From a virus: DNA of 64,000 nt. The notes beneath the pieces are model-generated. The model was not told the DNA's origin. It was given only the letters and a program-made list of their open reading frames with translations, and ran no database searches. The position numbers and the translations under genes were made by a program. Positions within the stretch are counted from its first letter, which is position 1. Every line of letters begins with the position of its first letter. The stretch covers positions 1-64,000 of the IMG/VR virus record IMGVR_UViG_3300036900_000443, one strand, 5' to 3'. This document shows, one piece after another, positions 1-64,000 of the stretch.

Positions 1-3000
1 AGGTTCTTCTGATTCCTCTTCTTCCCCTTTGAGTTGCGCCAGGTGATCGAGGAGCCGTTCAGATGCGGTGCGAGGCTTTTGATCAGCTCGTTCGAGGCCA
101 GATGGCGGTTCGCCTCCTCCTCGCTCGATAGGTTGTGCGGCGCCCGCCAATCCGGCGGCAGGGCTCGTATCCGCTTCTGCAGCTCGGTCAAACCCGAGCC
201 GTCGAGCGGCGTCTTGGATGTGGGCATGTGTGTGGTATTCCTTATCTCCTAGTATCTCACTCCGATCTTCTTTAATAGGTACAACCTGATAGTCATCAAA
301 GAGTTGCTTGGCTAACGTATCTGTTTCGGCCTTGGTCCAATGCGGCTCGCTCGGACCCTCTGGCCCCCAGGGCTGATGCGTGTGGATGATATCGCCGGAC
401 TGCGCACCCTGGTAGATGGTCATGTCCCGGCCAATCGCGTTCCGCAGGTCCTGCGCCTCGATCCGATTCATGCGCAGACCTGGTATGTGAATCGCCCAAC
501 GATTCGCTTGTTTGGCCCGCTCCCGCGGCAAGGCCTCCTGCTTGGTGATGCCTACGCCGTCCTGCGTAAACTCCTTGCCCAGCACCGCCGCAGCGATGGT
601 GGCAATCTGCTCACGATACTTCTCCGGAACCCCGTGAAAAGCGACTTGGAAGTTATGCGCCGCCACCGCTCCGGCATCGGAGGTATACGACCCGAGTCCA
701 ACAGAATGCCGGCGAATCAGATCCTTGCCCTTCAGCTCTGGTCCGCTCGGATCCTTTAGGCGGTTGTACAGATATTCGACAACGCTGCGCAGCGGCGTGC
801 CTAGATGACCGATGAAGGTAGCATCCCGCTTGTCGATCGAATCGATCAGCGTATGCACTTCTTTCGTCTTCATGTGCTCCGGCAGGCTGCGCAGATTATC
901 GACAGCGGTATCGAGGTTGATCTGCCCCTGGTCCCGCGAACGCTTCACTTCCGCTGCAATGCGCAGCGCCTTGCGATACTCGCCTTCCCCTGGACTTAAC
1001 ACGCGAATCAGCCGCGGATTCCGCAGCGCCTTCAAACCGATCGGTTCACCAGGCTTGAGGATTCCCTCTTCCACTAAGCGCTGATGCACCCGCTGCATGG
1101 CGAGACCGTAGTGATCCCCAGGGGGCGCCAGGTTGTCTGGATCCTTTTCACGAATGTGTCCCCACATCCCCGCCTGCAACTGGTGCGGAGCATAGCGCTG
1201 CTCCATGCGATTGGGCACCAGCGCGTTGTGTTCGCCCGCTGCGTACTGATGTAGATAGTGCGAGAACAAATGCCAAGCTCCGCCGCGGCGTCCAGCGCCG
1301 AACTGCTGCAGGGGGACCCGCAGAGACTTCCCCGTCCACGTGTCGGTGGTGAGTTTCGGCAACTCGGGCTCTTCCGTTACATGCCGCGGCTCCGGGTTCA
1401 TCTGGAAATACAGGTTGTTGCCAAAGGTATAGAACTTGGGCGTATCCGTCTGCCCGGTCATCACGTAATCGCTGAGCGGTGCCGTGACCTTGCCGCCGAT
1501 GTCGACCGGCTCGCCACGCACCTGCTGACTCTTCACCACCAGCGCTCGCTGCAGATTCTGATAGGGCGTATTCCCGCCGCTCGTGACCGCCATGACAGTC
1601 GTGAAATCTTTAGGATCAATCTCGTCCCAATTCACGTACGGCATCATCTCGCGGGCATGCTCGTACCAATACTTGTCGACTCGTGCCGTGCCCTCGAGGC
1701 CGGCCATGCGGCGATCGCCCTTGTGCCACTGCACGCCAGTCGGCAGCCGCGGGAAGTCCCGCTTGAACTGGGCAAACGATCCGAAGATGGCCTCCATGCC
1801 GCCCACCTTCCGCCCCTTCTTTTTGTCGAACTTGCCGGGAACTAATTCGTTTACCCGATCGTAGGCCCGGCGAATAATGGCTCGCGCTACCTTGTTGGCG
1901 TGCACTGTGGCCACCTGCTCGGCCAGTCGCGTGTTGCCGCCATTGCGCTGCAGCGCATCCTCGTAGGTCTTGTAATAGGGCGCCCAGCCCTTCTCGCGAA
2001 TATGCTCCCCGTTTTTATCAACTTCTCGCGGAATTTGCCGTAACCATTTCGGATCAAATCCGTTTTCTTTTAATTCCTTTTCGAGAATGTCTCGGGGAAT
2101 TAAACGCATTAAATTCTGCGCGGCCGCCATGGTGGGACTGCCCATGCTGCGCAGCCGCTCCGCCTCGCCTCCCTGCCGATCTCCGGTACGTTCGGCAATG
2201 CGGCCAGCTTCGAAGTCGCTCAAAATATCTTCCGGCTTGCGGAAGCCCGCATTGTCGAGCGCCTTTCTCGTCTTCAGGAAGAAGTCGGTAAAGCGGTTCA
2301 GCATGCCGGCCGTCTTGATGTCCGGCGCAATTAGATCGGTGGCGGTGTCCTGCAGCAGAGCAGCCACCGCCTCTTCTTCCACCTCCGCCTTCGGGAGATG
2401 GGCGCCGTATACATGCTGCGCGTATTCGAAGGGCGTCATGGCGCCAATCACCTGGCCCTTGGAATTCGTCGCCGGCATGAAGGACTTCTCGCCCGACTCC
2501 GGATCGACATACCGCGCTACCTTAGCTCGCGCCAGCAGCGATTGGAATTCATGCTCGGTGAGGAGGCCCATGTGCCGCGCCGCATGCAGCATCTCGTGAT
2601 GCACCACGCCCACCACTTCGCGCTTAATCTGCTTCAGCGAGTCGTACTGATCGAAGGAGCGCAGCGCAATCAGCATCTGCCCCACGCCCTGCCCCAGCTT
2701 GGTGTAGCCGCCCATGGCCTGCATGTCGCCATGCGCCCGCAGCGATTCAACGAACGCAATCGGCACCCGCTTAGCGAAGCCCACGCGCTTCATCTCTTTG
2801 AGCAACGTGTCAATGACGGTCTTGTCACGAATCGCTTTCGTGAGTCCACCTAAATTCTCTTCTGGCACCGGCTGTGGGGCGGCCTGCTCCGCTCGCGTAC
2901 GCTCAGCGCGGAACTGTTCCGCCACCGAAGGCGGCGCCTGCGGAGCTGCTTCGGCCGGCTTCTCGGCAGGAGCTTCTGGTTCTGTAAGCGCAGTCTCTTC

Positions 3001-5259
3001 CGCTGGCGGCAGCTCGCTGGTATCCGCTGCCGGCTCACCCGCCGCCGTGTTGCGCGTGAGAGGCGCACCAAGCTCTCGGTTCGGCAACAGCAGCGCATCG
3101 CCATTCGCTGGACTCAAGCCGATTTCCGCGGCGTCCGACTGCAGCTGCTCGGCTTCTTCGGCGCTGAGATGATCCGGATCGAGACCCAGCACGACCGCCA
3201 ACGCACGCTGCGCCGCTTCCTGTTCCTTCACATCGCGCAAGATATGAATGCGCTCCGGATCTTCGACCATGCTTGCCAGATAACTCAAAGCGTCCGGCAA
3301 GCGCGTGTTGCCCTGCAGCAACACTGGCACATCGCCCATGCGCATTTGCTGCCCGTTATTCCGCCGGCGCAGCAGGCGCGACAATGCTTTAATTCCTTCT
3401 CCGTCGGCACTGACGGGCGTGCCCTGTTGGGACACGTGCTGCGAGATGTCTCGCGCTGTCTCGGCTTCTTCCTCCGGAGTGACGGTGGTTTCCGTACGAG
3501 CCACCGGAACGTCTTCTCCGTTCGCGGCTGTCATGGTAGTGGCAGCCGGCAGATCGTCGCCATGCGTCAACGTTTCGCCCACAGCTGAGGGGTCCGGCAC
3601 CACCGCACCGGGAAACCAATTCTGCGGATCCTTGGGGATCATGCCGTGCTCGCTGTACACGAAACGGGTGCCCGGCGGCACTTGCGAGGCTTCGATCTGC
3701 CGAGCGGGACCAAAGAGCGCAGGCTCTTCGACCGGCCCCGCCATGGGCTCGATGCGCTCCTCGGGCGCTGCGACTCCCTCTTCGCCGGCATAGAAGGTGC
3801 CCGGCGTCCGCTCTTGCGGCACGGGCAAGCCGCGCTCGGCTGCCATCTGTTCCGGCGTGCGCACCGTACCATCAGCATCGACTCGCGAGGCGCCCATGTA
3901 CTGCCGCGTATCAGCCATGCGCGTTTCGGTGCCATCGTCCCAGCGCATCCATTCTTCGCCGTCTCGCAGGTACGGTTCGCCCCATTTGTTGGGCTCAGGA
4001 CCGGTCGGGGCAGCTACCTGCGCCGGCGGCACCGGCGGCATGGGATACACCTGCTCTTCAACCGGCGGACCGGGAGGAGGCAATCCTAACGGAGCCTGCG
4101 GAGTCGGCGGCGCTTCTGCCGTTTCGCCTGGCATGGCGTACGCTCGCCCCGACGTCTCTCCAGCCCAACGCTGTAGTGGCCCCGGAGGAGCGCCTGCCGG
4201 CGCCTGCCAGGGCACCAGGCCGAGCTCTTGCGTGGCTGGCTCTACTGGCTTGACGGGGGGTGGCGTGGCCGGATGAATCCAGGCATGCACGGCGCCGCCC
4301 AAGACCGTAGCCGCCGCGGCCGGCGCCAGGTTATCGAGCAGCTGATGGCCGAACTTCGCCGCATACTCGTCCGGATGGTCGAGTATCTCGTTGCGCTTGT
4401 CCTGGTCATAGATGGCATCGCCTACGTCCTGCACCATGGGCAGCGCTTGGAAATTCGCAATGTCCTTCGACCAGCCTTTGAGAAACGCCCAGCCCAAGGC
4501 CTTCGCCATCTTGGTCTTATTGGTGGGATCCGCGATCGCCGACTCGGCTGCTTTCCCCACCAGCGATTCGACGGTCGCTTCGCCGGCGTCCTTAGCGCCA
4601 TTCCGCACCATGGCCTGCGCCAGCGCTTCGCCCATCGTCTCGGCGCCGCCCTTGCCAAACAGCTTGCCCACCACGGCGCTGACTGCGCCGACACCGAGCG
4701 GTACACCAATCTTCGTCGCTGCTCCGACGGGCCCATGCTTCTGCTGATACTGATCGATCGCATCCGCCGCGGTGTTATACGCTCCGCCGGCAAAGGCTCC
4801 CAGTAGCGCTGGTGTGGCTAATTGCCCCACCACCGGAAGCGCTTCGGCGCCCACCATGGCAGCAATCGGCGCGGCCGCTCCCGAGATGCGACCCAGGACG
4901 CTCTGCTCGTGCGCCTGCGTCCAAGCCGACAGCGGCTTGTTAATCCCTTCAAAGAAATGCTGCGCCCCTTGCGCCAACGGCTGCAAGGCAGGTATCGCTG
5001 TGCTGCTGACATCGCCGGCAAAGCGTGACAATCCTGCCAGGCCCTCGGTCCCCATCTCGAGCGTGGAGCCAAAAGCCGCCGGCAGGATATCTTCAAAGCC
5101 CAGCCCTTTGTCCGCAGGAGGGGCGGCCGTCGGCGCCGGCTGCGCAGAAGCAAAGCGCGGCAATACCCGCCGCTTCAGGTGATCCTGAATCTGTGCGTCC
5201 GTCCAGTCGTCGGGATACTGCAGACCAAGACTGGTGCCGGGGATGGTTACGTTCGGCAT
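1..5259 (-). CDS. Giant polyvalent virion protein, N-terminal part (3' end outside window)
   Basis: An uninterrupted reading frame of 1753 codons runs from an ATG at 5259 to the left edge without a stop. The ATG directly follows the stop of the upstream gene (TAGATG). Residues about 125-165 and 180-205 are Gly/Ala-rich hydrophobic segments, as in internal or ejected virion proteins. A long Pro-rich region follows. At residues 888-892 the sequence HEMLH matches the HExxH zinc-peptidase motif, inside VVHHEMLHAAR. Very large multi-domain proteins of this kind, delivered with the phage DNA, are known as polyvalent proteins, and metallopeptidase domains are common in them. The C-terminal piece is probably the frame entering at the right edge (62420-64000). 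Being a giant internal virion protein is well supported; protease activity is inferred from the motif alone. Confidence 0.8.
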   Translation of the reverse strand, partial: MPNVTIPGTSLGLQYPDDWTDAQIQDHLKRRVLPRFASAQPAPTAAPPADKGLGFEDILPAAFGSTLEMGTEGLAGLSRFAGDVSSTAIPALQPLAQGAQHFFEGINKPLSAWTQAHEQSVLGRISGAAAPIAAMVGAEALPVVGQLATPALLGAFAGGAYNTAADAIDQYQQKHGPVGAATKIGVPLGVGAVSAVVGKLFGKGGAETMGEALAQAMVRNGAKDAGEATVESLVGKAAESAIADPTNKTKMAKALGWAFLKGWSKDIANFQALPMVQDVGDAIYDQDKRNEILDHPDEYAAKFGHQLLDNLAPAAAATVLGGAVHAWIHPATPPPVKPVEPATQELGLVPWQAPAGAPPGPLQRWAGETSGRAYAMPGETAEAPPTPQAPLGLPPPGPPVEEQVYPMPPVPPAQVAAPTGPEPNKWGEPYLRDGEEWMRWDDGTETRMADTRQYMGASRVDADGTVRTPEQMAAERGLPVPQERTPGTFYAGEEGVAAPEERIEPMAGPVEEPALFGPARQIEASQVPPGTRFVYSEHGMIPKDPQNWFPGAVVPDPSAVGETLTHGDDLPAATTMTAANGEDVPVARTETTVTPEEEAETARDISQHVSQQGTPVSADGEGIKALSRLLRRRNNGQQMRMGDVPVLLQGNTRLPDALSYLASMVEDPERIHILRDVKEQEAAQRALAVVLGLDPDHLSAEEAEQLQSDAAEIGLSPANGDALLLPNRELGAPLTRNTAAGEPAADTSELPPAEETALTEPEAPAEKPAEAAPQAPPSVAEQFRAERTRAEQAAPQPVPEENLGGLTKAIRDKTVIDTLLKEMKRVGFAKRVPIAFVESLRAHGDMQAMGGYTKLGQGVGQMLIALRSFDQYDSLKQIKREVVGVVHHEMLHAARHMGLLTEHEFQSLLARAKVARYVDPESGEKSFMPATNSKGQVIGAMTPFEYAQHVYGAHLPKAEVEEEAVAALLQDTATDLIAPDIKTAGMLNRFTDFFLKTRKALDNAGFRKPEDILSDFEAGRIAERTGDRQGGEAERLRSMGSPTMAAAQNLMRLIPRDILEKELKENGFDPKWLRQIPREVDKNGEHIREKGWAPYYKTYEDALQRNGGNTRLAEQVATVHANKVARAIIRRAYDRVNELVPGKFDKKKGRKVGGMEAIFGSFAQFKRDFPRLPTGVQWHKGDRRMAGLEGTARVDKYWYEHAREMMPYVNWDEIDPKDFTTVMAVTSGGNTPYQNLQRALVVKSQQVRGEPVDIGGKVTAPLSDYVMTGQTDTPKFYTFGNNLYFQMNPEPRHVTEEPELPKLTTDTWTGKSLRVPLQQFGAGRRGGAWHLFSHYLHQYAAGEHNALVPNRMEQRYAPHQLQAGMWGHIREKDPDNLAPPGDHYGLAMQRVHQRLVEEGILKPGEPIGLKALRNPRLIRVLSPGEGEYRKALRIAAEVKRSRDQGQINLDTAVDNLRSLPEHMKTKEVHTLIDSIDKRDATFIGHLGTPLRSVVEYLYNRLKDPSGPELKGKDLIRRHSVGLGSYTSDAGAVAAHNFQVAFHGVPEKYREQIATIAAAVLGKEFTQDGVGITKQEALPRERAKQANRWAIHIPGLRMNRIEAQDLRNAIGRDMTIYQGAQSGDIIHTHQPWGPEGPSEPHWTKAETDTLAKQLFDDYQVVPIKEDRSEILGDKEYHTHAHIQDAARRLGFDRAAEADTSPAAGLAGAAQPIERGGGEPPSGLERADQKPRTASERLLDHLAQLKGEEEESEEP

Positions 5260-7269
5260 CTATTTCCCAAACAGCGTCACCGGATCGCCCTGTAGCGTGA
5301 GGTTGCCTTTCTCCGGATCAAAGTGCATGCGAGGCATGGCTTCGTTCGTCAGATAGTGACCCATGATGAAGCCCTCGGGCGTTCGCGCCCAGTCAGCAAA
5401 CATGGATTGATCCAGCTTGCTGCGTTCGGGCACCGATAGCTTACTTGGATCCTTGCCAAGCTCGGTGTAGCGCTGCGAACGATACGAGGACAGCTTGTCG
5501 AGCGCCAGCTTGCGCTGCTCGTCTTCCAGTTTGAGCGACGGATCTTTTTCTGTCGCCAGAGCGATCTTGGCGAATTCTGCCCGGACCTTCTGCGACTCGA
5601 GCCAGAACTGTTCGCGCCACCGCGTAGACTGTCCAGCGCCCCACTCGAGCTGCTGCTGGGCCACACCCATCTGCAGCGGCATCAGTGCATTCTGAATCGC
5701 TGCCTGGCGATCCTCATTGTGCTCGCTCACCAACATCGCCTTGTTGTGCTGATCGACCGCCATCCTTTGCTGCGTATTGAACATGCCAGCCTGTGAAGAA
5801 GCGCTATAGAGCGCATTCGCCTGCTGCTGCACTTCCTGTTCGCGGCGGTCCTTCATGTCAGCCAACTGCGAGCGCAGCTGGAACATCGCCAGCGCTTTCT
5901 TCTCCGCATTCGCCTGGTCCTCGCGCATCACGTCCTGCGCATAGCCAGCGCCTCCGGCGTAGCTGCCGGTCTTCGCCATGCCGGCCGCCAGCATCGCTAA
6001 ACGCTCGCCGACCGAGAAGGTATGCGGCTGCCCTTGGGTTCCCTCGAGCTCTCCGAGTCGACCCTCGAGCCGCGCAATGTCTCCGTTATCCGGATGCGTA
6101 GCACGCGCCTGATCCAGGAAGTCCGAGAACTTGGGCGGCGTGTACTCGTGAAATTGCAGCTGATACTCTTCCGGCGTCAGCGGCTTATATTCCGGCAGCA
6201 AGCCCCGCGCTTTCGTCACCAGATCGGCAGCGCTCTGCTTGTCAGCAGGAGTGACGCCCACGCCTCCGCCGGGGAACGATCCCATACCGATCCCGCCTAC
6301 TGTCACGGACGCTTTCGTGTGACCCGGAACCGTAGCGGCGCCAGCAATCCCTGGATACGATCCGCTCGTCCCCGGAGTAGACGGCGCCACCGCGCCGGCA
6401 GGCGCAGCAGCCACCACCGCCGCGGCAGCTGGCTTGGCGGGAGCGCTTCCGTCCAGGCCTCCGGACGGATGCCACGTCGGCACGACATCCGGATGCGGCG
6501 TAGGAATTACGGACGGCATAAATTGCGGATCGGCGGAGCTGCCAGGAGCGCTGGGCGCACGCGGGTAAGCAATCGTTCCAGGCGACTCCCCGAGTCCAGG
6601 GGAATACTGTTTCGACTCCGGGGCATAGCCGAACAGCGGCCCCGTACCACCCGCCATGCCCGGATCCGTGCTGAACGGCCCGTACCGGGCGGCCCGCTGC
6701 GCCTCCGTTTCCGCAGGAGCGTAATACCGCGACTCCGGATCATAGCCGAACAACGGCCCCGTGCCAGCCATCCCCGGATCCACATTAAGCGGATCCGCAG
6801 CCTGCTCCTCTTCCGCGGACGGCAAATGATAAGTATGCCCGGAATCCGATCCACCCCCCGCTAAGTACTGCGTATGGCCAACCAACCCGCCGTGAGCGTA
6901 TCCCTGCGGCACGCCTTGCGCTAATCCCTGCGGCGGCGCCGAGCCCGCTAAGCCAGGGGGCATGCCCATCGGCGAAGGCGTTGCGCCCATCCCTCGCGCA
7001 GGCGGACCGCTGGGTGAGGGCGGCATGCCGGGTGAGGATGGCTGCGATGGGCGCAATGCGTTGGGATTTGTACCGAAACTGCCGGAAAGCAGCTGATCGT
7101 AGATAGAGGGCTTCTGTCCTTGCTGCATGGATTCCTGCCGACGCAGATTCTGCCGGCGCACCATCTCTCCGGTTGCCAGGGCTGCCGTATCGGGCGCCGA
7201 ACGCAGCTCCATCTGCAGCTGCTGATCAGACAACTGACGAAGATAGTTCTGCGTTTGGATGAGATTCAT
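5260..7269 (-). CDS. Internal virion protein, Gly/Pro-rich (669 aa)
   Basis: The start chosen is MNLIQTQNYL at 7269; the frame can extend further upstream but into the neighbouring gene. The N-terminal 90 residues look helical, followed by a Met/Pro/Gly-rich low-complexity region with a GYAHGGLVGHTQYLAGGG-like segment typical of phage structural proteins. Two imperfect copies of a TGPLFGYxPES unit lie near residues 170-250. The C-terminal 230 residues are Gln-rich and predicted helical. It lies between two other Gln-rich structural genes and the giant virion protein, which places it among the inner-core or ejection proteins of a podovirus. No enzyme motif was seen. Confidence 0.75.
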   Translation of the reverse strand: MNLIQTQNYLRQLSDQQLQMELRSAPDTAALATGEMVRRQNLRRQESMQQGQKPSIYDQLLSGSFGTNPNALRPSQPSSPGMPPSPSGPPARGMGATPSPMGMPPGLAGSAPPQGLAQGVPQGYAHGGLVGHTQYLAGGGSDSGHTYHLPSAEEEQAADPLNVDPGMAGTGPLFGYDPESRYYAPAETEAQRAARYGPFSTDPGMAGGTGPLFGYAPESKQYSPGLGESPGTIAYPRAPSAPGSSADPQFMPSVIPTPHPDVVPTWHPSGGLDGSAPAKPAAAAVVAAAPAGAVAPSTPGTSGSYPGIAGAATVPGHTKASVTVGGIGMGSFPGGGVGVTPADKQSAADLVTKARGLLPEYKPLTPEEYQLQFHEYTPPKFSDFLDQARATHPDNGDIARLEGRLGELEGTQGQPHTFSVGERLAMLAAGMAKTGSYAGGAGYAQDVMREDQANAEKKALAMFQLRSQLADMKDRREQEVQQQANALYSASSQAGMFNTQQRMAVDQHNKAMLVSEHNEDRQAAIQNALMPLQMGVAQQQLEWGAGQSTRWREQFWLESQKVRAEFAKIALATEKDPSLKLEDEQRKLALDKLSSYRSQRYTELGKDPSKLSVPERSKLDQSMFADWARTPEGFIMGHYLTNEAMPRMHFDPEKGNLTLQGDPVTLFGK

Positions 7270-7276
7270 AGCGCCG

Positions 7277-8302
7277 TTATCCTGTTCCCGTGGTTCCCTT
7301 GGAGAGCATGGCGAGCACGTTGGCAATGTCCGTCATGTTGGGCTGCTGGATGGTGGTCTGCGATCCCATGCCAGCCGGAATCGAGCCGTACATCTGCCCC
7401 ATCTGCTGCAACTCTTGCATGGGGTACATCATGCCCTGCAGCCACTGCTGATACTGGAAGTCGAGCGGGTTCTGCGCATACTGTCCTTGCTGTGCCCCTG
7501 CCTGCCCGAGCGCTCCCGCAGCCGCGAGATTGTACTGGTTCTGCTGCCCCTGCAATTGCCCGGCTCCTAACAGCGCAGAGAGATTCCCGCTTTGCAGCGC
7601 TTGCTGCGCCTGCTGCTGTGCTTGCTGGCTCGTGAGTCCCAATTGCTCCTGCCCGAGTTGCAGTTGCCCGCCACCCAACCCTGCCTCCAGTTGGCGCATT
7701 GCATCGCTCTGGAAGCCTTGCAAGCCTGTCGTGTAAGCGTTCGACAGCCCTTGCGCCTGCATCGATTGCAGCTGCTGATTGAGATCTCTCGCTGCCAACG
7801 AATCCGCTACGGCCTGGCGATCGCCGCCGTAAGCTCCCGACTGGGTCGCCTGCGCATTCCGTGCCAGCCCTTGCTCCTGAAACTGCTGCTGCGCTAACTG
7901 CTGCTGCTGCGTCAGCACGTTCTGCAGATACGGATTCATGTAGGACTGCGACACGCCGGGATCCGTCCAATTGGGCGTGTTCAGATTGAAGTTGCCCTGC
8001 GTCGGCAGCTGGGTAATGTTGGCAGAATTCGGATCCCGCTGCTGCGCGGCCGCCTGCCCCGCCAAGCCGGCCTGCGTGGTATTGGGCAGTTGTTGTGCAA
8101 AGTTCCAATACTGTTGCGTCAAGGCAGACGGGTCCGCAAACATCTGCCCACCATAGGGTGTATAGGGAGCCACCGTCTGCCCGTTCGGCATGAACTGCTG
8201 ACCGATTGCCGAGACGAAATTCTGGTAGGGCTGCTGCAGATAACTCGGCAGGTTCTGCTGGGTCTGCTGTGTCTGCGAAGTCTGAAGATTATTGCTGCCC
8301 AT
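7277..8302 (-). CDS. Gln-rich virion protein (341 aa)
   Basis: The protein is extraordinarily rich in Gln, with runs such as QQQQLAQQQFQEQG, and is mostly alpha-helical and soluble. The N-terminus (SQTQQTQQNLPSYLQQPYQNFV) resembles the start of an internal or injection protein seen in many environmental podoviruses. Its start overlaps the 3' end of the upstream GNAT-like gene by 14 bases, so the two are probably translationally coupled. A role in the internal core is inferred from position between the fibre genes and the giant protein; I see no catalytic motif. Confidence 0.75.
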   Translation of the reverse strand: MGSNNLQTSQTQQTQQNLPSYLQQPYQNFVSAIGQQFMPNGQTVAPYTPYGGQMFADPSALTQQYWNFAQQLPNTTQAGLAGQAAAQQRDPNSANITQLPTQGNFNLNTPNWTDPGVSQSYMNPYLQNVLTQQQQLAQQQFQEQGLARNAQATQSGAYGGDRQAVADSLAARDLNQQLQSMQAQGLSNAYTTGLQGFQSDAMRQLEAGLGGGQLQLGQEQLGLTSQQAQQQAQQALQSGNLSALLGAGQLQGQQNQYNLAAAGALGQAGAQQGQYAQNPLDFQYQQWLQGMMYPMQELQQMGQMYGSIPAGMGSQTTIQQPNMTDIANVLAMLSKGTTGTG

Positions 8303-8717
8303 TCATCACCGCTCTTTCCAGAAACGTAAAGGGCTGCGTCCAGCCAGGCAGCTTCCGAGCCCAGCCACGCCGCGCTACCGTCTCGAGCCGCGTACAGCCC
8401 ACTTCTTGCGCAAAGCGCTCGAGCGTTTGCTGCGCAATCTCACGCCATTCCGCGAAGTCCACGCCCGCTAAGAAATCCACGCGCAGAGCTCGCAGCCGCG
8501 GATACACCCCCTGACTCGTCACGATCATGCCCTTGATCTCACCGCTCTCGGCGTTCCACACCAACCACAGCAGGAACACGCCAGACACCAACAGCCCCTC
8601 CACGTCCTCGGGACGATAGCGCCCATACGAATGCCGCGCACTGCTGCGAATCCAATCCCGCACGAGCGGGAGAAAGCGTGGCGCATCATCCGTGGGAACG
8701 AGGAGGACTTGAATCAT
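8289..8717 (-). CDS. GNAT-like structural protein (142 aa)
   Basis: The fold suggested by the pattern is a small GCN5-type acyltransferase: an N-terminal helix (FLPLVRDWIRSSARHS), a central strand (VFLLWLVWNAESGEIKGMIVTS), then helix EWREIAQQTLERFAQEVGC and a closing strand. Proteins of this type occur at the same place in many podovirus late operons and have been compared with T7 gp13. The start overlaps the stop of the upstream gene (ATGA). Acetyltransferase activity is not implied, since virion versions may be only structural. Confidence 0.65.
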   Translation of the reverse strand: MIQVLLVPTDDAPRFLPLVRDWIRSSARHSYGRYRPEDVEGLLVSGVFLLWLVWNAESGEIKGMIVTSQGVYPRLRALRVDFLAGVDFAEWREIAQQTLERFAQEVGCTRLETVARRGWARKLPGWTQPFTFLERAVMNGQQ

Positions 8718-10525
8718 TGCTGCCTTAGCTGCTTTCTCGCCGCCAACCCGGCCCGTGCCATTTCGTTCATCTTCTGGTGCGCGTCCTGCGGACTAGTCGT
8801 AAAGAGGTCAGCCGGGTTATTCCAGGCAGCATTCCCAAGGCCCTGCAAATACTCCCCTACGGACCCCGGATGCCCGAGGCGCTTGTCGATATTCGCGTAG
8901 CGCAGCATGTCTTGGTCAAAAAGCGCAACATCATTGCCTGGACCGAACGGGATAGACACTGGCCCCACCGCTAATCGCGCCGTCACCGGTTGCGGCACCC
9001 CTGCTTTATCCACCGCATCCGCTAAGGATTTCACTTCTCCGCCGGCCTGCATCCCGGCCGGCTGCGACTCCTCTTCTGGCGCCTCCTCTTCCGGCGGCTC
9101 TTCCTCTTCGCCCTCAGGCTCTTGCTCGGGAGACTCTTCTGGTTCCTCTTCGCCCGGCTGTCCTGCTCCCTGCGGAGAGAACATCTGACCGAGCTCGTCG
9201 TCTGGAATAGGCTGCATCTGTTCGTCGGTGCCCGTCGCGGACTGCCGCAGCTCCTTCACGATTCCGTCCAAGCGCTTGGCGCCCGCATCCGTATTGCCCT
9301 CTCCCAAGGCAGCAACCACATCTGCAGGAATGATGTACTCCCCACCACTTAACTTCACGTCATGTGTGGGGTGATCGGCCGACACCTCGTCCGCCTGCCC
9401 CGGCGAATCGTCGTCTACCAAGCCTTCCGTCTGCCCGCCGCCTAAGCCGCCCTGATCAGCACCTGCCCCGTCATCCGCCGGCGCGGCTTCCTGGTCCGGA
9501 CTTTCACTGCTACCGTCCGCGCCCCCGCCAATCAAGTCTTCGAGCGAAGGCATACCCGGATCCTCTCCGCCGGCCTGGAAGTGCGCCTGCGGGCGATTCT
9601 GCTGCGCCATATCGGACAGCGCTTGGTGGATCAGCGAGGTGACGAGATGATCGTCGGTCGGGTCGTGCCCGTACTGATGCCCCATGGCTGCGGCGAGTTC
9701 GTGCGTACGCGAACGGGCATCTTCGCCCTGCTCCGGCACACTGCCGCCTTCGGCAAAGCCAGACATGGCGTCCGTCGCATACCCGCCATAATTGGCACCA
9801 CCCCCGCCACCGTAATAGTCGTCAAACGGCGTGCCGTAGTACGGATCAGACGGACTGCCGCTGAAATGAATTCCATTCATCATGCTCGCGGCTTCATACG
9901 CCGGAGCACCAGAAAGATTCATCGTTTGCGGCATCACCCCGGAAACGTCCATGCCCTGCGTGCCGGGAAGATACGTTGCCCCGTAACTGGACGGCGTGTA
10001 ATCGGTCGGGTCGTAGAAGTTCGGGACGTTGCCGTAATTGCTCCCCAACCCCTGATTGGCTGCTCCTAGAAATTGATTCGTCTCATCCGGATTAATGAAG
10101 TTCGATTGAACATCCGATCGTTGCCCATTCTGCCCAACATCCGGAATGTTGTACTGCGACGGATCATACGCAGGAACCGGAGGTGGCGTCGGCATAGGCG
10201 GTGTCTGCTTCGGCTTCACGGTCGGAGTCGGCAAATTCGCCGCATTGATCGCTGGCGCTTTTGCGGGGGCCGCAGCCGGCTTGGCAGCTGTCCCCTGCTG
10301 GCTCAGCGTCAACCAGGGATACTGCGCCGGGGGCGCCACATTGGGGCTCGTCATGCGCCCTTGCGGCAAATTGCCCTGCATCAGCGCTGCCATTTGCTGC
10401 TGCACATTCGGCACCGTGCCGAGATTCGGCGTGCTGACTCCGCCTGCTGGTTGCGCCGGAGCGGCGGTGGACAAAGGAGTCTGTCCCGCCCGCATCAGCT
10501 GCTGCAACATTGCATCGAGATTCAT
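8714..10525 (-). CDS. Virion protein with acidic C-terminal region (603 aa)
   Basis: The ATG at 10525 has a strong Shine-Dalgarno (AAGGAG, 8 bases upstream). The N-terminal half is Pro/Gly/Asn-rich and low in complexity. Residues about 388-428 carry a recurring phage motif (VKLSGGEYIIPADVVAALGEG, then TDAGAKRLDGIVKELR), followed by a nearly pure Glu/Pro/Asp stretch around residues 455-490. The SGGEYIIPADVV motif is found in head or internal proteins of many environmental podoviruses, but its role is not known to me. The acidic run could mimic DNA or keep a protein soluble before ejection; this is speculation. Confidence 0.75.
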   Translation of the reverse strand: MNLDAMLQQLMRAGQTPLSTAAPAQPAGGVSTPNLGTVPNVQQQMAALMQGNLPQGRMTSPNVAPPAQYPWLTLSQQGTAAKPAAAPAKAPAINAANLPTPTVKPKQTPPMPTPPPVPAYDPSQYNIPDVGQNGQRSDVQSNFINPDETNQFLGAANQGLGSNYGNVPNFYDPTDYTPSSYGATYLPGTQGMDVSGVMPQTMNLSGAPAYEAASMMNGIHFSGSPSDPYYGTPFDDYYGGGGGANYGGYATDAMSGFAEGGSVPEQGEDARSRTHELAAAMGHQYGHDPTDDHLVTSLIHQALSDMAQQNRPQAHFQAGGEDPGMPSLEDLIGGGADGSSESPDQEAAPADDGAGADQGGLGGGQTEGLVDDDSPGQADEVSADHPTHDVKLSGGEYIIPADVVAALGEGNTDAGAKRLDGIVKELRQSATGTDEQMQPIPDDELGQMFSPQGAGQPGEEEPEESPEQEPEGEEEEPPEEEAPEEESQPAGMQAGGEVKSLADAVDKAGVPQPVTARLAVGPVSIPFGPGNDVALFDQDMLRYANIDKRLGHPGSVGEYLQGLGNAAWNNPADLFTTSPQDAHQKMNEMARAGLAARKQLRQQ

Positions 10526-10540
10526 ATCTAATTCTCCTTT

Positions 10541-10933
10541 TTAAACAGAGGGCAACGATATCGGCGGCGGTAGCGGCAGCGGCATCATCGCGGGCCCTGC
10601 TATGGGCGGCGCGGGTGCAGCCATCTGGTCGGCGAAAAGGTTCCACATCGCAGACACGGTGTTGATGATGTCCTGATCCGGAATCTGCGACGAGTCCGCG
10701 CCGTTGTCGACAATGAGTGGTTGCACGATCAGATAGTTGTACATCGTGCGCATGTAGGTGACGGGGTCTTTCATCGCCGCATTCGCTAATGCCACGCGGT
10801 TGTCGTGATTCGGCGTGTCCGTCGGTTCGTTCATCACGTCCGTGCTGATATGTAAGATTGCCATCGTGGTACGAGATTGGAGCGGCTGATCGGTCAGTAG
10901 TTTCGATTGCGTGATGAGTTGAGTTGTAGCCAC
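10541..10933 (-). CDS. Small virion-operon protein (130 aa)
   Basis: It starts at a GTG, four bases after the stop of the upstream fibre gene. The protein is soluble, with a central helical part (PVTYMRTMYNYLIVQPLIV) and a Pro-rich tail ending PPPISLPSV. Position directly after an S74 fibre and before an internal virion protein suggests a structural or assembly role, perhaps an adaptor for the fibre. I do not recognise the family. Confidence 0.6.
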   Translation of the reverse strand: MATTQLITQSKLLTDQPLQSRTTMAILHISTDVMNEPTDTPNHDNRVALANAAMKDPVTYMRTMYNYLIVQPLIVDNGADSSQIPDQDIINTVSAMWNLFADQMAAPAPPIAGPAMMPLPLPPPISLPSV

Positions 10934-10937
10934 TTAG

Positions 10938-13559
10938 TTAGTTTGCCTTTCTTTGCTCTAACTTGCGAAGACGCTTGTCCAGTTCCTGCACTGCGTTCAA
11001 TAACATGAACCACATGGGCCTGGGATCCACGAAACGTACTGCCTTTTCCTCGCCTTCGACCATCGTGGTTTGCAGCTCGATCATTTCCGGCGCGACCGGC
11101 TCTACTTCGTCAGCAATCAGCCCGTAATGCGTTTGCCCCAAGCCACGCCACGGCTGCGGGATGTATTTGTAGGAGACGGGCTTCAGTTGCCGGATGACAT
11201 CCAGGCCGCGCCCGTAAGCCTGGATATCCTCTTTCATGAAGCGTTCGGAAGTGAGGGTGATCGTACCGACGCTGCCGCCATCTACATATGCCTGTAACGT
11301 TCCACTCCAGTAAAAAGCGTGAATGTGCGGAGTAGTTCCAATGGCGCTAAATTTGATTCCCGTGCCACCAATAGTCGCTCCATTGCCGATAGTGCCTGCA
11401 CCTGTGCAGTTCAGACTAGAGCACTGTACGTTTTGAGCCACCAGCCACGCTGAGGTAGAAAGAATGTTCATGTTCCCGCTGGCATCGCAGTTGAAGTACG
11501 CCAGCTTGCTGTTGTCGGAACTATAGGCACTGTTGTTGCTGCCGCTCAGAGCGCGGACGCCAGCGTATCCGTCAATCGTCGCGCCCGTAACGACAAGCCC
11601 AGCATTTGCTTGTACTATGGCACTGAAGTTAGTCGCAGTAAGCGTATTGGCTACAGGCCCTGCGGCTACCTGAGTCAAGGTTCCCCAGAACCCAATCTTT
11701 CTTCCCGTGTTGTCGCTGTTGATGCCGACAATATTCAGTCCCGGCGCACCCAAGACTCCATTGCCGACAATTCGCCCATCGTTGGTATCCCCGTATGTTG
11801 ACGTGCCAAAACGCAGTGCATTGTTGCCGGATAGCAGGATGCAACCATTGCTGGAAAGCAAGTACGGAAACGCGCCGCTATAGCCGATATCTAAGTAAGG
11901 AGTCGAGGTGGCATTGCCGTACACGCGCAACGAAGGATTGCCAGCGGCGGCAGTTGTCAGGATCGTCGCCGTATTGTTAACAGTAATTGCTCCGGTTGTA
12001 GTGACATTGCCGCTGAAGGTCGCGTTTTGGTTGAATTGGTAAGTACAGGACGGGAAATTGAAGATAAGAACACTACCCGCACCAGAAAAAGCTATTGTGC
12101 CGAACAGCGTGTTCCCTTGGTTGTAGATCCATAGGGACGAACCATCCACAACGCGCAATAATGAGGGTCGCCACACATCAAGGTTGCCGCTGGTCTGAAC
12201 GGTGAGGCCAGCGGTCGCGGTCGCGACCCCATTCACCGTCAGCGTGCCATTAAAGAGTGCGGCAGGCCCGGCAAAGGTAACAGCACCACTTGTGCTAGAA
12301 CTCAAAATATTGTTGAAAGCAGTTACAGAATCTGGTCGCCATTGCAGATTGAAATTACCACCAGAGCCGCAAATGATTTGAAATTGAGTAAAGGTATTCG
12401 TTGGCTCGAAAAACCCAACTGGATTATTGTTCTTAACCGTCATCCCGGCATTCGCGGTAACAAGGCCGTTAAACGTGACCGGGGGAGTCTGTGTGGTATC
12501 CCAGCTTGCGGTCCCATCTGCCGCCACAGTAATGCCTGTTCCGTCTTTGATCCCGCCGAGTACTGAACTGGTAGCCACTGGCAATGTGTAACCACCGCCA
12601 CTGGTGCTCAACGTCCCATCGCCAGCGATGGTCACGCCGCTGCCTTGCTTCACCCCGCCCAGCACGCTGCTTGTCGCGACTGGCAACACATACGCCGCGG
12701 TCGGCGCGGCCACACTGATGGTCCCGTCTACCGTCACATTGACGTTAGCGCCGACTTTGACTCCACCGAGTACACTCGCGGTGGCCGGCGGCAACGTGTA
12801 CGCCCCAGGGATGGTCGGCTTGTTCAAAATCATCGCCACGCCGGAACTTGCGTTCCAGTCAGAGTTCACCTGCGCCGCCGGGATCACGGGTTTGTTCAAG
12901 ATCTGCGCCAACCCGCTCGACGCCAGCCAGTCCGCATTCACGGGAGCAATGACGCTGATCGTGCCATCGCCCGCTACGCTGACGTTGGCTCCGATCTTCA
13001 CCCCGCCGAGCAGCGCCGCTGTTGCTGGAGATAGCGTATAAGGCGCCGCTACACTAATGGTGCCATCCGGCAGCACGCCGATATTCGCGCCGATCTTCAC
13101 GCCACCTAGCAGGCTGGCGGTCGCCGGGGGCAGCGTATAGCTAAAACCGGATGCAGGCTCCGGCTCCCACCATCCGTCGACCGCGTTCCAGGTCAGCACG
13201 TCTTTGTCGGCAGGAGCCTCGGAAGACACCGGATATCCCTGAATACCGATGACCTTCGGATCCGTCTCTGTGCCACCGATGTCGCCGCCCAGCTGCACGC
13301 CTCCACCGGGGGGAGGGGGCCCGGAGCCGCCGTTCTTCATACGCACAATGCCGTCGGCGCCTACCCAGGTATCGCCCTGCGCCAGCCCGTTGGTATCCGG
13401 CGGCGGGTTCAGAATGCGCAGCCGATTTACCAGCTCGTCGCCGGGATTGTGAATCAGCGTCAGCTCATAGCGCAGGCTCTTGAGCAGCGCATCCATGTAC
13501 TCCGAGTTGTATTGCCGCGGCGGATCAGGGAAGGCCGGCCCGCGGCGCGTCTGCGCCAT
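10938..13559 (-). CDS. Tail fibre with C-terminal S74 chaperone domain (873 aa)
   Basis: Residues about 145-345 hold five modules of the form LGGVKxGxxxxxxxDGTxS, giving a repetitive beta-rich shaft. The C-terminus from residue 771 (LTSERFMKED) to KRLRKLEQRKAN fits the Peptidase_S74 intramolecular chaperone, which trimerises fibres and then cuts itself off; Ser771 and Lys776 match its catalytic dyad. The final LLNAVQELDKRLRKLE is the usual coiled-coil tail of that domain. It is one of four fibre-like genes in the window and is a good candidate for host recognition. The ATG overlaps a TAATG sequence; a G-rich ribosome-binding site lies upstream. Confidence 0.85.
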   Translation of the reverse strand: MAQTRRGPAFPDPPRQYNSEYMDALLKSLRYELTLIHNPGDELVNRLRILNPPPDTNGLAQGDTWVGADGIVRMKNGGSGPPPPGGGVQLGGDIGGTETDPKVIGIQGYPVSSEAPADKDVLTWNAVDGWWEPEPASGFSYTLPPATASLLGGVKIGANIGVLPDGTISVAAPYTLSPATAALLGGVKIGANVSVAGDGTISVIAPVNADWLASSGLAQILNKPVIPAAQVNSDWNASSGVAMILNKPTIPGAYTLPPATASVLGGVKVGANVNVTVDGTISVAAPTAAYVLPVATSSVLGGVKQGSGVTIAGDGTLSTSGGGYTLPVATSSVLGGIKDGTGITVAADGTASWDTTQTPPVTFNGLVTANAGMTVKNNNPVGFFEPTNTFTQFQIICGSGGNFNLQWRPDSVTAFNNILSSSTSGAVTFAGPAALFNGTLTVNGVATATAGLTVQTSGNLDVWRPSLLRVVDGSSLWIYNQGNTLFGTIAFSGAGSVLIFNFPSCTYQFNQNATFSGNVTTTGAITVNNTATILTTAAAGNPSLRVYGNATSTPYLDIGYSGAFPYLLSSNGCILLSGNNALRFGTSTYGDTNDGRIVGNGVLGAPGLNIVGINSDNTGRKIGFWGTLTQVAAGPVANTLTATNFSAIVQANAGLVVTGATIDGYAGVRALSGSNNSAYSSDNSKLAYFNCDASGNMNILSTSAWLVAQNVQCSSLNCTGAGTIGNGATIGGTGIKFSAIGTTPHIHAFYWSGTLQAYVDGGSVGTITLTSERFMKEDIQAYGRGLDVIRQLKPVSYKYIPQPWRGLGQTHYGLIADEVEPVAPEMIELQTTMVEGEEKAVRFVDPRPMWFMLLNAVQELDKRLRKLEQRKAN

Positions 13560-13594
13560 TACGCAACCCCCGCGTTATGCTGCAAACAGCGCAC

Positions 13595-14017
13595 ATGAAG
13601 ATCTCGCTGTTTTTGCTGTCCTTCTGGATTTTGTACGGCCTGCTGATACTGCTTCTTTTTAAGGGCAGAGGCTGGTATACCCGGCTTCGCTTCGGCAAGC
13701 CGGTACGCATGAACCCGGAACATGTGGACGCTCCCTTCCGGAAAGTGAAAGACCTCGCTATCGGAGAAGAAGCGTATGTCAGCGGCTCGGCCATTAGCGT
13801 CTCGAAAAAGGGACTTACCTATATCGACCGCGAGTCTTTCCTCGAAAAGCAATCGGGCCTCTGGGTGCTGCACGTTGTCCGGCTGAAAAAGGGGTTCGCC
13901 CTGACCGTGCTTCCGGAAACCACGTTCCGCATCAGTTCGCTGGCAGCATGGAATGGAATTCCCGTAATCGAGCTGCGTCAAGCAATCGAATCCGAAACAG
14001 AATCCGTTGAACATTAA
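13595..14017 (+). CDS. Membrane-anchored protein on the opposite strand, moron candidate (140 aa)
   Basis: This plus-strand gene sits alone in the minus-strand late operon, tail to tail with the nozzle gene. Residues 3-20 (ISLFLLSFWILYGLLILL) form one transmembrane segment, followed by basic residues and a soluble domain of about 115 residues with alternating strands (YVSGSAISVSKKGLTYIDRES; ALTVLPETTFRI). Third codon positions are the most GC-rich in this frame. An upstream ATG at 13577 would add six residues. An antisense frame (13559-14014) also fits between the neighbours but looks like a shadow. An independently expressed membrane protein here suggests lysogenic conversion or superinfection exclusion; this is inference. 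Confidence 0.65.
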   Translation: MKISLFLLSFWILYGLLILLLFKGRGWYTRLRFGKPVRMNPEHVDAPFRKVKDLAIGEEAYVSGSAISVSKKGLTYIDRESFLEKQSGLWVLHVVRLKKGFALTVLPETTFRISSLAAWNGIPVIELRQAIESETESVEH

Positions 14018-15816
14018 CGTCTCCCGTCCGGCCGCACATCAAAGCGCAACAACCCTAAGCGCCAGCTGGTTCCCAGCTGATTGGACTCAGCACGAATGAC
14101 CGCTTGTCGGCCGCGGCCACGCAGGTACAACATGGTGGAATCAGTGTTCTCGCGCAGGCACGACAGCGTCTGCGTGGTCGAGAAGGCCTGCGAGGGACCA
14201 TTGCGAAAGCGGACCGTGAAAACAACCTTCTGCTCCTGCTCCGGTCCACGCCACATCACGTCGGGGAGCATGCGCGTAACAAATAAAAAATGATCCCCGC
14301 CATCAAGATCAACATCAGCACTTTCCACAAATGCGTTGAGGGGTTGTCCATCGGCCGTCTCGCCCTCCTCGTGGCAATACAGATACTGATCCGCTCCGGT
14401 CGCAAGCGGCCCCTCGTCAAAGAACGGATCGAGCCACGCCGTGCGCGTGAGGCTGCCGTAGCTCCAGCTGGCATCGACCAGGTTCACCAATACGTAGCTA
14501 TCGATCTCGTTTCCGGCGGGATAGAAGAACCAGGCCTCCGCGAACTTTCGATTGATGGCACCAAAACATTTGCGAGCCTGCGTCTGATTTAAGCGGCCGT
14601 ACACGTAATCGCGCAGCGGGCAGGGAAGCGGCGTCACCGCGCTGCCAGCGTAGGCGTAGAACTGATTGCTGCCCATGATGAGCACGCTGTTGCCGACGTC
14701 CACCATGGCGTTCATGCCGAGCACGCTGATGTTGTCCGACACCATGACGTGCGTATAGGTGTAGGGCGGTCCCGTGTAGACAAAAGAATGCAGACTGCGT
14801 TCCGTACAGACCAGCACCTCGGCCCGCGTGCGCAGGCCGCCCACAATGCGGCTGCCGACGCCTAAACGCAAACTGCCCGAATCGTGCGTGGTATCGGGCG
14901 TCCAGTAAGCCGGACCGACATCTTGGTCGCACCAACGCACGAGCAGCGGGTCTTGCGTAGCGCTCCCAATGGCATTCGCACCGAGGGCGAATACATGCCG
15001 GTCCGGAGTCACGAGCACCTGATGTGCCACCGTGGGAGTGTCAGACGCTCCCGGCAATTGATCGAGCGTCACGCCCGGCACATACCCGCCCGACTTATCC
15101 CAGTAGTAAATGGGCCCATCCATCGGGCAATACACCAGATCCTCGCCGTAGTTGTCGGCCGACCATAGCCGAATGCCCTGCGTGCCGGTGGCAAACGCCG
15201 GCTGCCCCCAGCCGCCTTGCCCCCAAGGGGCCATGCCCCAGCCAGCGCCCGCTACATCGTTCACTCGGCCCGAGCCATATCGAAACTGGAACGTTACGCT
15301 GCCACCACCGGAAGCCACCGTGGCGTTCTCGTCACCCGTGACGTCCAGCACGAAGGTGTTCGCATCGGGCACGGCTTTCACCTGCCACTCACCGTTTAGC
15401 ACCAAACCGCCGACTGCGGCCGAGTTCGAGACGAGCACCCAATCGCCCACCTGAGCGCCATGTGCCGTCACCGTCGCCGTGACCGTGCCTGGCTTGGTCA
15501 GGAACGGGTTCGTGACCGTCACCGTCGAGCGAATGGGCGTGATGTCGTGATACCGGTTATCTTGCTCGGAGAAGACGTACATCTTCTCGCTAGTGCCCAG
15601 GCTCACCAATTGCTGATTGTCGAGGCCGGCCCAGGCATGCAGGTCGCGGCAGATGCCAGCAAAGGTCGTCGCCACCATCTTGCGCCAACCGCCGATCACT
15701 TCCGGCAAACCCATGCGGAAGCGAATCCACTGCGCCAGATACCAACCACCCTGGTCGGCGTAACGCGTCATATCACGCACCACGCCGGCCCGAATGGGAT
15801 AAGCCTTGAGCGGCAT
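14014..15816 (-). CDS. Tail nozzle / stopper protein, T7 gp12 or P22 gp10-like (600 aa)
   Basis: The N-terminus (MPLKAYPIRAGVVRDMTRY, then GLPEVIGGWRKM and CRDLHAWAGLDNQQLVSLGT) matches the beta-propeller nozzle proteins that seal the portal channel in podoviruses, called tubular protein B in T7 and gp10 in P22. The rest alternates strands with several Trp- and Tyr-rich segments (GSNQFYAYAGSAVTPLPCPLR). The ATG at 15816 follows the upstream stop by one base. The protein would form the distal part of the neck between adaptor ring and tail needle or fibres. Confidence 0.8.
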   Translation of the reverse strand: MPLKAYPIRAGVVRDMTRYADQGGWYLAQWIRFRMGLPEVIGGWRKMVATTFAGICRDLHAWAGLDNQQLVSLGTSEKMYVFSEQDNRYHDITPIRSTVTVTNPFLTKPGTVTATVTAHGAQVGDWVLVSNSAAVGGLVLNGEWQVKAVPDANTFVLDVTGDENATVASGGGSVTFQFRYGSGRVNDVAGAGWGMAPWGQGGWGQPAFATGTQGIRLWSADNYGEDLVYCPMDGPIYYWDKSGGYVPGVTLDQLPGASDTPTVAHQVLVTPDRHVFALGANAIGSATQDPLLVRWCDQDVGPAYWTPDTTHDSGSLRLGVGSRIVGGLRTRAEVLVCTERSLHSFVYTGPPYTYTHVMVSDNISVLGMNAMVDVGNSVLIMGSNQFYAYAGSAVTPLPCPLRDYVYGRLNQTQARKCFGAINRKFAEAWFFYPAGNEIDSYVLVNLVDASWSYGSLTRTAWLDPFFDEGPLATGADQYLYCHEEGETADGQPLNAFVESADVDLDGGDHFLFVTRMLPDVMWRGPEQEQKVVFTVRFRNGPSQAFSTTQTLSCLRENTDSTMLYLRGRGRQAVIRAESNQLGTSWRLGLLRFDVRPDGRR

Positions 15817-15817
15817 G

Positions 15818-17806
15818 TCAGCTACTCGCTCCCGAGAGATCAATCGGCGGAGGGTTGTTCGTCAAGTCATCCAGCGACAAGGTCGTCATCGAAGACGAGC
15901 GCCAATTGGTCGCCAGGTATTTGAACTTGCCACCGGCGATCCCCGGATTATTCGCAATGCCACCGCCAGTGGTGTCCGGATAATAATCCCCGCCGCAATT
16001 GAGCACAAAGTTCGCCTGGTTGCGATCGTCTGTGCCGCTCGGATTCGTTAAGATCAGCCGCGCCTCAACACTCGCCACCACGCCGCCGACATCGTTCGGG
16101 TCGATCGGCACACGGGGGAACGGCGCATAGAAGTGGCACATGCGGCCGGGCGCATCCGGCAGGAAGGAGATGGTCCCATCCGGCTCGGTGCGCGTGGCCA
16201 AGAGGCCGTAATAGTTCGAGAAGTCCTCCGCATAGCTGCCGACTTCCGGATTGTCAACCTGGCAGCCCTGCGTCCAGGCTCCGGTGGACAAACGCTTCCA
16301 CCAGATCTGTAAGCGACGAATGTTAATACGCGTATTGGTCGTGCTGTTGCCGCCCTGGCCCACATACAGCCCGCCCCACACATCCATCGCTGTATTGCCC
16401 TGCGGCGCATTGCCCATCGAGATATATGCGCTGGTATAGAACCCAAAGTCAGGGGGCACGCCATGGGGATGCCCTTCATTCAGCGCCGCCACATTCGGCG
16501 CGTCCCACTGATCGTTGGCAATCTGCGAGCTGTAGTTCACCGCGGAACGCGTCGCCGCATGGAAGGAGGCTGTATGCCAGGCTCCCACCACCGGCGCCGT
16601 GGTGTAAGTGATGTTGCTTCCGCTGAAGGTGTAGTCTTTTCCCGGCGCCTGCAAGAGCCCGTTCTTAAACAACTTCAACGATGAATCCGGCGCCACGCTC
16701 AAAGTGAAGGCCTTGTTCACGCCATCGAGCGCCCCGGAGGGCACTTCATCCAGCTCCGGCGAAATCGTGACCGGCATGTCAGCCACAGCAAGGGCACGAA
16801 ACGCTGCCACATCCTGTGTGCCACTAATCGGCGGACCGGCAAACACCGTGTTGGAATATTGCACGCCGCCCGGCTGAGAACCGCCACCCCCACCGCTGGC
16901 ACCCCAATTGAGCAGCACCGCTTCCCGCTGAAAGGACTGCTTGTCCACAAAGGAAATTGACAAGCGGTCATCGAACAGCACCAAGGCCGCCTGCGCGACC
17001 TGCAGCGACGCAGGCACCGTGAGATTGCACAGTTCGACCGCCGGCGTCTTGAAGTAGAGCGGCGTATTGGTTAAGGCGCAGCCCAGCGTATAAGCGGTTA
17101 GATCACCCAACGCCTTCACGGAGCTGAGGGTCGAGTTCCCCGCCACCAGCAGCGTTCCGCTCATCTGCACATTGCCCTGCGCCAAGAGCAGATTCAATAC
17201 GGTCGTCTGCGAAGCATTGATCGACAGCCGCGGCCCATTCGCCGCCACGAAGGTCATGGTACCGGCGCCCGGCGAGTACAACCCGGTCGTGGGCGAATTC
17301 CGAAAAGCAATTGCAGGCGCCTGGATCGTGCCCGGCGGCAGCAGGACGCTGGTGCCCACGCCGGTCAGCTGCAACCCGTCCGAGATGCCCGTCACGCTGG
17401 CGGTCGAGCCCTGCCCGTCGCAGTAGAGAATGGCGCTCTGCCCATTGCCGACCGAGTAGCTGGCGCCCGACCCCTGCGTCACATGCAGGTCAAAACCGCC
17501 ATCGAGCAGGTTGCGCACAAACACCCAGAACGAAACCGTTGCCGGAGAAACCGTCACCGTCACCGCGGAAGTGGGCAATCCATTAAAGACCCAGTAGCGA
17601 TTGCGGGCAGCAGACAGCACGCCCGGCGTCATGGTCAAAGTCACCGCATTCACGCCGGCGCAAGAGGTGACCACGCGCCCGGCGATCGCCTGATCGAACA
17701 TGGCGAAGTCGTTGTTGGCGGTATCGCCCCACGTCCCCGACTGGTCCCCATCCGCGGGACACTCGATCAGCAGAGAAGCGGTAAAGGTAGAATCCGGATC
17801 TGGCAT
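15818..17806 (-). CDS. Tail fibre / tail spike-like protein (662 aa)
   Basis: The N-terminus (PDPDSTFTASLLIECPADGD, then GTWGDTANNDFAMFDQAI) is the typical virion-attachment start of many phage fibres. Beta-rich repetitive sequence follows, with a fibre-like module near residues 165-225 (FRNSPTTGLYSPGAGTM) shared with tail fibres. The last 250 residues differ in composition (Trp, Tyr, Asn) and could be a receptor-binding head. A GGGAGGGC ribosome-binding site precedes the ATG at 17806. No depolymerase motif was recognised. Confidence 0.75.
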   Translation of the reverse strand: MPDPDSTFTASLLIECPADGDQSGTWGDTANNDFAMFDQAIAGRVVTSCAGVNAVTLTMTPGVLSAARNRYWVFNGLPTSAVTVTVSPATVSFWVFVRNLLDGGFDLHVTQGSGASYSVGNGQSAILYCDGQGSTASVTGISDGLQLTGVGTSVLLPPGTIQAPAIAFRNSPTTGLYSPGAGTMTFVAANGPRLSINASQTTVLNLLLAQGNVQMSGTLLVAGNSTLSSVKALGDLTAYTLGCALTNTPLYFKTPAVELCNLTVPASLQVAQAALVLFDDRLSISFVDKQSFQREAVLLNWGASGGGGGSQPGGVQYSNTVFAGPPISGTQDVAAFRALAVADMPVTISPELDEVPSGALDGVNKAFTLSVAPDSSLKLFKNGLLQAPGKDYTFSGSNITYTTAPVVGAWHTASFHAATRSAVNYSSQIANDQWDAPNVAALNEGHPHGVPPDFGFYTSAYISMGNAPQGNTAMDVWGGLYVGQGGNSTTNTRINIRRLQIWWKRLSTGAWTQGCQVDNPEVGSYAEDFSNYYGLLATRTEPDGTISFLPDAPGRMCHFYAPFPRVPIDPNDVGGVVASVEARLILTNPSGTDDRNQANFVLNCGGDYYPDTTGGGIANNPGIAGGKFKYLATNWRSSSMTTLSLDDLTNNPPPIDLSGASS

Positions 17807-17820
17807 CTATCGCCCTCCCT

Positions 17821-18237
17821 TCATGCGGTGTACCCGTAGTTCGCGCCAGCCGCAACAGTCACCGCCAGACTAAACGCCTGCCTGCCCGTCAGGGGCTGCG
17901 CATCCGTGACGGTCACCGTAAAGCCGAAGGTTCCGGTCAGCGTCGGAGTTCCGCTGAGTAGGCCGCTGGCCGCGCCCAAGCTGAGGCCCGCAGGCAAAGC
18001 GCCGGAGGTAACTGCAAAGGTATAGGGCGCTATGCCGCCGCCCGCCGTCAGCGTCTGCGAATACGGAAGCCCGACCAACCCCGCAGGAAGAACCGGATCG
18101 AGCACGAAGAGGACCGCCCCGCTGCCTTGCAGGAACCGCGGCGCCCGTACCGTGATGCCGCCCGTCGGGAACGGCTGATAGCGCGGGACGGTAGCGGACG
18201 GAAGGGGCAGCGGCCCTTGATAGGAAAGAGTGGCCAC
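17821..18237 (-). CDS. Ig-like (He_PIG-type) virion protein (138 aa)
   Basis: Residues about 50-130 match the putative Ig domain family He_PIG: LPAGLVGLPYSQTLTAGGG, then YTFAVTSGALPAGLSL and GLLSGTPTLTGTFGFTVTVTD. Ig-like domains decorate many phage heads, tails and fibres and are thought to bind carbohydrates weakly. The gene begins at a GTG right after the upstream stop and lies between two fibre-type genes. Role as a virion accessory protein is likely; its exact place is unknown. Confidence 0.75.
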   Translation of the reverse strand: MATLSYQGPLPLPSATVPRYQPFPTGGITVRAPRFLQGSGAVLFVLDPVLPAGLVGLPYSQTLTAGGGIAPYTFAVTSGALPAGLSLGAASGLLSGTPTLTGTFGFTVTVTDAQPLTGRQAFSLAVTVAAGANYGYTA

Positions 18238-19107
18238 TTACTCCCACCTCATGGCTAAACCGTACCCGTGCGCCGCGTTGAAATTGTTGTTCTTACTAAA
18301 GATAAAAGTGTGACTCGCCCCGAGAAGCGTGGTGTTGATCAGCGCCAACTCCGTGAAGTCGTTCTGCGCTGGATGAATAAACAGCAGCGTCGGATTGTCG
18401 TAGTAGCCGACAAAAGGGAATACCGGAGTAATGCCGATATTCCCGTTGAAATTCAGGCTCTGCGTGCTCCCGTCCATGAAGGCCGCGCCTGTAATCGCAT
18501 TGAATAGCGTCTCGCCGTTGCCGGCAGAAAGCGGGCCAGCTCCGACACCAAACACGATGGAGCGTTGCGCGTATGGACTATTCGTATGGTTACTGTCACG
18601 GGCGCAGAACACCGTGAAGTAAGAATTGGTCACCGCGCCAGACGAGCTTCTCGAACGATCCACACCAATCGCACAATTCCCGTTCGCGATATCGCGCCAC
18701 AGCATGATCGCGAAACTGGAGGAATCGCCACAGTACAGGCAGTTGTAAAGCGTGGCGCCAGAATTATTGGTCGTGCTGGGCACGGACTGCTGCGAAGTAA
18801 ATCCCGTGAGCGTGCCAGCTCCGTTCGTTGTGGTCCCGGCTTGAATCTTAAGGGCAGGAGAAGAGCCGCCGTTGTTGCCATAGTCGATGCGGACAAAGAA
18901 ATTCGTTCCCCCATCGCCCGGTTGCCAGATCTCGTAGACGTAGTTATTCGAGGTGGGAACCGAGGCAATCGAACCCCAGTTGACCTGCCCGGTGTCGCTC
19001 GACTGCGTCCAACCAAATGCCGTCAATGCCGCATTGATGGACTGCGCCCAGTCCTTAAAATTGGCCAGCGTAGAGAGATCATGCACATGCGTTTCGTTGC
19101 GTGTCAT
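18238..19107 (-). CDS. Beta-rich tail/appendage protein (289 aa)
   Basis: MTRNETHVHDLSTLANFKDW at 19107 is the likely start, since GGAG lies at the right distance and overlaps the upstream stop. The protein is rich in Asn, Ser, Thr and Gly, with short strands and aromatic residues, like the distal domains of fibres. It contains no membrane segment in the chosen frame. Similar stand-alone proteins occur between fibre and adaptor genes of environmental phages. I do not recognise a named family. Confidence 0.65.
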   Translation of the reverse strand: MTRNETHVHDLSTLANFKDWAQSINAALTAFGWTQSSDTGQVNWGSIASVPTSNNYVYEIWQPGDGGTNFFVRIDYGNNGGSSPALKIQAGTTTNGAGTLTGFTSQQSVPSTTNNSGATLYNCLYCGDSSSFAIMLWRDIANGNCAIGVDRSRSSSGAVTNSYFTVFCARDSNHTNSPYAQRSIVFGVGAGPLSAGNGETLFNAITGAAFMDGSTQSLNFNGNIGITPVFPFVGYYDNPTLLFIHPAQNDFTELALINTTLLGASHTFIFSKNNNFNAAHGYGLAMRWE

Positions 19108-19108
19108 A

Positions 19109-19864
19109 TCACTCCAACTGCGCCGTGAACTGCCAAGAAGCAGTGCCGGAAGAAATGTCCATCGAGAACACATCGGAAGCGGCCACGCTGGCACTGCAGG
19201 CAAAGGTAGCGACCGTACCGCTCGTCGTCGCTGCCGCCAGTGTAGGATTCACGATCGCAGCGCCATTCTGCTTAATCACGAACGTCAAGGCCGTGGCGCC
19301 ATCCGAAGCCTTGGTCGTCACCACGCACTTGGCGAACGTGCCGCTGTGCGGCGCCGCCAGCATCGGGCCCACGTTCGTACCCGTCGCACCAGACCCCATC
19401 ACGAAACCAATCACCAGGGGCGTTGGACCCGGCGGCCCAGGAGGCCCCTGGCTGCCGGGGGCTCCCGCGCTTCCCGGCACTCCCTGACTGCCCGTGCTTC
19501 CCGTAGGTCCCGGCGGGCCCGGCGGGCCCGGCTGCCCAGGGGGACCAGGAGGGCCAGGCACATCCCCGCTCACCACCGCCGGCAAAACCGGCAAAGATTC
19601 CGTAACCGGCACAGCAAACGGAGTCGTCTCTTCGCACACCGCACGCCAGTCCGGATGACACGCCGCAGTTTGACTGAACCAATACAGGGCACACGGCGCC
19701 GTCAGACAGATCCACCACATCGGCGACATCACCGTCGCCGCCTGCGGCACAACAGCACTGCTCCAGGCCAAATGCACAATCAGCGCGGCCGGAAAGGCCA
19801 CCACAACGGTTTTCACCGGGCCGAATAGCGCTACCGCATTGACCGTCGAGCCGAACAGCGCCAT
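19109..19864 (-). CDS. Collagen-like protein with hydrophobic N-terminus (251 aa)
   Basis: Residues about 100-151 are Gly-X-Y repeats ([19 protein letters not shown] and so on), which form a collagen triple helix in phage fibres. The C-terminal 95 residues are a beta-rich trimer-like domain. Unusually, residues 17-62 are strongly hydrophobic ([18 protein letters not shown] and [18 protein letters not shown]) and could form two membrane segments. The gene is transcribed with fibres, and the ATG is three bases after the upstream stop. A capsid or tail appendage is most likely; a membrane-bound form is possible. Confidence 0.7.
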
Positions 19865-19867
19865 GTT

Positions 19868-20293
19868 TTATCTCGCCTGCAAAGGCGCTGAATTCGGATC
19901 CCCGTACGTAAAGGTGATCGTAAAGGTGTCGGACACCACCGTCCTATCTGCGCCAAAGTCCCCTACGCTCACCGCGGCATTGCCCTGCGTAGAGTTGTAG
20001 AGCAACATGCCGCGCACCGTAAAGGTAGCGCCAGGCCAAGAGAGCGGAGCAAAGGTCACGTAGGCAACCGAGCCCGCCACAAACACGCCCTGCGACACCA
20101 GCGGCAAGCCGCCGGCCGCATAGCCTGGCCCAGAGACTTCTCCCGCCGTGGTGTACAGCGCCGTCGTGGCGTCGAGCGTGGCGCTATTGGTATACAGCGC
20201 CAGCATGAAGGTATCGCCGCCTGGATCAAAATGATGAACTCCCTGCAGCAATTGGCCGCGGAAGGTGTTGCACAATGTCGAACCCGTCAACAT
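19868..20293 (-). CDS. Virion protein of head-decoration/fibre type (141 aa)
   Basis: The start at MLTGSTLCNTFRGQLLQGVH gives a protein like a family common in environmental phages, with the order FRGQLLxGxHxF, DTFMLALYTNSATLDATT, then a strand-rich C-terminus (TFTVRGMLLYNSTQGNAAV). A longer frame reaches 20431 but overlaps the adaptor gene and lacks a convincing site. The protein lies between the gp11-like adaptor and a collagen-like gene. Function is unknown; surface decoration or a fibre base is inferred. Confidence 0.65.
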   Translation of the reverse strand: MLTGSTLCNTFRGQLLQGVHHFDPGGDTFMLALYTNSATLDATTALYTTAGEVSGPGYAAGGLPLVSQGVFVAGSVAYVTFAPLSWPGATFTVRGMLLYNSTQGNAAVSVGDFGADRTVVSDTFTITFTYGDPNSAPLQAR

Positions 20294-20369
20294 ATTCTTT
20301 GTCGCTCTCTCCCTTCTCTCCTCCTCGCAAAACACCTCGGCGAGGGTGCGAGGCCGCACATCGTACTGC

Positions 20370-21005
20370 TTACGTCTCAACCCGCTTGTCCGGCTTCCGA
20401 TAGAAGTCCTTACGATCACGTCCGTGCCCATAAAGCGTTAAGAACTGCACCGCTTCCTGATAGCGGTCTTCGTACAGCTTCACCATGTCCGGCTCGCCCT
20501 TCATGAAGGTGTACGCTTCCTTCAAGGCGGCGTAGAACAAGCAGTCTTCCGCGTTATCGCCCAACCAAGTGCGCTCGACATCCACGATCGAAGGCAGCCG
20601 CGCACAATAGTTCAGCTCCAGCCGGTAGGTCCAGTCCGGCGCCGGCCCGAGACGAATCTGGTTCTCGCCATCGAGCGCATAGACCACCGGCCGACCCGGC
20701 GCCAGCTGCGGATAGGCAGCCCGCAAAAACTCCGCATCCTTGTTGTCGAGCGGCCAAGGCTGCCCCGCCATATCCAACAACCAGAGCGAGTAGGGCGCCA
20801 AGAAGTCCGCCGGAATCGCCAGCAGCGAAGAAAGGCGACAACACTTGCCCTGATAAGTCTTACGCCAGGCTGGCAGCTGCACCGCTTTCTGAATACGCAC
20901 CTCGGCCAGCTGGATGAAGAGCGGCAGGTTCGTGGTGAACTTCTGCTCGTAATCTTCTACCCAGTCACTGATCGCCGCCTCTAACGTCTCGCGGGTAAAC
21001 GGCAT
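20370..21005 (-). CDS. Tail tubular / adaptor protein, T7 gp11-like (211 aa)
   Basis: MPFTRETLEAAISDWVEDYE at 21005 has GAAGGAAAG upstream. The pattern of a helical start, a conserved middle (CRLSSLLAIPADFLAPYSLWL) and a helical C-terminus (DCLFYAALKEAYTFMKGEPDM followed by YEDRYQEAVQFL) is that of the gp11/tail tubular A adaptors, which form a ring below the portal and receive the nozzle. The neighbours (portal, gp4-like protein, nozzle) support this. A small difference from T7 is that a P22 gp4-like protein is also present. Confidence 0.75.
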   Translation of the reverse strand: MPFTRETLEAAISDWVEDYEQKFTTNLPLFIQLAEVRIQKAVQLPAWRKTYQGKCCRLSSLLAIPADFLAPYSLWLLDMAGQPWPLDNKDAEFLRAAYPQLAPGRPVVYALDGENQIRLGPAPDWTYRLELNYCARLPSIVDVERTWLGDNAEDCLFYAALKEAYTFMKGEPDMVKLYEDRYQEAVQFLTLYGHGRDRKDFYRKPDKRVET

Positions 21006-21024
21006 CTTTCCTTCAGGAACTGCT

Positions 21025-21978
21025 TCAGCAGATTTTGGCCGGCCGCACCCCGCGGATCGCAATCCCGGCGCCCTTCACCTTGCCGCCTTTCGCAAAGCTC
21101 GCGGGTGCCTTTTTGCCGGGCGCCTTCACGCCTTGCAGCGGATTTTCCGAGATCCCCTTGGGACCCTTTGGTCCGCCCATACGCTCGCTCATGGCTTGCC
21201 GCAAAGCACCGCCGGCGGCTTTACAGATCTTGCCGCCCTTGTTCTGCTCTTCCTTCTTCATGTCCTGGCCTTTCTGGGGCGGCTTAGCGTGCCCCACCGC
21301 AATGAGAATGCTCAGCCCCTTTTTGCCCTTGGGCGGAGTTGGGCCTCCTTCCGCCATGCGTAACCCCTTCACGCGAGCGCCCATGCCAGCCCCCATGCGC
21401 AGCGGCTGCATGCCACGCAAGGGAGAAATCGCTGCCCGACTCAAGCGCGGCATCGCCATGCCGCCCATCTTGGGCAGGCGTGGAATCGCCATCTTCGGCA
21501 TTGAAGGAATCCCCATGCCGCCGGCCGCCTGCACTTGCGGCGGTTGACTCATCATGGTGGGCAGTGCCTGAAACGGAATATTCGTCGGAATGGCCGGCGT
21601 GGGCTGCGTCGCCGCCAGCCAGCTCGCCGGATTCATGCCGGGCGTAGTGCCGGCGGTCGCGCCCGCGCCCGGTGTCGTCGGCTTGGTGTACTGCGGTGGG
21701 GTAATTGAGCCCAAAGTCTGGTTCACGGTCTGGCCGATCTTGCCGGCCATGCCGCCCATGCCGGACATGCCCTGCAACGCGCCGAGTCCAGCGCCAATGC
21801 CGGCCACCGACTGACGGCCGCCCAGGCCCCGTGTAATGCCATAGATCATGGCGGCCTTTAGCAACGGAGCCACTTTGTTCATCACGCCGCCAGAGGTGTC
21901 GCTGGTGGCCGCCGGCTTCTGCGCTACTTCTCCGGTTTCGAGATCGGGGCTATCGCCCCACGGATTCTCAAGTCCCAT
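21025..21978 (-). CDS. Head/neck virion protein with basic C-terminus (317 aa)
   Basis: The N-terminal third holds a Gly/Met-rich segment (GMSGMGGMAGKIGQTVNQ), the middle is Pro/Met-rich low complexity, and the C-terminal 80 residues are rich in Lys and Gly. It ends FAKGGKVKGAGIAIRGVRPAKIC, split here as FAKGGKVKGAG plus IAIRGVRPAKIC; this basic ending is a recurring feature of small head proteins in environmental podoviruses. TAGGAG lies before the ATG. A structural or DNA-contacting role is likely, but the family has no known function. Confidence 0.65.
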   Translation of the reverse strand: MGLENPWGDSPDLETGEVAQKPAATSDTSGGVMNKVAPLLKAAMIYGITRGLGGRQSVAGIGAGLGALQGMSGMGGMAGKIGQTVNQTLGSITPPQYTKPTTPGAGATAGTTPGMNPASWLAATQPTPAIPTNIPFQALPTMMSQPPQVQAAGGMGIPSMPKMAIPRLPKMGGMAMPRLSRAAISPLRGMQPLRMGAGMGARVKGLRMAEGGPTPPKGKKGLSILIAVGHAKPPQKGQDMKKEEQNKGGKICKAAGGALRQAMSERMGGPKGPKGISENPLQGVKAPGKKAPASFAKGGKVKGAGIAIRGVRPAKIC

Positions 21979-21987
21979 ACAAAACTC

Positions 21988-22518
21988 CTATCGATACGGT
22001 GTGGCGTTCGGCTGCAACACGCCCGGAGCGCCGTCAAGTAACACATCTCGCAAGGTGCGAGGTTGATCGGTCCAGGTAGACGTGGACAAAATGAACACGC
22101 CAAAATACACGCCCACTGGCTGCGCCCAGCGCAGCGGTTGGGTCTCGACCGCTGCCGTATGCACCGGCGTATCCGGCCGCGCATCCCGCGGAGCGCCCAC
22201 ATCGTCGAAGTGCATGCGCCCCAGCTGCAGCTGCGGATCGTCGTCGTCGTAACACTCCGGGCACACCCGCCAGCCCGTCAGCATTTGATTGAAGATCTGA
22301 TAGCGCAGCTCGCTCAGCTTGTAGCGAAAGCCGCAGCGATCGCACAAGCCCCAGACTCGCGAGTCGGGAGCATAGCGCGAGCCGGCCGGACCGCCCTGGT
22401 TGTCGGGCGGATTGCCCCGTTCCAGCGGTGGCAAAATCGGCTGGGAGGCGGGAAGCGAGCCCAGTCGATCCTGCACAACCGGTGGTGCTACGGAAGAGAA
22501 ATTTACCGTCACTGGCAT
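21988..22518 (-). CDS. Zinc-ribbon structural protein (176 aa)
   Basis: The ATG at 22518 is preferred because GAGGATCC precedes it and overlaps the upstream stop; an ATG at 22542 also exists. Cys59, Cys62, Cys86 and Cys89 (LCDRCGF and RVCPECY) form a four-Cys zinc ribbon with helix KLSELRYQIFNQML between the pairs. This arrangement is common next to the neck genes of podoviruses. The C-terminal half is strand-rich (YFGVFILSTSTWTDQPRTLRDVL). It could stabilise the neck or bind nucleic acid; I cannot choose. Confidence 0.7.
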   Translation of the reverse strand: MPVTVNFSSVAPPVVQDRLGSLPASQPILPPLERGNPPDNQGGPAGSRYAPDSRVWGLCDRCGFRYKLSELRYQIFNQMLTGWRVCPECYDDDDPQLQLGRMHFDDVGAPRDARPDTPVHTAAVETQPLRWAQPVGVYFGVFILSTSTWTDQPRTLRDVLLDGAPGVLQPNATPYR

Positions 22519-22525
22519 CGGATCC

Positions 22526-23335
22526 TCATAACGTCCAGGCAATCTCCGGCACGATCGTGAGCGGCGCCTTCTCGCGATCTTCGCTCTCGGCTAACTGCAG
22601 CTGGAACAGATACTCCTGCTTCAGCTCCGCGAGCATCGGCCGCGCTTCGACCCGCTTCAAAGCAATCGAATAGGACAAGCCGGCCACCAGCGCGGTCGCC
22701 ATACGATCCGGCACGTCCGCATCGCCGCCTAGGCCGGGCGGTGGCGTGCGCAGATTTCGCACGCGGGTGAGAGCCAGGATCGAATCCACATCCGGCACCG
22801 GCCAAGGGCGGAAGCGCGGCCAGCGGCTCGAGCGATCCAGCCAATACTGCACCGGCCGCCCGCGCTGCCGCTTGCTCGGAATGTTGGCATATTCGTCCGC
22901 CGAGAGCGGACGCATGTAATAGTCCTGCTGGCCGAGCGAGCCAGACTGCGTGCGCAGCGCGGCGTGCATCACATCGAAGGTGTCGAGCGGCATCTCGAGC
23001 AGGTCCTGGCCGGCCCGGATCGGATACTCTTCCGCCACCAACGTCCACAGATGAATCCCGCGGTTGTTCCATTCCTTCAACAGGAACAGCAAACTCCGCG
23101 AAGCTTCCTTCACCATGTAGCCTTCGCGGAAGTCCAAACCGCAGCGCGAGTAGGCTTCTTCGAAGTAATCGAGCAGCGAGGGCTGTGTCGAGAAGTGCGT
23201 GCCCTGCACCACCGTCTCGGTCTCCGCTACTACCAACTTCACGACGAACTTGGGGCTGGCCACCTCGACCCCGGTCAGGACCGGGCCCAGCGACAAGTGG
23301 ACGACAAAGTTCGGTGCGGATTGCGAGACGGCCAT
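22526..23335 (-). CDS. Tail accessory factor, P22 gp4-like (269 aa)
   Basis: The middle of the protein (DYFEEAYSRCGLD, then VKEASRSLLFLLKEWNNRGIHLWT) is the hallmark of the P22 gp4 family, which binds the portal after packaging and closes the head; some members also carry muralytic activity. A conserved C-terminal helix set (MATALVAGLSYSIALKRVEARPML) completes the family pattern. The first 35 residues form an added strand pair. The gene is adjacent to the zinc-ribbon protein and upstream of the gp11-like adaptor, so this phage has both P22- and T7-like neck parts. Confidence 0.75.
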   Translation of the reverse strand: MAVSQSAPNFVVHLSLGPVLTGVEVASPKFVVKLVVAETETVVQGTHFSTQPSLLDYFEEAYSRCGLDFREGYMVKEASRSLLFLLKEWNNRGIHLWTLVAEEYPIRAGQDLLEMPLDTFDVMHAALRTQSGSLGQQDYYMRPLSADEYANIPSKRQRGRPVQYWLDRSSRWPRFRPWPVPDVDSILALTRVRNLRTPPPGLGGDADVPDRMATALVAGLSYSIALKRVEARPMLAELKQEYLFQLQLAESEDREKAPLTIVPEIAWTL

Positions 23336-24202
23336 TTACCGCACAATGAAGCGCACGTTCAAGAAGGCCAGCGAGGCGCCGGCCGCGAAGGGCGGCGCAT
23401 TGATCAGCACGGCGTTGCCGGGCGTGTGCGCTGCTTTCGTCGTGCCGTTCGTCCCGCGAGTCACATTGAAGTTCGAAGCGTTGATGACGCTCACGACCGT
23501 CATCTGCTCGGTGCCGATCTGCAACACGACGCCCGGCGAAACTTCCGGGCGCCCGTCCTGCAGCGCAACGACCGAATCGGTCGTCGCATTCATCGCCGTA
23601 TTCAGAGCGCCCACCGTAACCGGAGCGGCTTGCGCGGACACCTGCGGCGGCGTCTCTACGGAAGCTTCCGGCTGAGCGTCAGGATGAGCGTGTGGATGCG
23701 CATGCGGATGAACTTCCTTGGCGTCCGGCTCCTTCTTGTGCTTGCCGTTCTCTTTCTCCTTAGCTGCCTCCTTGTCCTTGGCGGTCTCCTTGCGTGTACT
23801 GGCCTCCATAGAGAGCGGGCCCGACAGCGAGACCTTCAGCGAGTTGCCCCGCGTGCCGGCATAGACCGCCGCCAGGTTGCCGCCGGTCAACGGCAGTGCA
23901 GCCGTGCCCGTGCCAATGGTCGCCGTGCCAAAGTCGGCATCCCCACCCGACTCGTTGCCGAGCGAGAGGGTGGCGCCCACCGCAAAGGCAATCACCGGAT
24001 CGACCCAAGCCGCCGTCACCTGCGAGCCGTGCGGCACCGGGATATAGGTCACCTGCGGCATGCCCGTCACCAGCGGCACGCTGAGCAGGTTCTCCTGCGG
24101 CCAGCTGTTGGCGGCATAGCCGCCGGGCGGCGTGGTCGTGACAGCGGGCTGCCCTGGATTGGTCCCGAGCGCCGTCGCGCCGAGGACCTGGTTCACAATC
24201 AT
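23336..24202 (-). CDS. Head-decoration/fibre protein with charged, His-rich linker (288 aa)
   Basis: Two beta-rich domains flank a linker at residues about 134-180. The linker begins with alternating Lys and Glu (KETAKDKEAAKEKENGKHKK) and then has HPHAHPHAHPDA. The C-terminal domain (VVLQIGTEQMTVVSVINASN, RGTNGTTKAAHTPG) is a phage beta domain also seen at the base of the fibre gene at 60712-62244. The gene lies immediately after the capsid cluster. The His repeats could bind Ni, Zn or Cu; this is inferred from composition only. Confidence 0.65.
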   Translation of the reverse strand: MIVNQVLGATALGTNPGQPAVTTTPPGGYAANSWPQENLLSVPLVTGMPQVTYIPVPHGSQVTAAWVDPVIAFAVGATLSLGNESGGDADFGTATIGTGTAALPLTGGNLAAVYAGTRGNSLKVSLSGPLSMEASTRKETAKDKEAAKEKENGKHKKEPDAKEVHPHAHPHAHPDAQPEASVETPPQVSAQAAPVTVGALNTAMNATTDSVVALQDGRPEVSPGVVLQIGTEQMTVVSVINASNFNVTRGTNGTTKAAHTPGNAVLINAPPFAAGASLAFLNVRFIVR

Positions 24203-24465
24203 TTCTTCTTTCCTCCCTGGCCCGCCTTACGAGCCTCTGACATCGCAATCGCCACCGCCTGCTTGCGCGAGCCGACCTTGGGTCCTTGTTTCGAACCGGA
24301 GTGCAACTCGCCATGCTTGAACTCGTGCATCACCTTTTGCACCTTGCCGCCCTTGGCAATCGTCAACGCCGGCGAGTCGAGACGCGGCTCGGCCGTCGAG
24401 GGCGCGAGCAGAGACGGCTTCAGTAGTTTGCCGGGACTGAACAAGCGCGACATTCCGTTGGCCAT
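24199..24465 (-). CDS. Small basic protein, DUF6496 family (88 aa)
   Basis: The C-terminal half (KVMHEFKHGELHSGSKQG, then VGSRKQAVAIAMSEARKAG) is the conserved core of DUF6496, a widespread small basic family in bacteria and phages with no established function. High Lys content and position near the capsid gene fit a DNA- or head-associated role. It overlaps the next gene by four bases. Confidence 0.7.
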   Translation of the reverse strand: MANGMSRLFSPGKLLKPSLLAPSTAEPRLDSPALTIAKGGKVQKVMHEFKHGELHSGSKQGPKVGSRKQAVAIAMSEARKAGQGGKKK

Positions 24466-24475
24466 CGTTCCTCCT

Positions 24476-24742
24476 TTAAGGCGTCATGACCAGGCCGCAG
24501 TTGGTCACCCCGGTGAGAGTGAGCGTGCCGCCGCCATTGCAGACAATGGCTCCGTTGCCGAAGCTGATGTAGCCCGGCGCACCGAGCACCATGTTGAGGA
24601 CGGTCTTGCCGGTGCCATCCACGATCTTCACCGTGCCCACCACGTCGGCCATCACGCCGTGGATCAGGATCTTGGCGGGAGGCGGCGTTGCGATCGCTCC
24701 CCCCGCCGTGAAGTTGCGATAAGAGTAAGGAACCGCAACCAT
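24476..24742 (-). CDS. Small beta-rich head protein (88 aa)
   Basis: This soluble strand-rich protein (VGTVKIVDGTGKTVLNMVL, NGGGTLTLTGVTNCGLVM) directly follows the major capsid gene in the transcript. Size, composition and position suggest a capsid decoration or cement protein. I do not recognise a named family. Confidence 0.6.
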   Translation of the reverse strand: MVAVPYSYRNFTAGGAIATPPPAKILIHGVMADVVGTVKIVDGTGKTVLNMVLGAPGYISFGNGAIVCNGGGTLTLTGVTNCGLVMTP

Positions 24743-24754
24743 AGTTTCGGGTTC

Positions 24755-25663
24755 CTATACTCCCTGCGAAGAGAGAATCCCTAACGGATCCGACCAGTAG
24801 AAGCAGTAGCGTTCACGTGCTTTGTAGCGGAAGTTCCCGGTATCAAAATCCTCGTCGTTGCCGTAGGACAGCGGGACTCTGGTAAAGCCCTTTAGCCCGT
24901 TCGGAATGTCGGTCAAGATGTGCCACTGCGTGGGATTGGCCAAATAGTTATTGACCTTAAATCCTTCCTTGAAGATGCCCATCTCGCGCAGCGCATTGAT
25001 GTCGTTGGCGGACGTGCCCGGCCGCAGCGGAGTCTGCAGTAAGCGTGTCGCCTGGAATTGCAATTGGCGCGGCACGATGATGGCTTGCGGAGCCGCGTTG
25101 ATCAGCAGTCCTCGATCGTCGTACCAACCCTGCATCTGAATGACAGCGTTCTCGAGCGAGGTTTCGTTCAGCTGCGCCGGCGTGGCCAAGGCATTCGAAA
25201 TCGTTCCCTGCAAGAGAGGATGCACGGTATTCGCAAGCGATACCCCGTCGCCGCCCGGATAGGTGGCACTGAAGGCACGATCGAGTACCGCGGCTGCTTT
25301 GAACTGCTTCGTCTGACTCATACTGCGGGCCAGCATTTCGGTGTTGCCCTTGGCACGTTCGAAGTACAGATTGTCTTCGAGTGCTTCCTCGGTGATCTCG
25401 TAGCCCAAGGCAATCGTCTCGTGGTAGTAGCGCACCCGGTAACTTTCCGAATAGGCGTCGTAGACAATGCCCGCGCCTTCCTTCTTCACCGGAGCCAAGC
25501 CCATGCCTGTGGTTTTGAGCTCTTCCTCGTACTCTCGTTGGGAGGTTTCCATCTTGAAAATCTGCGTGTGCTGTTCGGGCCAATCCTTATATTTGGTCCC
25601 GAAGATCGCGTTCAGTCCCGGCACCAGTTGGCGGGAAATTCTAGCCCTGTTAATGGTCGCCAT
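24755..25663 (-). CDS. Major capsid protein, gpT-like HK97 fold (302 aa)
   Basis: The sequence matches Mu gpT-like major head subunits: an N-terminal arm (LVPGLNAIFGTKYKDWPEQH), a conserved region after it (RVRYYHETIALGYEITEEAL), and a helix with a loop (AVLDRAFSATYPGGDGVSLA, then HPLLQGTISN). The C-terminal domain (ERYCFYWSDPLGILSSQG) is the usual ending. The protein lacks the long N-terminal delta domain of classical HK97, consistent with a separate scaffold gene two positions upstream. It would build the icosahedral shell. Confidence 0.88.
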   Translation of the reverse strand: MATINRARISRQLVPGLNAIFGTKYKDWPEQHTQIFKMETSQREYEEELKTTGMGLAPVKKEGAGIVYDAYSESYRVRYYHETIALGYEITEEALEDNLYFERAKGNTEMLARSMSQTKQFKAAAVLDRAFSATYPGGDGVSLANTVHPLLQGTISNALATPAQLNETSLENAVIQMQGWYDDRGLLINAAPQAIIVPRQLQFQATRLLQTPLRPGTSANDINALREMGIFKEGFKVNNYLANPTQWHILTDIPNGLKGFTRVPLSYGNDEDFDTGNFRYKARERYCFYWSDPLGILSSQGV

Positions 25664-25675
25664 GTTCGTTCCCCT

Positions 25676-26257
25676 TTAGGTCGCCAGTCCTACCTCGTAA
25701 GCGTGCACGCCCGGCGTCCAGCTCACGACAATGTCCGGATAGGTATCTTCCGGACGATCCACACGCACGATGCGCATGGCTAAGGTTGCGGTCACTGCCA
25801 CCGAGCCCACATCGAGCGAAATCTGCGAATTCTGCGGGGCGCCGGTCGAACCGAAATTCACCAGCGGCGCATTCCTGCCAATAAAGTTAGCCGGTCCATA
25901 GGGGCCTGCGGCGTTGCCCTGGACGTAGAACAGCGCATCCGGGTCATCCGTCACATGACACACCACGCTCTTGTAGCCGAGACTCGAAATCGAGTTCGGG
26001 GAGAGATACTGGATCTCGACCGGAACGTTGTTGTTGTCGTAGTAGAAAAAGCCGTCACACACGCCAATCACGGGCGCCGACGGCGTAGGGGTCGCGGTCA
26101 CTGCCACGATGCCGCCGGCCGCTAAGGCCACCGGATCGCCGATGCGAATCAGCACGGTGTTATTGACCAGAACCGGATAGTCGTTCAATGCCCCGGCCTG
26201 CCGCCGTCCCGCCAGCATGGCCACGGTACGCAGCCCGTAGGGGCCTTGCACATTCAT
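25676..26257 (-). CDS. Capsid-associated protein (193 aa)
   Basis: The start MNVQGPYGLRTVAMLAGRRQ at 26257 has GAGGAG upstream; the longer frame to 26278 overlaps that site. The protein is strand-rich (VLIRIGDPVALAAGGIVAVT; GVCDGFFYYDNNNVPVEIQY). Equivalent proteins lie between scaffold and capsid genes in many gpT-type phages, and a decoration or head-completion role is likely. No enzyme motif was seen. Confidence 0.7.
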   Translation of the reverse strand: MNVQGPYGLRTVAMLAGRRQAGALNDYPVLVNNTVLIRIGDPVALAAGGIVAVTATPTPSAPVIGVCDGFFYYDNNNVPVEIQYLSPNSISSLGYKSVVCHVTDDPDALFYVQGNAAGPYGPANFIGRNAPLVNFGSTGAPQNSQISLDVGSVAVTATLAMRIVRVDRPEDTYPDIVVSWTPGVHAYEVGLAT

Positions 26258-26323
26258 GAGACACTCCTCAAGTCGCACCCGCTCACGCGGGGTAGAGAGT
26301 TAGGACGTGAGGAGAATCTGTGC

Positions 26324-26803
26324 TTACGTGCGTCGTGCGCGGCGTACGTATCCGAATTCCGTATCCTCTTCCCGACGACCGAAGGTAGGAAGCATCCGGG
26401 TAGAATGAGCGAGCACATCGTCCACGCCGTTGTTTAAGCGCCGCGTCACCATGTCCTCGTAATAACGAAGCTTGCGATTCACTAACTCGTCGGCTTTCTT
26501 GCAGAGCAAGCAGCCGCCGATTTCAATACAACCGTTCTGCAGCCAGGGGCTGCGACCTGTCACCATGGTCAGGATGTGTGGCTGTTCGGATTGTTCGACT
26601 GGTTCCCAGCCGTCGCGGAACGCCTTGTCCGCATCTTCCCAGCACTCCTGCCCATGCACGCTGACCACGATCCATTGATAGGTGTAGCCCAACAGGGGAA
26701 TCGGGTCCGGTAACTTGGCGGGCTCTTCGTACGGCGCAGGGCCTCGACCCCGACCCGCACGAGCAGCCATCTCACGGTCCATACGGAAATTGTCGGAACG
26801 CAT
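26324..26803 (-). CDS. Conserved head-gene-cluster protein (159 aa)
   Basis: The core (YQWIVVSVHGQECWEDADKA, then FRDGWEPVEQSEQPHIL) and the later GGCLLCKKADELVNRKLRYY segment match a conserved protein that sits between scaffold and capsid genes in environmental podoviruses. The N-terminus is basic and Gly/Arg-rich. Two Cys residues in LLCKK and GGCLL are close but do not make a full zinc site. Function unknown; position points to head assembly. Confidence 0.7.
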   Translation of the reverse strand: MRSDNFRMDREMAARAGRGRGPAPYEEPAKLPDPIPLLGYTYQWIVVSVHGQECWEDADKAFRDGWEPVEQSEQPHILTMVTGRSPWLQNGCIEIGGCLLCKKADELVNRKLRYYEDMVTRRLNNGVDDVLAHSTRMLPTFGRREEDTEFGYVRRARRT

Positions 26804-26808
26804 TTCGT

Positions 26809-27723
26809 CTACTCATTCCCTGCGTTCTGGAGCATTAGTTTGTACTTCTCCAGAGCGTAGTCTTTTTCGGAAACGCCCAAGTGCGCGGCTGCCCTGCGCT
26901 CCTCTTCGGATAATTCGACGACTTTGCGTCCCGCAGCGGGTTTCTGGGTGCCATTCCCAGCAGCGGAATAGCTCGACCCCACAACTGCGGTCGGAGTTCC
27001 GGTTCCGCGGACGGGAGCCATTACGCCTTGAATCGCTCTCCAATATGCGCTAGAACCGCGAACTACACCGGATCGTACCAGATTCGTTTCAAACTGTAAA
27101 ATCCTTTTCGTCTGCTCGTTGAGCGGCTGTCCATCGGGAGCCACCGCAAACCAGTGCGCATTCTGTTGGCGCCACTGTTCGCGCTGCACCGCGTAGTCGG
27201 GCGTCTCGGGATAGGGAGTGTATGCGGGCGTCGGCTGCGCCGCCGGCGTTGGGGGCGGCACTTGATACTGCGTCGAGCCGTTTTGGAACTGCACCTTCTT
27301 GGCTTTCAGCTCCATCAGCTTTCCGGTCAGCTCCGTCACCTTCTCGGGCGCATTGCCGCGCAGCGCATTGGTAACTTCCTGTTCCGCCTTCGAAATCTCC
27401 GCATCGAGATTGGCGCCCACCGCGGCCGTGGCTAATTGCCGCAGCTGCGCATTGGCTTCTTCCATTTGCTGCAAGCGCTGGCGATAGGTTTCGGCCGCTC
27501 GATAAGCACCGTCCCGCTCCCGCTTGGCAGTTTCCGATTCGTAATGCTTCTGCGCAATACGCCGATCCGCTCGCCGCGGCGCCCCGTCTGGCTTCGGCGG
27601 TTCGGGCTCCGGGCCGGCCGTATGGACAATCTCGATATCGTCCGGCTTGACCTCCGGCTGCGGCAGCGGGGTCTTTAATTCGAAATCCAAGCCGAGCTCT
27701 TCCGGCTTAATCTCCTGCGCCAT
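26809..27723 (-). CDS. Scaffolding protein (304 aa)
   Basis: The protein is highly charged and helical, with an acidic Pro-rich N-terminus (LDFELKTPLPQPEVKPDD), a long coiled-coil (residues about 55-140, including YRQRLQQMEEANAQLRQLA), a Pro-rich linker and a basic C-terminal part (KVVELSEEERRAAAHLG). This profile and the place just before the capsid gene are typical of podovirus scaffolds, which guide procapsid assembly and leave before packaging. It overlaps the start of the next upstream gene by 17 bases. Confidence 0.8.
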   Translation of the reverse strand: MAQEIKPEELGLDFELKTPLPQPEVKPDDIEIVHTAGPEPEPPKPDGAPRRADRRIAQKHYESETAKRERDGAYRAAETYRQRLQQMEEANAQLRQLATAAVGANLDAEISKAEQEVTNALRGNAPEKVTELTGKLMELKAKKVQFQNGSTQYQVPPPTPAAQPTPAYTPYPETPDYAVQREQWRQQNAHWFAVAPDGQPLNEQTKRILQFETNLVRSGVVRGSSAYWRAIQGVMAPVRGTGTPTAVVGSSYSAAGNGTQKPAAGRKVVELSEEERRAAAHLGVSEKDYALEKYKLMLQNAGNE

Positions 27724-28096
27724 ACTCGACTCCTTTTTTGTTCACCGCCAACGGCGGCTTCTTGCCCGTACTGCTGGGCAGCGGTGGTAGAAATAAGTAC
27801 GGCTGCCCCGGCCACCACAGCTCCTCTTCCGGCTCTACCTTCTTCGCTTTCCACTTCGTCAGCTTCTCCCAGAAGCGCTCCACATCGCTGCGCGGGCAGC
27901 CCTCTTGCCGCGCCAGCCGGCGCAAAGCGCTCAGGTGCATGCCTTCGTAGCGGCAGTAGATGGCGTACACCCAGCGTTCAAAGACCGTCAGAAACTGTTC
28001 GAAGGTCGCCTCTGCCGGACCGGCCGCGACTCGTTTCCGTTGCGCTTCAGCGCACACCCGATCCCCCAGCTTTTCTTGCCACTCGTCCCAGGTCAT
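27707..28096 (-). CDS. Small head-operon protein (129 aa)
   Basis: MTWDEWQEKLGDRVCAEAQR at 28096 is the start, overlapping the upstream stop by four bases (ATGA). The protein is helical, with FEQFLTVFERWVYAIYCRYE followed by a basic helix (FWEKLTKWKAKKVE) and a Pro-rich ending. The 3' end overlaps the scaffold start. I do not recognise the family; close coupling to the scaffold suggests an assembly role. Confidence 0.65.
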   Translation of the reverse strand: MTWDEWQEKLGDRVCAEAQRKRVAAGPAEATFEQFLTVFERWVYAIYCRYEGMHLSALRRLARQEGCPRSDVERFWEKLTKWKAKKVEPEEELWWPGQPYLFLPPLPSSTGKKPPLAVNKKGVEYGAGD

Positions 28097-28533
28097 GCCG
28101 CGTTCACCCGATCCACTTTCTCCGGACGATCGACGATCGCGAGCACATGCCGGTCTTCGACAATGCGATACTCGACGAACTCGCTGTCGGACACCACAAA
28201 GCGCGTGCCGGTATAGGAGTGAATCAAAACATAATCGCCGGGCTCGCACCAACTCGCCGGACGAATCCCCAACAGCAAGCCCAGCCGGCCGATGAAACTC
28301 AAGGGAAAATGCGCTCGGTCCTGATAGGCGCTCGGCCCCACCTCGACGACTTTGGCCACAATGCTCGCAGCCTGCTCGCGCTGTCGATAATCTTCCGGAC
28401 GGAAGATGCCGGTCGCAGTCTGCTCCGAACGCGTCGGGATGCCGATCAAGATGTGATAGCCGCAGGGCTTCACGACAAACGACGGCGACTCGATTTCTTC
28501 TTCTGCCAGTACGGTTACTGTTTCCGTTCCCAT
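28093..28533 (-). CDS. GroES-like co-chaperonin (146 aa)
   Basis: The frame begins with a variable N-terminus, then VKPCGYHILIGIPTRSEQT and TGIFRPEDYRQREQAASIVA, matching the beta-barrel core of Cpn10/GroES, followed by GDYVLIHSYTGTRFVVSDSE and HVLAIVD at the end. T4 gp31 and similar phage proteins replace GroES so that host GroEL can fold the large capsid protein. The gene lies between portal and scaffold, which supports such a use. A longer than usual insertion (residues about 65-90) may enlarge the folding chamber lid; this is inference. Confidence 0.8.
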   Translation of the reverse strand: MGTETVTVLAEEEIESPSFVVKPCGYHILIGIPTRSEQTATGIFRPEDYRQREQAASIVAKVVEVGPSAYQDRAHFPLSFIGRLGLLLGIRPASWCEPGDYVLIHSYTGTRFVVSDSEFVEYRIVEDRHVLAIVDRPEKVDRVNAA

Positions 28534-28718
28534 TCGAGAATCACATCCTCCACATCTGACTCGGCCAACTGCAGCCCCTCCATCACCCCGCAGGCGCGTT
28601 GATAAAGGTCAAAGCCTACAAAGCGTCCCTGCAAAATACGATTCGCTTGTTCGGCTAAGCGCTCGCGTAATTGCTTGCGGCAGCCGTACAGACCCCGCAG
28701 CTCGAACTCTTCGGGCAC
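28515..28718 (-). CDS. Small helical protein after the portal gene (67 aa)
   Basis: The start directly precedes the end of the portal gene (stop at 28719). It has two predicted helices (CRKQLRERLAEQANRILQG and YQRACGVMEGLQLAESDVED). Its 3' end overlaps the chaperonin gene by 19 bases. The family is common in this place in environmental podoviruses but has no assigned role that I know. Confidence 0.65.
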   Translation of the reverse strand: MPEEFELRGLYGCRKQLRERLAEQANRILQGRFVGFDLYQRACGVMEGLQLAESDVEDVILEWERKQ

Positions 28719-31001
28719 CTAGCCTCCCGCCTTCTGCTCGAGCTCGAGCAAACGCAGCTGCGCATCGATCTGCTGCTTCTGCTGCTGGAGCTGCAGCTTT
28801 TGTTGATCGATCTGTTCGCGATGCTGCTGCTTTTGTTGATCAAGCTGTTGCTTCTGTTGCTCGAGTTGAAACACCGGATCCTGCGCTTGCTGTTGCGCTT
28901 GCTGTTGCGCCTGCTGCGCGTTGTCGGCTTCGGTCGCCTGCTGCGCCGCCGAGGCCATACCCTGGCTCATGCCGTCCTGCACCTCGGGCTCCATGGGAAT
29001 CGGGAAGGGTTTGCCGAACTGCTTCTCGACTTCCTTCCAATGCTGGAATCCCGCATGCTCCGCAATGTGCGCCTGCAAGGCTGCCATCTTGGCCTGGGCT
29101 TGCGGGTCTTGCGCCAGCTCCTGTTGGACCTTCTGGTTCTGCGACAACGATTGATGGACTTGTAAGTGCGCCGCGTGCTCCTGGTCGAAGAAGGCCTTGA
29201 CCGGCCGGCCCGTTAGGAGACACAGATTCTCGGTGACCGGATCCAAGCGTTCGGCCGCATCCGGATTCTTCAATAAGTTATCCGGGTTCTCGATCCCCAA
29301 GGCCTGCAGGTACCACTTCAAAGCGTTGTAGAGATCGAAGGCCGAAGGGTTCTGCGCCAGAATACCGGCGAGCGATTGCCCTTGTAAGAGGCGCTCCGCC
29401 CGCGTCGACTTGGCGGGGTCGGCGACCGGTGAGATGCGCAAGAGATCGAGGTCGGGAAGATTGCCGACTTCCGCCTCGAGCTCGGCGACTAATTCGAATT
29501 CTTCTTCGACGGAATCGCGCACGCGAGAGGACACCGCGCTCACCGCTTGCAACTGCCGATCGAGGATCGATAGAACCGTGGTGGCCGGTAAGTCGCCCGA
29601 TCCGGGGAGATCCTGCAAAGAAGCTTGTGCATTGACCGCAGATGCCTTCCCTGTCTCTGCGACCTGCTGCTGCAATTGCAAAAGCACCGCATCGGGCGAC
29701 TTATAAGGACCCGTGAAGAAGCAGTTGGCAATCGGAATCGCTGGATCGACTTCCGCATCGCGCCACTCACCCGGCCGCAGGGGACGATTGTCTTCGCGAA
29801 TCTTTAAGGCTTTGTTCTTGTAGCCCGCGGGGAAGTTGGCCAAGGTGCCGGCATCGATCAGCTGCCGCCAGAGACTCGTCGCGGCAAAGGCCAGGTTGCC
29901 CAAGATGTGCCCCAGGCCCAAGCCGTAACTCCCAAACGCCGGGATGTACTGATAGGCCACATACATCTTGCGGCGCCGGCAATCGGGATCGTCCTCGCGC
30001 CAGTTGCGATAGACCGCAACGACCGCATTGGTCGAGCGATCGAGCGTGACGATATAGGGCAGTGCCCGACCGGTGGGTTCGGCGCTGAACAGATCCTCGC
30101 CGAGCGACAGATAGACATTCGCCTCGTAGAGCTCCAAGAAGTCGTCGGTCAAAACACTCTGGGTAAAGCCCGAGAGCTCCTGCTCTTTGCGCTCCACTAC
30201 TTCGATCGGATGATAGGTGGGCGACAGCGGGATGTCGCGATAGAAGCCGTCGAGCTGATTGCGCTTTACCTCTTCCGGAGTCTGGCGGAGCAAATGGGTA
30301 TAGCGCGGGCAACGCTCCAAATGCGGGAAGCCGTAGGGCAAGAGAAAGTCTTCGGGCGCCACGACGTCGACGCGTGTTCTCCGTTCCAAGCGGTCGTAAT
30401 AGATCTTCGAGAACACCGCTCCGGCAGTCCCCAGCACAAAGAGCTGATGTTCCTTTTCTCGTTTCCAGTAGCGTTCGGTGCGGGTAAAGAAGCGGTTCAA
30501 ACGCTTTTCAATCTGCCGGGCACGGATCGCATCCTCGTCTGTCTGCTGCCCTTCGGCGCCTTCGTCGTACATCACCTTGACGGGACCCGAGGGAGGGCAC
30601 AGCTCGCGAATGGTATCCGACTGGAAGCGAATGACCGCATCGATCAGCATGGTGTGAAACACCCCGCTGGCACCCTTGAAAGGCTCCGTTCTCTCCTCGA
30701 GCTTCAGTCCCAAGAGCTCCAGCGCCTTCGAATACGTCCGCATCCACACCCGACGGGATTGCGAATCGGCATCGATCCAGGCACGGATCTTGCTGCCGAT
30801 GGCCCCCAGGTCGCTGTCGGATAACGTCAGCGCCAGGTTCTGATGGAAGCCCTTCTCGGGATCGAGCAAGGGACCCTTGTGGTCCTCGAGATCGATACGA
30901 ATCGGCCCGCTGATTTCGGTGGGTGGCTCGTGCATCCCGTCCAGTAAGACCGTCGACGGCCCGTTAATCGCAGAGGGAGCAGCCGCGGTTAGAACGGACA
31001 T
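28719..31001 (-). CDS. Portal protein, P22 gp1-like (760 aa)
   Basis: At 760 residues it is the size of P22-type portals. Typical segments are KGASGVFHTMLIDAVIRFQS, the wing and stem region (RYWKREKEHQLFVLGTAGAV), VDVVAPEDFLLPYG, and the GLGLGHILGNLAFAATSLWR segment. The last 130 residues are a very long Gln-rich coiled coil (QQAQQQAQQQAQDPVFQLEQ and so on), equivalent to the P22 barrel. A dodecameric ring at one vertex, through which DNA is packaged and ejected, is the expected structure. Confidence 0.88.
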   Translation of the reverse strand: MSVLTAAAPSAINGPSTVLLDGMHEPPTEISGPIRIDLEDHKGPLLDPEKGFHQNLALTLSDSDLGAIGSKIRAWIDADSQSRRVWMRTYSKALELLGLKLEERTEPFKGASGVFHTMLIDAVIRFQSDTIRELCPPSGPVKVMYDEGAEGQQTDEDAIRARQIEKRLNRFFTRTERYWKREKEHQLFVLGTAGAVFSKIYYDRLERRTRVDVVAPEDFLLPYGFPHLERCPRYTHLLRQTPEEVKRNQLDGFYRDIPLSPTYHPIEVVERKEQELSGFTQSVLTDDFLELYEANVYLSLGEDLFSAEPTGRALPYIVTLDRSTNAVVAVYRNWREDDPDCRRRKMYVAYQYIPAFGSYGLGLGHILGNLAFAATSLWRQLIDAGTLANFPAGYKNKALKIREDNRPLRPGEWRDAEVDPAIPIANCFFTGPYKSPDAVLLQLQQQVAETGKASAVNAQASLQDLPGSGDLPATTVLSILDRQLQAVSAVSSRVRDSVEEEFELVAELEAEVGNLPDLDLLRISPVADPAKSTRAERLLQGQSLAGILAQNPSAFDLYNALKWYLQALGIENPDNLLKNPDAAERLDPVTENLCLLTGRPVKAFFDQEHAAHLQVHQSLSQNQKVQQELAQDPQAQAKMAALQAHIAEHAGFQHWKEVEKQFGKPFPIPMEPEVQDGMSQGMASAAQQATEADNAQQAQQQAQQQAQDPVFQLEQQKQQLDQQKQQHREQIDQQKLQLQQQKQQIDAQLRLLELEQKAGG

Positions 31002-31189
31002 CGCGACTCCTCATGTTGTTGTTGTTCCCGCTCGTAAGCGCGTTCCGCACAGACCTTACATGCTACGTAGCCGTCGGGCACCAGGCGCCCGCAGCGTGGA
31101 CAGCGATAGGGTTCGGCCGGTTCCTGCCGCCACTCGAGCGAGAGTTCTAATTGTTGTTCCACGTTTCCCTTTGCTTTCGTTCGTTTCAC
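30989..31189 (-). CDS. Small zinc-ribbon protein (66 aa)
   Basis: CPRCGRLVPDGYVACKVCAE is a four-Cys zinc ribbon in the middle of the protein, followed by a charged helix (RAYEREQQQHEESRCP). The start follows the terminase stop directly, and the 3' end overlaps the portal by 13 bases. Small zinc proteins between terminase and portal occur in several phages; a role in packaging or transcription is possible but unproven. Confidence 0.65.
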   Translation of the reverse strand: MKRTKAKGNVEQQLELSLEWRQEPAEPYRCPRCGRLVPDGYVACKVCAERAYEREQQQHEESRCPF

Positions 31190-32833
31190 TTAGCCGTAGT
31201 ACGCCACCTCGTTCCAGGCCTGCGTGACCGGCATGGGTTCGTCGGATGCGGTCTCGAGCTGTCCGCCGCGGCGGAGTTTCAAGAGACACATGGCAGCGGT
31301 GTCGACGTAGTCGTCGTAGAGTCCGTTGGGGAATTCGGCGAGCTCCTGCGCGACCGTGGTTGACCAGCGCTCGTTAGCGCCGTCCGCCCGCCGCCAGACA
31401 CAGCCGCTCTTAAATAAGTCCGCAACGGAGGACAAGCGCAGGTATTTCGACATGCCCCGTACCGGGAAGAAGTCTTCGACGGGAATCCCCGACTGGCGGA
31501 GCTCTTGTACTAAGGGAGCGCCGGCGGATTTCGATTCGATAATGACGGTGTCCGGCTGCCAGAGTTGTATCGCCTGTTTCGCCGCCTGCTTGAGTTGCGG
31601 GAATTCCAAGCGATCGCGGAAGGCGTCGAGGAGAATGATTTGGGGCAAGGACAGCATGCGCTCGTAGCGCTGCACTTGTTCCCGATTCAGTTCCGGTAAT
31701 TCGGGATAGAGCTGCGTCCGATACTCGAGCGGCAGGTCGGACAACATGAACAAGCCCCAGGTGAGACAGGCGGAGTAGTTCGCGTTGCGCAGATCTTTCG
31801 ATTGGGCAAACGAGGTATCCCAACCTTGCACGATGTAGCGCACCCGCGGCAGCCACGTCTCGTGCCACAGATTCCAGTCTTCAAGCGCCACGAGACTCGT
31901 CGCTTCCGAGACCGGGCGCTGCTGATACTGGCACATCCATTTCCCCGCCGGCATATCGCGGCGGAGTTGTTGCAGTTCTTCGAGCGGCCAACGCTCCGGC
32001 CAACCCGAGCGTTCCTCTTCCGTCTCTGTGCCGGCGCCCAAGATGGCAGGCATGGTGAGATGCGTCCAGGCCGCAGAGTCGGACTTCGAGCTCTCGCGGA
32101 TCCGTGAGACGACATCCTTCGCGCCCCACAGCGTGTTGATTAATCCCAAGACGCCGCCGGGCTCGAGACGTTGACGAGGTCCCGAGGTATACCAATCCCA
32201 GATCCCGTCGAGCTGATGACCCGTCGGATCGAGAGCATCCTGTTCGGCCACGATGTCGTCGAGTAAGACACAGTCTCCGCCGCGGCCGGAGATGGTGCCG
32301 CCGGTGCCGATGGCAAAGAATTCTCCGCCGGCCTCTAAATGCCAATGCCCGGCGCTACGGCTGTCTTTCGCTAACGACACGCCGGGGAACAAGCTCTGAT
32401 AGGCCTCCGAGCGAATCAGGTTGCGGATTTGACGCGAGAAGCTGACGGCCAAATCCGCGGTACGCGAAGCGCCGATAAATTTGTGATGCGGCTCGTTTCC
32501 CAAATACCAAGCGGGGAAGAGAATCGATGCGAGAGAGCTTTTCCCAAAGCGTGGGGGCATCGCAATCGTAATGCGTTTGCGTTTGCGTTCCGCCAGCTCC
32601 ATCAGCGTTTGGGCAATACTGCGCAAGTGCTGTCCATCTTTCCAGCCCGGAAAGACGCACTGCGCAAAAGAGTACAGATCTGCACGGGCCCGTACGGCGA
32701 CGCGCTCTCTCCGTTCGGCTAAGAGCTGTTCCCCGCTTAAGCCAATACGCACCGAATAGCGGCTGAGCTCTTTGCGCTCGCCGTCATCGAGCACCCCGCC
32801 GGAGACAAAGCGTTCAAACAGCGCTCGCGACAT
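31190..32833 (-). CDS. terL: Terminase large subunit (547 aa)
   Basis: All motor and nuclease motifs are visible. Walker A is MPPRFGKSS at residues 92-100, Walker B is DCVLLDD at 187-193. The RNase H-like nuclease has Asp339 (QGWDTS), Glu433 (IIESKSAG) and Asp511 (YDDYVDTA). The N-terminal helical part (FPGWKDGQHLRSIAQTLMEL) is the usual adaptor. The enzyme packs DNA into the prohead through the portal and cuts concatemers. It is the first gene of the long minus-strand transcript; no small subunit lies next to it, and a candidate is at 47380-47898. Confidence 0.93.
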   Translation of the reverse strand: MSRALFERFVSGGVLDDGERKELSRYSVRIGLSGEQLLAERRERVAVRARADLYSFAQCVFPGWKDGQHLRSIAQTLMELAERKRKRITIAMPPRFGKSSLASILFPAWYLGNEPHHKFIGASRTADLAVSFSRQIRNLIRSEAYQSLFPGVSLAKDSRSAGHWHLEAGGEFFAIGTGGTISGRGGDCVLLDDIVAEQDALDPTGHQLDGIWDWYTSGPRQRLEPGGVLGLINTLWGAKDVVSRIRESSKSDSAAWTHLTMPAILGAGTETEEERSGWPERWPLEELQQLRRDMPAGKWMCQYQQRPVSEATSLVALEDWNLWHETWLPRVRYIVQGWDTSFAQSKDLRNANYSACLTWGLFMLSDLPLEYRTQLYPELPELNREQVQRYERMLSLPQIILLDAFRDRLEFPQLKQAAKQAIQLWQPDTVIIESKSAGAPLVQELRQSGIPVEDFFPVRGMSKYLRLSSVADLFKSGCVWRRADGANERWSTTVAQELAEFPNGLYDDYVDTAAMCLLKLRRGGQLETASDEPMPVTQAWNEVAYYG

Positions 32834-33124
32834 TACGCAGACAGCCCATTACCGTACAAGGTACTCCAATTCCGTACAGACGTCTATCCCTTCCGGACCG
32901 AATGGGACCCGCCACTACAGAAGTAGTTCGGAAGCCGTGCGCCAAAAAGGCGAAACAGTGCTAGGCTAAGCGCAAGCAATACGCTTCGAACGAAAGATTC
33001 ACCCTTATAGACAGCGGCTCGTTCCCTCGTGGAATGGGCCGCATTTTTCTGGTCTGCACGCAAAAAAAGCTGGAGCAAAGTTTGCCTCCCCTGCTCCAGC
33101 AAATGGTCGAGATTTAATGCAGTT
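32834..33124. other. Non-coding leader region with structured, terminator-ended plus-strand segment
   Basis: No convincing gene is present between the terminase and the next minus-strand gene. On the minus strand it is the untranslated leader of the late operon, with CCGTACA at 32852-32858 and 32872-32878, 20 bases apart. Read on the plus strand it folds into several hairpins (for example CCGAA...TTCGG around an inner CTAC/GTAG stem near 32899-32935, and AAGCG...CGCTT near 32970-32990) and ends in a strong terminator. A small antisense RNA is therefore possible. A minus-strand frame of 72 codons here (32884-33102) was judged non-coding. Confidence 0.45.
33014..33048 (+). terminator. Intrinsic terminator (plus strand)
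   Basis: GCGGCTCGTTCC (33014-33025), a five-base loop and GGAATGGGCCGC (33031-33042) form a 12-pair stem with two G-U pairs, followed by ATTTTT. On the minus strand no T-run follows. No plus-strand protein gene ends nearby, so it either stops leftover transcription from outside or ends a small RNA. Confidence 0.75.
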
Positions 33125-33364
33125 TCAGTGTACGTCCCGTGGAACCAACTGGCAAGTCGGTCGCCCCACTTCCAGTGCTGTTCCTAAACATTCTTCGCAC
33201 ATCGGCAGCGAGAGATGTTCTGTAGAGAACACTTCGCGTAGTTGCCCGTCCCGGCTGCGAATTTGTACTACCCTTCGCCCCGGTAACGGCCCGTCTACTA
33301 ACGCGGCATCCTGTATTTCTACAGGCTTGCCGCAGAAAAAGCAGTGAATACTGCGACGTTTCAT
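33125..33364 (-). CDS. Small zinc-binding protein (79 aa)
   Basis: MKRRSIHCFFCGKPVEIQDA at 33364 is chosen because the bases before it (CGCACACATG) match the start context used by many other genes of this phage. Cys8, Cys11, Cys56 and Cys59 (HCFFCGK and MCEECLG) make a split zinc knuckle around a strand-rich middle. The gene is on the minus strand between the terminase leader and the switch region, so it may be expressed early in the late phase or in lysogeny. It could be a small regulator; no family was recognised. Confidence 0.6.
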   Translation of the reverse strand: MKRRSIHCFFCGKPVEIQDAALVDGPLPGRRVVQIRSRDGQLREVFSTEHLSLPMCEECLGTALEVGRPTCQLVPRDVH

Positions 33365-33502
33365 GTGTGCGTTGGTTTTTGCCATGCAGGAAGTGTAAAG
33401 CGAAAGGTCTCGTTTGCATCCGTTATCGCGGAAATCTTTTTCAGCTCCCGATTCGTCTCATTCGCACCATTCCCCGGATTTGCCAAAAAACCTGTGGAAA
33501 AG

Positions 33503-33685
33503 CTATAAGCGGAAGGGATCTTCTTGGACTTTCTTTTCAAGTGCCTCCAGTTTCCGCTCCAGCTCCTCGAGACGCTTCTGATGCAGGTCCAAGCGCCTCG
33601 TATTTGTCCAGGTAAACTGGCTGACCACCTTCCCGGCCTTCCTCTCCCGGTATCGTTTGCAGCGTTCTGCGTTGGTGAGCTTCAT
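33503..33685 (-). CDS. Small basic coiled-coil protein (60 aa)
   Basis: The core MKLTNAERCKRYRERKAGKV, followed by a leucine-zipper-like coiled coil (LHQKRLEELERKLEALEKKV), looks like a small basic DNA-binding protein; a basic region plus zipper is reminiscent of bZIP. Phage proteins starting with the TNAERxxRYRERK motif are common and unassigned. An upstream ATG would add six residues. The gene is first on the minus strand next to the operator cluster at 33684-33846, so it could bind there; this is inference. Confidence 0.55.
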   Translation of the reverse strand: MKLTNAERCKRYRERKAGKVVSQFTWTNTRRLDLHQKRLEELERKLEALEKKVQEDPFRL

Positions 33686-33846
33686 GTCACGACATTTTGA
33701 CATATTTGTACGGAGACGTGCAGAATCAACGGGTCGTGTCAAACCGTGTCAAATGTCGGGTCGGTACATGTCGCGTGATCCCCAATCAGCCTATGCGACA
33801 TGTGTCGTCGACATGAATCAGCTGCTGCGACACGTGTCGTGACATG
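33684..33846. promoter_or_regulatory. Cluster of TGTC...GACA palindromic operator-like sites
   Basis: ATGTCACGACAT (33684-33695, ATGTC/GACAT arms), CGACATGTGTCG (33796-33807), TGTCGTCGACA (33803-33813), the perfect palindrome CGACACGTGTCG (33828-33839) and TGTCGTGACA (33835-33844) lie within 165 bases, together with two direct CGTGTCAAA copies (33735-33743, 33745-33753). Shared half-sites TGTCG point to one dimeric regulator. The protein that binds is not identified. Confidence 0.6.
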
Positions 33847-34191
33847 CTGCGCGAGGTGCATTGCGGGAAGTTGGAGGTCGTAAGAGTGGAATAATATCGG
33901 CCGGTCAGCGAGCGTGGGCACCCAAAAAGGGGGCCAGGCAGGCTCGCGCAGGGCGGCGCCAGGGACCCGCGGAAGCAGGCCGGACAGGCCGCCGGCCGGG
34001 CCTGGCGAGCCCCAGGCCGCAGCACATTGCGGATCATTGCGGCCGAGCGCGTTGCAAACACAGCTGTTACGCATATGCATGGCGGTTTGTGAAACCGCCG
34101 CGCTTCCTTTGGCGCGGGATCGCCTGCGAGCTCGAGCCTGCCGGGCCGCGGGAGTGGAGCTGGCAATTGGCGCCAGGGCGCCGGCCGGGCG

Positions 34192-34205
34192 CGTGTCGCG
34201 ACACG
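34192..34205. promoter_or_regulatory. Perfect 14-base palindrome CGTGTCGCGACACG
   Basis: This perfect inverted repeat carries the same TGTCG half-site as the cluster at 33684-33846, 350 bases away. Two distant operator groups could allow looping or separate control of leftward and rightward promoters. Binding is not shown by sequence. Confidence 0.55.
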
Positions 34206-34336
34206 TAACACGATGTGAATATTGTTTTCGTGCGCATTGTTCTACGAATCCTGCGCACAGCGTGACGCCACGTTACGGACGCTGCGAACAACAGCGGCAT
34301 ACAGGAGTGGTGTTGTTCTTACCACTCCGCCCACGT

Positions 34337-34360
34337 CCGAGGGCGTCCGGCCGCCCTCGG
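34337..34360. terminator. GC-rich hairpin, possible terminator or attenuator
   Basis: CCGAGGGCG (34337-34345), loop of six and CGCCCTCGG (34352-34360) form a perfect nine-pair stem. A GTTTT tract follows only after about ten bases, so it is not a standard terminator. It lies about 100 bases before the probable early promoter and could insulate it. Confidence 0.4.
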
Positions 34361-34426
34361 GCACCTCGCCGTTTTGTCACATATCACTAAAGAACGCATC
34401 ACATAGGACCGAATAGGACCTGGTAC

Positions 34427-34484
34427 GTACGGAAACAGCTAGCCAGTGTACGGAAACTTGACAGATCCAAAAGCAGGGTAATGA
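34427..34484 (+). promoter_or_regulatory. Probable early promoter with GTACGGAAAC repeats
   Basis: GTACGGAAAC occurs at 34427-34436 and 34448-34457, 21 bases apart (two helical turns). TTGACA at 34458-34463 is a perfect -35 box; TAATGA at 34479-34484 is a possible -10, but the 15-base gap is shorter than usual. It would drive the rightward early genes starting at 34538, perhaps with help from a protein bound at the repeats. Confidence 0.5.
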
Positions 34485-34537
34485 TGGGATTTCAGCCGGA
34501 CAGCCACCAGGCAGCCGGTTGGGAAACGGAAACACAC

Positions 34538-34771
34538 ATGGAATACATCGAATACGGCTTAGCATGCGACGACTGCGTTGTCGCGATAGCCAACGACGAT
34601 TACACCGGCATGGACGAACGCCAAGAACGCGCCACCCGTGCCGCCCTGAAACAGCTGGCACACCTCCAGATTCATCTGGTGGTTGGCGACGAGGTCGGCT
34701 ATCAGTATCACCGCTGCAACGTTTGCGGCGGCCTGCCTGGCAATCGACACAAGGTCGGCTATCTCGAATAA
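34538..34771 (+). CDS. Small zinc-binding early protein (77 aa)
   Basis: The ATG at 34538 sits in GGAAACACACATG, the common start context of this phage. CDDC near the N-terminus and CNVCGG near the C-terminus (GLACDDCVVAIANDDYTGMD; YHRCNVCGGLPGNRH) form a zinc-binding pair and match a protein family seen in many phages of soil bacteria. It is the first gene of the rightward transcript. Function unknown. Confidence 0.7.
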   Translation: MEYIEYGLACDDCVVAIANDDYTGMDERQERATRAALKQLAHLQIHLVVGDEVGYQYHRCNVCGGLPGNRHKVGYLE

Positions 34772-34783
34772 AGGAACACACAC

Positions 34784-35053
34784 ATGACACAAATGGAACA
34801 AACCATCACCCGCAACCTGCTCACGCATCAGGTTGGTTATCAAATCTTCTGCCCACGCTGCCAGGCTGTGCTGGACGTTCGCTCCGCCGTGAGCCTGGAC
34901 GTCTACGACGGCGAAAAACTAGCAGCCACAAAAGCCTTCTGCGCCAAGTGCTGGGCGAAACAAGGCGCCGGCATCACCGAGCGACTCGAGACCAAGGGAT
35001 TAACCGTAAAAATAACCGACGGCCGCACGCTCTTCACGGAGAAACGAGTATGA
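34784..35053 (+). CDS. Zinc-ribbon early protein (89 aa)
   Basis: FCPRCQAVLDVRSAVSLDVY and FCAKCWAKQG give a CxxC...CxxC zinc ribbon with about 40 residues between. The start context is AAGGAACACACACATG. The next gene overlaps its stop (ATGA). Such small zinc proteins are frequent in phage early regions; no partner is evident. Confidence 0.7.
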   Translation: MTQMEQTITRNLLTHQVGYQIFCPRCQAVLDVRSAVSLDVYDGEKLAATKAFCAKCWAKQGAGITERLETKGLTVKITDGRTLFTEKRV

Positions 35054-35268
35054 GTAAAACCGATCAAGAGCGCATCGTGCGCGAGCTCTTGAACGGCGCC
35101 CGCACCGCGCTGCTCCAAAAGCTACCAAATATCCCAGACGGCTGGGATGGCCACGAACTGAGGCAGTGGGTAGCCGATTATTTCACCTGGCAAACGACAG
35201 CGCTCCTGCGCTCCGACCGCCGGCGCTTAAGCGACTACAAACAAATGGTCCTTACACGCAACCTCTAA
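35050..35268 (+). CDS. Small helical early protein (72 aa)
   Basis: MSKTDQERIVRELLNGARTA begins with a four-base overlap with the upstream stop, so it is probably coupled. The protein is soluble and helical (WDGHELRQWVADYFTWQTTA). I do not recognise it. Confidence 0.65.
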   Translation: MSKTDQERIVRELLNGARTALLQKLPNIPDGWDGHELRQWVADYFTWQTTALLRSDRRRLSDYKQMVLTRNL

Positions 35269-35349
35269 AGCCACGAAATCCGGTACGCAACAGGTAGGGC
35301 ACTCATCGGTGCCTCTCCTGATGCAGATCGCATCAGAAAGCACACACAC

Positions 35350-35577
35350 ATGACACACACAGAAACTCCCGCCAGCTACAAGGCAGGCGTCAAGACGGCC
35401 GGCGATACCGATTGGGTTTATAACGGCCTACGCTTCGCAACGGAGGAACAAGCCAAAGACTACGCCATCGATCTAGCTTGGCGCTGGACCTCCGTGAATG
35501 ATTGGACCGTGACACCGTCCGATGAGCTCGTCAATTGCGACGCAAACGGCAGGCTGATCCGTACGGAGGCAAACTAA
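35350..35577 (+). CDS. Conserved small phage protein (75 aa)
   Basis: Start context GCACACACACATG. The centre (YNGLRFATEEQAKDYAIDLA, then WRWTSVNDWTVTPSD) matches a small conserved protein found across tailed phages without known function. Two short hairpins (near 35296-35312 and 35318-35334) precede it. Its stop overlaps the next start (TAATG). Confidence 0.7.
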   Translation: MTHTETPASYKAGVKTAGDTDWVYNGLRFATEEQAKDYAIDLAWRWTSVNDWTVTPSDELVNCDANGRLIRTEAN

Positions 35578-35771
35578 TGGACTTCACGTTTGTCAACTGC
35601 GGCAGCCTCTGGTTGCTGCAGCCCGAAACAGAAGCCGCCAACGATTGGGTGGCCGAGCACCTGCCCGAAGATGTCCTGACCTGGGGTTCTTCGATCGCCG
35701 TCGAACCTCGCTATGTTGCCGACATCGCCGTCGGCATACAAAGCGACGGCTTAACAGTGGAAGCAGCATAG
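35577..35771 (+). CDS. Conserved small phage protein (64 aa)
   Basis: MDFTFVNCGSLWLLQPETEA, then NDWVAEHLPED, belongs to a small family often found beside the preceding one. The start overlaps the previous stop by one base (TAATG). Acidic, soluble, without known function. Confidence 0.65.
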   Translation: MDFTFVNCGSLWLLQPETEAANDWVAEHLPEDVLTWGSSIAVEPRYVADIAVGIQSDGLTVEAA

Positions 35772-35845
35772 CCGAGTAATCGAACCGGGAGCATCGCTGG
35801 AGCGCGGTGCCGACGGCCCGACGATTCGGGAGGAAAGACACACAC

Positions 35846-36349
35846 ATGCAAACTACCAAGCAACTCGCCTCGCCCGTCGGAGGCGAGCTCTCTGTCACTG
35901 CCACGGACGGCACACACGCACGCGTAACGTTCCGTAATGCCACCGTCTATCGCAACAATTGGGACGGCAGCTTTCACCTGCACAAAACCGCGGCCGGTTG
36001 GGCTCTCTGGAACCACCACAAAGACGGCAACCTGACCGCCACCACACCCTACGAACAGCGCTATCAGTGCCTGTATGTAAGCGGCAAGTGGAACGGCACG
36101 AAACACGTCGAAGCTTCGAATGCTGCTCGCGAGTCACTGCTTCAGAAGTTTACACCCCTGGCGATCGCCGCGCTCGATACCGAGCTGCTGCTCACCGCCG
36201 AGTTCGAACACGTCCACAAAAAAATCGAGATTGCCCAAGCACGTCTCAAGCAACTAGCCGAAGAGGCTGCGGCTGAGCAGCGTAACCTGGATAAGCTCGG
36301 TGACCAGCTGTCCATTCTCATCACTCTCAGCAAGCGAGAGGTCGCCTAA
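35846..36349 (+). CDS. Early protein with C-terminal coiled coil (167 aa)
   Basis: The ATG at 35846 is preceded by GGAGGAAAGACACACAC, a strong ribosome-binding site followed by the CACACATG context. Residues 1-95 look strand-rich (ARVTFRNATVYRNNWDGSF); residues 105-160 form a coiled coil (KKIEIAQARLKQLAEEAAAE). No family recognised; a multimeric early regulator or structural helper is possible. Confidence 0.65.
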   Translation: MQTTKQLASPVGGELSVTATDGTHARVTFRNATVYRNNWDGSFHLHKTAAGWALWNHHKDGNLTATTPYEQRYQCLYVSGKWNGTKHVEASNAARESLLQKFTPLAIAALDTELLLTAEFEHVHKKIEIAQARLKQLAEEAAAEQRNLDKLGDQLSILITLSKREVA

Positions 36350-36357
36350 CATAGAAC

Positions 36358-36380
36358 GGGGCGGCTTAGCCGGCCGCCCC
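36358..36380. terminator. Perfect eight-pair GC hairpin between early genes
   Basis: GGGGCGGC (36358-36365) and GCCGCCCC (36373-36380) flank a seven-base loop. There is no T-run, so it may be a partial terminator or a mRNA-stabilising stem between 36349 and the next start at 36398. Confidence 0.4.
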
Positions 36381-36397
36381 CAGAATAGGGAACACAC

Positions 36398-36625
36398 ATG
36401 AACTATTACTTCGCCTACATTGAAAACCGTACCGTCAGCCGGAAGCGTGGCGAAAGCGTAGGCAGCCGCTTCTGCGGGCACCACCACAACACCCGACAGG
36501 AAGCTGAGCGCTGCTCGTACGAGCTCTGGCGCAAGGCATTCGGCAAGAACTTCGACGACATCGCAGTGCATAATCCCAACTACCGGCCGCGCACGCAGGA
36601 GGTGAAGGACGATGAGACAGACTGA
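36398..36625 (+). CDS. Small early protein with CGHHHN motif (75 aa)
   Basis: Start context AGGGAACACACATG. The middle (VGSRFCGHHHNTRQEAERCS) has Cys and His that could bind a metal, followed by a helical and acidic C-terminus. Overlaps the next gene by 14 bases. No family recognised. Confidence 0.6.
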   Translation: MNYYFAYIENRTVSRKRGESVGSRFCGHHHNTRQEAERCSYELWRKAFGKNFDDIAVHNPNYRPRTQEVKDDETD

Positions 36626-36812
36626 ACTGTTTATCACCGGCCGGCCGGGCGCCTGGAAAATCGAAACACATACGCTCGACGGCGAAGCACGCAGCTATAT
36701 CGATACCTGCGAACTGAGTGCCGACGAACTGCGCCAAGAGATTTGGAACTGGTACGGCGACAGCGTCGACCAAGTCACCATCAGTGAAGACGAATCAGAA
36801 AATCTACCCTAA
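36612..36812 (+). CDS. Small acidic early protein (66 aa)
   Basis: MRQTELFITGRPGAWKIETH is followed by an acidic C-terminus (DQVTISEDESENLP). GGAGG occurs just before the start within the upstream gene. Soluble, unknown function. Confidence 0.55.
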   Translation: MRQTELFITGRPGAWKIETHTLDGEARSYIDTCELSADELRQEIWNWYGDSVDQVTISEDESENLP

Positions 36813-36827
36813 AGGAAAAACACACAC

Positions 36828-37067
36828 ATGAACACACAAGAAACCGACCGACTCCGGGCCATTCGCCAGGAGCTCTGCGAAATGGAGCAGGGCGAAGAGA
36901 AGCTGATCGAGAACCGACGAGTACGCCGGCTCAGTCAGAACCTCACGGAATTTGAACTAGTAGGCCTGAATGTACCACCGCAAGACCTCGCCGAAGCGGA
37001 GGCGCTGCTGAGCGATCCAACGCTAGCCGCCCCGTACGTGCGCCAGGAGGAGCAGCATGGCCTATAG
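36828..37067 (+). CDS. Small helical early protein (79 aa)
   Basis: Start context AAAGGAAAAACACACACATG. Highly charged helices (RLRAIRQELCEMEQGEEKLI) fill the protein. It overlaps the following gene by 11 bases. Unknown function. Confidence 0.6.
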   Translation: MNTQETDRLRAIRQELCEMEQGEEKLIENRRVRRLSQNLTEFELVGLNVPPQDLAEAEALLSDPTLAAPYVRQEEQHGL

Positions 37068-37275
37068 ACATATCCATCGAGCCATCACCGCCAAGTCAGA
37101 AGACAGAAGCTGGACTGCCTGCATTACTCCGGAGGAGTGCGCAGCATATCCAACGCGACAGAATGCGCACGGCAACATCGTGCGCGTAGATTGGTGCGAT
37201 TGCGGCGCCCGCCGGCTCACCGAGATCAATCAGCACTGGCATAACCAAGGCCCCTGGATGGGAGCCGAGGAATGA
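37057..37275 (+). CDS. Small Cys-containing early protein (72 aa)
   Basis: The sequence HGNIVRVDWCDCGARRLTEI is like conserved phage proteins with a WCxCGA zinc-type turn. GGAGGAG within the upstream gene acts as ribosome-binding site. It overlaps the next start. Unknown function. Confidence 0.6.
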   Translation: MAYRHIHRAITAKSEDRSWTACITPEECAAYPTRQNAHGNIVRVDWCDCGARRLTEINQHWHNQGPWMGAEE

Positions 37276-37472
37276 ATCCAATGATCGACGAACTAAAACG
37301 CTATTGGTTCCGACTGCTCTGCTTGGCGCTGGCAAGCGTAGCTGTCTGGTTCTCGTACGGATACCATCGCTACGCTGCCCTGCCCACCGTCAACGGCGTG
37401 CTCGATACGCGCACCGGCATTTGGATCAAACCTCACGTGGAAGATCGCAGCACGCCGGCACCGCAACGATAA
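37272..37472 (+). CDS. Small single-pass membrane protein (66 aa)
   Basis: One hydrophobic segment (FRLLCLALASVAVWFSYGY, residues about 14-32) follows a short charged N-terminus. The remainder is soluble. It starts within the stop of the previous gene (ATGA) and is last in this early block, just before a hairpin. Membrane location is clear; role is not. Confidence 0.6.
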   Translation: MNPMIDELKRYWFRLLCLALASVAVWFSYGYHRYAALPTVNGVLDTRTGIWIKPHVEDRSTPAPQR

Positions 37473-37521
37473 GCACCCCGAAGAGAGCGCGTCGAGCGGG
37501 ATACTACAAAACAACTAGTGA

Positions 37522-37541
37522 GCGGCGCCCCAAAGCGCCGC
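37522..37541. terminator. Bidirectional hairpin between convergent genes
   Basis: GCGGCGC (37522-37528) and GCGCCGC (37535-37541) form a perfect seven-pair stem with loop CCCAAA. It lies between the end of the rightward block (37472) and the 3' end of the leftward regulator (37576). Downstream T content is modest in both directions. Confidence 0.55.
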
Positions 37542-37575
37542 GCCTATTTCTAGAATATTTCCTCCCTGTTTGTCT

Positions 37576-37863
37576 TCAATCCCGCTCGGCTGCCAGCAAA
37601 AGCTGCAACACCTCCTTCAAATGATTCCGCTTCGACGAGGAGCGAACCAAGCGCATCAACCAAAATGCACACTCCCACTCCGCCGGCGTATGCGGCGCGT
37701 CCGCCCGCGTAGCAGCCCGGCGATCGCGCAGATAGTAACGTAATGCCCGGCGGATTAACTCCTCAACCGGTAACCCTTGCGCCGCGGCAAACGCCTTAAT
37801 TCGATTGCGTTCTTCTCGCCGAATCCGAGCGCACGGCAAGCGTACGAATGTATTGTGTTTCAT
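37576..37863 (-). CDS. Ribbon-helix-helix-type DNA-binding protein (95 aa)
   Basis: The N-terminal half has the pattern of an Arc/CopG ribbon-helix-helix protein: a strand (TFVRLPCARI), then two helices (RREERNRIKAFAAAQGL and VEELIRRALRYYL). A further helical C-terminus follows. It is the only minus-strand gene in the early block, is preceded by the CACACACATG context, and has a perfect 14-base palindrome 29 bases upstream of its start, so it is the best candidate for an autoregulated repressor of the phage. No classical CI-like gene was found. Confidence 0.65.
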   Translation of the reverse strand: MKHNTFVRLPCARIRREERNRIKAFAAAQGLPVEELIRRALRYYLRDRRAATRADAPHTPAEWECAFWLMRLVRSSSKRNHLKEVLQLLLAAERD

Positions 37864-37891
37864 GTGTGTGTTGGCTCATCCGAATTACTTC

Positions 37892-37905
37892 TAGTTCTAG
37901 AACTA
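37892..37905. promoter_or_regulatory. Perfect palindrome TAGTTCTAGAACTA, operator candidate
   Basis: It lies 29 bases upstream of the ribbon-helix-helix gene, the usual place for autoregulation. The core TTCTAGAA recurs at 37548-37555, just past the 3' end of the same gene. Ribbon-helix-helix dimers bind such short symmetric sites; binding is inferred. Confidence 0.55.
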
Positions 37906-38015
37906 CACCAGAACCACCCCCCACTCAGTACCATTGGCAAGATTGGCAAAAGTCCGCCAAATCAAGCGCTCGATAATCCGCCAAGAAATAATTACAGGTC
38001 TGTTAGGGTTCGCTG

Positions 38016-38044
38016 TTGAATTCGTACTGGGACTAGCTTATGAT
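38016..38044 (+). promoter_or_regulatory. Sigma-70-like promoter
   Basis: TTGAAT (38016-38021), a 17-base gap and TATGAT (38039-38044) match the consensus in five of six positions each. It would drive the rightward genes starting at 38306, with a leader of about 250 bases. The ATTGGCAA repeats lie 70-80 bases upstream. Confidence 0.65.
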
Positions 38045-38305
38045 TCAAAAATGAATACATGCCTGGGGGGCCGCTGAGCGCGAATCGTGTACCTGCCAGG
38101 ACCTGATTTCAGTACAAAATGTCCCGTGAAAAACAGACCCATTCTGTTCTTTAAAGCAGTCAAACCTGCAGCCATGCGGCTGACCCCACCCCGAACGCCC
38201 CCGCTTTTCGCAGACATTGGGAAAAAAATTGAGGTCCATCGAGCCTTAATGGGCCCCGCACTGCATTCCTCCCCAGATGTACCAACTAAAAACAGTAGAA
38301 AAAGC

Positions 38306-38599
38306 ATGAAAAAGAAACTCACTCGTGGTCCGATCTTGTTATCGAACCCTAATACACACCTCCCAGGCCTGCGGTCTGAAGAGGTGTCGGTATTCGCGTA
38401 TCGTCCTGCCGCCAATGGGCAGCGTGCGCAATTCGTTAGCTGGCAAAACGATGTTCTGCAGAACCATGATTTCGAACATTTCATTCGCGCCTTTCCTGCC
38501 CTTCTCGAGCAGCACGTCGAGCACGCCAAGCCGCGCCGCAAGGCCGCCGTACGCGAGCTGCTCGCGGTGATCCGCCGCTATACCGGCACCTACAAATGA
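38306..38599 (+). CDS. Unknown early protein (97 aa)
   Basis: The start MKKKLTRGPILLSNPNTHLP at 38306 is chosen over an in-frame ATG at 38087 because the extra 70 residues are low in quality and overlap the promoter leader. The C-terminal half is helical and basic (FPALLEQHVEHAKPRRKAAV). Overlaps the next start. Function unknown. Confidence 0.6.
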   Translation: MKKKLTRGPILLSNPNTHLPGLRSEEVSVFAYRPAANGQRAQFVSWQNDVLQNHDFEHFIRAFPALLEQHVEHAKPRRKAAVRELLAVIRRYTGTYK

Positions 38600-38826
38600 G
38601 CCGGCGCCTATTGCGCCCCGGATGTCCTGGTGCTACCGATGCACAAAAGCAGACAGAATCTTTGCGCCAGGAGCTAAGCGCCATCAAAACCCTGCGCCGC
38701 TTGAGTGAGCTAAGCACCTCGCCGGCACTCCAAGCACATCACCACGAAATCGCCACGCGGCAAGAGCGTATCGAGCAAGAGTTGGCCGAGCGCCACCGCC
38801 TGTGGCTCGAGAGCCGAGAACCATGA
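38596..38826 (+). CDS. Small helical protein (76 aa)
   Basis: Starts in the stop of the preceding gene (ATGAG). Charged helices (LRQELSAIKTLRRLSELS; ATRQERIEQELAERHRLWL) suggest a coiled coil. It overlaps the next gene by four bases. Unknown function. Confidence 0.6.
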   Translation: MSRRLLRPGCPGATDAQKQTESLRQELSAIKTLRRLSELSTSPALQAHHHEIATRQERIEQELAERHRLWLESREP

Positions 38827-39104
38827 AGACCCTCTGGAGCTTTGCCTTGGGACATCCGATCGCCGGCGAAGCGGGATTGGAATTTGTGCAGCACGCAGGG
38901 CCGATGCCGGCCGAGCGCATCCGCCAGTTGGTAGGCGGAGACTACGAACTACTACCGCTGCGCGACAGCACCTGCCTCGCGCTACGCACAGAGCGTGAGG
39001 GATTAGAACCGAACCCGCACTACCCTGGCTTGACGGGGCCCATCCTGGTCGGCAAGCTGGTCGGGGAAGACTTCGTAGGAGTCCTCGGAATCGAAACAGA
39101 ATGA
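38823..39104 (+). CDS. DUF3846-like small protein (93 aa)
   Basis: The segments RIRQLVGGDYELLPLRDSTC and LNPHYPG-like GLEPNPHYPGLTGPILVGK resemble the DUF3846 family, small phage and plasmid proteins with the order VGGxxE, L, NxxxxxLPxN, GxxxxG. The ATG at 38823 overlaps the upstream stop. No function is known; some members resemble antirestriction genes in context only. Confidence 0.55.
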   Translation: MKTLWSFALGHPIAGEAGLEFVQHAGPMPAERIRQLVGGDYELLPLRDSTCLALRTEREGLEPNPHYPGLTGPILVGKLVGEDFVGVLGIETE

Positions 39105-39304
39105 AGACGGACGAAAGCGTAAAGAAATATTGGGTGAGTTGGAATAGTACGAGCGGACCGTGCACGGTGCAGGTAGACGTGAGCCCGCAAGGCAACATCG
39201 TGTGGACGGCGCCACTACTCATGCGCTTCCGCGGACAGCCCTTCTCGCGCTTAGAAGCCTGGCTGAAACTTAATTTGTTCGATGCCCGCATCGAGCCACT
39301 GTGA
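39101..39304 (+). CDS. Small early protein (67 aa)
   Basis: MKTDESVKKYWVSWNSTSGP begins in the stop of the previous gene (ATGA). Strand-rich (CTVQVDVSPQGNIVWTAPLL). It overlaps the next gene by four bases. Unknown function. Confidence 0.6.
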   Translation: MKTDESVKKYWVSWNSTSGPCTVQVDVSPQGNIVWTAPLLMRFRGQPFSRLEAWLKLNLFDARIEPL

Positions 39305-39585
39305 AGCCGCTCGAAAATCCGGCCGCCTTTAATGCCTGGCTCGAGAGCATGCTGCCCCGAGCGGTGGATCAAAGCATGGCCATGAGTCTCGGGAAGCTGC
39401 GTAAGACCTGCACGCAAGCCGTCCACTCGATTCAGGGGAAACTCCCCTGCAGCTATCCGCTCGAGCTGCAGGTGCCGGTAGCCTTTGCCTCCATCGGTGC
39501 GCTGTATAGCCGGCTCGGCTGGAAGCTGCCGCCTCCCAAGGAAATCTGGGACATCTTCGACGGCAAGAAGCCCATTCCCTGGTAA
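39301..39585 (+). CDS. Early protein (94 aa)
   Basis: Begins at a GTG overlapping the upstream stop (GTGA). Mixed helical sequence (FNAWLESMLPRAVDQSMAMS) and a C-terminus rich in Trp and Pro. Last gene before a hairpin and a long non-coding block. Unknown function. Confidence 0.6.
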   Translation: MKPLENPAAFNAWLESMLPRAVDQSMAMSLGKLRKTCTQAVHSIQGKLPCSYPLELQVPVAFASIGALYSRLGWKLPPPKEIWDIFDGKKPIPW

Positions 39586-39602
39586 ATCCATTCCCGTACA
39601 GA

Positions 39603-39623
39603 GCACCACCTAATCGGTGGTGC
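39603..39623 (+). terminator. Hairpin terminator after the early block
   Basis: GCACCACC (39603-39610), loop TAATC and GGTGGTGC (39616-39623) make a perfect eight-pair stem, followed by CCGTATTCTTTCT. It directly follows the gene ending at 39585 and is flanked by CCGTACA copies at 39594-39600 and 39656-39662. Confidence 0.65.
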
Positions 39624-40260
39624 CCGTATTCTTTCTGTACAGGCTTGCTTCGATTCCGTACAAGGGTGTACAACAGCGTTGGTGGCATTTCACGGCGATC
39701 CTCAGGATGCAAAAGCTGGCACCCAGATGAGTAGACTTCCGTTCCAGCAAACAGGATTCGGTTTAGAAAGCGCCCGCATGTCTGACTGCCTTCCAGCCTT
39801 AAGCAGGACACTGGCAGGAGCGACGGACTTCTGTGTTGATGTAAACGCCCTCCTCGAATTGAAGGCCGACCGGGGAGAGGATAAGGCAGCGGGTAATACC
39901 GATGGTCAGCTTCTATCAGGAGATGTATACAACAGAACGTGTCTTGCCGGCTACGCTCTCGCTGCCGGCAGCCTTGCTTCGCAGCTAGTGTCTATCACGC
40001 TTTTAATCGCCGGTATATAGCACCGGCCTCTCTAGCTTCGAAGCATCGCCTCACGCTCTCGTCACGCTGTATACGCCTTCAAGGGCGGGACGCTGTCTTT
40101 TATTTTCTCGCCCTAGCAGAATTCCTAGCCGTATCAACGGTACCTAAATCCCCACAATTCTCTTCTATCGACGTGTTGATTCTGTTAGGCTTACAAGTGC
40201 AGAGTGTGATAATCGGGACCTATAGGGACCAATAGCAACCGAAATACGTACTGGATCCGT

Positions 40261-40288
40261 CTAGTCTTGTACAGAAACGAAAGACTAG
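40261..40288. promoter_or_regulatory. Inverted repeat around TGTACAGAAACG
   Basis: CTAGTCTT and AAGACTAG are perfect eight-base arms around a core containing TGTACAGAAACG (40268-40279). The same 12-mer occurs at 40727-40738 before the RuvC-like gene. TTGTAC here with a 17-base gap to TTAAAG could also serve as a weak promoter for the gene at 40410. Confidence 0.5.
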
Positions 40289-40409
40289 ATTAAAGTAAAC
40301 AAAGCAGTAAACCAAACAAAACAAACGAGAGTACCAAACAACTGATTCCCGTGTCAGGGAGGAGCAAAGGATTGAGGGCACGGGGACCACTATAGGAGCA
40401 GAGATAGGA

Positions 40410-40709
40410 ATGGCTAGTCCAGCAAAGAAAGAAGAGTCGACAGAACTCCGCCGATGTTTGAATAAAGATGAAGCAGCCCGCTTCCTGGGCGTAACGCGAC
40501 GACTGCTGTCTGACTTGATTCGAACCAAACGCATACCTACCGTACGAGTATCTTCGGCGGTGGTCTTGCTCGAGATCAAAGAGCTCGACAAGTTTATCGC
40601 CGACCACGCCACGTACGAAGTGCCGGCACCGCCGCATATACCGAAACGGAAAGCGGTAAAGCCACTCGTCAAGACGCGCTCGAAGCGAACCAAGGCTTTG
40701 AAGTTGTAG
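40410..40709 (+). CDS. HTH_17 (excisionase-like) DNA-binding protein (99 aa)
   Basis: Residues about 16-63 (CLNKDEAARFLGVTRRLLSD, LIRTKRIPTVRVSSAV, LLEIKELDKFIADH) follow the MerR/Xis-type helix-turn-helix of excisionase family DNA-binding proteins. A basic C-terminal tail (KTRSKRTKALKL) adds DNA contacts. It sits just after the A-rich block and before the resolvase gene. It could be an excisionase, but the integrase is 13 kb away, so a replication or transcription role is equally likely. Confidence 0.7.
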   Translation: MASPAKKEESTELRRCLNKDEAARFLGVTRRLLSDLIRTKRIPTVRVSSAVVLLEIKELDKFIADHATYEVPAPPHIPKRKAVKPLVKTRSKRTKALKL

Positions 40710-40726
40710 GCTTTGGACTCGACGTG

Positions 40727-40738
40727 TGTACAGAAACG
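40727..40738 (+). promoter_or_regulatory. TGTACAGAAACG site before the resolvase gene
   Basis: Identical to the 12-mer at 40268-40279, 460 bases upstream, and related to GTACGGAAAC in the early promoter. It lies 30 bases before the RuvC-like start. Binding protein unknown. Confidence 0.5.
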
Positions 40739-40767
40739 CTCCATACTAGGGGAGCGGAGAGTGGAAT

Positions 40768-41241
40768 ATGCTCCTGGCGGTCGACCCAGGGGAAACGGTT
40801 TCGGGTCTGGCGGTTCTCGAAGAGGACGGCGGCATCGTGTCGTTAGCCGTACAGCCGAACCCAGAGCTGCTCACCGTACTACGTCACATTCATCCGCCGG
40901 CTGAGCCGCGGCAACTCGTGCTTGAGGAAGTCTCGAGCTACGGCATGCGCGTGGGGCGCAGTATCTTTCACACCATCTACTATTCCGGCCGGCTGTGGGA
41001 GGCCGCCACCGCGGCCGGCCTGGACGTCTTCTTAGTCCCCCGGATTGTGGTGCGTCGCAACCTCGCCGGTAAGCTCAACAGCGGGGACAAGGACGTACGA
41101 CAAGCCGTCTTACGTCGTCGTCCCGAACTCGCTGGACATCCGGGCTTTGTCAGTCATGCTGTCCAAGCCCTTGGACTCGGGCTTGTGTTCCTTGACTACT
41201 CGCGCATCGGAGACGCCGACCGTTTTCGTTCCGCCGCGTAA
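40768..41241 (+). CDS. RuvC-like Holliday junction resolvase (157 aa)
   Basis: An RNase H-fold resolvase is indicated by LLAVDPGETVSGLAVL with Asp6, by LVLEEVSSYGM with Glu53/Glu54, and by the C-terminal VSHAVQALGLGL helix where RuvC has its last acidic residues; here Gln133 and His130 take those places, while Asp107 and Asp109 (NSGDKDVRQAV) may contribute. Phage resolvases cut branched DNA during recombination and before packaging. GGAG precedes the ATG. It ends 90 bases from the convergent primase-helicase gene. The altered last catalytic position should be checked against the family. Confidence 0.75.
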   Translation: MLLAVDPGETVSGLAVLEEDGGIVSLAVQPNPELLTVLRHIHPPAEPRQLVLEEVSSYGMRVGRSIFHTIYYSGRLWEAATAAGLDVFLVPRIVVRRNLAGKLNSGDKDVRQAVLRRRPELAGHPGFVSHAVQALGLGLVFLDYSRIGDADRFRSAA

Positions 41242-41331
41242 GCTGTTAAACTAAAAGACGAACATCTTTCTAAACCGGATGTTTTCATGTGTGTGTCGGG
41301 CCGATCGGGCAACTGGTCGGCCTGACTGTTT
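41242..41331. terminator. Convergent-gene spacer with hairpins
   Basis: Between the resolvase and the leftward primase-helicase are two inverted repeats: AACATC/GATGTT (near 41261-41283) and GGCCGA/TCGGCC (41300-41323). Both strands would end transcripts here. An orphan CACACACATG start context is present on the minus strand at 41288 (30-codon frame overlapping the resolvase), which I regard as a leftover rather than a gene. Confidence 0.5.
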
Positions 41332-43122
41332 CTAGAGCTCAAACGATTCGTCGTCATTGAGATTCACTTCCGGTAATTCCTCGAACGCTCCAATCTCTTT
41401 GTCGTAGGACAACGTGGTCTTGAGTCGCACGGGCTGCTCCCGAGCGAGCTCGTGCCAACGCAGCTTCCAGCAGTAGATGTCGGACAGACTCTGGGCGTGA
41501 TCCTCGCGATCGACCGTCAATCCCACGTCGGCTTTAGCGCCCCAAGCGCTGGAACCCAAGATGTGCTGTCCGTTGGGGACGATATGTCCGTTGCGCTTCT
41601 GCGCCAGCGGCAGCTTCTGCGGATGTGCGATGACGACTAAAGCAATGTTCTCTTGTTGGGCGAAGAGTTTCAGTTGCGTCAAAGCGCTTGAGATCTGTGC
41701 CGACTCGTTGTGATAGCGATCGCTCGTCAAGTCGACGTAGTTCCAAGGATCGAGGACGACGATCTTGGCGTGTGTGCGCCGCAAGTTAGCACGTAATTGT
41801 GCCAGGATGTTGGGAATCGTCGGCGGCGCCGACTCGGCCTGTGTGAAGTCGAGGAAGGTGAAGTGGTCCTGCATGCGCTCGATCTCGGCGCGGATGCGAT
41901 CGGCCGAGGGACGTTCAGCCATGGGAGAAAACAAGGGCAGCGAGGTCTCAAGCGAAATCAGCCGCAACACATGATACTCGGTGGGCACTTCGAACGAGCA
42001 GAACACGCTGCGCCAGGAGTGCAGCTGCCAAGCCTGCCAGCACAAGTAATCGAGGAATACGCTTTTGCCGCTCGCCGGCCAGCCGGTCAGGATGATCAGC
42101 AACGGCACCTGCCAGGAGAACAGGCTGTCGACCGAACGCAGGCCCGTGGTTAAGCCGGCGCGAGCTCCCTGCTGGTAGCGCAGCAGGATGCGGTCCATGA
42201 TGTCAGAGGGGCGTAGGACGCTCGCGCTGACCTGCCGGGCTAGCGCGTCTCGGAGCAAGGCGCCCAGCGCTTCGCGGCCCTGCTCCATGAGCATTTGATT
42301 GGCATCCTTGATGCCCGCCGGGAAGGCCAGCCGGGTTGAGTTGGTAGCGGCATCTCGTAATTGCGTTGCGAGCGTATCGCCGGCCCCGTCGGCATCGACG
42401 GCAATCAGTACGAACTTCGTCGTCAGCAGCTTGCGCAGCTCGGGAGCTGCCAAGTAGCGCGGCCGCGTCTGTTCGTTGCCAGCCGCCCCTGGACACGAGA
42501 GTACGTTCTCGAGTCCAGCGTCGAGCACCGCCAGCCGGTCCATCTCGCCTTCGACGAGAATCAGCCAGTCGGGATCGGCCTTTACGCTCGCAATGTCGCT
42601 CACGATCGAAGGCGTCCCTAAGCGATACGAGAAGCGCTTGCTGTCGATATGGCGGTGCTTGGCGCCGACGACGAAGCCCGTCGGGTCAGTGACCGGAAAC
42701 GACACCACCGCTTGACCCTGCTGGATTTCGATGGTGACGCCGGCCCGCTTCCAGGTTTCGCGACGAATGCCGCGGGTTTGTTCGAGCCAGGCCTCCGCGG
42801 TGTGGACAAGCTCCGAGTGCGAAGGCATGGGTTGATTCAGATCAAAGGGGTTCTTAGTCATAGGGGAAAAGCGTTTCGTGAAGGTTCGCGCTAAGCGCTC
42901 GGCGCCAGTGAGTTCGTCCCAACGTACGGCGCCGCTCGTGCCGCAGTGGTGGCAGTAGTACGTCAGCGTCTGGTCGTCACGCAGTACGGCCAAGTCGCGC
43001 TCGCGACTGTGCGCATGCCGGCGCGAGGGCCCGCATACGGGGCACGCCCAGCGACCACGCACTCCGGAGGACAGCCGGCCAAAGGCGTCCCACAATACAG
43101 TTTCGAGTGCGAGTTCGAGCAT
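41332..43122 (-). CDS. Primase-helicase, Twinkle/T7 gp4-like (596 aa)
   Basis: Three parts are visible in order. A zinc ribbon uses Cys27, Cys30, Cys57 and Cys60 (CPVC and CHHC). A TOPRIM domain has Glu191 (ILVEGEMD) and Asp243/Asp245 (IAVDADGAGD). A DnaB-type helicase has Walker A GWPASGKS at 347-354 and Walker B IVVLDPW with Asp459. The enzyme would unwind DNA and make RNA primers at the replication fork. It is the only large minus-strand gene in the otherwise rightward middle region and is divergent from the exonuclease gene. No phage DNA polymerase was found, so host polymerase is presumably used. Confidence 0.9.
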   Translation of the reverse strand: MLELALETVLWDAFGRLSSGVRGRWACPVCGPSRRHAHSRERDLAVLRDDQTLTYYCHHCGTSGAVRWDELTGAERLARTFTKRFSPMTKNPFDLNQPMPSHSELVHTAEAWLEQTRGIRRETWKRAGVTIEIQQGQAVVSFPVTDPTGFVVGAKHRHIDSKRFSYRLGTPSIVSDIASVKADPDWLILVEGEMDRLAVLDAGLENVLSCPGAAGNEQTRPRYLAAPELRKLLTTKFVLIAVDADGAGDTLATQLRDAATNSTRLAFPAGIKDANQMLMEQGREALGALLRDALARQVSASVLRPSDIMDRILLRYQQGARAGLTTGLRSVDSLFSWQVPLLIILTGWPASGKSVFLDYLCWQAWQLHSWRSVFCSFEVPTEYHVLRLISLETSLPLFSPMAERPSADRIRAEIERMQDHFTFLDFTQAESAPPTIPNILAQLRANLRRTHAKIVVLDPWNYVDLTSDRYHNESAQISSALTQLKLFAQQENIALVVIAHPQKLPLAQKRNGHIVPNGQHILGSSAWGAKADVGLTVDREDHAQSLSDIYCWKLRWHELAREQPVRLKTTLSYDKEIGAFEELPEVNLNDDESFEL

Positions 43123-43275
43123 GCCCGACTACGTTACGATACAGTACAACTCTGTACGGCAGCGATGAGTTTCAGCTCGCAATAATACCGCTTGACACGC
43201 TTTCCGTCCAGCGCTACTATCGGCTCCTAGCGGGACCGATCAGCTCCGTACAGGTTCCGGTCGAAGGTTACGAAT
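43123..43275. promoter_or_regulatory. Divergent control region of primase-helicase and exonuclease genes
   Basis: TTGACA (43192-43197), a 17-base gap and TACTAT (43215-43220) form a strong sigma-70-like promoter for the rightward gene. TGTACGG at 43153-43159 lies upstream and CCGTACA at 43246-43252 downstream of it, positioned so that a regulator could cover or flank the promoter. Confidence 0.75.
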
Positions 43276-44223
43276 TTGCAGATCATCGATGATGTCGGCT
43301 TACCGCCGCCAGTCCTGGCCGCGCTCGATCGCAGCGAAAGCGAAGAGATCCCCGAGCAGTATGATTTCCGCGCTACTGCGTTGCTCGAGGCGCCGCAAAT
43401 CCTGCAGCTGAAGCGCCTGCATCGGAACGAAATCAAAGCGGAAGCTTCCACTATGCTGTGGGCCATCTTCGGCAAAGGCATCCACATGGTCTTTGAGCTG
43501 GCCGGCTCGCCCGATGGCGAGTGGTTGCGCGAAGCTCGCATTTACCAGGAGCTTGATGGCGTCATCGTTACCGGACAGATGGATCTGCGCAAGCTCGAAA
43601 ATGACTTGCTGCAGATTATCGACTACAAATTCACCAGTGCTTACGGGCTGGCCGACAAGATTCAGAAGTGGACTCAGCAGCTAAATGTGTATGCCTGGCT
43701 GTTGCGCCGCGAGACCAAGCAAGAGGTGGGTTCGGTCGCAGTGCTCGGGCTGTTCCGCGACTGGAACAAGCTGCAGGCCAGCCGCAACAAAGACTATCCA
43801 CAGAAAGCTTTTATGCTGATCGAGCTGCCCATCTGGCCGCAGGAGCAGACCGAAGCCTTTCTGCGCGAACGCATCCGGTTACATATCGAGGGCTGGGCCA
43901 TGGCGGAACTGGGCTTGTTTCAAAATTGCACAGACACGGAGCGATGGGTCGAGAAGCGCTGGATTATCCGTAAGCCCGGTGCACAGAAGATCTTCCGCTC
44001 CGCGCAGAGCCAGCAGGAAGCCGAGGAGTGGGTGAAGGGACAGAAGAGCTCCGGCCAATTTCAGATCATTCCCACTCGCTCAGCACCGCGGCGCTGCGTG
44101 GGGAACTGGTGTCGCGTGGCGGAGTGGTGTCCGCAGTGGAAGCGGGAGCAGGAGTTTAAAGAAAAGCAAAAGGAGAACGGAGACAATGCCAGAAAAATCT
44201 TCGAGCTTGACGACGACGATTGA
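43276..44223 (+). CDS. PD-(D/E)XK exonuclease with four-Cys cluster, RecB/Cas4-type (315 aa)
   Basis: The nuclease core is complete: His70, Asp103 (VTGQMDLRK), Asp116 and Lys118 (IIDYKFT) and Gln134/Gln135 (WTQQLNVYAW). Cys218 (FQNCTD) and Cys274, Cys279, Cys285 (CVGNWCRVAEWC) are arranged like the four Fe-S cysteines of Cas4/AddB-type nucleases. It would resect DNA ends for the annealing protein encoded next. It starts at TTG with GAAGG upstream, after the promoter at 43192. Its 3' end overlaps the ERF gene by 38 bases. Confidence 0.85.
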   Translation: MQIIDDVGLPPPVLAALDRSESEEIPEQYDFRATALLEAPQILQLKRLHRNEIKAEASTMLWAIFGKGIHMVFELAGSPDGEWLREARIYQELDGVIVTGQMDLRKLENDLLQIIDYKFTSAYGLADKIQKWTQQLNVYAWLLRRETKQEVGSVAVLGLFRDWNKLQASRNKDYPQKAFMLIELPIWPQEQTEAFLRERIRLHIEGWAMAELGLFQNCTDTERWVEKRWIIRKPGAQKIFRSAQSQQEAEEWVKGQKSSGQFQIIPTRSAPRRCVGNWCRVAEWCPQWKREQEFKEKQKENGDNARKIFELDDDD

Positions 44224-45109
44224 GGGCGTCGCCTCGCCGAACATTCACCGCCGATTACTGAACGTACAGAAGCGGGTGGAAGTGTTGCAGAAAGAGGGGC
44301 ACAACGAGTATCAGGGGTATGACTACCTCAAGGAAAGCTCGGTGGTGATTGGCACGCGGGAGGCCCTGATCGCGGAGGGCGTGCTGGTGGTGACCGATGT
44401 AGACCACTATGGTCCCGCGGATGCGTACGGAAACGTGTACATCAACGCCATCTATGAGTTTGTCAATGTAGACAACCCGCAGGATCGTATTACGGTGCGC
44501 ATCCCTGGCAGCGGACGAGACCTGACGAAGAGTGGTCCGGGGGATAAAGCGCTGCCCAAAGCCATCACCATGTCAAAGAAGTACGCCCTTATGCTCGCGC
44601 TGCTTTTAGCGACCGGCGATGATGCCGAGCGGGCGCGAGAGGACGAGAAGCCGGGCGCAGAGATTCTGCCGAATCGTGCTGCTGCCCCGGCCAAGGCGCC
44701 GCCGCTTGGAGCCACCAGCATTCCTGTAGCGGCGCCTCCTCCGAACGGCAAAGCGGTGGACGAGAACGCCGACATGCAAGTGAAGCAGGCCGCTGGCATG
44801 ATTGCCGGCGCTCATCAGCGGGCCGCCAGCATGAAGCAGGAATTAGAGCGCAAGGCGGCCGGCCTCGATCCGCTGCCGCTGGACGTGGATCTCAGCCTGG
44901 ATGACGAGGATGCGCAGTGGGTCAAAGACATGACGCGCTTTGCCGAAGACGCGACTTCCGCTGAAGTCGTGGCCGAGCACTGGCTCAACAACATGAATCA
45001 CATTCGCACGCTCGCCATGAACGACAAGCCCACCTACAACGAACTTCACCAGCTGTACATCGTGCGAAAAGCCAAGCTTGAGGCACGAGCCATGGAGGCG
45101 AATCGCTAA
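44186..45109 (+). CDS. ERF-type single-strand annealing protein (307 aa)
   Basis: Residues 18-155 match the ERF superfamily: HRRLLNVQKRVEVLQKEGHN, YLKESSVVIGTREALIAEG, the loop GSGRDLTKSGPGDKALPKAI and SKKYALMLALLLATGDDAER. A Pro/Ala linker and an acidic C-terminal domain follow. ERF proteins anneal complementary strands in phage recombination and genome circularisation, typically next to an exonuclease as here. The pair makes this phage recombination-competent and prone to mosaic exchange. Confidence 0.88.
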   Translation: MPEKSSSLTTTIEGVASPNIHRRLLNVQKRVEVLQKEGHNEYQGYDYLKESSVVIGTREALIAEGVLVVTDVDHYGPADAYGNVYINAIYEFVNVDNPQDRITVRIPGSGRDLTKSGPGDKALPKAITMSKKYALMLALLLATGDDAERAREDEKPGAEILPNRAAAPAKAPPLGATSIPVAAPPPNGKAVDENADMQVKQAAGMIAGAHQRAASMKQELERKAAGLDPLPLDVDLSLDDEDAQWVKDMTRFAEDATSAEVVAEHWLNNMNHIRTLAMNDKPTYNELHQLYIVRKAKLEARAMEANR

Positions 45110-45112
45110 GCC

Positions 45113-45361
45113 ATGCCGATCGAACTGACCGCCAATGACGTGGCTTGGCTCGAGAGCTATGCCGACGAAATTATCTTTTATCGTGACAACCAGCAACTCC
45201 AGCGGGTGCGCATCAGCTTCCGCCGGCAACGTTCGCCGCGCACCGTAGAGCAAAGCGAAGTACACGGAGACACGCTGCCGGAGGCGACCTACCTGGGGCG
45301 CTTAGAGCAGCACCGCTTAGACCACCTTCCCGAACCAGAAGAGGAGAAGCAAGAAGCATGA
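45113..45361 (+). CDS. Small protein of the recombination operon (82 aa)
   Basis: Starts three bases after the ERF stop. Residues 1-45 are mixed (VAWLESYADEIIFYRDNQQL) and the C-terminus is acidic (HLPEPEEEKQEA). It overlaps the next start by four bases (ATGA). No family recognised; position suggests a recombination or replication accessory. Confidence 0.6.
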   Translation: MPIELTANDVAWLESYADEIIFYRDNQQLQRVRISFRRQRSPRTVEQSEVHGDTLPEATYLGRLEQHRLDHLPEPEEEKQEA

Positions 45362-45648
45362 ATGGAACTTCCGAGAAGACACAGGACAGCCGCGGCGTCC
45401 TGTTCTCCATCACGAATAAGCGCAGTGAAAAGGCGCCGGACATCCAGGGCTCGATCGAGGTTGAGCCGGACCTGGTGCGCCAGATGGTTGAACGCTACAA
45501 GCTCGACAAGGGCATCGTGAAGCTGCGTGTGGTGGGCTGGCGCCGTACTCCCAAGGCTGGCGGCAATCAGTATCTCTCGCTCGCTGTCTCGCTCGACGTA
45601 GAACCGGCCAAGAAGAAGGAGACCGACGAGGAGTTGTTCCAGCTGTGA
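45358..45648 (+). CDS. OB-fold-like small protein, possible single-strand DNA binder (96 aa)
   Basis: The pattern RGVLFSITNKRSEKAPDIQG, then GIVKLRVVGWRRTPKAGGNQ and YLSLAVSLDV resembles the DUF736 type of small beta-barrel proteins; the acidic C-terminal tail (KKKETDEELFQL) is like that of single-strand binding proteins. It lies between ERF and an HNH nuclease. The assignment is tentative. Confidence 0.5.
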   Translation: MNGTSEKTQDSRGVLFSITNKRSEKAPDIQGSIEVEPDLVRQMVERYKLDKGIVKLRVVGWRRTPKAGGNQYLSLAVSLDVEPAKKKETDEELFQL

Positions 45649-45914
45649 AAGACCGCGCCTGGCTCGCCTACGTACGTCAGCTGCCCTGCCTGTGCTGTCA
45701 GGCGCCGGCTGAGCCGCATCACCTGCTGCGCGTACCGGACGGGGAGCGGGGCGCCGGGCAGAAGAATGGCGATCGCTGGGCCGTTCCCTTGTGCCGGCTG
45801 CATCACGAGGAGCTGCATCGGCTGGGCGATGAGCGGCGCTTCTTTGCCGGCTATCTCGATCCGGTAGCCTGGGCCGCCAAGCGGTATCAGGCGTTCCGGC
45901 ACCGGCGCCTATGA
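45645..45914 (+). CDS. HNH-type nuclease of the Ref/DUF968 kind (89 aa)
   Basis: CLCCQAPAEPHHLLRV, followed by WAVPLCRLHHEELHRLGDER, is the paired CxxC, HH and CxxHH pattern of small HNH nucleases related to phage P1 Ref and DUF968 proteins, which act with recombination enzymes. It begins at a GTG overlapping the upstream stop (GTGA) and overlaps the next ATG. Metal-dependent DNA cutting is expected. Confidence 0.75.
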   Translation: MKDRAWLAYVRQLPCLCCQAPAEPHHLLRVPDGERGAGQKNGDRWAVPLCRLHHEELHRLGDERRFFAGYLDPVAWAAKRYQAFRHRRL

Positions 45915-46135
45915 GGAAGCTATGGCTCCTGCTGCTCGTTCTGCCTCCGTTTCTGATGGCCAGCTGGCTGGACTATCGCCTGCACGTGTGGGCACAGGTC
46001 TCAGCGCAGAATGGCCCAGTGATTTCGCTCTCTGTGCGTGGGCAACTCAAGAAGTTGACGCCGACCGAACGAGAGTTTCTGAACCAGGTAGCGCACGACA
46101 TGCTGGCGCTCGAGCGGGCGCCCAAGAACAAATGA
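45911..46135 (+). CDS. Small membrane-anchored or secreted protein (74 aa)
   Basis: An N-terminal hydrophobic segment (LWLLLLVLPPFLMASWL, residues 4-20) is followed by a soluble part with a helix (TPTEREFLNQVAHDMLALE). It could be a signal anchor. The frame overlaps both neighbours by four bases. Unknown function. Confidence 0.6.
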   Translation: MRKLWLLLLVLPPFLMASWLDYRLHVWAQVSAQNGPVISLSVRGQLKKLTPTEREFLNQVAHDMLALERAPKNK

Positions 46136-46668
46136 CCGACGACACACATTCCAGCTGGATTCCGCCCGAAGAGGAGCCGGACCTTAGCGAAGGCCTGGCC
46201 GCTACCGAAGTAGCCGTCACCTTCGAGGCCATGTACCGCGGCCTGCGCACCATCCAAGGCGGTGTCACGGTCTCCCTGCAGCTGGTGCCCAACGATCCGG
46301 CAGTCGCCATCCTGCTCGAGGGCGGGCAGAATTCGGTGTGGTTCTGTTCGTTAGTCCGGCTGGGCGAGAACAGTCATACACCAGATCCGACGCCCTCGCA
46401 GATCGAAGGCGCCAAAGCGGTGCGGCGAGCAGCTGTGCTCTGCAAAGATCCCGAGTTTATTCGCTTCTGTGAAGAGCATGGCTACGTAGTCGCGCTGCTC
46501 GAGCAAGCGGCCGCTACGGAAGCCACCGTGAACTTTATGCGCAACTGGCTGGGCATTGCGTCTCGGGCGCAGCTGCGCAATGACAGCGCAGCGCGGGCCC
46601 GGTTGAGCGAGTTGGTGGATCGGTTTTACAGCTGGCGGGACGGACAGCGTCCGGGTGCGCCGCTGTGA
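46132..46668 (+). CDS. Conserved phage protein (178 aa)
   Basis: MTDDTHSSWIPPEEEPDLSE starts in the upstream stop (ATGA). The middle is strand-rich (VTVSLQLVPNDPAVAILLEG) and the C-terminal half helical (LLEQAAATEATVNFMRNWLG). It ends at a GTGA overlap with the next gene. No known motif; its place between nuclease and TerS-like genes suggests DNA metabolism. Confidence 0.6.
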   Translation: MTDDTHSSWIPPEEEPDLSEGLAATEVAVTFEAMYRGLRTIQGGVTVSLQLVPNDPAVAILLEGGQNSVWFCSLVRLGENSHTPDPTPSQIEGAKAVRRAAVLCKDPEFIRFCEEHGYVVALLEQAAATEATVNFMRNWLGIASRAQLRNDSAARARLSELVDRFYSWRDGQRPGAPL

Positions 46669-47369
46669 GCGAGTGGCAAATTCCAGACTTGCGGGGCGGC
46701 TTGATTTTTACCAACAACCCGAAGGCGCAGTTAGGGGGACAGAGTTGGGAGGACGAAGACCGGGTGCTATGGCTGACCGAGACCGAAGACTTTGCCGACG
46801 AGGTGAAGACGCACGACCTGGTGCCCATCTGGTTGACGCATGGGCCACGCTCGGTACGCATCCTAGCGGATTACGATCGCATCCTCAAAGACCATCAGAT
46901 CGCCATCCTCGAGCGCAGCGATGCGGTGGGCGAACAGTTCGCCCGCCTGGCGGCCGGCATATTGCAGCAGGTGGCGATCGTGCGGCGCGTGCATTACCCG
47001 CGCAACACCGAGCTGCGCACCTGGCTCGGGCAGTTCTCGAAAAGGAACTTAAAGAGCATGCTGCAATCGACTCCGCTCGCGCCGGTCGAATCTCCCTGGC
47101 CCGAGGCGCGGCCGCGTATCTACAAAGTGCTCGACGCCTGCGGTGCTCGGCTGCTGCCGGACGGCCGCATGGCGTTGTGGCCAGATCTGATTGCCGACGA
47201 TCTGAATGAGTTGATGTTGATGGAGTGGGACGACTGGGGCCTGCAGGAATTTGTGGTGCTGAACGACTTGCCGGACGACGAGACCTATCACGACTACCTG
47301 GTGCGCTATGCCGCCCAGCGTCGGCGGGAAGAGTCGCTCGAGGAATATCTGAAGCGAGTGTTTGCGTAA
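46665..47369 (+). CDS. Unknown protein of the DNA-metabolism operon (234 aa)
   Basis: It starts at a GTG overlapping the previous stop. The protein is mixed alpha/beta (DRVLWLTETEDFADEVKTHD; VPIWLTHGPRSVRILADYD) with a helical, Arg/Glu-rich C-terminus (QRRREESLEEYLKRVFA). The strand-turn LTETEDFADEV could belong to a TOPRIM-like or Rossmann-like fold, but I see no full motif. Confidence 0.55.
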   Translation: MSEWQIPDLRGGLIFTNNPKAQLGGQSWEDEDRVLWLTETEDFADEVKTHDLVPIWLTHGPRSVRILADYDRILKDHQIAILERSDAVGEQFARLAAGILQQVAIVRRVHYPRNTELRTWLGQFSKRNLKSMLQSTPLAPVESPWPEARPRIYKVLDACGARLLPDGRMALWPDLIADDLNELMLMEWDDWGLQEFVVLNDLPDDETYHDYLVRYAAQRRREESLEEYLKRVFA

Positions 47370-47379
47370 AGGAGACGGG

Positions 47380-47898
47380 ATGGTTATCACCCCTGAGATG
47401 GAAGCCGCGCTCTATAGCGCTGGCATCAATATTCACCTGGTGCAGCTGCTGCCCAACCGGGACGTCAAAGACGACGAAGGCTGCACCACGCGGGATCGGG
47501 TCTTCATTGCATTAGTTGCCCGCGGCATCGATCCGGTCGCCGCGGTGGAGGTGGCCTATCCGGAACACGAAGCCGACGATGGCCCCGAGCGGCATGCGCA
47601 GCGTTTGCTGAAGCGCCCCGAAATCCACACCGCCATTATGGACATCGCCGCCAAAGTGATCCCTAGCGATTCGCCGCTGTGGGTGGCCCGCTTCGCCGTC
47701 GAGAAGTTGGTGATGGTCATCCGCACCACCGACAACGAAGCGCGGGTGATCGACGCCTGCAAGGCGCTGATCTCGGTATTGGGCAAGAGTCTGTCGGAGC
47801 TGGTCGCCGCATTGCCCACCAAGCGTTCCCGCCGGCAGCGGGAGCAGGACATCCGCAAGGTGATTGACCTGGCTGTCGATCGAGTGAGCCTGCAGTGA
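47380..47898 (+). CDS. Candidate terminase small subunit (172 aa)
   Basis: AAGGAG precedes the ATG at 47380. The segment RVFIALVARGIDPVAAVEVA, followed by HAQRLLKRPEIHTAIMDIAA, resembles the DNA-binding helical domain of Terminase_2-type small subunits (AAIRAGYS...ASRLLKxPEVxxAI). A basic C-terminus (LPTKRSRRQREQDIRKVIDL) follows. If correct, TerS lies 15 kb from TerL and on the other strand, among DNA metabolism genes. It might instead be a helix-turn-helix regulator. Confidence 0.5.
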   Translation: MVITPEMEAALYSAGINIHLVQLLPNRDVKDDEGCTTRDRVFIALVARGIDPVAAVEVAYPEHEADDGPERHAQRLLKRPEIHTAIMDIAAKVIPSDSPLWVARFAVEKLVMVIRTTDNEARVIDACKALISVLGKSLSELVAALPTKRSRRQREQDIRKVIDLAVDRVSLQ

Positions 47899-48158
47899 GG
47901 GCGCTGGCTGGTCCGCCGGCACAACGGCTGCTCTTGCTGCGCGATGCGGCACAGTATCTGGGCATCTCGCCGCAAGCGCTCAAGCACAAAGTGCTACGCG
48001 GCCAGGTGAAGACCGTCAAGATCGATCGGCGCTACCGCTTTGACATCGAAGCACTGGACGAACTGATCCGCTCGCATTTGTTCACCATCGACGAATTCCG
48101 CCAAAAGACCAAGAAGCGAGCCAAGAAGAAACGAGGACGCACACATGCTGACAAGTGA
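47895..48158 (+). CDS. HTH_17 DNA-binding protein (87 aa)
   Basis: Begins at a GTG overlapping the upstream stop (GTGA). RLLLLRDAAQYLGISPQALK, then HKVLRGQVKTVKIDRRYRFD and IEALDELIRSH, is the excisionase-type helix-turn-helix with wing. The C-terminus is very basic (KTKKRAKKKRGRTHADK). One of three such proteins in this phage (also 40410-40709 and 48444-48734), so at most one is likely to be the true excisionase. Confidence 0.7.
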   Translation: MRALAGPPAQRLLLLRDAAQYLGISPQALKHKVLRGQVKTVKIDRRYRFDIEALDELIRSHLFTIDEFRQKTKKRAKKKRGRTHADK

Positions 48159-48432
48159 GCAATATGATCAACTATCCTGCCCGCACTGTAACTGCGTGGC
48201 AGAGATCCATGACGGGGACGGCCCTTCGCAGGCCGGCGCGTATGCGTTCTGCAACGCATGCTTAGGGTATTCCATATACACCGAGACAGGCGTACGCAAG
48301 GCGCGGATGCCTGACTTTGAACGGCTGCGGGAACGCAACCCGAATGGACTGCTGTGGCTCATTGGGGCCAAGCTCTGCGAGATCGCACGACGCCGACACC
48401 ACGCCGCATTGGAACGGCACGCACGCAATTAA
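48145..48432 (+). CDS. Zinc-ribbon protein (95 aa)
   Basis: CPHCNCVAEIHDGDGPSQAG and FCNACLGYSIY give CxxC...CxxC. Start context GGACGCACACATG. The C-terminus is helical (GLLWLIGAKLCEIARRRHHA). Unknown role. Confidence 0.65.
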   Translation: MLTSEQYDQLSCPHCNCVAEIHDGDGPSQAGAYAFCNACLGYSIYTETGVRKARMPDFERLRERNPNGLLWLIGAKLCEIARRRHHAALERHARN

Positions 48433-48443
48433 AGGAGCTCGCT

Positions 48444-48734
48444 ATGGAAGCAGAACAGGCTAGTCGGCTCAAGATGATGCTCAACGACGCAGCGGATGTA
48501 TTCGTTGAGGTCATTGCCGAACGAGTGGATTACATGCAGGGGCGCCGGCAACGCGTCTTCGATATGGAAAAGACGGCCGAGTATCTGGGTGTAACCGAGA
48601 ATGCGGTCTACCAGATGGTGAAGGAAGGCAAGTTAAAGCCGGTGCGCTGGGACGCACGCAATCGCTTCGATGTCTACGATCTCGATCAATTCATCGCAGC
48701 GCATCGTAACAACGGAAAGAAAGAGAAGGAGTAA
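48444..48734 (+). CDS. HTH_17 DNA-binding protein with N-terminal helix (96 aa)
   Basis: AAAGGAG lies eight bases before the ATG. A 35-residue helical N-terminus is followed by the excisionase-type helix-turn-helix (FDMEKTAEYLGVTENAVYQM, VKEGKLKPVRWDARNRFDVY, DLDQFIAAH). A basic tail ends the protein. Candidate regulator or excisionase; genes around it do not decide. Confidence 0.7.
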   Translation: MEAEQASRLKMMLNDAADVFVEVIAERVDYMQGRRQRVFDMEKTAEYLGVTENAVYQMVKEGKLKPVRWDARNRFDVYDLDQFIAAHRNNGKKEKE

Positions 48735-48737
48735 CAC

Positions 48738-48878
48738 ATGAATACCGTTCGACTGATTTGCTTGGTATTTGCATTCGTATTGTTTGTTTTAGGCGGCCTT
48801 ATACAGGGCGAGCCACGCTTTCGGCTGGGCTGGTTCGGCATGGCGTTCTTAACGCTGGCGCTGTGGCTGCATGTCTGA
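48738..48878 (+). CDS. Mini membrane protein with two hydrophobic segments (46 aa)
   Basis: AAGGAGTAACACATG gives a good start. Residues 4-18 (VRLICLVFAFVLFVL) and 31-45 (WFGMAFLTLALWLHV) are hydrophobic, separated by a short polar turn, so a hairpin in the membrane is expected. The stop overlaps the next start by eight bases. Size and topology would fit a small holin, but there is no endolysin nearby. Confidence 0.6.
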   Translation: MNTVRLICLVFAFVLFVLGGLIQGEPRFRLGWFGMAFLTLALWLHV

Positions 48879-49203
48879 GTGGATCGCATGCGTCGTTTGC
48901 GGGGCAAGCACCCGCCGCCTATCCGATGACGACGCAGAAGACCCGGCGGTCGCTTGCCCTTGCTGCAGAAGGCACTATCCTTCTTCGCTGATTAAGGCGG
49001 TCTACGACGACTTTCAGTATGCCGTGAAGTTGAAGACCGGAGAAATTATCGTCTTTTCAAGGGCGGAGATCTCTGGAAACTATGCTCGCCTAATGGGTCG
49101 GCCGGAAGCGTATACCAGCTACCAATCGCATGCTCGCTACCCCATCGGACGAGGTACGGACGTGCGCGTGTCTGACATTGTTTGGTGTGAAGACTTGGGG
49201 TAA
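48871..49203 (+). CDS. Zinc-ribbon protein (110 aa)
   Basis: CVVCGASTRRLSDDD and ACPCCRRHYPSSLI form a zinc ribbon at the N-terminus; the rest is strand-rich (YAVKLKTGEIIVFSRAEISG). It overlaps the mini membrane gene. Unknown function. Confidence 0.65.
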   Translation: MSEWIACVVCGASTRRLSDDDAEDPAVACPCCRRHYPSSLIKAVYDDFQYAVKLKTGEIIVFSRAEISGNYARLMGRPEAYTSYQSHARYPIGRGTDVRVSDIVWCEDLG

Positions 49204-49217
49204 CAAGGAGAAGCAAA

Positions 49218-49424
49218 ATGCCGTTATATGAAATCGCGATATTGAAGAAGCCCACCAAGAAGGAGGCGGAGGAACAGGGAGCAACAGAAGAGTTACTCTT
49301 CGGCCCTACCCCCATCGTGGCGCGGGATCCACAATCCGCCCTGATTGCCGTCATCGCCCAAAAGAATGAAGACATCAAGATTGACCCGAACCGCTGCGAG
49401 GTCTTGATCCGCCCTTTCGCGTAG
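49218..49424 (+). CDS. Conserved small phage protein, MPLYE family (68 aa)
   Basis: AAGGAG precedes the ATG. The order MPLYEIAILKKPTKKEAEEQ, LLFGPTPIVARDPQSALIA, RCEVLIRPFA is a small family found in many environmental phages, often followed by a Gln-rich partner as here. No function is assigned. Confidence 0.75.
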   Translation: MPLYEIAILKKPTKKEAEEQGATEELLFGPTPIVARDPQSALIAVIAQKNEDIKIDPNRCEVLIRPFA

Positions 49425-49447
49425 CGCCGGAACTCCCAGCGGCGCAC

Positions 49448-49663
49448 TTGAAGACGATCGAACAAAACTGGGAGGTCGCAAAGCAAGCGGGGATGCAGCA
49501 AGCAGCAATGCAGCAGCAAGCAGCAATGCAGGATTGGAGGAATTGGAACTATCAGCCCATGTCTATCTCGCAAGCCCCCGGCATAACGTACAGCTATAGC
49601 GGAGGCCAGTTGGCAAATCTTATGACGACCGGAAGTCCTATAGCAACCGATAGAACCACATGA
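49448..49663 (+). CDS. Small Gln-rich protein paired with the MPLYE protein (71 aa)
   Basis: Starts at TTG (no strong ribosome-binding site). MKTIEQNWEVAKQAGMQQAA is followed by a Gln/Ala/Met run and a polar C-terminus. It usually follows the preceding gene in related phages, which supports it. The 3' end holds CCTATAGCAACCGATAGAACC, similar to repeats at 34402 and 40227. Confidence 0.55.
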   Translation: MKTIEQNWEVAKQAGMQQAAMQQQAAMQDWRNWNYQPMSISQAPGITYSYSGGQLANLMTTGSPIATDRTT

Positions 49664-49851
49664 GCGAATTGGAAGAAGTAAAGCAGCGCCTGCTCAACTT
49701 GCTCGAGCACATTGCGAAAGAGATTCGCCCCTGCCGGGCGTGCGGCACGCCGCTCTATTTCGTGCAGCACGAGAGCGGCCGGCTAGCGCCTTACACGGCA
49801 GAAGGGCTAAACCATTTTGCGAACTGTCCGCAAGCAGAACGATTTCGTTAA
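49660..49851 (+). CDS. Small zinc-binding protein (63 aa)
   Basis: CRACGTPLYFVQHESGRLAP followed by HFANCPQAERFR matches a recurrent phage and actinobacterial family with CxxC and HxxxC ligands. It starts in the previous stop (ATGA). The pentamer array begins directly after its stop. Confidence 0.7.
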   Translation: MSELEEVKQRLLNLLEHIAKEIRPCRACGTPLYFVQHESGRLAPYTAEGLNHFANCPQAERFR

Positions 49852-49853
49852 GC

Positions 49854-49915
49854 ATGGCTAGGTCAGGTCCGGCGCGGCCTGGCGGGGCCTGGTCAGGTGA
49901 GGTAAGGGAAGTATC
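49854..49915 (+). repeat. GG-pentamer block with GGGAAGTATC, first unit
   Basis: After the stop at 49851 the sequence can be cut into five-base words that mostly begin GG (GGCTA GGTCA GGTCC, then GGCGC GGCCT GGCGG, GGCCT GGTCA GGTGA GGTAA) and ends with GGGAAGTATC at 49906-49915. This first unit serves as the leader of the gene at 49945. Confidence 0.8.
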
Positions 49916-49944
49916 CATTTCAAATCCGGTAAAGGAAGACAAGG

Positions 49945-50538
49945 ATGATTGAGACCTACGTAATAAAGATTCGAGGCTTATCTCCGTTGCTGCATCACCG
50001 CTACGGCGGCGAGCAACCGACACAGCCGAAACCGAGGGTAAAGACGCAGGCGTGGATTGACTCTATGCACAAGAAGGATTGGACCACCAGCGCTTATTGG
50101 GATGAGCAAATCGGCTTTCATGTTCCTGGCGATTCAGTAAGCGCCATGTTGGCGGAAGGCGCCAAGCGCATGCGTAAGAAGCCGACCTTTGAAACCTTCT
50201 CCGAGTGTCAGGAGTTCATGCTGCCGCTGATCTACTACCGCTCACCGGAAGACAAAGAGGGCGTTTACTTGAAGGGCAACCTAGAAGACTACTACGTTCG
50301 CGAGCACATTGATCTCAGGCGCTCCGTAATCCCTTCAACCGGCGCCTCGGTTGATCGCTGCCGTCCAGTGTTTAAGCACTGGGGGCTTGAGTTCACGGTG
50401 AATATCGAGAACCGCTTTCTCTCGTTAGCTGACCTGCAGAGCGCCATGGAGTGGGGATGCCTGTGTGATTTTCGCCCCCGCTTCGGACGCTTTGCGGTCG
50501 AGAAGATTGAGCAGCGCAAGGCGCGTAAAACGGCATAG
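49945..50538 (+). CDS. Unknown protein embedded in the pentamer array (197 aa)
   Basis: The gene is bordered on both sides by pentamer blocks. AAAGGAAGACAAGG precedes the ATG. The protein has a strand with a basic loop at the start (YVIKIRGLSPLLHHRYGGE), a helical middle and a glycine-poor, Arg-rich motif near the end (CDFRPRFGRFAVEKI). The order of strand, HH motif and RPRFGRF resembles RAMP-type RNA-binding folds, but the match is too weak to assign. A role in handling the G-rich RNA or DNA around it is an attractive idea only. Confidence 0.6.
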   Translation: MIETYVIKIRGLSPLLHHRYGGEQPTQPKPRVKTQAWIDSMHKKDWTTSAYWDEQIGFHVPGDSVSAMLAEGAKRMRKKPTFETFSECQEFMLPLIYYRSPEDKEGVYLKGNLEDYYVREHIDLRRSVIPSTGASVDRCRPVFKHWGLEFTVNIENRFLSLADLQSAMEWGCLCDFRPRFGRFAVEKIEQRKARKTA

Positions 50539-51237
50539 GGCTTGTGACTGGACGAGTCGGGGCTTGGTCTGGAATGGCGTGGCAAGGGAAGTATCCAAGC
50601 GAGGTTTGGCGTGGCAGGCCGTGCTGAGGCGAGGCGCGGCGAGGCGCGGTAGGGGAAGTATCAAAACAGATTTGCAAATGGCATGGCAGGTGAGGCCTGG
50701 TGAGCCGAGACTGGGCATGGCGAGGCGAGGGAAGTATCCAAGAAGTTTCGGCGCAGTAGGATCTGGCGTGGCGAGGCGATGCATGGCATGGCGGGGAAAG
50801 CTAGGGCAGGGAGAGGCAGGGGAAGTATCCATCGAGATGAGGCTTGGCTGGCTTGGGTGCGGCCTGGTAAGGCCAGTCGAGGCGCGGGTTTGGCTTGGTG
50901 CGGCATGCCGTGGCATGGCTGGGCTTGGTGAGGTCTGGGAAGTATCAAAGCTTTGAGTTGGGGCTGGGCGCGGCTTGGCTCGGCGAGGAGGGGAGAGGCA
51001 GGGCAGGGGAAGTATCAAAGTTGAGTTTCGGCTGAGGCCAGGCTTGGTCTGCTCGGGAGTGGCAAGGTAAGGGAAGTATCAAAAGTTTAACAAGAACAGG
51101 CGAGGCTTGGTCAGGTTGTGCCAGGCATGGTGCGGCATGGCTTGGTGAGGGAAGTATCAAAAGTTCAATCAGGACAGGCCTGGCAGGGCAGGGCCCGGCC
51201 AGGCAGGGCGAGGCGAGGGAAGTATCAATCGACACAC
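50539..51237 (+). repeat. Array of GG-pentamer blocks separated by GGGAAGTATC (nine further units)
   Basis: GGGAAGTATC occurs at 50586, 50653, 50729, 50820, 50937, 51007, 51071, 51149 and 51217, spaced 64-117 bases. Each copy follows a block of degenerate five-base words of the type GGYNN (GGCAT, GGCGA, GGCTT, GGTCA and so on) and is followed by a short AT-richer piece, often AAAAGTTTAAC or similar. Because the period is five, no reading frame can be conserved; long frames on the minus strand (50425-51018) are Pro/Ser/Ala low complexity and were rejected. Confidence 0.85.
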
Positions 51238-51729
51238 ATGATCAATCCAATACGCCCACATCCAGAGTGGAAGCAGCTCTGGCACGAAATGAATACGGTG
51301 CTGGCGACCGGGCAGCTATGGGGATATAGCGAGTTGCAAACGATCGCCGGCATTGACGTACGTAGCAGCCGAGGACGAGCACAGTTTCTGCGCTTCGCCA
51401 GAGAAGTAGAAGACAAGCTGGACCTGCACTTCGAGTGCGAACGCACCATAGGCTATCGCGTCGTGAAGGCTAACGAGCACGGCACGTGCAGCCTGGGGCG
51501 TGTGCGGCGTGGGTACCGGCAAGTGAAGCGAGGAGAACACATCGCCTCGCATACGCGCACAGATGAATTAACGGCGACAGAAGCGGCGCGGCTGATGAAT
51601 GTTTTAGCGCACACCGGCCGGCTCTTATCACATTTTGCCGGCGAGACAAAAGTGCTGCGTAAGAACGAAAAAGAGATTCGCCGCGGGGGAGACCTTCCGC
51701 GCCTACTAAAACCAGTGGAAAACAAATGA
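51238..51729 (+). CDS. Unknown protein after the pentamer array (163 aa)
   Basis: The ATG follows the last GGGAAGTATC copy by only 11 bases (AATCGACACACATG), so array and start context merge. Residues about 10-70 look like a winged helix (QLWHEMNTVLATGQLWGYSE, LQTIAGIDVRSSRGRAQFLR), and the C-terminus is basic. A DNA-binding role is plausible. No family recognised. Confidence 0.65.
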   Translation: MINPIRPHPEWKQLWHEMNTVLATGQLWGYSELQTIAGIDVRSSRGRAQFLRFAREVEDKLDLHFECERTIGYRVVKANEHGTCSLGRVRRGYRQVKRGEHIASHTRTDELTATEAARLMNVLAHTGRLLSHFAGETKVLRKNEKEIRRGGDLPRLLKPVENK

Positions 51730-51730
51730 T

Positions 51731-51997
51731 ATGACGTTCGGAGAATGGCTGAAGCGTGCTCATCCACGCCATCCCTTTGAGCACGACTTTCGCATAGATG
51801 CGTTGTTCTACGAGCAGGAGGGCGAATCGTTTGCAGAGGAAGACTTTTCCGATGTGCGCGACCTGATCAGCAACATGGAGCATGCAACGGGACGTGGCAA
51901 CCGGCCGTGCGCGGAAGCGGTAGAGGGCGCCGTACGCTGCTGGGTGCGCTGGCGCCAGAGCGAAGAGAGAAGGGCGTCTGTGCCCAGAGAGGAATGA
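51731..51997 (+). CDS. Small acidic protein (88 aa)
   Basis: MTFGEWLKRAHPRHPFEHDF is followed by an acidic region (GESFAEEDFSDVRDLISNME) and a helix with Trp (AVRCWVRWRQSEERR). Starts two bases after the upstream stop and overlaps the next start (ATGA). Unknown function. Confidence 0.6.
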   Translation: MTFGEWLKRAHPRHPFEHDFRIDALFYEQEGESFAEEDFSDVRDLISNMEHATGRGNRPCAEAVEGAVRCWVRWRQSEERRASVPREE

Positions 51998-52704
51998 AAG
52001 TCATCATCGCCGGCAGCCGAGTAATTACCGATTCGGCCATCGTAGAGAAGGCGATCGCCGAAGCCGGCTTCAACGTCAGCGAGGTTGTTTCTGGCCACGC
52101 GAACGGGGTGGACAAGGTGGGCGAGAACTGGGCGTGGAGACGCTTTATCCCGGTACGCTGTTTTCCCGCAGACTGGAATCGCCATGGCAAGTCTGCCGGC
52201 GTACGACGCAATGAACAGATGGCTGCGTACGCCGAAGGCCTCATTGCTGTTTGGGATAACCAAAGCCGCGGCACGCAACACATGATCGAATGCGCCCGGA
52301 TAAAGAAGCTGAAAGTCCACGTTCACATTCCGTCGGCGTTTCGACGTGATCCAGCTGAGTATGTTTCTAACGGAGACGAAGGATCGGAATTGGGCTGGGC
52401 GCTGGCGGACGAGGGCATGCAGCGGGCTGACGACCACAAATCGGAGGAGTGGAAAGCGGCAGCCGATCAAGCTATCGAGGATACCGCCCGCGCTCTCCCG
52501 CAATTAACCACCGACGACGTGCGGGGCCTGCTTGAAAAGCGAGGCTATGGCACCAAAAATTGCAGCGCGTTAGGAGCTCGCATGAAAGCGGCCAGGATAC
52601 AGGGATGGATTGAGCCGGCGGGTGCGGTGAAGCGCTCTAAGATTTCCTCTACGCATTGTCGGCCCCAGCCTGTTTGGCTATCTCTCATTTACCAAGGCAA
52701 ATAG
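51994..52704 (+). CDS. SLOG (YspA/DUF2493)-domain fusion protein (236 aa)
   Basis: Residues 1-105 are a SLOG Rossmann fold of the YspA type: MKVIIAGSRVITD, VSGHANGVDKVGENWA, then WNRHGKSAGVRRNEQMAAYA and GLIAVWDNQSRGTQHMI. Such domains bind nucleotides or their derivatives and are frequent in phage and conflict systems. Residues about 125-236 form a second helical, winged-helix-like module (AIEDTARALPQLTTDDVRGL, GARMKAARIQGWIEPAGAV) that occurs alone in many phages of GC-rich hosts. The fusion suggests that a nucleotide signal is coupled to nucleic-acid binding. Confidence 0.75.
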   Translation: MKVIIAGSRVITDSAIVEKAIAEAGFNVSEVVSGHANGVDKVGENWAWRRFIPVRCFPADWNRHGKSAGVRRNEQMAAYAEGLIAVWDNQSRGTQHMIECARIKKLKVHVHIPSAFRRDPAEYVSNGDEGSELGWALADEGMQRADDHKSEEWKAAADQAIEDTARALPQLTTDDVRGLLEKRGYGTKNCSALGARMKAARIQGWIEPAGAVKRSKISSTHCRPQPVWLSLIYQGK

Positions 52705-52708
52705 ATTT

Positions 52709-52939
52709 ATGTTGACCGAAGAAACTCAATCAGATCCAAGGCTGAAGGAATCGGTAATGCGGCTCGATGTGCCAATACGCGTCAAGAACGCTTTGTACTT
52801 TGGCCATGTTTGCACGATCGGCGACCTTGTGAACCAAACTCCAGAGTCGCTGTTTCGCTTAGACCAATGCGGAAAGGGCGCCATTCGCTGTATTCACGAA
52901 GCGCTTGCCAAGCTCGGTCTATCGCTGAAGGCCGGTTAG
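52709..52939 (+). CDS. RNA polymerase alpha C-terminal-domain-like protein (76 aa)
   Basis: Residues 18-73 (LDVPIRVKNALYFGHVCTIG, DLVNQTPESLFRLDQCGKGA, IRCIHEALAKLGLSL) follow the bacterial RpoA C-terminal domain closely: the LxxxxRxxNxLxxxxIxTxGDLV start, the central turn and the final EIxxxLxxxGLSL helix pair. The protein is free-standing, with no alpha N-terminal domain. The alpha-CTD binds UP-elements and activators, so a phage copy could bind DNA, occupy activators or enter polymerase. Helix-hairpin-helix proteins are an alternative reading. Confidence 0.7.
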   Translation: MLTEETQSDPRLKESVMRLDVPIRVKNALYFGHVCTIGDLVNQTPESLFRLDQCGKGAIRCIHEALAKLGLSLKAG

Positions 52940-52979
52940 CTACAGTTAGCGTAGGCGCTTATGCTAATCTAATGGGCGT

Positions 52980-53216
52980 ATGAACACACCAAGCAAGCGC
53001 AAGAAAAGGGATAGGCCGCTCCCCACTGCGGTCAGCGGCACACTGAAGTATTCACTGCTGAATGCAGCAAGTCTACTGGGCCGCGCCGGAGGCAAGGTAA
53101 AAGTGCCGAAGGGCTTTGCCCGGATGGATCCGGCCAAGCGAATCCAAGCGATGAAGAGGTCGTTAGCCACTCGCAGGGCGAACGCAAGAAAGAGGCGGGC
53201 AAATGAAAAAGCGTAA
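52980..53216 (+). CDS. Small very basic protein before integrase (78 aa)
   Basis: Lys and Arg make up about a third of the protein (TPSKRKKRDRPLPTAVSG; KRSLATRRANARKRRANEKA). Its 3' end overlaps the integrase start by 14 bases, so the two are coupled. Position and charge make a DNA-bending or excision role possible. Confidence 0.55.
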   Translation: MNTPSKRKKRDRPLPTAVSGTLKYSLLNAASLLGRAGGKVKVPKGFARMDPAKRIQAMKRSLATRRANARKRRANEKA

Positions 53217-54477
53217 GAAGACCACCTACGACGGCGTATTTTGGACCCTCGCCAAGAAGCCGGGCGTATACAAGATCCGTACACGCTTACTACGCGAGGA
53301 TCATAAAGAATCTTGCAAGACCCTGCATCTGGCAAACGACCTGCAGGCGGAAGAGGCCTGCGAAGCCTGGAAGCAAGAAATCCAGGGCAAGAAGAGACAG
53401 CCCGGCGGCCCGCTCACGATCGGCGATCTGCTCGACGCCAACCTGAAGGACCAGGAGTATCACAAGAACAAAGCTATCGATGATGTACGCACGCGTATCG
53501 AGAAGCATCTGCGGCCGGCGCTCCTCACGATAGACGGCAAGCAGGTCAAGCTTGGAGATCTGCCGGCCAAAGATCTGACCTTTGACATCCTGCGGGATTA
53601 CGTATTGCAGCGCCGCAAGGAACCCACACGAGGCGGCAGGTTAACTTGCGATCGCACGGTGAACCGCGAGATCGATTGCCTTTCGCATGGCTGGAAACTA
53701 AAGCGGGACAAGCTGCCGTTCTTCAACTTCGCTGTCCATAAGGTAAGCGAAGATGGCGGCATTCGCACTGGAGTCTTCAGCGAGGAAAATTATCAGCGGC
53801 TCTTCCACCGGTCTCCATCCTTCGCGAAGTTGCCGCTGTCTGTGATTCGCTTGACCGGCACGCGTCCGGGGGAGTTGCTCGAGACGCTGTGGGAATGGGT
53901 GGACTGGGCCGAGGATCCCTGGGTGATTCGGGCGCCCGGCGTAGCCAGGAACGAAGCGGGCACTGAGGCAGGCATCACGAAAAATACCAAGGAGCACGGC
54001 ATCCTCATTTTCGCGGAAGCGCGAGAGCTCCTGAAGTGGGCCTATCAGACGCGCAATCCAGATTGCCCTTACATCTTTCAGAAAGATGGCGAGCGGCTGA
54101 CCTACAGCAAGTTCTACAACGCGTACAAGGAAGTGCGCAATGAGCTTGGGCTAAAAAACTTGCCTTACGATTTGAAGCGCCTAGCAGTCGTCAGCATGTT
54201 GCGTGATAAACAGCCCACCAACAAGATCATGGCCATGACGGGACACCGTGATCCCAAGATGATTATTCGCTATGGACAGATGAAGCTCGAAGACGCCAAG
54301 CAAGTGGCCCGTGATCAAGAGCTCTATCTCGAGAAAATTAGAAAGGGGGACAAAATGTCCCCCTTTACTGAGTCCACATCCGAGCCAAAAGACCTCGCAA
54401 AGACCACTTCAGTTCAGTCTGCGGACACGATTGCGGATCCGCCAATTGTCTCGCCTGACCGCGAGAAATTGAACTAA
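53203..54477 (+). CDS. int: Tyrosine-type integrase with altered active site (424 aa)
   Basis: An N-terminal arm-type domain (VYKIRTRLLREDHKESCKTL), a core-binding SAM-like domain and a C-terminal catalytic domain are present. Arg221 (TGTRPGE), His348 (TGHRDPK) with Arg349, and the nucleophile Tyr357 (IIRYGQM) fit tyrosine recombinases. The usual HxxR box is YDLK at 322-325, so His is replaced by Tyr and the second Arg by Lys, although Arg326 follows. A Ser/Thr-rich tail ends the protein. It lies directly before attP, the normal order for phage insertion into a tRNA gene. Activity with YDLK needs testing. Confidence 0.85.
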   Translation: MKKRKKTTYDGVFWTLAKKPGVYKIRTRLLREDHKESCKTLHLANDLQAEEACEAWKQEIQGKKRQPGGPLTIGDLLDANLKDQEYHKNKAIDDVRTRIEKHLRPALLTIDGKQVKLGDLPAKDLTFDILRDYVLQRRKEPTRGGRLTCDRTVNREIDCLSHGWKLKRDKLPFFNFAVHKVSEDGGIRTGVFSEENYQRLFHRSPSFAKLPLSVIRLTGTRPGELLETLWEWVDWAEDPWVIRAPGVARNEAGTEAGITKNTKEHGILIFAEARELLKWAYQTRNPDCPYIFQKDGERLTYSKFYNAYKEVRNELGLKNLPYDLKRLAVVSMLRDKQPTNKIMAMTGHRDPKMIIRYGQMKLEDAKQVARDQELYLEKIRKGDKMSPFTESTSEPKDLAKTTSVQSADTIADPPIVSPDREKLN

Positions 54478-54766
54478 GCCGCAAAGCGAAACGAGCATAT
54501 ATCGTGCACTTAACTACTTACAAACACTTGGCGGAGAGGCAGGGATTCGAACCCTGGGTGCACCCTCTTCGAGCGCACGACGGTTTAGCAAACCGCCGTT
54601 CGTTCGATGCTGGACCAACGGCCAAGAAAATATCAAGCACTTACGCCGAATACATAGGGGATTGTCCTTGGTGCTAAACGATAGCCTAAGCTGCGAAAAA
54701 GATAAATTGCGGACGGATTGCGGACTGGATAGTGGCAAACACTGTGAATATTTTGCCATTGCGGCC
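54430..54766. repeat. ATTGCGGA direct repeats flanking attP (candidate integrase arm sites)
   Basis: ATTGCGGA occurs at 54430-54437 (inside the integrase end), ATTGCGGAC at 54706-54714 and again 11 bases later at 54717-54725, with the related ATTGCGGCC at 54758-54766. Short direct repeats on both sides of the tRNA-derived core, spaced by one helical turn, are the expected pattern of arm-type binding sites. Binding is inferred. Confidence 0.55.
54529..54626 (-). other. attP: 3' part of a tRNA-Ser(GCT) gene
   Basis: On the minus strand the sequence contains an anticodon arm CGGTTTGCTAAACCG (anticodon GCT at 54589-54587), a variable arm, the T-arm GGTTCGAATCCC and ends CTCTCCGCCA at 54529. The D-arm region is only partly like a tRNA (GGCCGTTGGTCC) and the 5' acceptor strand that should pair with CCTCTCC is missing, so it is a fragment, not a working gene. 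Such 3' tRNA pieces next to an integrase restore the host tRNA on insertion. The host site is therefore a tRNA-Ser(GCT) gene. Confidence 0.85.
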
Positions 54767-54941
54767 ACTAAGTCTGGCATGAGCATATTAGTCAATAGAC
54801 ACGGCACTGAAACGTGGGGGACTAAAGTGTACAAGATTAATAATGCAGATGGAAGCTAATAAATACAGAGGCCCCTTCTGGCCCCCTGCAGCGGGGGACT
54901 GATATACTCGCAGACGTAAGGGGAAAGCTTAAAACACACAC
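54627..54941. promoter_or_regulatory. attP right arm and promoter region
   Basis: About 315 bases without a convincing gene. It holds the ATTGCGGA arm repeats, a CCCCC/GGGGG hairpin near 54882-54897 and an extended -10 promoter (TGATATACT, -10 box 54903-54908) for the gene at 54942. A minus-strand frame (54514-54834) and a plus-strand frame (54662-54859) overlap the att region and were not called. Confidence 0.55.
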
Positions 54942-55733
54942 ATGACACGACGACAAAAAGGAACGGGAAGCATCCGTTATCGACAAGGGAAATGGCAAAT
55001 TCGCTGGCCAGACAGAGAGGGAAATTCCCAAAGCGCATTGATCAATGTGCGCAGCCGTGACGCAGCGGAACAGGAGCTGCAGAAGCGAATACAGGCAGAG
55101 CAGGAGCGGATGCCGCCAAGCCCCGGCCCTGAAGAATCCTTAGGCCCTGGGCAGAAGGGTTCGCTCCGGCAAAAGCCAAATGGGATCTGGGAGTTTCGCT
55201 ACTACGATGAAGCGGGTGAACGGCAGTATCTATACGCCAAAAGCCTCGAGAAACTAGAGGAAAAGCGGCAGCAAATTCAGCCAGGGCTCAAGCTGGTTCC
55301 GCTTGCTCTTCCGTCGGCGCCCCCTGGAACAGACGTGACGCTCATGCCAGATGGCCGGTGGCGCCTGCGCTGGAAAGACAAGAACGCTAACCAGCGAAAT
55401 GAATACATCCTCGTTGCCGGCGAGACAGAGGCCAAACAAGAGCTCGCAAAGCGCTACTCGCCCGCAGAAGAAAAGCCGGTCACCAGCGTCCAGAAACACC
55501 GATCGGACTACACGGTCACCATTCGACAAAAGAAGAACGGTAGCTACGAAATTCGCTATTACCTGGACGGCAAGCGCAAGAGCCAATACGCCCCCACAGC
55601 TGAGCTTGCCGAGCTAAAGAGGCAGAATCTGCTGGCCGGCGGAGGAGGCGAAGCCTTGCAGGAGCTATACGCTCTAAAAATTGCACAACTGAGCGCAGCG
55701 CTAGAAGCCCTGAAAAAAGAAATGAAGGGATAA
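54942..55733 (+). CDS. Protein of four tandem arm-type (AP2-like) DNA-binding repeats (263 aa)
   Basis: Four copies of one pattern fill the protein: GTGSIRYRQGKWQIRW (from residue 7), GSLRQKPNGIWEFRYYDEAG (from about 68), VTLMPDGRWRLRWKDKNANQ (about 127) and VTIRQKKNGSYEIRYYLDGK (about 186), each followed by a helix with alternating Lys/Glu (RDAAEQELQKRI, LEKLEEKRQQI, ETEAKQELAKRY, LAELKRQNLL). This is the arm-site binding module usually found once at the N-terminus of tyrosine integrases. No catalytic domain follows; a short coiled coil ends the protein. It starts in the CACACACATG context right beside attP. A role in building or blocking the integration complex is likely. Confidence 0.75.
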   Translation: MTRRQKGTGSIRYRQGKWQIRWPDREGNSQSALINVRSRDAAEQELQKRIQAEQERMPPSPGPEESLGPGQKGSLRQKPNGIWEFRYYDEAGERQYLYAKSLEKLEEKRQQIQPGLKLVPLALPSAPPGTDVTLMPDGRWRLRWKDKNANQRNEYILVAGETEAKQELAKRYSPAEEKPVTSVQKHRSDYTVTIRQKKNGSYEIRYYLDGKRKSQYAPTAELAELKRQNLLAGGGGEALQELYALKIAQLSAALEALKKEMKG

Positions 55734-55735
55734 AA

Positions 55736-56119
55736 TTGACATTCGCCATGAGTGCAAAGCGCATCAAGAAACACAGGCAGGGTGGAAGAATTGTGCGACT
55801 CCCTCCGGAAGCAGTGGAGGTGATGAAGGAGCAGGACAGGCTCTTTCAGGAAAAGTTCGGACGGCCGCCAGGGCCGGACGACCCTATATTTTGGGATCCG
55901 GATGAGGCGGAACCGAAGCCGTATACCGCAGAGAAGATGGAAGAGCTGTGGAGCGAGATTGTGCAGGCAGCGGCGAATGCGGGAATTGACCCAGCCGCAA
56001 TCTACGCCATGAAGAAGACGGGACGGATTCTAACGGAAAAGTCGCCGGCCACAAGAGAACAAATTGAAGAATGGAACCAGGCGATTGCAGAGTACTACGA
56101 ACGACAGGGACATGCCTGA
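55736..56119 (+). CDS. Conserved protein after the arm-repeat gene (127 aa)
   Basis: A TTG at 55736 with AAGGGA upstream and an ATG at 55748 are both possible; TTG has the better site. The sequence FGRPPGPDDPIFWDPDEAEP, then NAGIDPAAIYAMKKTGRILT, matches a conserved bacterial and phage protein with a helical, acidic character and no known function. It directly follows the arm-repeat gene and may share its transcript. Confidence 0.65.
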   Translation: MTFAMSAKRIKKHRQGGRIVRLPPEAVEVMKEQDRLFQEKFGRPPGPDDPIFWDPDEAEPKPYTAEKMEELWSEIVQAAANAGIDPAAIYAMKKTGRILTEKSPATREQIEEWNQAIAEYYERQGHA

Positions 56120-56124
56120 CCAAG

Positions 56125-56439
56125 ATGCCTTCGACAGAAGAAGTCTTCGCGAGGTTACACGCTTATATCGACCGGGTTCACGAAGAACGGGTCCGCCTGC
56201 GTCAGGAACGAGACCGCTACCGGGCCTCGTACGAGGGGGCGGTGGCTGCGGCGAAACACCTAGAGGATCAGGTAGGATGCCGAGACGTTGAGATCCAGCG
56301 GTTGGTCGAATATATCGTAGAGCTTCGGGACGCACTGGAACAGGTGCGTAGAACCGATTACGTCTCGAATCACCTGTGCTGCACTTGCTACATTTGCAAG
56401 GCGCTAGGCGCTAAAGAGAGGAATGCCCCTGTCGTCTAA
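56125..56439 (+). CDS. Coiled-coil protein with Cys motif (104 aa)
   Basis: MPSTEEVFARLHAYIDRVHE starts six bases after the previous stop. A long coiled coil (VRLRQERDRYRASYEGAVAA) is followed by CCTCYICK, which may bind zinc. Its last codons overlap the start box of the next gene (GAGAGGAATGCCCCTG). It is the entry to the small-gene array. Confidence 0.6.
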   Translation: MPSTEEVFARLHAYIDRVHEERVRLRQERDRYRASYEGAVAAAKHLEDQVGCRDVEIQRLVEYIVELRDALEQVRRTDYVSNHLCCTCYICKALGAKERNAPVV

Positions 56440-56629
56440 AGAGCGCCTAGTGGCAGAACGCTGCATCGAGATTGCCGAGACCTACTCGGATCAGATGTGG
56501 CGGCTCTATAAGCGCGGCTGGGGGCCGGAGCGGGCGGACCCGCACTGGCAAGGACTTTCGGACGGGGCCGCAGAAGTCGCCGAATTGATTCGCAAAGAAT
56601 TCAAGATTGCCGCCAAGGAGATTCGCTGA
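56423..56629 (+). CDS. Small array protein 1 (68 aa)
   Basis: First gene of the array with the recurring start box (GAGAGGAATGCCCCTG). Helical, charged (LVAERCIEIAETYSDQMWRL). Ends one base before the next ATG. No family recognised. Confidence 0.65.
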   Translation: MPLSSKERLVAERCIEIAETYSDQMWRLYKRGWGPERADPHWQGLSDGAAEVAELIRKEFKIAAKEIR

Positions 56630-56830
56630 ATGCCCAACAAGGAGTGGCATATCTACCCCGACGTGCAGCCGCTAGCCTACGAAGACTGGGTCGCAGAGGT
56701 CGAGAGGCTGCTCCAGCAAGAAGGGTACCCGTGGGAGCTATACACCGAGCGTGACGGCATTCTGTTTGAATTGTGGGTAGAAGGCTTCACGCCATGGTTT
56801 GGAGCGGAAGAGGCCCTGATTACGACATGA
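56630..56830 (+). CDS. Small array protein 2 (66 aa)
   Basis: MPNKEWHIYPDVQPLAYEDW, acidic and Trp-rich. AAGGAGATTCGCTGA precedes the ATG. It does not have the GCCCCTG box. Unknown function. Confidence 0.6.
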   Translation: MPNKEWHIYPDVQPLAYEDWVAEVERLLQQEGYPWELYTERDGILFELWVEGFTPWFGAEEALITT

Positions 56831-56856
56831 GATTTAGGCTGCGAGGAGCGGAGAGA

Positions 56857-57042
56857 ATGGCCCCTGACAATTGGCTGGCCGAAATCTTGGATGTCTTCTT
56901 CAATGGACGTCCCGCCAGGACGACTGCCGTCCCGAAGGTTACGGTGCAGGAATTGGTCCGGCGCAAGACCTCGCACATCCTGCTGGAGGGAAAGCTGTAC
57001 CGCATAGAGGTGCGGGAGGTAAGTACGAGCAAGGACAAGTGA
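56857..57042 (+). CDS. Small array protein 3 (61 aa)
   Basis: Start at MAPDNWLAEILDVFFNGRPA is chosen because GGAGAGAATGGCCCCTGAC is a one-base variant of the start box; an ATG at 56827 overlapping the previous stop would add ten residues. Basic middle (VQELVRRKTSHILLEGKLYR). Unknown function. Confidence 0.55.
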   Translation: MAPDNWLAEILDVFFNGRPARTTAVPKVTVQELVRRKTSHILLEGKLYRIEVREVSTSKDK

Positions 57043-57047
57043 AAGAA

Positions 57048-57263
57048 ATGCCCCCTAACGATCCAGTGAATCATCCCGCGCATTACACCTCGCATCCCGC
57101 CGGCATCGAATGCATCGATGTGGTAGAGCACATGTGTTTCAATTTGGGCAACGCCATCAAATACATTTGGCGTTTCGAGAAGAAGAACGGCGTGGAAGAC
57201 TTAAAGAAAGCCCGCTGGTATTTGAACCGGGAGATCGCGAGGCTAGAAAGAAATGCCCCTTGA
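57048..57263 (+). CDS. DUF3310-family protein (71 aa)
   Basis: DPVNHPAHYTSHPAGIECID, then VVEHMCFNLGNAIKYIWRFE and EDLKKARWYLNREI, is the complete DUF3310 signature, related to T7 gp1.7 C-terminal region and common in phage nucleotide-metabolism clusters. The start box is GAAAGAAATGCCCCCTAAC. It overlaps the following start by 11 bases. T7 gp1.7 is a nucleotide kinase, but this short version has only the HPAHY domain. Confidence 0.85.
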   Translation: MPPNDPVNHPAHYTSHPAGIECIDVVEHMCFNLGNAIKYIWRFEKKNGVEDLKKARWYLNREIARLERNAP

Positions 57264-57462
57264 CGACCGGAGGCCGTTCTGGACGCGAAGCCGTTTCCGT
57301 TGGCGCTGCGGCTATCGCGTGCCACGCTGGCTGTATTACCGGAAGCTAGAGGAACTAGCGGCGGCCGGCATACGCCACGAAGACCTGCCTCCCATGTCCT
57401 ATTACGCCGTCATGCGGTTAAGCGCAGAAGAAGCGCGGAGAATGAAGAGAAATGGTAAATAG
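57253..57462 (+). CDS. Small basic array protein (69 aa)
   Basis: Start box GAAAGAAATGCCCCTTGAC within the DUF3310 end. Arg-rich (RRPFWTRSRFRWRCGYRVPR) N-terminus and a helical C-terminus. Overlaps the next start by 11 bases. Unknown function. Confidence 0.6.
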   Translation: MPLDDRRPFWTRSRFRWRCGYRVPRWLYYRKLEELAAAGIRHEDLPPMSYYAVMRLSAEEARRMKRNGK

Positions 57463-57655
57463 CCTCACGCCGTCTGCCATTGTGCAGCTCATCTTTCTAA
57501 TCGGACAACTGTTCTTCGTTGCCTATCTGGCCCATCTTGCACGTCAGGACCGGAAGGCAGATCGTCAGTTATTGGAAAGCATGGACCGCATCGAGATGCT
57601 GTTGACGAAAGAGGCGCAACAACGCCGAATTATCCAGAAGGTCACAAGCCACTGA
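57452..57655 (+). CDS. Small single-pass membrane protein (67 aa)
   Basis: Residues 8-28 (AIVQLIFLIGQLFFVAYLAHL) are a clear transmembrane helix, followed by a charged coiled coil (RKADRQLLESMDRIEMLLTK). This topology is like small holin-associated or Rz-like anchors, but no lysis enzyme is nearby. It does not use the GCCCCTG box. Confidence 0.65.
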   Translation: MVNSLTPSAIVQLIFLIGQLFFVAYLAHLARQDRKADRQLLESMDRIEMLLTKEAQQRRIIQKVTSH

Positions 57656-57668
57656 GGAAATCTGAAAA

Positions 57669-57908
57669 ATGCCCCTGACTGAGGAAGACAGCGGCCAATC
57701 GTCCGCAGAAGATCAAGAAGACGAGCCGTTGGCGAGTGTATCGTTAATGCCTGCGGAATGGTCGTTTGTCATCTCCTGTTTGGCTCGTGTGGCTCAAGAG
57801 CGTCTCTCGCAGACAAAAGAGTGCTGTGCTTATGCTTACAAGATGCAATGTAAGATCGTTGCCGGATTAGCGGCACAGGAGAGGAATGCCCCTGGCGCAG
57901 GACAATAG
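57669..57908 (+). CDS. Array protein, EW-family member A (79 aa)
   Basis: Start box CTGAAAAATGCCCCTGAC. After an acidic start comes SVSLMPAEWSFVISCLARVA, similar to the 58123 and 59411 proteins (S, aliphatic, L, AEW or HEW, then a helix). The C-terminus (QERNAPGAGQ) is encoded by the next start cassette. Probable paralogue group of unknown role. Confidence 0.65.
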   Translation: MPLTEEDSGQSSAEDQEDEPLASVSLMPAEWSFVISCLARVAQERLSQTKECCAYAYKMQCKIVAGLAAQERNAPGAGQ

Positions 57909-58119
57909 CAGCATGCCGTCCGCAACGCGCTACAAGAGCCTGACCCTGATCCTGCAATCAGAAGATGGCAGCACCCGGATCAAACTAGACGATCCGAGTC
58001 GCGACCTGATGCTTGCTGACAGCATCATTGCCCCGTTGGTCCGGTTGCACGAATCTACGATGGGCGAACCTGCGGCAACCGAATTGCCGTCCTGCAAAAC
58101 TCCCTCGGAGGAAATCTGA
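57886..58119 (+). CDS. Array protein with MPLAQDNSSM start (77 aa)
   Basis: The first ten residues are identical to those of the 58699 gene, and close to the 58307 gene, because they are encoded by a duplicated start cassette (MPLAQDNSSM). The remainder (YKSLTLILQSEDGSTRIKLD) differs. It ends EEI like the 58966 gene. Unknown function. Confidence 0.65.
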   Translation: MPLAQDNSSMPSATRYKSLTLILQSEDGSTRIKLDDPSRDLMLADSIIAPLVRLHESTMGEPAATELPSCKTPSEEI

Positions 58120-58122
58120 GAA

Positions 58123-58329
58123 ATGCCCCCTGAGACGGAAATTAGCATTACGCTTACGTTCGCTGAATGGGTAGAAGTCATGGTTGCGGTAAGTGGCGCG
58201 GCACACGCTAGCTCGGCAGACAAAGTAGTCGAACTGTTAAGGGAATCGCACTGTACCATCTCGCAAACCTTGTTAAAAGCACATACGGCATATGCCAAGG
58301 AGAGAAATGCCGCTGACGCAGGACAATAG
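58123..58329 (+). CDS. Array protein, EW-family member B (68 aa)
   Basis: Start box GGAGGAAATCTGAGAAATGCCCCC. ISITLTFAEWVEVMVAVSGA aligns with the paralogues at 57669 and 59411. The last residues (KERNAADAGQ) come from the next cassette, read in another frame. Unknown function. Confidence 0.65.
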   Translation: MPPETEISITLTFAEWVEVMVAVSGAAHASSADKVVELLRESHCTISQTLLKAHTAYAKERNAADAGQ

Positions 58330-58456
58330 CCGCATGCCCAGAAATCCGTTTATGCCGGGGTCGCTCGAAACAGTATCGGTACATTGGCTTGCACGCCAGT
58401 GTCTCTCCGCCAGGAGAGGATTCCCGGCTCCCATAAGTGCCTCCGAGGAATCCTAG
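58307..58456 (+). CDS. Very small array protein (49 aa)
   Basis: The cassette start MPLTQDNSRM is followed by 39 residues (for example FMPGSLETVSVHWLARQCLS) and a stop three bases before the next cassette. The spacing fits the array exactly, so it is probably a true tiny gene or a decayed one. Unknown function. Confidence 0.5.
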   Translation: MPLTQDNSRMPRNPFMPGSLETVSVHWLARQCLSARRGFPAPISASEES

Positions 58457-58458
58457 AA

Positions 58459-58695
58459 ATGCCCCTGCCTGAAAAAATCCCAGAGAGCTTTGAGCGTGCT
58501 GTGGTGAGTGTGGAATATGATCTCGACAAGAACTGGAGTCACGTAGGGCTGGCGTGCGGTCACACTAGTTATGTACTGGATTACTGGAATGCGCCCACAA
58601 AATACTGCCCATCGTGCGTGCATCAGAAGCTAAAGGCCCTACTTAGCGTCAGGCCACCGGACGGACATCCAGTGGACATTCCAGAGGAGTCTTGA
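58459..58695 (+). CDS. Zinc-ribbon array protein (78 aa)
   Basis: Start box CCTAGAAATGCCCCTGCC. ACGHTSYVLDYWNAPTKYC followed by PSC gives a CGH...CPSC zinc site. Ends PEES next to the following start box. Unknown function. Confidence 0.65.
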   Translation: MPLPEKIPESFERAVVSVEYDLDKNWSHVGLACGHTSYVLDYWNAPTKYCPSCVHQKLKALLSVRPPDGHPVDIPEES

Positions 58696-58698
58696 GAA

Positions 58699-58962
58699 AT
58701 GCCCCTGGCGCAGGACAATAGCAGCATGTACCTCTTCGGCCCAGAAGATGCAGGAATCAGCCTGAATACGGAAAGTAAACTGCAAGCCGCGCTCCGCACG
58801 GCAGATGCCTGTGCAATCGTTGCAGAGCAGTATGCGGCAGAGATCCGGCGATTACAGGCAGGAAACGATTGGGAGGCCAAGGCGGCTGGAGCAGAAATGG
58901 CAGCGGCGTTGATTCGTTCCCGATTCAACGTTCTTTACGTCAAGCCTGCAGGAGAAATCTGA
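58699..58962 (+). CDS. Array protein with MPLAQDNSSM start (87 aa)
   Basis: The first ten residues repeat those of the 57886 gene. Helical middle (LQAALRTADACAIVAEQYAA) and basic C-terminus. Ends GEI in the GGAGAAATCTGAG box. Unknown function. Confidence 0.65.
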   Translation: MPLAQDNSSMYLFGPEDAGISLNTESKLQAALRTADACAIVAEQYAAEIRRLQAGNDWEAKAAGAEMAAALIRSRFNVLYVKPAGEI

Positions 58963-58965
58963 GAA

Positions 58966-59193
58966 ATGCCCCTGTATCGTGAAAAGCTTCAGCGCGTCGA
59001 GTTCCCGCGTAAACAAACCAATGTCGTAGATCGACTGGTGCGTCCCGTTGTGCGATTGTATGCACGCATGGGAGAATCCGGCACGATCAACTTAGAAGCA
59101 CTGGCGCGTGATTGCTACATGCAGGGACTACTAGATGGTGTTCAGATAGCACCGCGATTGCTTCTCGCAAAACTACCGAAGGAGGAAATCTGA
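58966..59193 (+). CDS. Small basic array protein (75 aa)
   Basis: Start box GGAGAAATCTGAGAAATGCCCCTG. Arg-rich helical sequence (VDRLVRPVVRLYARMGESGT). Ends PKEEI in the next box. Unknown function. Confidence 0.65.
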   Translation: MPLYREKLQRVEFPRKQTNVVDRLVRPVVRLYARMGESGTINLEALARDCYMQGLLDGVQIAPRLLLAKLPKEEI

Positions 59194-59196
59194 GAA

Positions 59197-59427
59197 ATGC
59201 CCCCTGTCTTTAAAATCGGCTCTCGCGTTCGATATCGCTGGGGGCATCGGGATACTGGGACTATCACAGGCCGCGTTCGCTGTAGCGTTTTCTGTTGGTC
59301 TGTGTGTTGGGATCACGATCCGCATGGATCTCGCGGCGTAGCGTACGAAGAGAATTTGGAGTTAATCGATAGCGCACCAGCGTCCATGCTACAGCCTGAA
59401 ACGGAGAGAAATGCCCCTGGTTCCTGA
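59197..59427 (+). CDS. SH3/KOW-like small array protein (76 aa)
   Basis: Residues 4-53 (FKIGSRVRYRWGHRDTGTIT, then GVAYEENLELI) have the strand pattern of a small SH3-like barrel with a GTITGRV turn. Several Cys (VRCSVFCWSVCWDHD) may bind metal. The C-terminus ERNAPGS is encoded by the next cassette. Function unknown; such barrels bind proteins or nucleic acids. Confidence 0.65.
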   Translation: MPPVFKIGSRVRYRWGHRDTGTITGRVRCSVFCWSVCWDHDPHGSRGVAYEENLELIDSAPASMLQPETERNAPGS

Positions 59428-59644
59428 AAAGCTCAGCGTTGCGTTATACCGTCACGAATGGCGCTTAGTGCTTGCTGGACTGTTGGTGCTAGAAAAACAG
59501 GTGGTATTCAAGGAACCGGATTTCCCGCAGATCATCGTGGACATCCATTTGGCTCAGCGCGTGATTGAGAAAGCTGTCAAGCGCGAAGAAACTCCTGAAG
59601 ACAAGCCACAGGAAAATCTCCAGCCGCAAACACCTGACGAATAA
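59411..59644 (+). CDS. Array protein, EW-family member C (77 aa)
   Basis: Last gene of the rightward transcript, with start box GAGAGAAATGCCCCTGG. KLSVALYRHEWRLVLAGLLV aligns with the paralogues at 57669 and 58123. The C-terminus is acidic and Pro/Gln-rich. Unknown function. Confidence 0.65.
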   Translation: MPLVPEKLSVALYRHEWRLVLAGLLVLEKQVVFKEPDFPQIIVDIHLAQRVIEKAVKREETPEDKPQENLQPQTPDE

Positions 59645-59796
59645 CGCCACGTCCGATAACTAGGAATACTGTAAGCAGGGGAGAGGTTGTTCCTGCCTCG
59701 CCCCCGTTGCATGCAATCGCGCAGTTCTCTCGGTGCTCTCAGTAAGCTAAACGGCTGAACTGCTCGAACAGTAATATATCACTTCTTCCCTGCAAA

Positions 59797-59828
59797 TCGA
59801 AAAGCCGGGATAGCGTCCCGGCCTTCGA
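59797..59828. terminator. Bidirectional terminator between early and late units
   Basis: GCCGGGA (59804-59810), loop TAGCG and TCCCGGC (59816-59822) form a perfect stem, extended outside by TCGAA/TTCGA. On the minus strand TTTT follows at once, as expected for the end of the late transcript; on the plus strand it follows the last array gene by 160 bases. Confidence 0.75.
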
Positions 59829-59860
59829 AATCCACCTTGTAGGGCAGAAAGGAGGTTCGT

Positions 59861-59935
59861 ATGAACCTTCTGATACTGCTCCTGATTGTACTACTGGTCA
59901 GGAATGCGCGGCTAAAGATCGAAATCGATCTCTAG
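59861..59935 (+). CDS. Mini membrane peptide (24 aa)
   Basis: The ATG is preceded by AAAGGAGGTTCGT, the best ribosome-binding site in the window. The peptide has 12 hydrophobic residues (LLILLLIVLLVR after MN) and a charged C-terminus (LKIEIDL). Tiny leucine-rich membrane peptides occur in many bacteria and phages and may act as pinholins or toxins. It lies just after the bidirectional terminator and convergent with a second mini peptide. Confidence 0.5.
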   Translation: MNLLILLLIVLLVRNARLKIEIDL

Positions 59936-60000
59936 CTAGCGCAAGAGGGCGGGCGGGTCACATCCATCCGCCCTCTCAGCATCTAATATAAAGCGAACGG

Positions 60001-60078
60001 CTACAGCCGAGACAGCGCCCACAGAATCAAAATACAGACCACCACAATAAAGGCCGCCATCAGTAGCAGCGGTAGCAA
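60001..60078 (-). CDS. Mini membrane peptide, last gene of the late unit (25 aa)
   Basis: A TTG directly follows the stop of the PxHPI-repeat gene (TAGTTG), with an in-frame ATG at 60060. The peptide is almost entirely hydrophobic (LLMAAFIVVVCILILWALSR) with a basic end. Coupling to the upstream gene suggests real translation. A pinholin-like role at the end of the late operon is possible. Confidence 0.45.
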   Translation of the reverse strand: MLPLLLMAAFIVVVCILILWALSRL

Positions 60079-60675
60079 CTAGTCTTTGTCTTCTTCTTTG
60101 GCTAGCGGGTTCACCATCGGCGGGTGGCTCTCCGGCGGGGCGAGTGCCCATACCCAGCCGATGCCCGGCACATACACCTGCAGCCAGCGCGGATCATCGC
60201 TCGGTGGCCGGTTGATCGGATTGGTGACGGAAGCGTCTTCGCCACCACCCCCACCACCACCTGGGGGCTGCGGAGGAAGAACGATCGGATGCGACGGATG
60301 GCCGGGACTCGGCCAAATCCCCGGTGGGTAGAAGATGGGATGCTCCGGATGTCCCGGTGATGGCCAGATCCCTGGGGGCGGATTGTAAATCGGATGCGTG
60401 GGCACGCCTGGGCTGGGCCAAATGCTCGGCGGCCAATAGATTGGGTGGGTGGGGCGGCCTGGGTCCGGCCAGATTCCCGGCGCGGGCGGGACCACGATAG
60501 GGTGCGTGGGCACGCCGGGCGACGGCCAGATGCCGGGCGGTGGATTGTAGATAGGATGTGTCGGCACGCCAGGAGAAGGCCAAATGCTGGGCGGCTGTTC
60601 CGGCGGCAAGACGATGGGATGCTCCGGATGCCCCTCGGAGGAGATGGGGATAATCCATGCTAAGAACTTGCTCAT
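60079..60675 (-). CDS. PxHPI-repeat protein (198 aa)
   Basis: AAAGGAAAAC precedes the ATG. Residues about 14-140 consist of eight tandem units of 15-20 residues of the type PPGIWPSPGVPTHPIYN, each with an Ile-Trp-Pro and a His-Pro-Ile. A Gly run and a soluble C-terminus (DPRWLQVYVPGIGWVWALAP) follow. Such Pro-rich repeat proteins are found late in several environmental phages; rod-like spacers, cell-wall binding or tail appendage roles are possible. No signal peptide is evident. Confidence 0.75.
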   Translation of the reverse strand: MSKFLAWIIPISSEGHPEHPIVLPPEQPPSIWPSPGVPTHPIYNPPPGIWPSPGVPTHPIVVPPAPGIWPDPGRPTHPIYWPPSIWPSPGVPTHPIYNPPPGIWPSPGHPEHPIFYPPGIWPSPGHPSHPIVLPPQPPGGGGGGGEDASVTNPINRPPSDDPRWLQVYVPGIGWVWALAPPESHPPMVNPLAKEEDKD

Positions 60676-60711
60676 GTTTTCCTTTCTAATTGCTCACTAG
60701 TGGCTCACTAG

Positions 60712-62244
60712 TTACTGCTTCAGATCTCTTTCGCTGATGTCTCGGAACTGGTCCCACGGAATGACATGCTCGGACACCTGCGTCTTGCTGCGCTTCACTA
60801 GAAGATGCAGCCCGTCATCATGCGGCACAAGACCCCAGCCGCCGGCCGGGACCGGCGTCTCGTCGATCCCATTCACGCGCCGAGTCTCCTGCCTCCGATA
60901 CTCGCGGTGAACGTCTGCCAGCTCGCTGCCGGAACCGTGCGTAATGTGCGCTGTAGCCGAAACGCTTCCCGCCACGTACACGTTGAATTGAAAGTTCAAC
61001 TGCCCGGTGAAGCTGGCGATATAGGGATTACTGCCGTTAATCGTATTGCCAGATCCCAGACTCATCGAGCCCTTCGATCCCCCGATAACCAGCCAGCTGT
61101 TGTTGGCGGCGGGAAGGTTGAATATTGTGCCGCCACTCGCCGATGCCACGTTGACGACCAGGTCGCCGTTTACGGTATGCGTACCGCTGGCCAGGGCGCC
61201 GCTAACCGCCAGGGCCCCTGGAACGTGCAGCTGATTGTCACCGCCGGTCGCCGTAATGGTCGGATTATTCGAGCCGTCGAATTGCAGTAGAATTTTCTGC
61301 GCGGCACTGGAGTCTTTAGCAACCTGCAGGGCGGGGTACGTTGCGATCCCGCCCTGCGTCGCAAGCCCGCCCAGGATCGTCAGCGAGCCTGTGACTCCGC
61401 TAAAGTCCAGTGTCGGCTGGGTGCCAGCCAGGCGGAAGCGAAAGTACTTCGTCCACCCTGGCGACTGATCGCACACGACCAGGTTGGGCGCCACATACTG
61501 TACCGAGCTGCTCTCAGTGGTCATCACGTACAGAATGTTGTCACTGCTCACTAGCCCGATGCTGGCCCGGTTCGAAGCATCGAAGTTCAGGGTGACAGCA
61601 TACGGATCCTTCACCACGCGGAGCTGTGTTCGTACGTCACAGTTGCCCGACAAGCTCGTCATGCCCGTCACGGTAAACGTGCCAGCATTACTGGTCGTCA
61701 TGTACGCAATGTTCGCCGGCATGAAACCCACGGGCACCTTGTTCGTGCCGTCCAGATAGCAGATGTTAGTCGGCAGCTGCGCAGAGGTCAGCACTGGCAG
61801 GTTCGCCAGCGGCACTTTATTCGTACCGTCCAGATAACAGACGTTGGCCGGCAGGTTTAACGTAGGCAGATGCCCGGCGCTGTCGAGCCGCAGGAAACCG
61901 AAGGGCTGATTGGCAGACGTCTCGAGAGCGGATATCTCCTGCGACAGCACATTGTGATACGCCGCCGAGTAATCGTTTGACACCGGAGCGCTGACAGCAT
62001 GCGCTGCCTGCGCCGAGCCGCCATAGCCGCGCTGCACCGTGATGGCGTCGCCCACGGCGCCGCTCAGCACCAACACTTCCTCGAAGTCGATCCACAGCGT
62101 CATGCCCTTCTGCACGGATACAGCGTTGGCTACATGCAGCGTGGTGTCGGTCGGCGCACAGGCCTGCGCAAGCGTAGTCGCATAGCGGTTCAGCGCTATG
62201 AGTAAATCGGAAGGTTGCGCTACCGCGGTAGGCCAGAACGGCAT
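60712..62244 (-). CDS. Tail fibre protein (510 aa)
   Basis: TAGGAG lies before the ATG at 62244; an upstream ATG lacks such a site. The N-terminus (ALNRYATTLAQACAPTDTTL, then LWIDFEEVLVLSGAVGDAIT) is a fibre base. Tandem units of CYLDGTNKVPxxxLP (near residues 130-175) precede a long beta-rich shaft, and the C-terminus (VHREYRRQETRRVNGIDETP) is basic. With the S74 fibre at 10938 and the 15818 protein it makes up the receptor-binding set. No chaperone domain was seen here. Confidence 0.78.
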   Translation of the reverse strand: MPFWPTAVAQPSDLLIALNRYATTLAQACAPTDTTLHVANAVSVQKGMTLWIDFEEVLVLSGAVGDAITVQRGYGGSAQAAHAVSAPVSNDYSAAYHNVLSQEISALETSANQPFGFLRLDSAGHLPTLNLPANVCYLDGTNKVPLANLPVLTSAQLPTNICYLDGTNKVPVGFMPANIAYMTTSNAGTFTVTGMTSLSGNCDVRTQLRVVKDPYAVTLNFDASNRASIGLVSSDNILYVMTTESSSVQYVAPNLVVCDQSPGWTKYFRFRLAGTQPTLDFSGVTGSLTILGGLATQGGIATYPALQVAKDSSAAQKILLQFDGSNNPTITATGGDNQLHVPGALAVSGALASGTHTVNGDLVVNVASASGGTIFNLPAANNSWLVIGGSKGSMSLGSGNTINGSNPYIASFTGQLNFQFNVYVAGSVSATAHITHGSGSELADVHREYRRQETRRVNGIDETPVPAGGWGLVPHDDGLHLLVKRSKTQVSEHVIPWDQFRDISERDLKQ

Positions 62245-62259
62245 TACAATGCTCCTAAG

Positions 62260-62547
62260 ATGCAACTTGCGATCGAAGATAAACTCCAGCTACGGGAAGC
62301 GCAGCTCAAGCTCAACAGCGCCCACTCCCAGCTGCTCACCGCCCAGATTGAACTGCAGGGCATGATGCAGACGGTCGAGAGCCGATACGGCGCCAAGCTC
62401 GACATGCAGACGCTCGAGTTCATTGCTCCCACTCCGCCGGTCGCTCGCCCGTCTCGACGAACCGCTGGTAAATCGGGATCTGATCAACCACTTGAAGCTG
62501 TTGTTGACGGATCTGGTCTAGGGTCTGGCGCTTCTCCGCAGCGCTAA
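62260..62547 (+). CDS. Small coiled-coil protein on the opposite strand (95 aa)
   Basis: The first 50 residues (QLAIEDKLQLREAQLKLNSA, HSQLLTAQIELQGMMQTVES) are a convincing amphipathic coiled coil and third codon positions are GC-rich in this frame. The gene fills the gap between two minus-strand genes and overlaps the 3' end of the giant gene by 128 bases. No good ribosome-binding site is seen, which lowers confidence. It may be an accessory of the fibre. Confidence 0.45.
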   Translation: MQLAIEDKLQLREAQLKLNSAHSQLLTAQIELQGMMQTVESRYGAKLDMQTLEFIAPTPPVARPSRRTAGKSGSDQPLEAVVDGSGLGSGASPQR

Positions 62548-64000
62548 GGTCCGGCGAGCGCAGCGTAGCATTCTGCGCTGCATGTAGTTCGCGCAGGCTC
62601 TCGCCCATCTTAGTGAGCACATGCGCCACCTGCAGCTCCCGCTGATGAGACTCCATAAACGCCGGCTTGTCTGCGTCGGGTGTCTGCCGTAAACTATTCA
62701 CCGCGGCATTGGTAATCGATTCAAGCGTATAGAACTGCTGCAAGCGATAGCCCCCATCCGGCCGGGTAAAGACCGAAGCCATACCCGGATAATCGGAAAG
62801 TCGCATTTTGGGCTGCTTCGTGTCCCCGAAGTTGTTGGCGATCGCATCGATCGTCTGCAGCCCCATCAGCCCGGCCCCCGCCAGATACCCGTTCAGCAAG
62901 TGATCGAGATACATCGGGGAAGCGGCCGACAATCCGACCGCTCGAGCGATCGGATTGATCACCTTATTCATGGCAAACTGTGACAATACGCTGGTCTGCC
63001 CTGGCTGCACCTGCATCTCGGGCTCGAGATTCTGCAGCGACTGCGGAACGATCGGCGTGCCGCGGTACAGGTCTTTATTGACGGCTGTCTCGAGAGCCGG
63101 CCGAATTGCCTGCGGGATGGGATTGAATTGCAGTTGCCCGAAGCTCTGCCGCGTGACATCCCAGAAAGCCTGCGAGGGCGTATCGATGCTACGCGAAGGA
63201 TCCTTGGGGTCGCGCAGAAAGACACGAGCCAAACGCTCCGGCACCGTCTTGAACATCAAGCCATACTCGAACGGCGTGGGAATATTCAGGGCATAGCCGC
63301 CCCCGACGGGCACCATCCAGCTGGTGTCCCGCTTGTCATCGCTCGCGTTCTCGTAGTACGGCTGGCCCTTCGAGAGCGCAGCGTACACCATGGTCCCGAC
63401 CGTCATCAATCCGGCTTGCAGCGCAATGCGCTTCTGCAGCTGCTTCGGATCTAGGGCGCGAGTCGGACCGCCCTTGACCGCCGGCATCTCGGCGCCCTGC
63501 GTGCCCTTGAGCGCTCGTCCCAATACGTTTAATCCCTGCACGCGAGCATTGAAGAACGGGATCATGATGCGGGCCCATTGCGCCAGATCGCCCGAACCGG
63601 AGCGCTGGAAGGGGGCGACCTCAGACGCCCGATGCGCCGCGTAGGCGTAATCACCGGTGGCCTTGAGTGCGGCTTTAAAGACTAGCGAACGGCCGATCAT
63701 ATCGGTGCGCTCGACCAGCTCGTTGATGTGGTGCAGCTTCTGCGTGACCTTATTGCTCCAGCTGCGCCAGGCTGTCGCGTCCGGCCCGGCACCCGAGTGC
63801 AGCGCAGCTCGCTTCTCAAACGCAGTGGCTGCGTCCGGATTACTAAACAGAGACCGCTGGCCACCGTGAATGCCCAACCGCTTCATCTCGTCAAAGATGG
63901 CGTGGTATTCCTGATTCCACTGGTTCTTTAGGCCGAAAGCGGCGCTGACCGCCTTGAGCGGTTCCGTCACATAATTGAAGTCCTGGCCCGACAAATTGTA
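62420..64000 (-). CDS. Giant polyvalent virion protein, C-terminal part (5' end outside window)
   Basis: The frame is open from the right edge (YNLSGQDFNYVTEPLKAV) to the stop at 62420, so it begins outside the window. Residues such as VERTDMIGRSLVFKAALKAT, AQWARIMIPFFNARVQGLNV, YENASDDKRDTSWMVPVGG and FNPIPQAIRPALETAVN are typical of the LPD38-type large polyvalent-associated domain found at the end of giant phage proteins injected with DNA. It is probably the end of the gene that leaves the window at position 1; the codon phase is compatible. Confidence 0.82.
   Translation of the reverse strand, partial: YNLSGQDFNYVTEPLKAVSAAFGLKNQWNQEYHAIFDEMKRLGIHGGQRSLFSNPDAATAFEKRAALHSGAGPDATAWRSWSNKVTQKLHHINELVERTDMIGRSLVFKAALKATGDYAYAAHRASEVAPFQRSGSGDLAQWARIMIPFFNARVQGLNVLGRALKGTQGAEMPAVKGGPTRALDPKQLQKRIALQAGLMTVGTMVYAALSKGQPYYENASDDKRDTSWMVPVGGGYALNIPTPFEYGLMFKTVPERLARVFLRDPKDPSRSIDTPSQAFWDVTRQSFGQLQFNPIPQAIRPALETAVNKDLYRGTPIVPQSLQNLEPEMQVQPGQTSVLSQFAMNKVINPIARAVGLSAASPMYLDHLLNGYLAGAGLMGLQTIDAIANNFGDTKQPKMRLSDYPGMASVFTRPDGGYRLQQFYTLESITNAAVNSLRQTPDADKPAFMESHQRELQVAHVLTKMGESLRELHAAQNATLRSPDLSAAEKRQTLDQIRQQQLQVVDQIPIYQRFVETGERPAEWEQ

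Follow-up and report, generated by a model that had tools for sequence, protein, structure and literature searches.

VIPR (Viral Interference Programmable Repeat) is an RNA-guided DNA recognition system with a gapped code, which was described in a 2026 preprint and proposed to be older than CRISPR (PMC13142463). Its effector, Vipr, is a RAMP protein, and its guide, the vrRNA, consists of 9–16 YNNGG repeats with hypervariable NN positions, and an invariant tail at the 3′ end; through its NN pairs it recognises double-stranded DNA, skipping one base, by which rival mobile elements are repressed (PMC13142463). VIPR loci, of which seven types are distinguished, are described as carrying an accessory vap gene, that of type II being vap1 with a predicted DNA-binding product, and a structured pseudoknot tail is published for the SUSP1 clade only (PMC13142463). 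A literature search retrieved no further paper in which both names, Vipr and vrRNA, are used for such a system.

Here we analysed the first 64,000 bases (the window) of a phage record of 68,495 bases, in which an array of GG-rich five-base words surrounds one gene and precedes another. The sequence-only reading of this DNA knew of no described system of such a form, which no longer holds. We concluded that the array and its genes almost certainly constitute a VIPR locus of a temperate tailed phage, the vrRNAs of which would silence rivals.

Anatomy of the array

The array extends from 49,856 to 51,226 bp and is punctuated by the decamer GGGAAGTATC. As first noticed from the sequence alone, there are ten exact copies at the places given, all on the + strand, and no other exact copy occurs in the whole 68,495-base record. 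With one mismatch allowed, 13 matches were found in the window against 2.3 expected, a number reached in none of 100 shuffles. To describe the blocks in front of the decamers, words were read backwards from each GGGAAGTATC in steps of five, and the clean stretches yielded 92 of them. Position 1 was G in 89 and position 2 in 84 of the 92 words, position 3 was a pyrimidine in 85 (60 C, 25 T, and 7 A in the rest), and positions 4 and 5 were mixed. The GGYNN words that had been reported before each decamer are thus real and in register, and runs of at least five GG at period five were confined to the array when the whole window was checked. The blocks themselves stood as described, but their proposed size of 7–20 words did not, as the clean GGYNN runs comprise 5–14 words each; similarly, the AT-richer pieces between the units are present, but they are only loosely alike.

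Seven of the ten units reach, in register, the nine repeats that form the lower end of the published range of 9–16 YNNGG repeats, the remaining ones being shorter or slipped (Table 1). One-base slips occur in several blocks (e.g., at 50672–50688 and about 50884) and make their 5′ part look decayed; the slipped or short units 2, 4, and 8 may be dead. The argument that a period of five cannot encode protein holds as a functional inference, but the composition of the arrays leaves some reading frames open, so that an open frame within them does not indicate a gene. The array region showed no sigma-70-type promoter, and Rfam gave no match within the window.

Table 1. Features of the putative VIPR locus (positions in the window)
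Feature	Position (bp)	Strand	Description
vrRNA unit 1	49856–49915	+	Ten GGYNN repeats and tail GGGAAGTATC
vipr	49945–50538	+	197 aa; RAMP-fold guide-RNA-binding protein by homology to SUSP1 Vipr
vrRNA unit 2	50561–50595	+	Five clean repeats and tail; one-base slip, decayed 5′ part
vrRNA unit 3	50603–50662	+	Ten repeats and tail
vrRNA unit 4	50689–50738	+	Eight repeats and tail; two further upstream repeats in slipped register
vrRNA unit 5	50750–50829	+	Fourteen repeats, partly degenerate, and tail
vrRNA unit 6	50887–50946	+	Ten repeats and tail; more from about 50839, register one base off
vrRNA unit 7	50962–51016	+	Nine repeats and tail
vrRNA unit 8	51036–51080	+	Seven repeats and tail
vrRNA unit 9	51099–51158	+	Ten repeats and tail
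vrRNA unit 10	51172–51226	+	Nine repeats and tail; ends 11 nt 5′ of the vap1 start codon
vap1-like	51238–51729	+	163 aa; VIPR accessory protein; phrog_5926, E = 3e-7

Genes of the locus

The whole gene observed within one interval of the array proved to be vipr, the effector of the system. Its product matched the Vipr protein of SUSP1 (PDB 36pp_D) with E = 8e-12 as a single sequence and with 5e-59 as a profile built from 21 relatives, and it was assigned to phrog_4652 (2e-20), the family to which gene 95 of wV8 and P21_9 of LESphi2 also belong. The AlphaFold (AF2) model (pLDDT 84, pTM 0.80) had its best PDB matches among Csm3/Cas7-type RAMPs of type III and VII CRISPR systems (E about 1e-6); 36pp was absent among the matches listed for the model, the structure library ending in April 2026. 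A peptide-pattern search for close Vipr relatives found nothing.

The last decamer had been taken for the leader of the gene that follows, and unit 10 does indeed lie directly in front of vap1. The match of the vap1-like product to phrog_5926 is weak but consistent; the genes that follow vipr in wV8/SUSP1 and LESphi2 belong to this family too. Judging from this match, the product appears to belong to the SUSP1 Vap1 family, by which the locus would be type II-like. The locus thus combines a RAMP-homologue Vipr, GGY/NN repeats, an invariable tail, and a vap gene. In the proposed arrangement, ten putative vrRNA units are placed before and after vipr, and the probable Vap1-family gene closes the locus.

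Directly after the locus, a YspA/SLOG-type protein (51997–52704) and a phage integrase (53203–54477) are encoded, and the 76-aa product of 52709–52939 resembles the C-terminal domain of the RNA polymerase alpha subunit (PF03118, E = 7e-6). The phage is a tailed one, and the integrase marks it as temperate. No tRNA is present, and the terminase relatives were too distant to point to a host.

Association of arrays with Vipr

The sequence-only reading had also suggested the units as templates of a G-rich regulatory RNA, which was right in kind, as they match VIPR guide RNAs. When IMG/VR was searched for seven GGYNN words in a row, at least 120 stretches were retrieved, and a profile search detected Vipr in 78 of 120 such viral loci among the matches listed, but in none of 193 viral loci that had been retrieved with unrelated patterns. 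In contrast to this, Vipr was found in only 4 of 120 loci when a genome collection was scanned for nine GGY words, thus the bare GGY pattern is unspecific in high-GC chromosomes. Comparison of the array with phages by blastn gave weak, unrelated matches only, and the GGYNN period by itself suffices to find such arrays from raw sequence. GGYNN arrays together with Vipr were also seen in four bacterial-genome contigs (L156, L170, L185, and L195), from Aureimonas ureilytica and from MAGs of Fibrobacteres, Patescibacteria, and Selenomonadales. One further locus (L032, 6300–6980) contains a single, apparently unbroken tract of about 135 GG words at period five, far more than the published 9–16 per vrRNA.

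The short tail and its relatives

The tail GGGAAGTATC is identical in all ten units and recurs in two related phages, G016 and G019. A scan for GGGAAGTATC preceded by two GGY words returned 26 contigs, about the number expected by chance. Four of them are real arrays or lie beside a Vipr, L253, L254, and L257 with repeats in register and L266 with a looser array beside Vipr; most of the single matches, having no in-register repeats, were dismissed as chance. The Viprs of L253 and L254 fall outside the clade of the window's protein. The Viprs of the window, G019 (L257/L491), and G016 (L266/L492) form one clade (99/91), the identity between the window's Vipr and that of L266 being 44%, and the Vap1 proteins of G019 and G016, which have the same role, are 39–40% identical to the window's. 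The order in G019 is that of the window, with vipr, two vrRNAs ending in GGGAAGTATC, and then vap1, while the arrays of G016 lie only outside the vipr–vap1 pair. Since both phages share the tail, the Vipr clade, and Vap1, tail and protein travel together in a small branch. The check proposed earlier, namely a database search for related phages with the same repeats and a comparison of what lies between them, settled the identity of the locus; vipr, vap1, and arrays are kept together in both G019 and G016.

The ten tails with 25 nt downstream showed no shared fold, and the structured pseudoknot of the published tail was not found in them. In the same comparison, the tails of wV8 folded as a hairpin and those of L494 carried a long hairpin. 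The reverse strand of L494 (1952–3841) bears a VIPR array with the tails GGGAAGTATC, GGGCAGTACC, GGGTAGTACC, and similar ones, which start with GGG-AGTA or nearly so; a strong hairpin of differing sequence follows each tail, suggesting that the tail structure is conserved through compensatory changes. It seems that the tail box is older than the hairpin, or that the hairpin was lost in the lineage of the window. We judge the chances to be about even that in the sub-branch of the window, G016, and G019 the constant part of the vrRNA is only the short unfolded tag GGGAAGTATC. If so, the hairpin or pseudoknot handle would be dispensable, ten letters would be enough to define a guide, and the guide bank would sit inside the vipr–vap1 operon. 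The minimal tail would then offer a means of testing what a vrRNA handle needs.

Proposed function and candidate targets

The units would be co-transcribed with the vipr–vap1 operon and cut apart near the tail. By analogy with the described system, Vipr would coat each vrRNA and hold the GGY triplets, and the NN pairs would read the target dsDNA with one skipped base between pairs, leading to repression of the target gene. The genes silenced in this way would belong to rivals that share the host, either phages or prophages. An alternative is that the locus is VIPR by descent, but its vrRNAs regulate the phage's own genes, for instance in the choice between lysis and lysogeny. The phage is temperate, and vrRNAs are able to repress any matched DNA; however, under the 1-nt-skip rule none of the units fitted its own genome better than shuffled guides did, whether or not G-U pairs were allowed, and we regard self-regulation as very improbable.

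Targets of the silencing of rivals were sought in IMG/VR with the eight central pairs of units 1, 3, 6, 7, and 9, one base being skipped between successive NN pairs of each guide. Unit 1, whose guide letters are TA CA CC GC CT GG CT CA GA AA, matched 34 contigs, five of which also fitted pair 1, giving 18/18 over pairs 1–9. These five contigs encode one protein family, with 31–41% identity between distinct members, and the matches are in the sense frame, where the skipped base falls on the wobble position; they cover a motif YHPALGLH[DE] in a uracil-DNA-glycosylase domain fused to DNA-polymerase modules. The candidate target sequence is TANCANCCNGCNCTNGGNCTNCANGA. About two contigs at 18/18 were expected by chance against the five found, which is not significant for independent events, thus the contig count proves nothing alone. 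The restriction to a single family and the sharing of tail fibres with one target contig, G003, add suggestive weight. G003 and the window phage have tail-fibre-like segments in common at 58–77% identity; five ORF segments of G003 (one of them probably an antisense shadow) reached at least 50% identity, compared with three in the other viral loci, which amount to 3,041 kb. The common tail fibres suggest a common host of the two phages. Unit 1 may therefore be aimed at the YHPALGLH[DE] motif of phage uracil-glycosylase/DNA-polymerase genes.

Unit 6 matched nine contigs at 20/20 against 0.14 expected, all belonging to one virion-protein-like family, which is not significant for independent events, as one family was matched and four such guides were tried. 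The phages that carry this target (about 44% GC) have hardly anything in common with the window phage, and because of this nearly missing link the match may be due to chance. The IMG/VR matches of units 3, 7, and 9 were at chance level, those of unit 9 forming no coherent family, and the other guides gave no signal on the target contigs of units 1 and 6, even with G-U pairs. As a whole, the predicted targets are suggestive only.

The sequence-only reading had also proposed that the repeats are docking or recombination sites, at which genes are gained and lost with the help of an exonuclease and an Erf-like annealing protein. The repeated units do flank genes, and this protein pair is encoded about 5 kb upstream of the array. 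Nevertheless, the flanked genes are vipr and vap1, which are kept with arrays in the two related phages, the letters vary at NN only, as guides require, and Vipr occurs in most array loci irrespective of the neighbours (among the matches listed). This proposal has found no support, and we give it even less credence than self-regulation.

TRAP is a ring-forming protein that recognises triplets separated by two bases. That such a protein binds the array as a leader or attenuator, as its roughly ten repeats of a triplet with a two-nucleotide spacer and the position of the last unit directly before a gene might suggest, is the least credible explanation of all, as a RAMP protein, Vipr, is encoded inside the array, its published relative binds exactly such RNAs (PMC13142463), and a controlled leader has no need of ten different guides.

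Comparison with known systems

Judging from the model, the VIPR effector proposed here shares its fold with the RAMPs of type III and VII CRISPR systems (Csm3, Cas7), but the guides of the window consist of pentamer repeats. A Class 1 CRISPR-Cas system was rejected, as the units share only the 10-nt tail and the GGY frame, and besides the RAMP there was no cas gene among the genes scanned, which included neither Cas1 nor Cas2, nor was a CRISPR array seen.

Felixounavirus wV8 (genes 95 and 94) and the Pseudomonas prophage LESphi2 (P21_9 and P21_8) encode members of both protein families, likewise with vipr first, and vrRNA-like arrays adjoin the gene pair. They differ in that their Viprs are only about 27% identical to that of the window, and in their tails, which are hairpin- or pseudoknot-like in wV8 and of another kind in LESphi2, in contrast to the short tail found here. 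The vipr–vap1 pair of wV8 has 95% DNA identity to that of SUSP1. In LESphi2 (L250, OQ594955.1, P. aeruginosa LESB58), the locus is unannotated as VIPR; it lies at 3590–5073 bp, where several GGYNN arrays are followed by vipr (P21_9) and vap1 (P21_8), and it adjoins CI and a sigma-factor gene. G019, one of the two closer relatives, has two units between vipr and vap1, compared with nine in the window.

The described system of SUSP1 (KT454805.2; PDB 36pp; PMC13142463) is likewise phage-borne and has, as the window does, proteins of the Vipr and Vap1 families, GGY/NN repeats that end in an invariant tail, and a G-rich strand running in the direction of the genes. In SUSP1, vipr and vap1 lie side by side, preceded by one vrRNA and followed by three, whereas the window has ten units, nine of which lie between the two genes; the published SUSP1 tail is a structured pseudoknot, whereas that of the window is 10 nt long without a conserved hairpin. 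The locus is distinctive in its ten-unit bank, in the placement of this bank between vipr and vap1, and in a tail that is short and unfolded. To the VIPR phages tested so far it adds a distant temperate phage with a bank of ten guides, one of which, unit 1, has a plausible rival in a phage sharing tail fibres.
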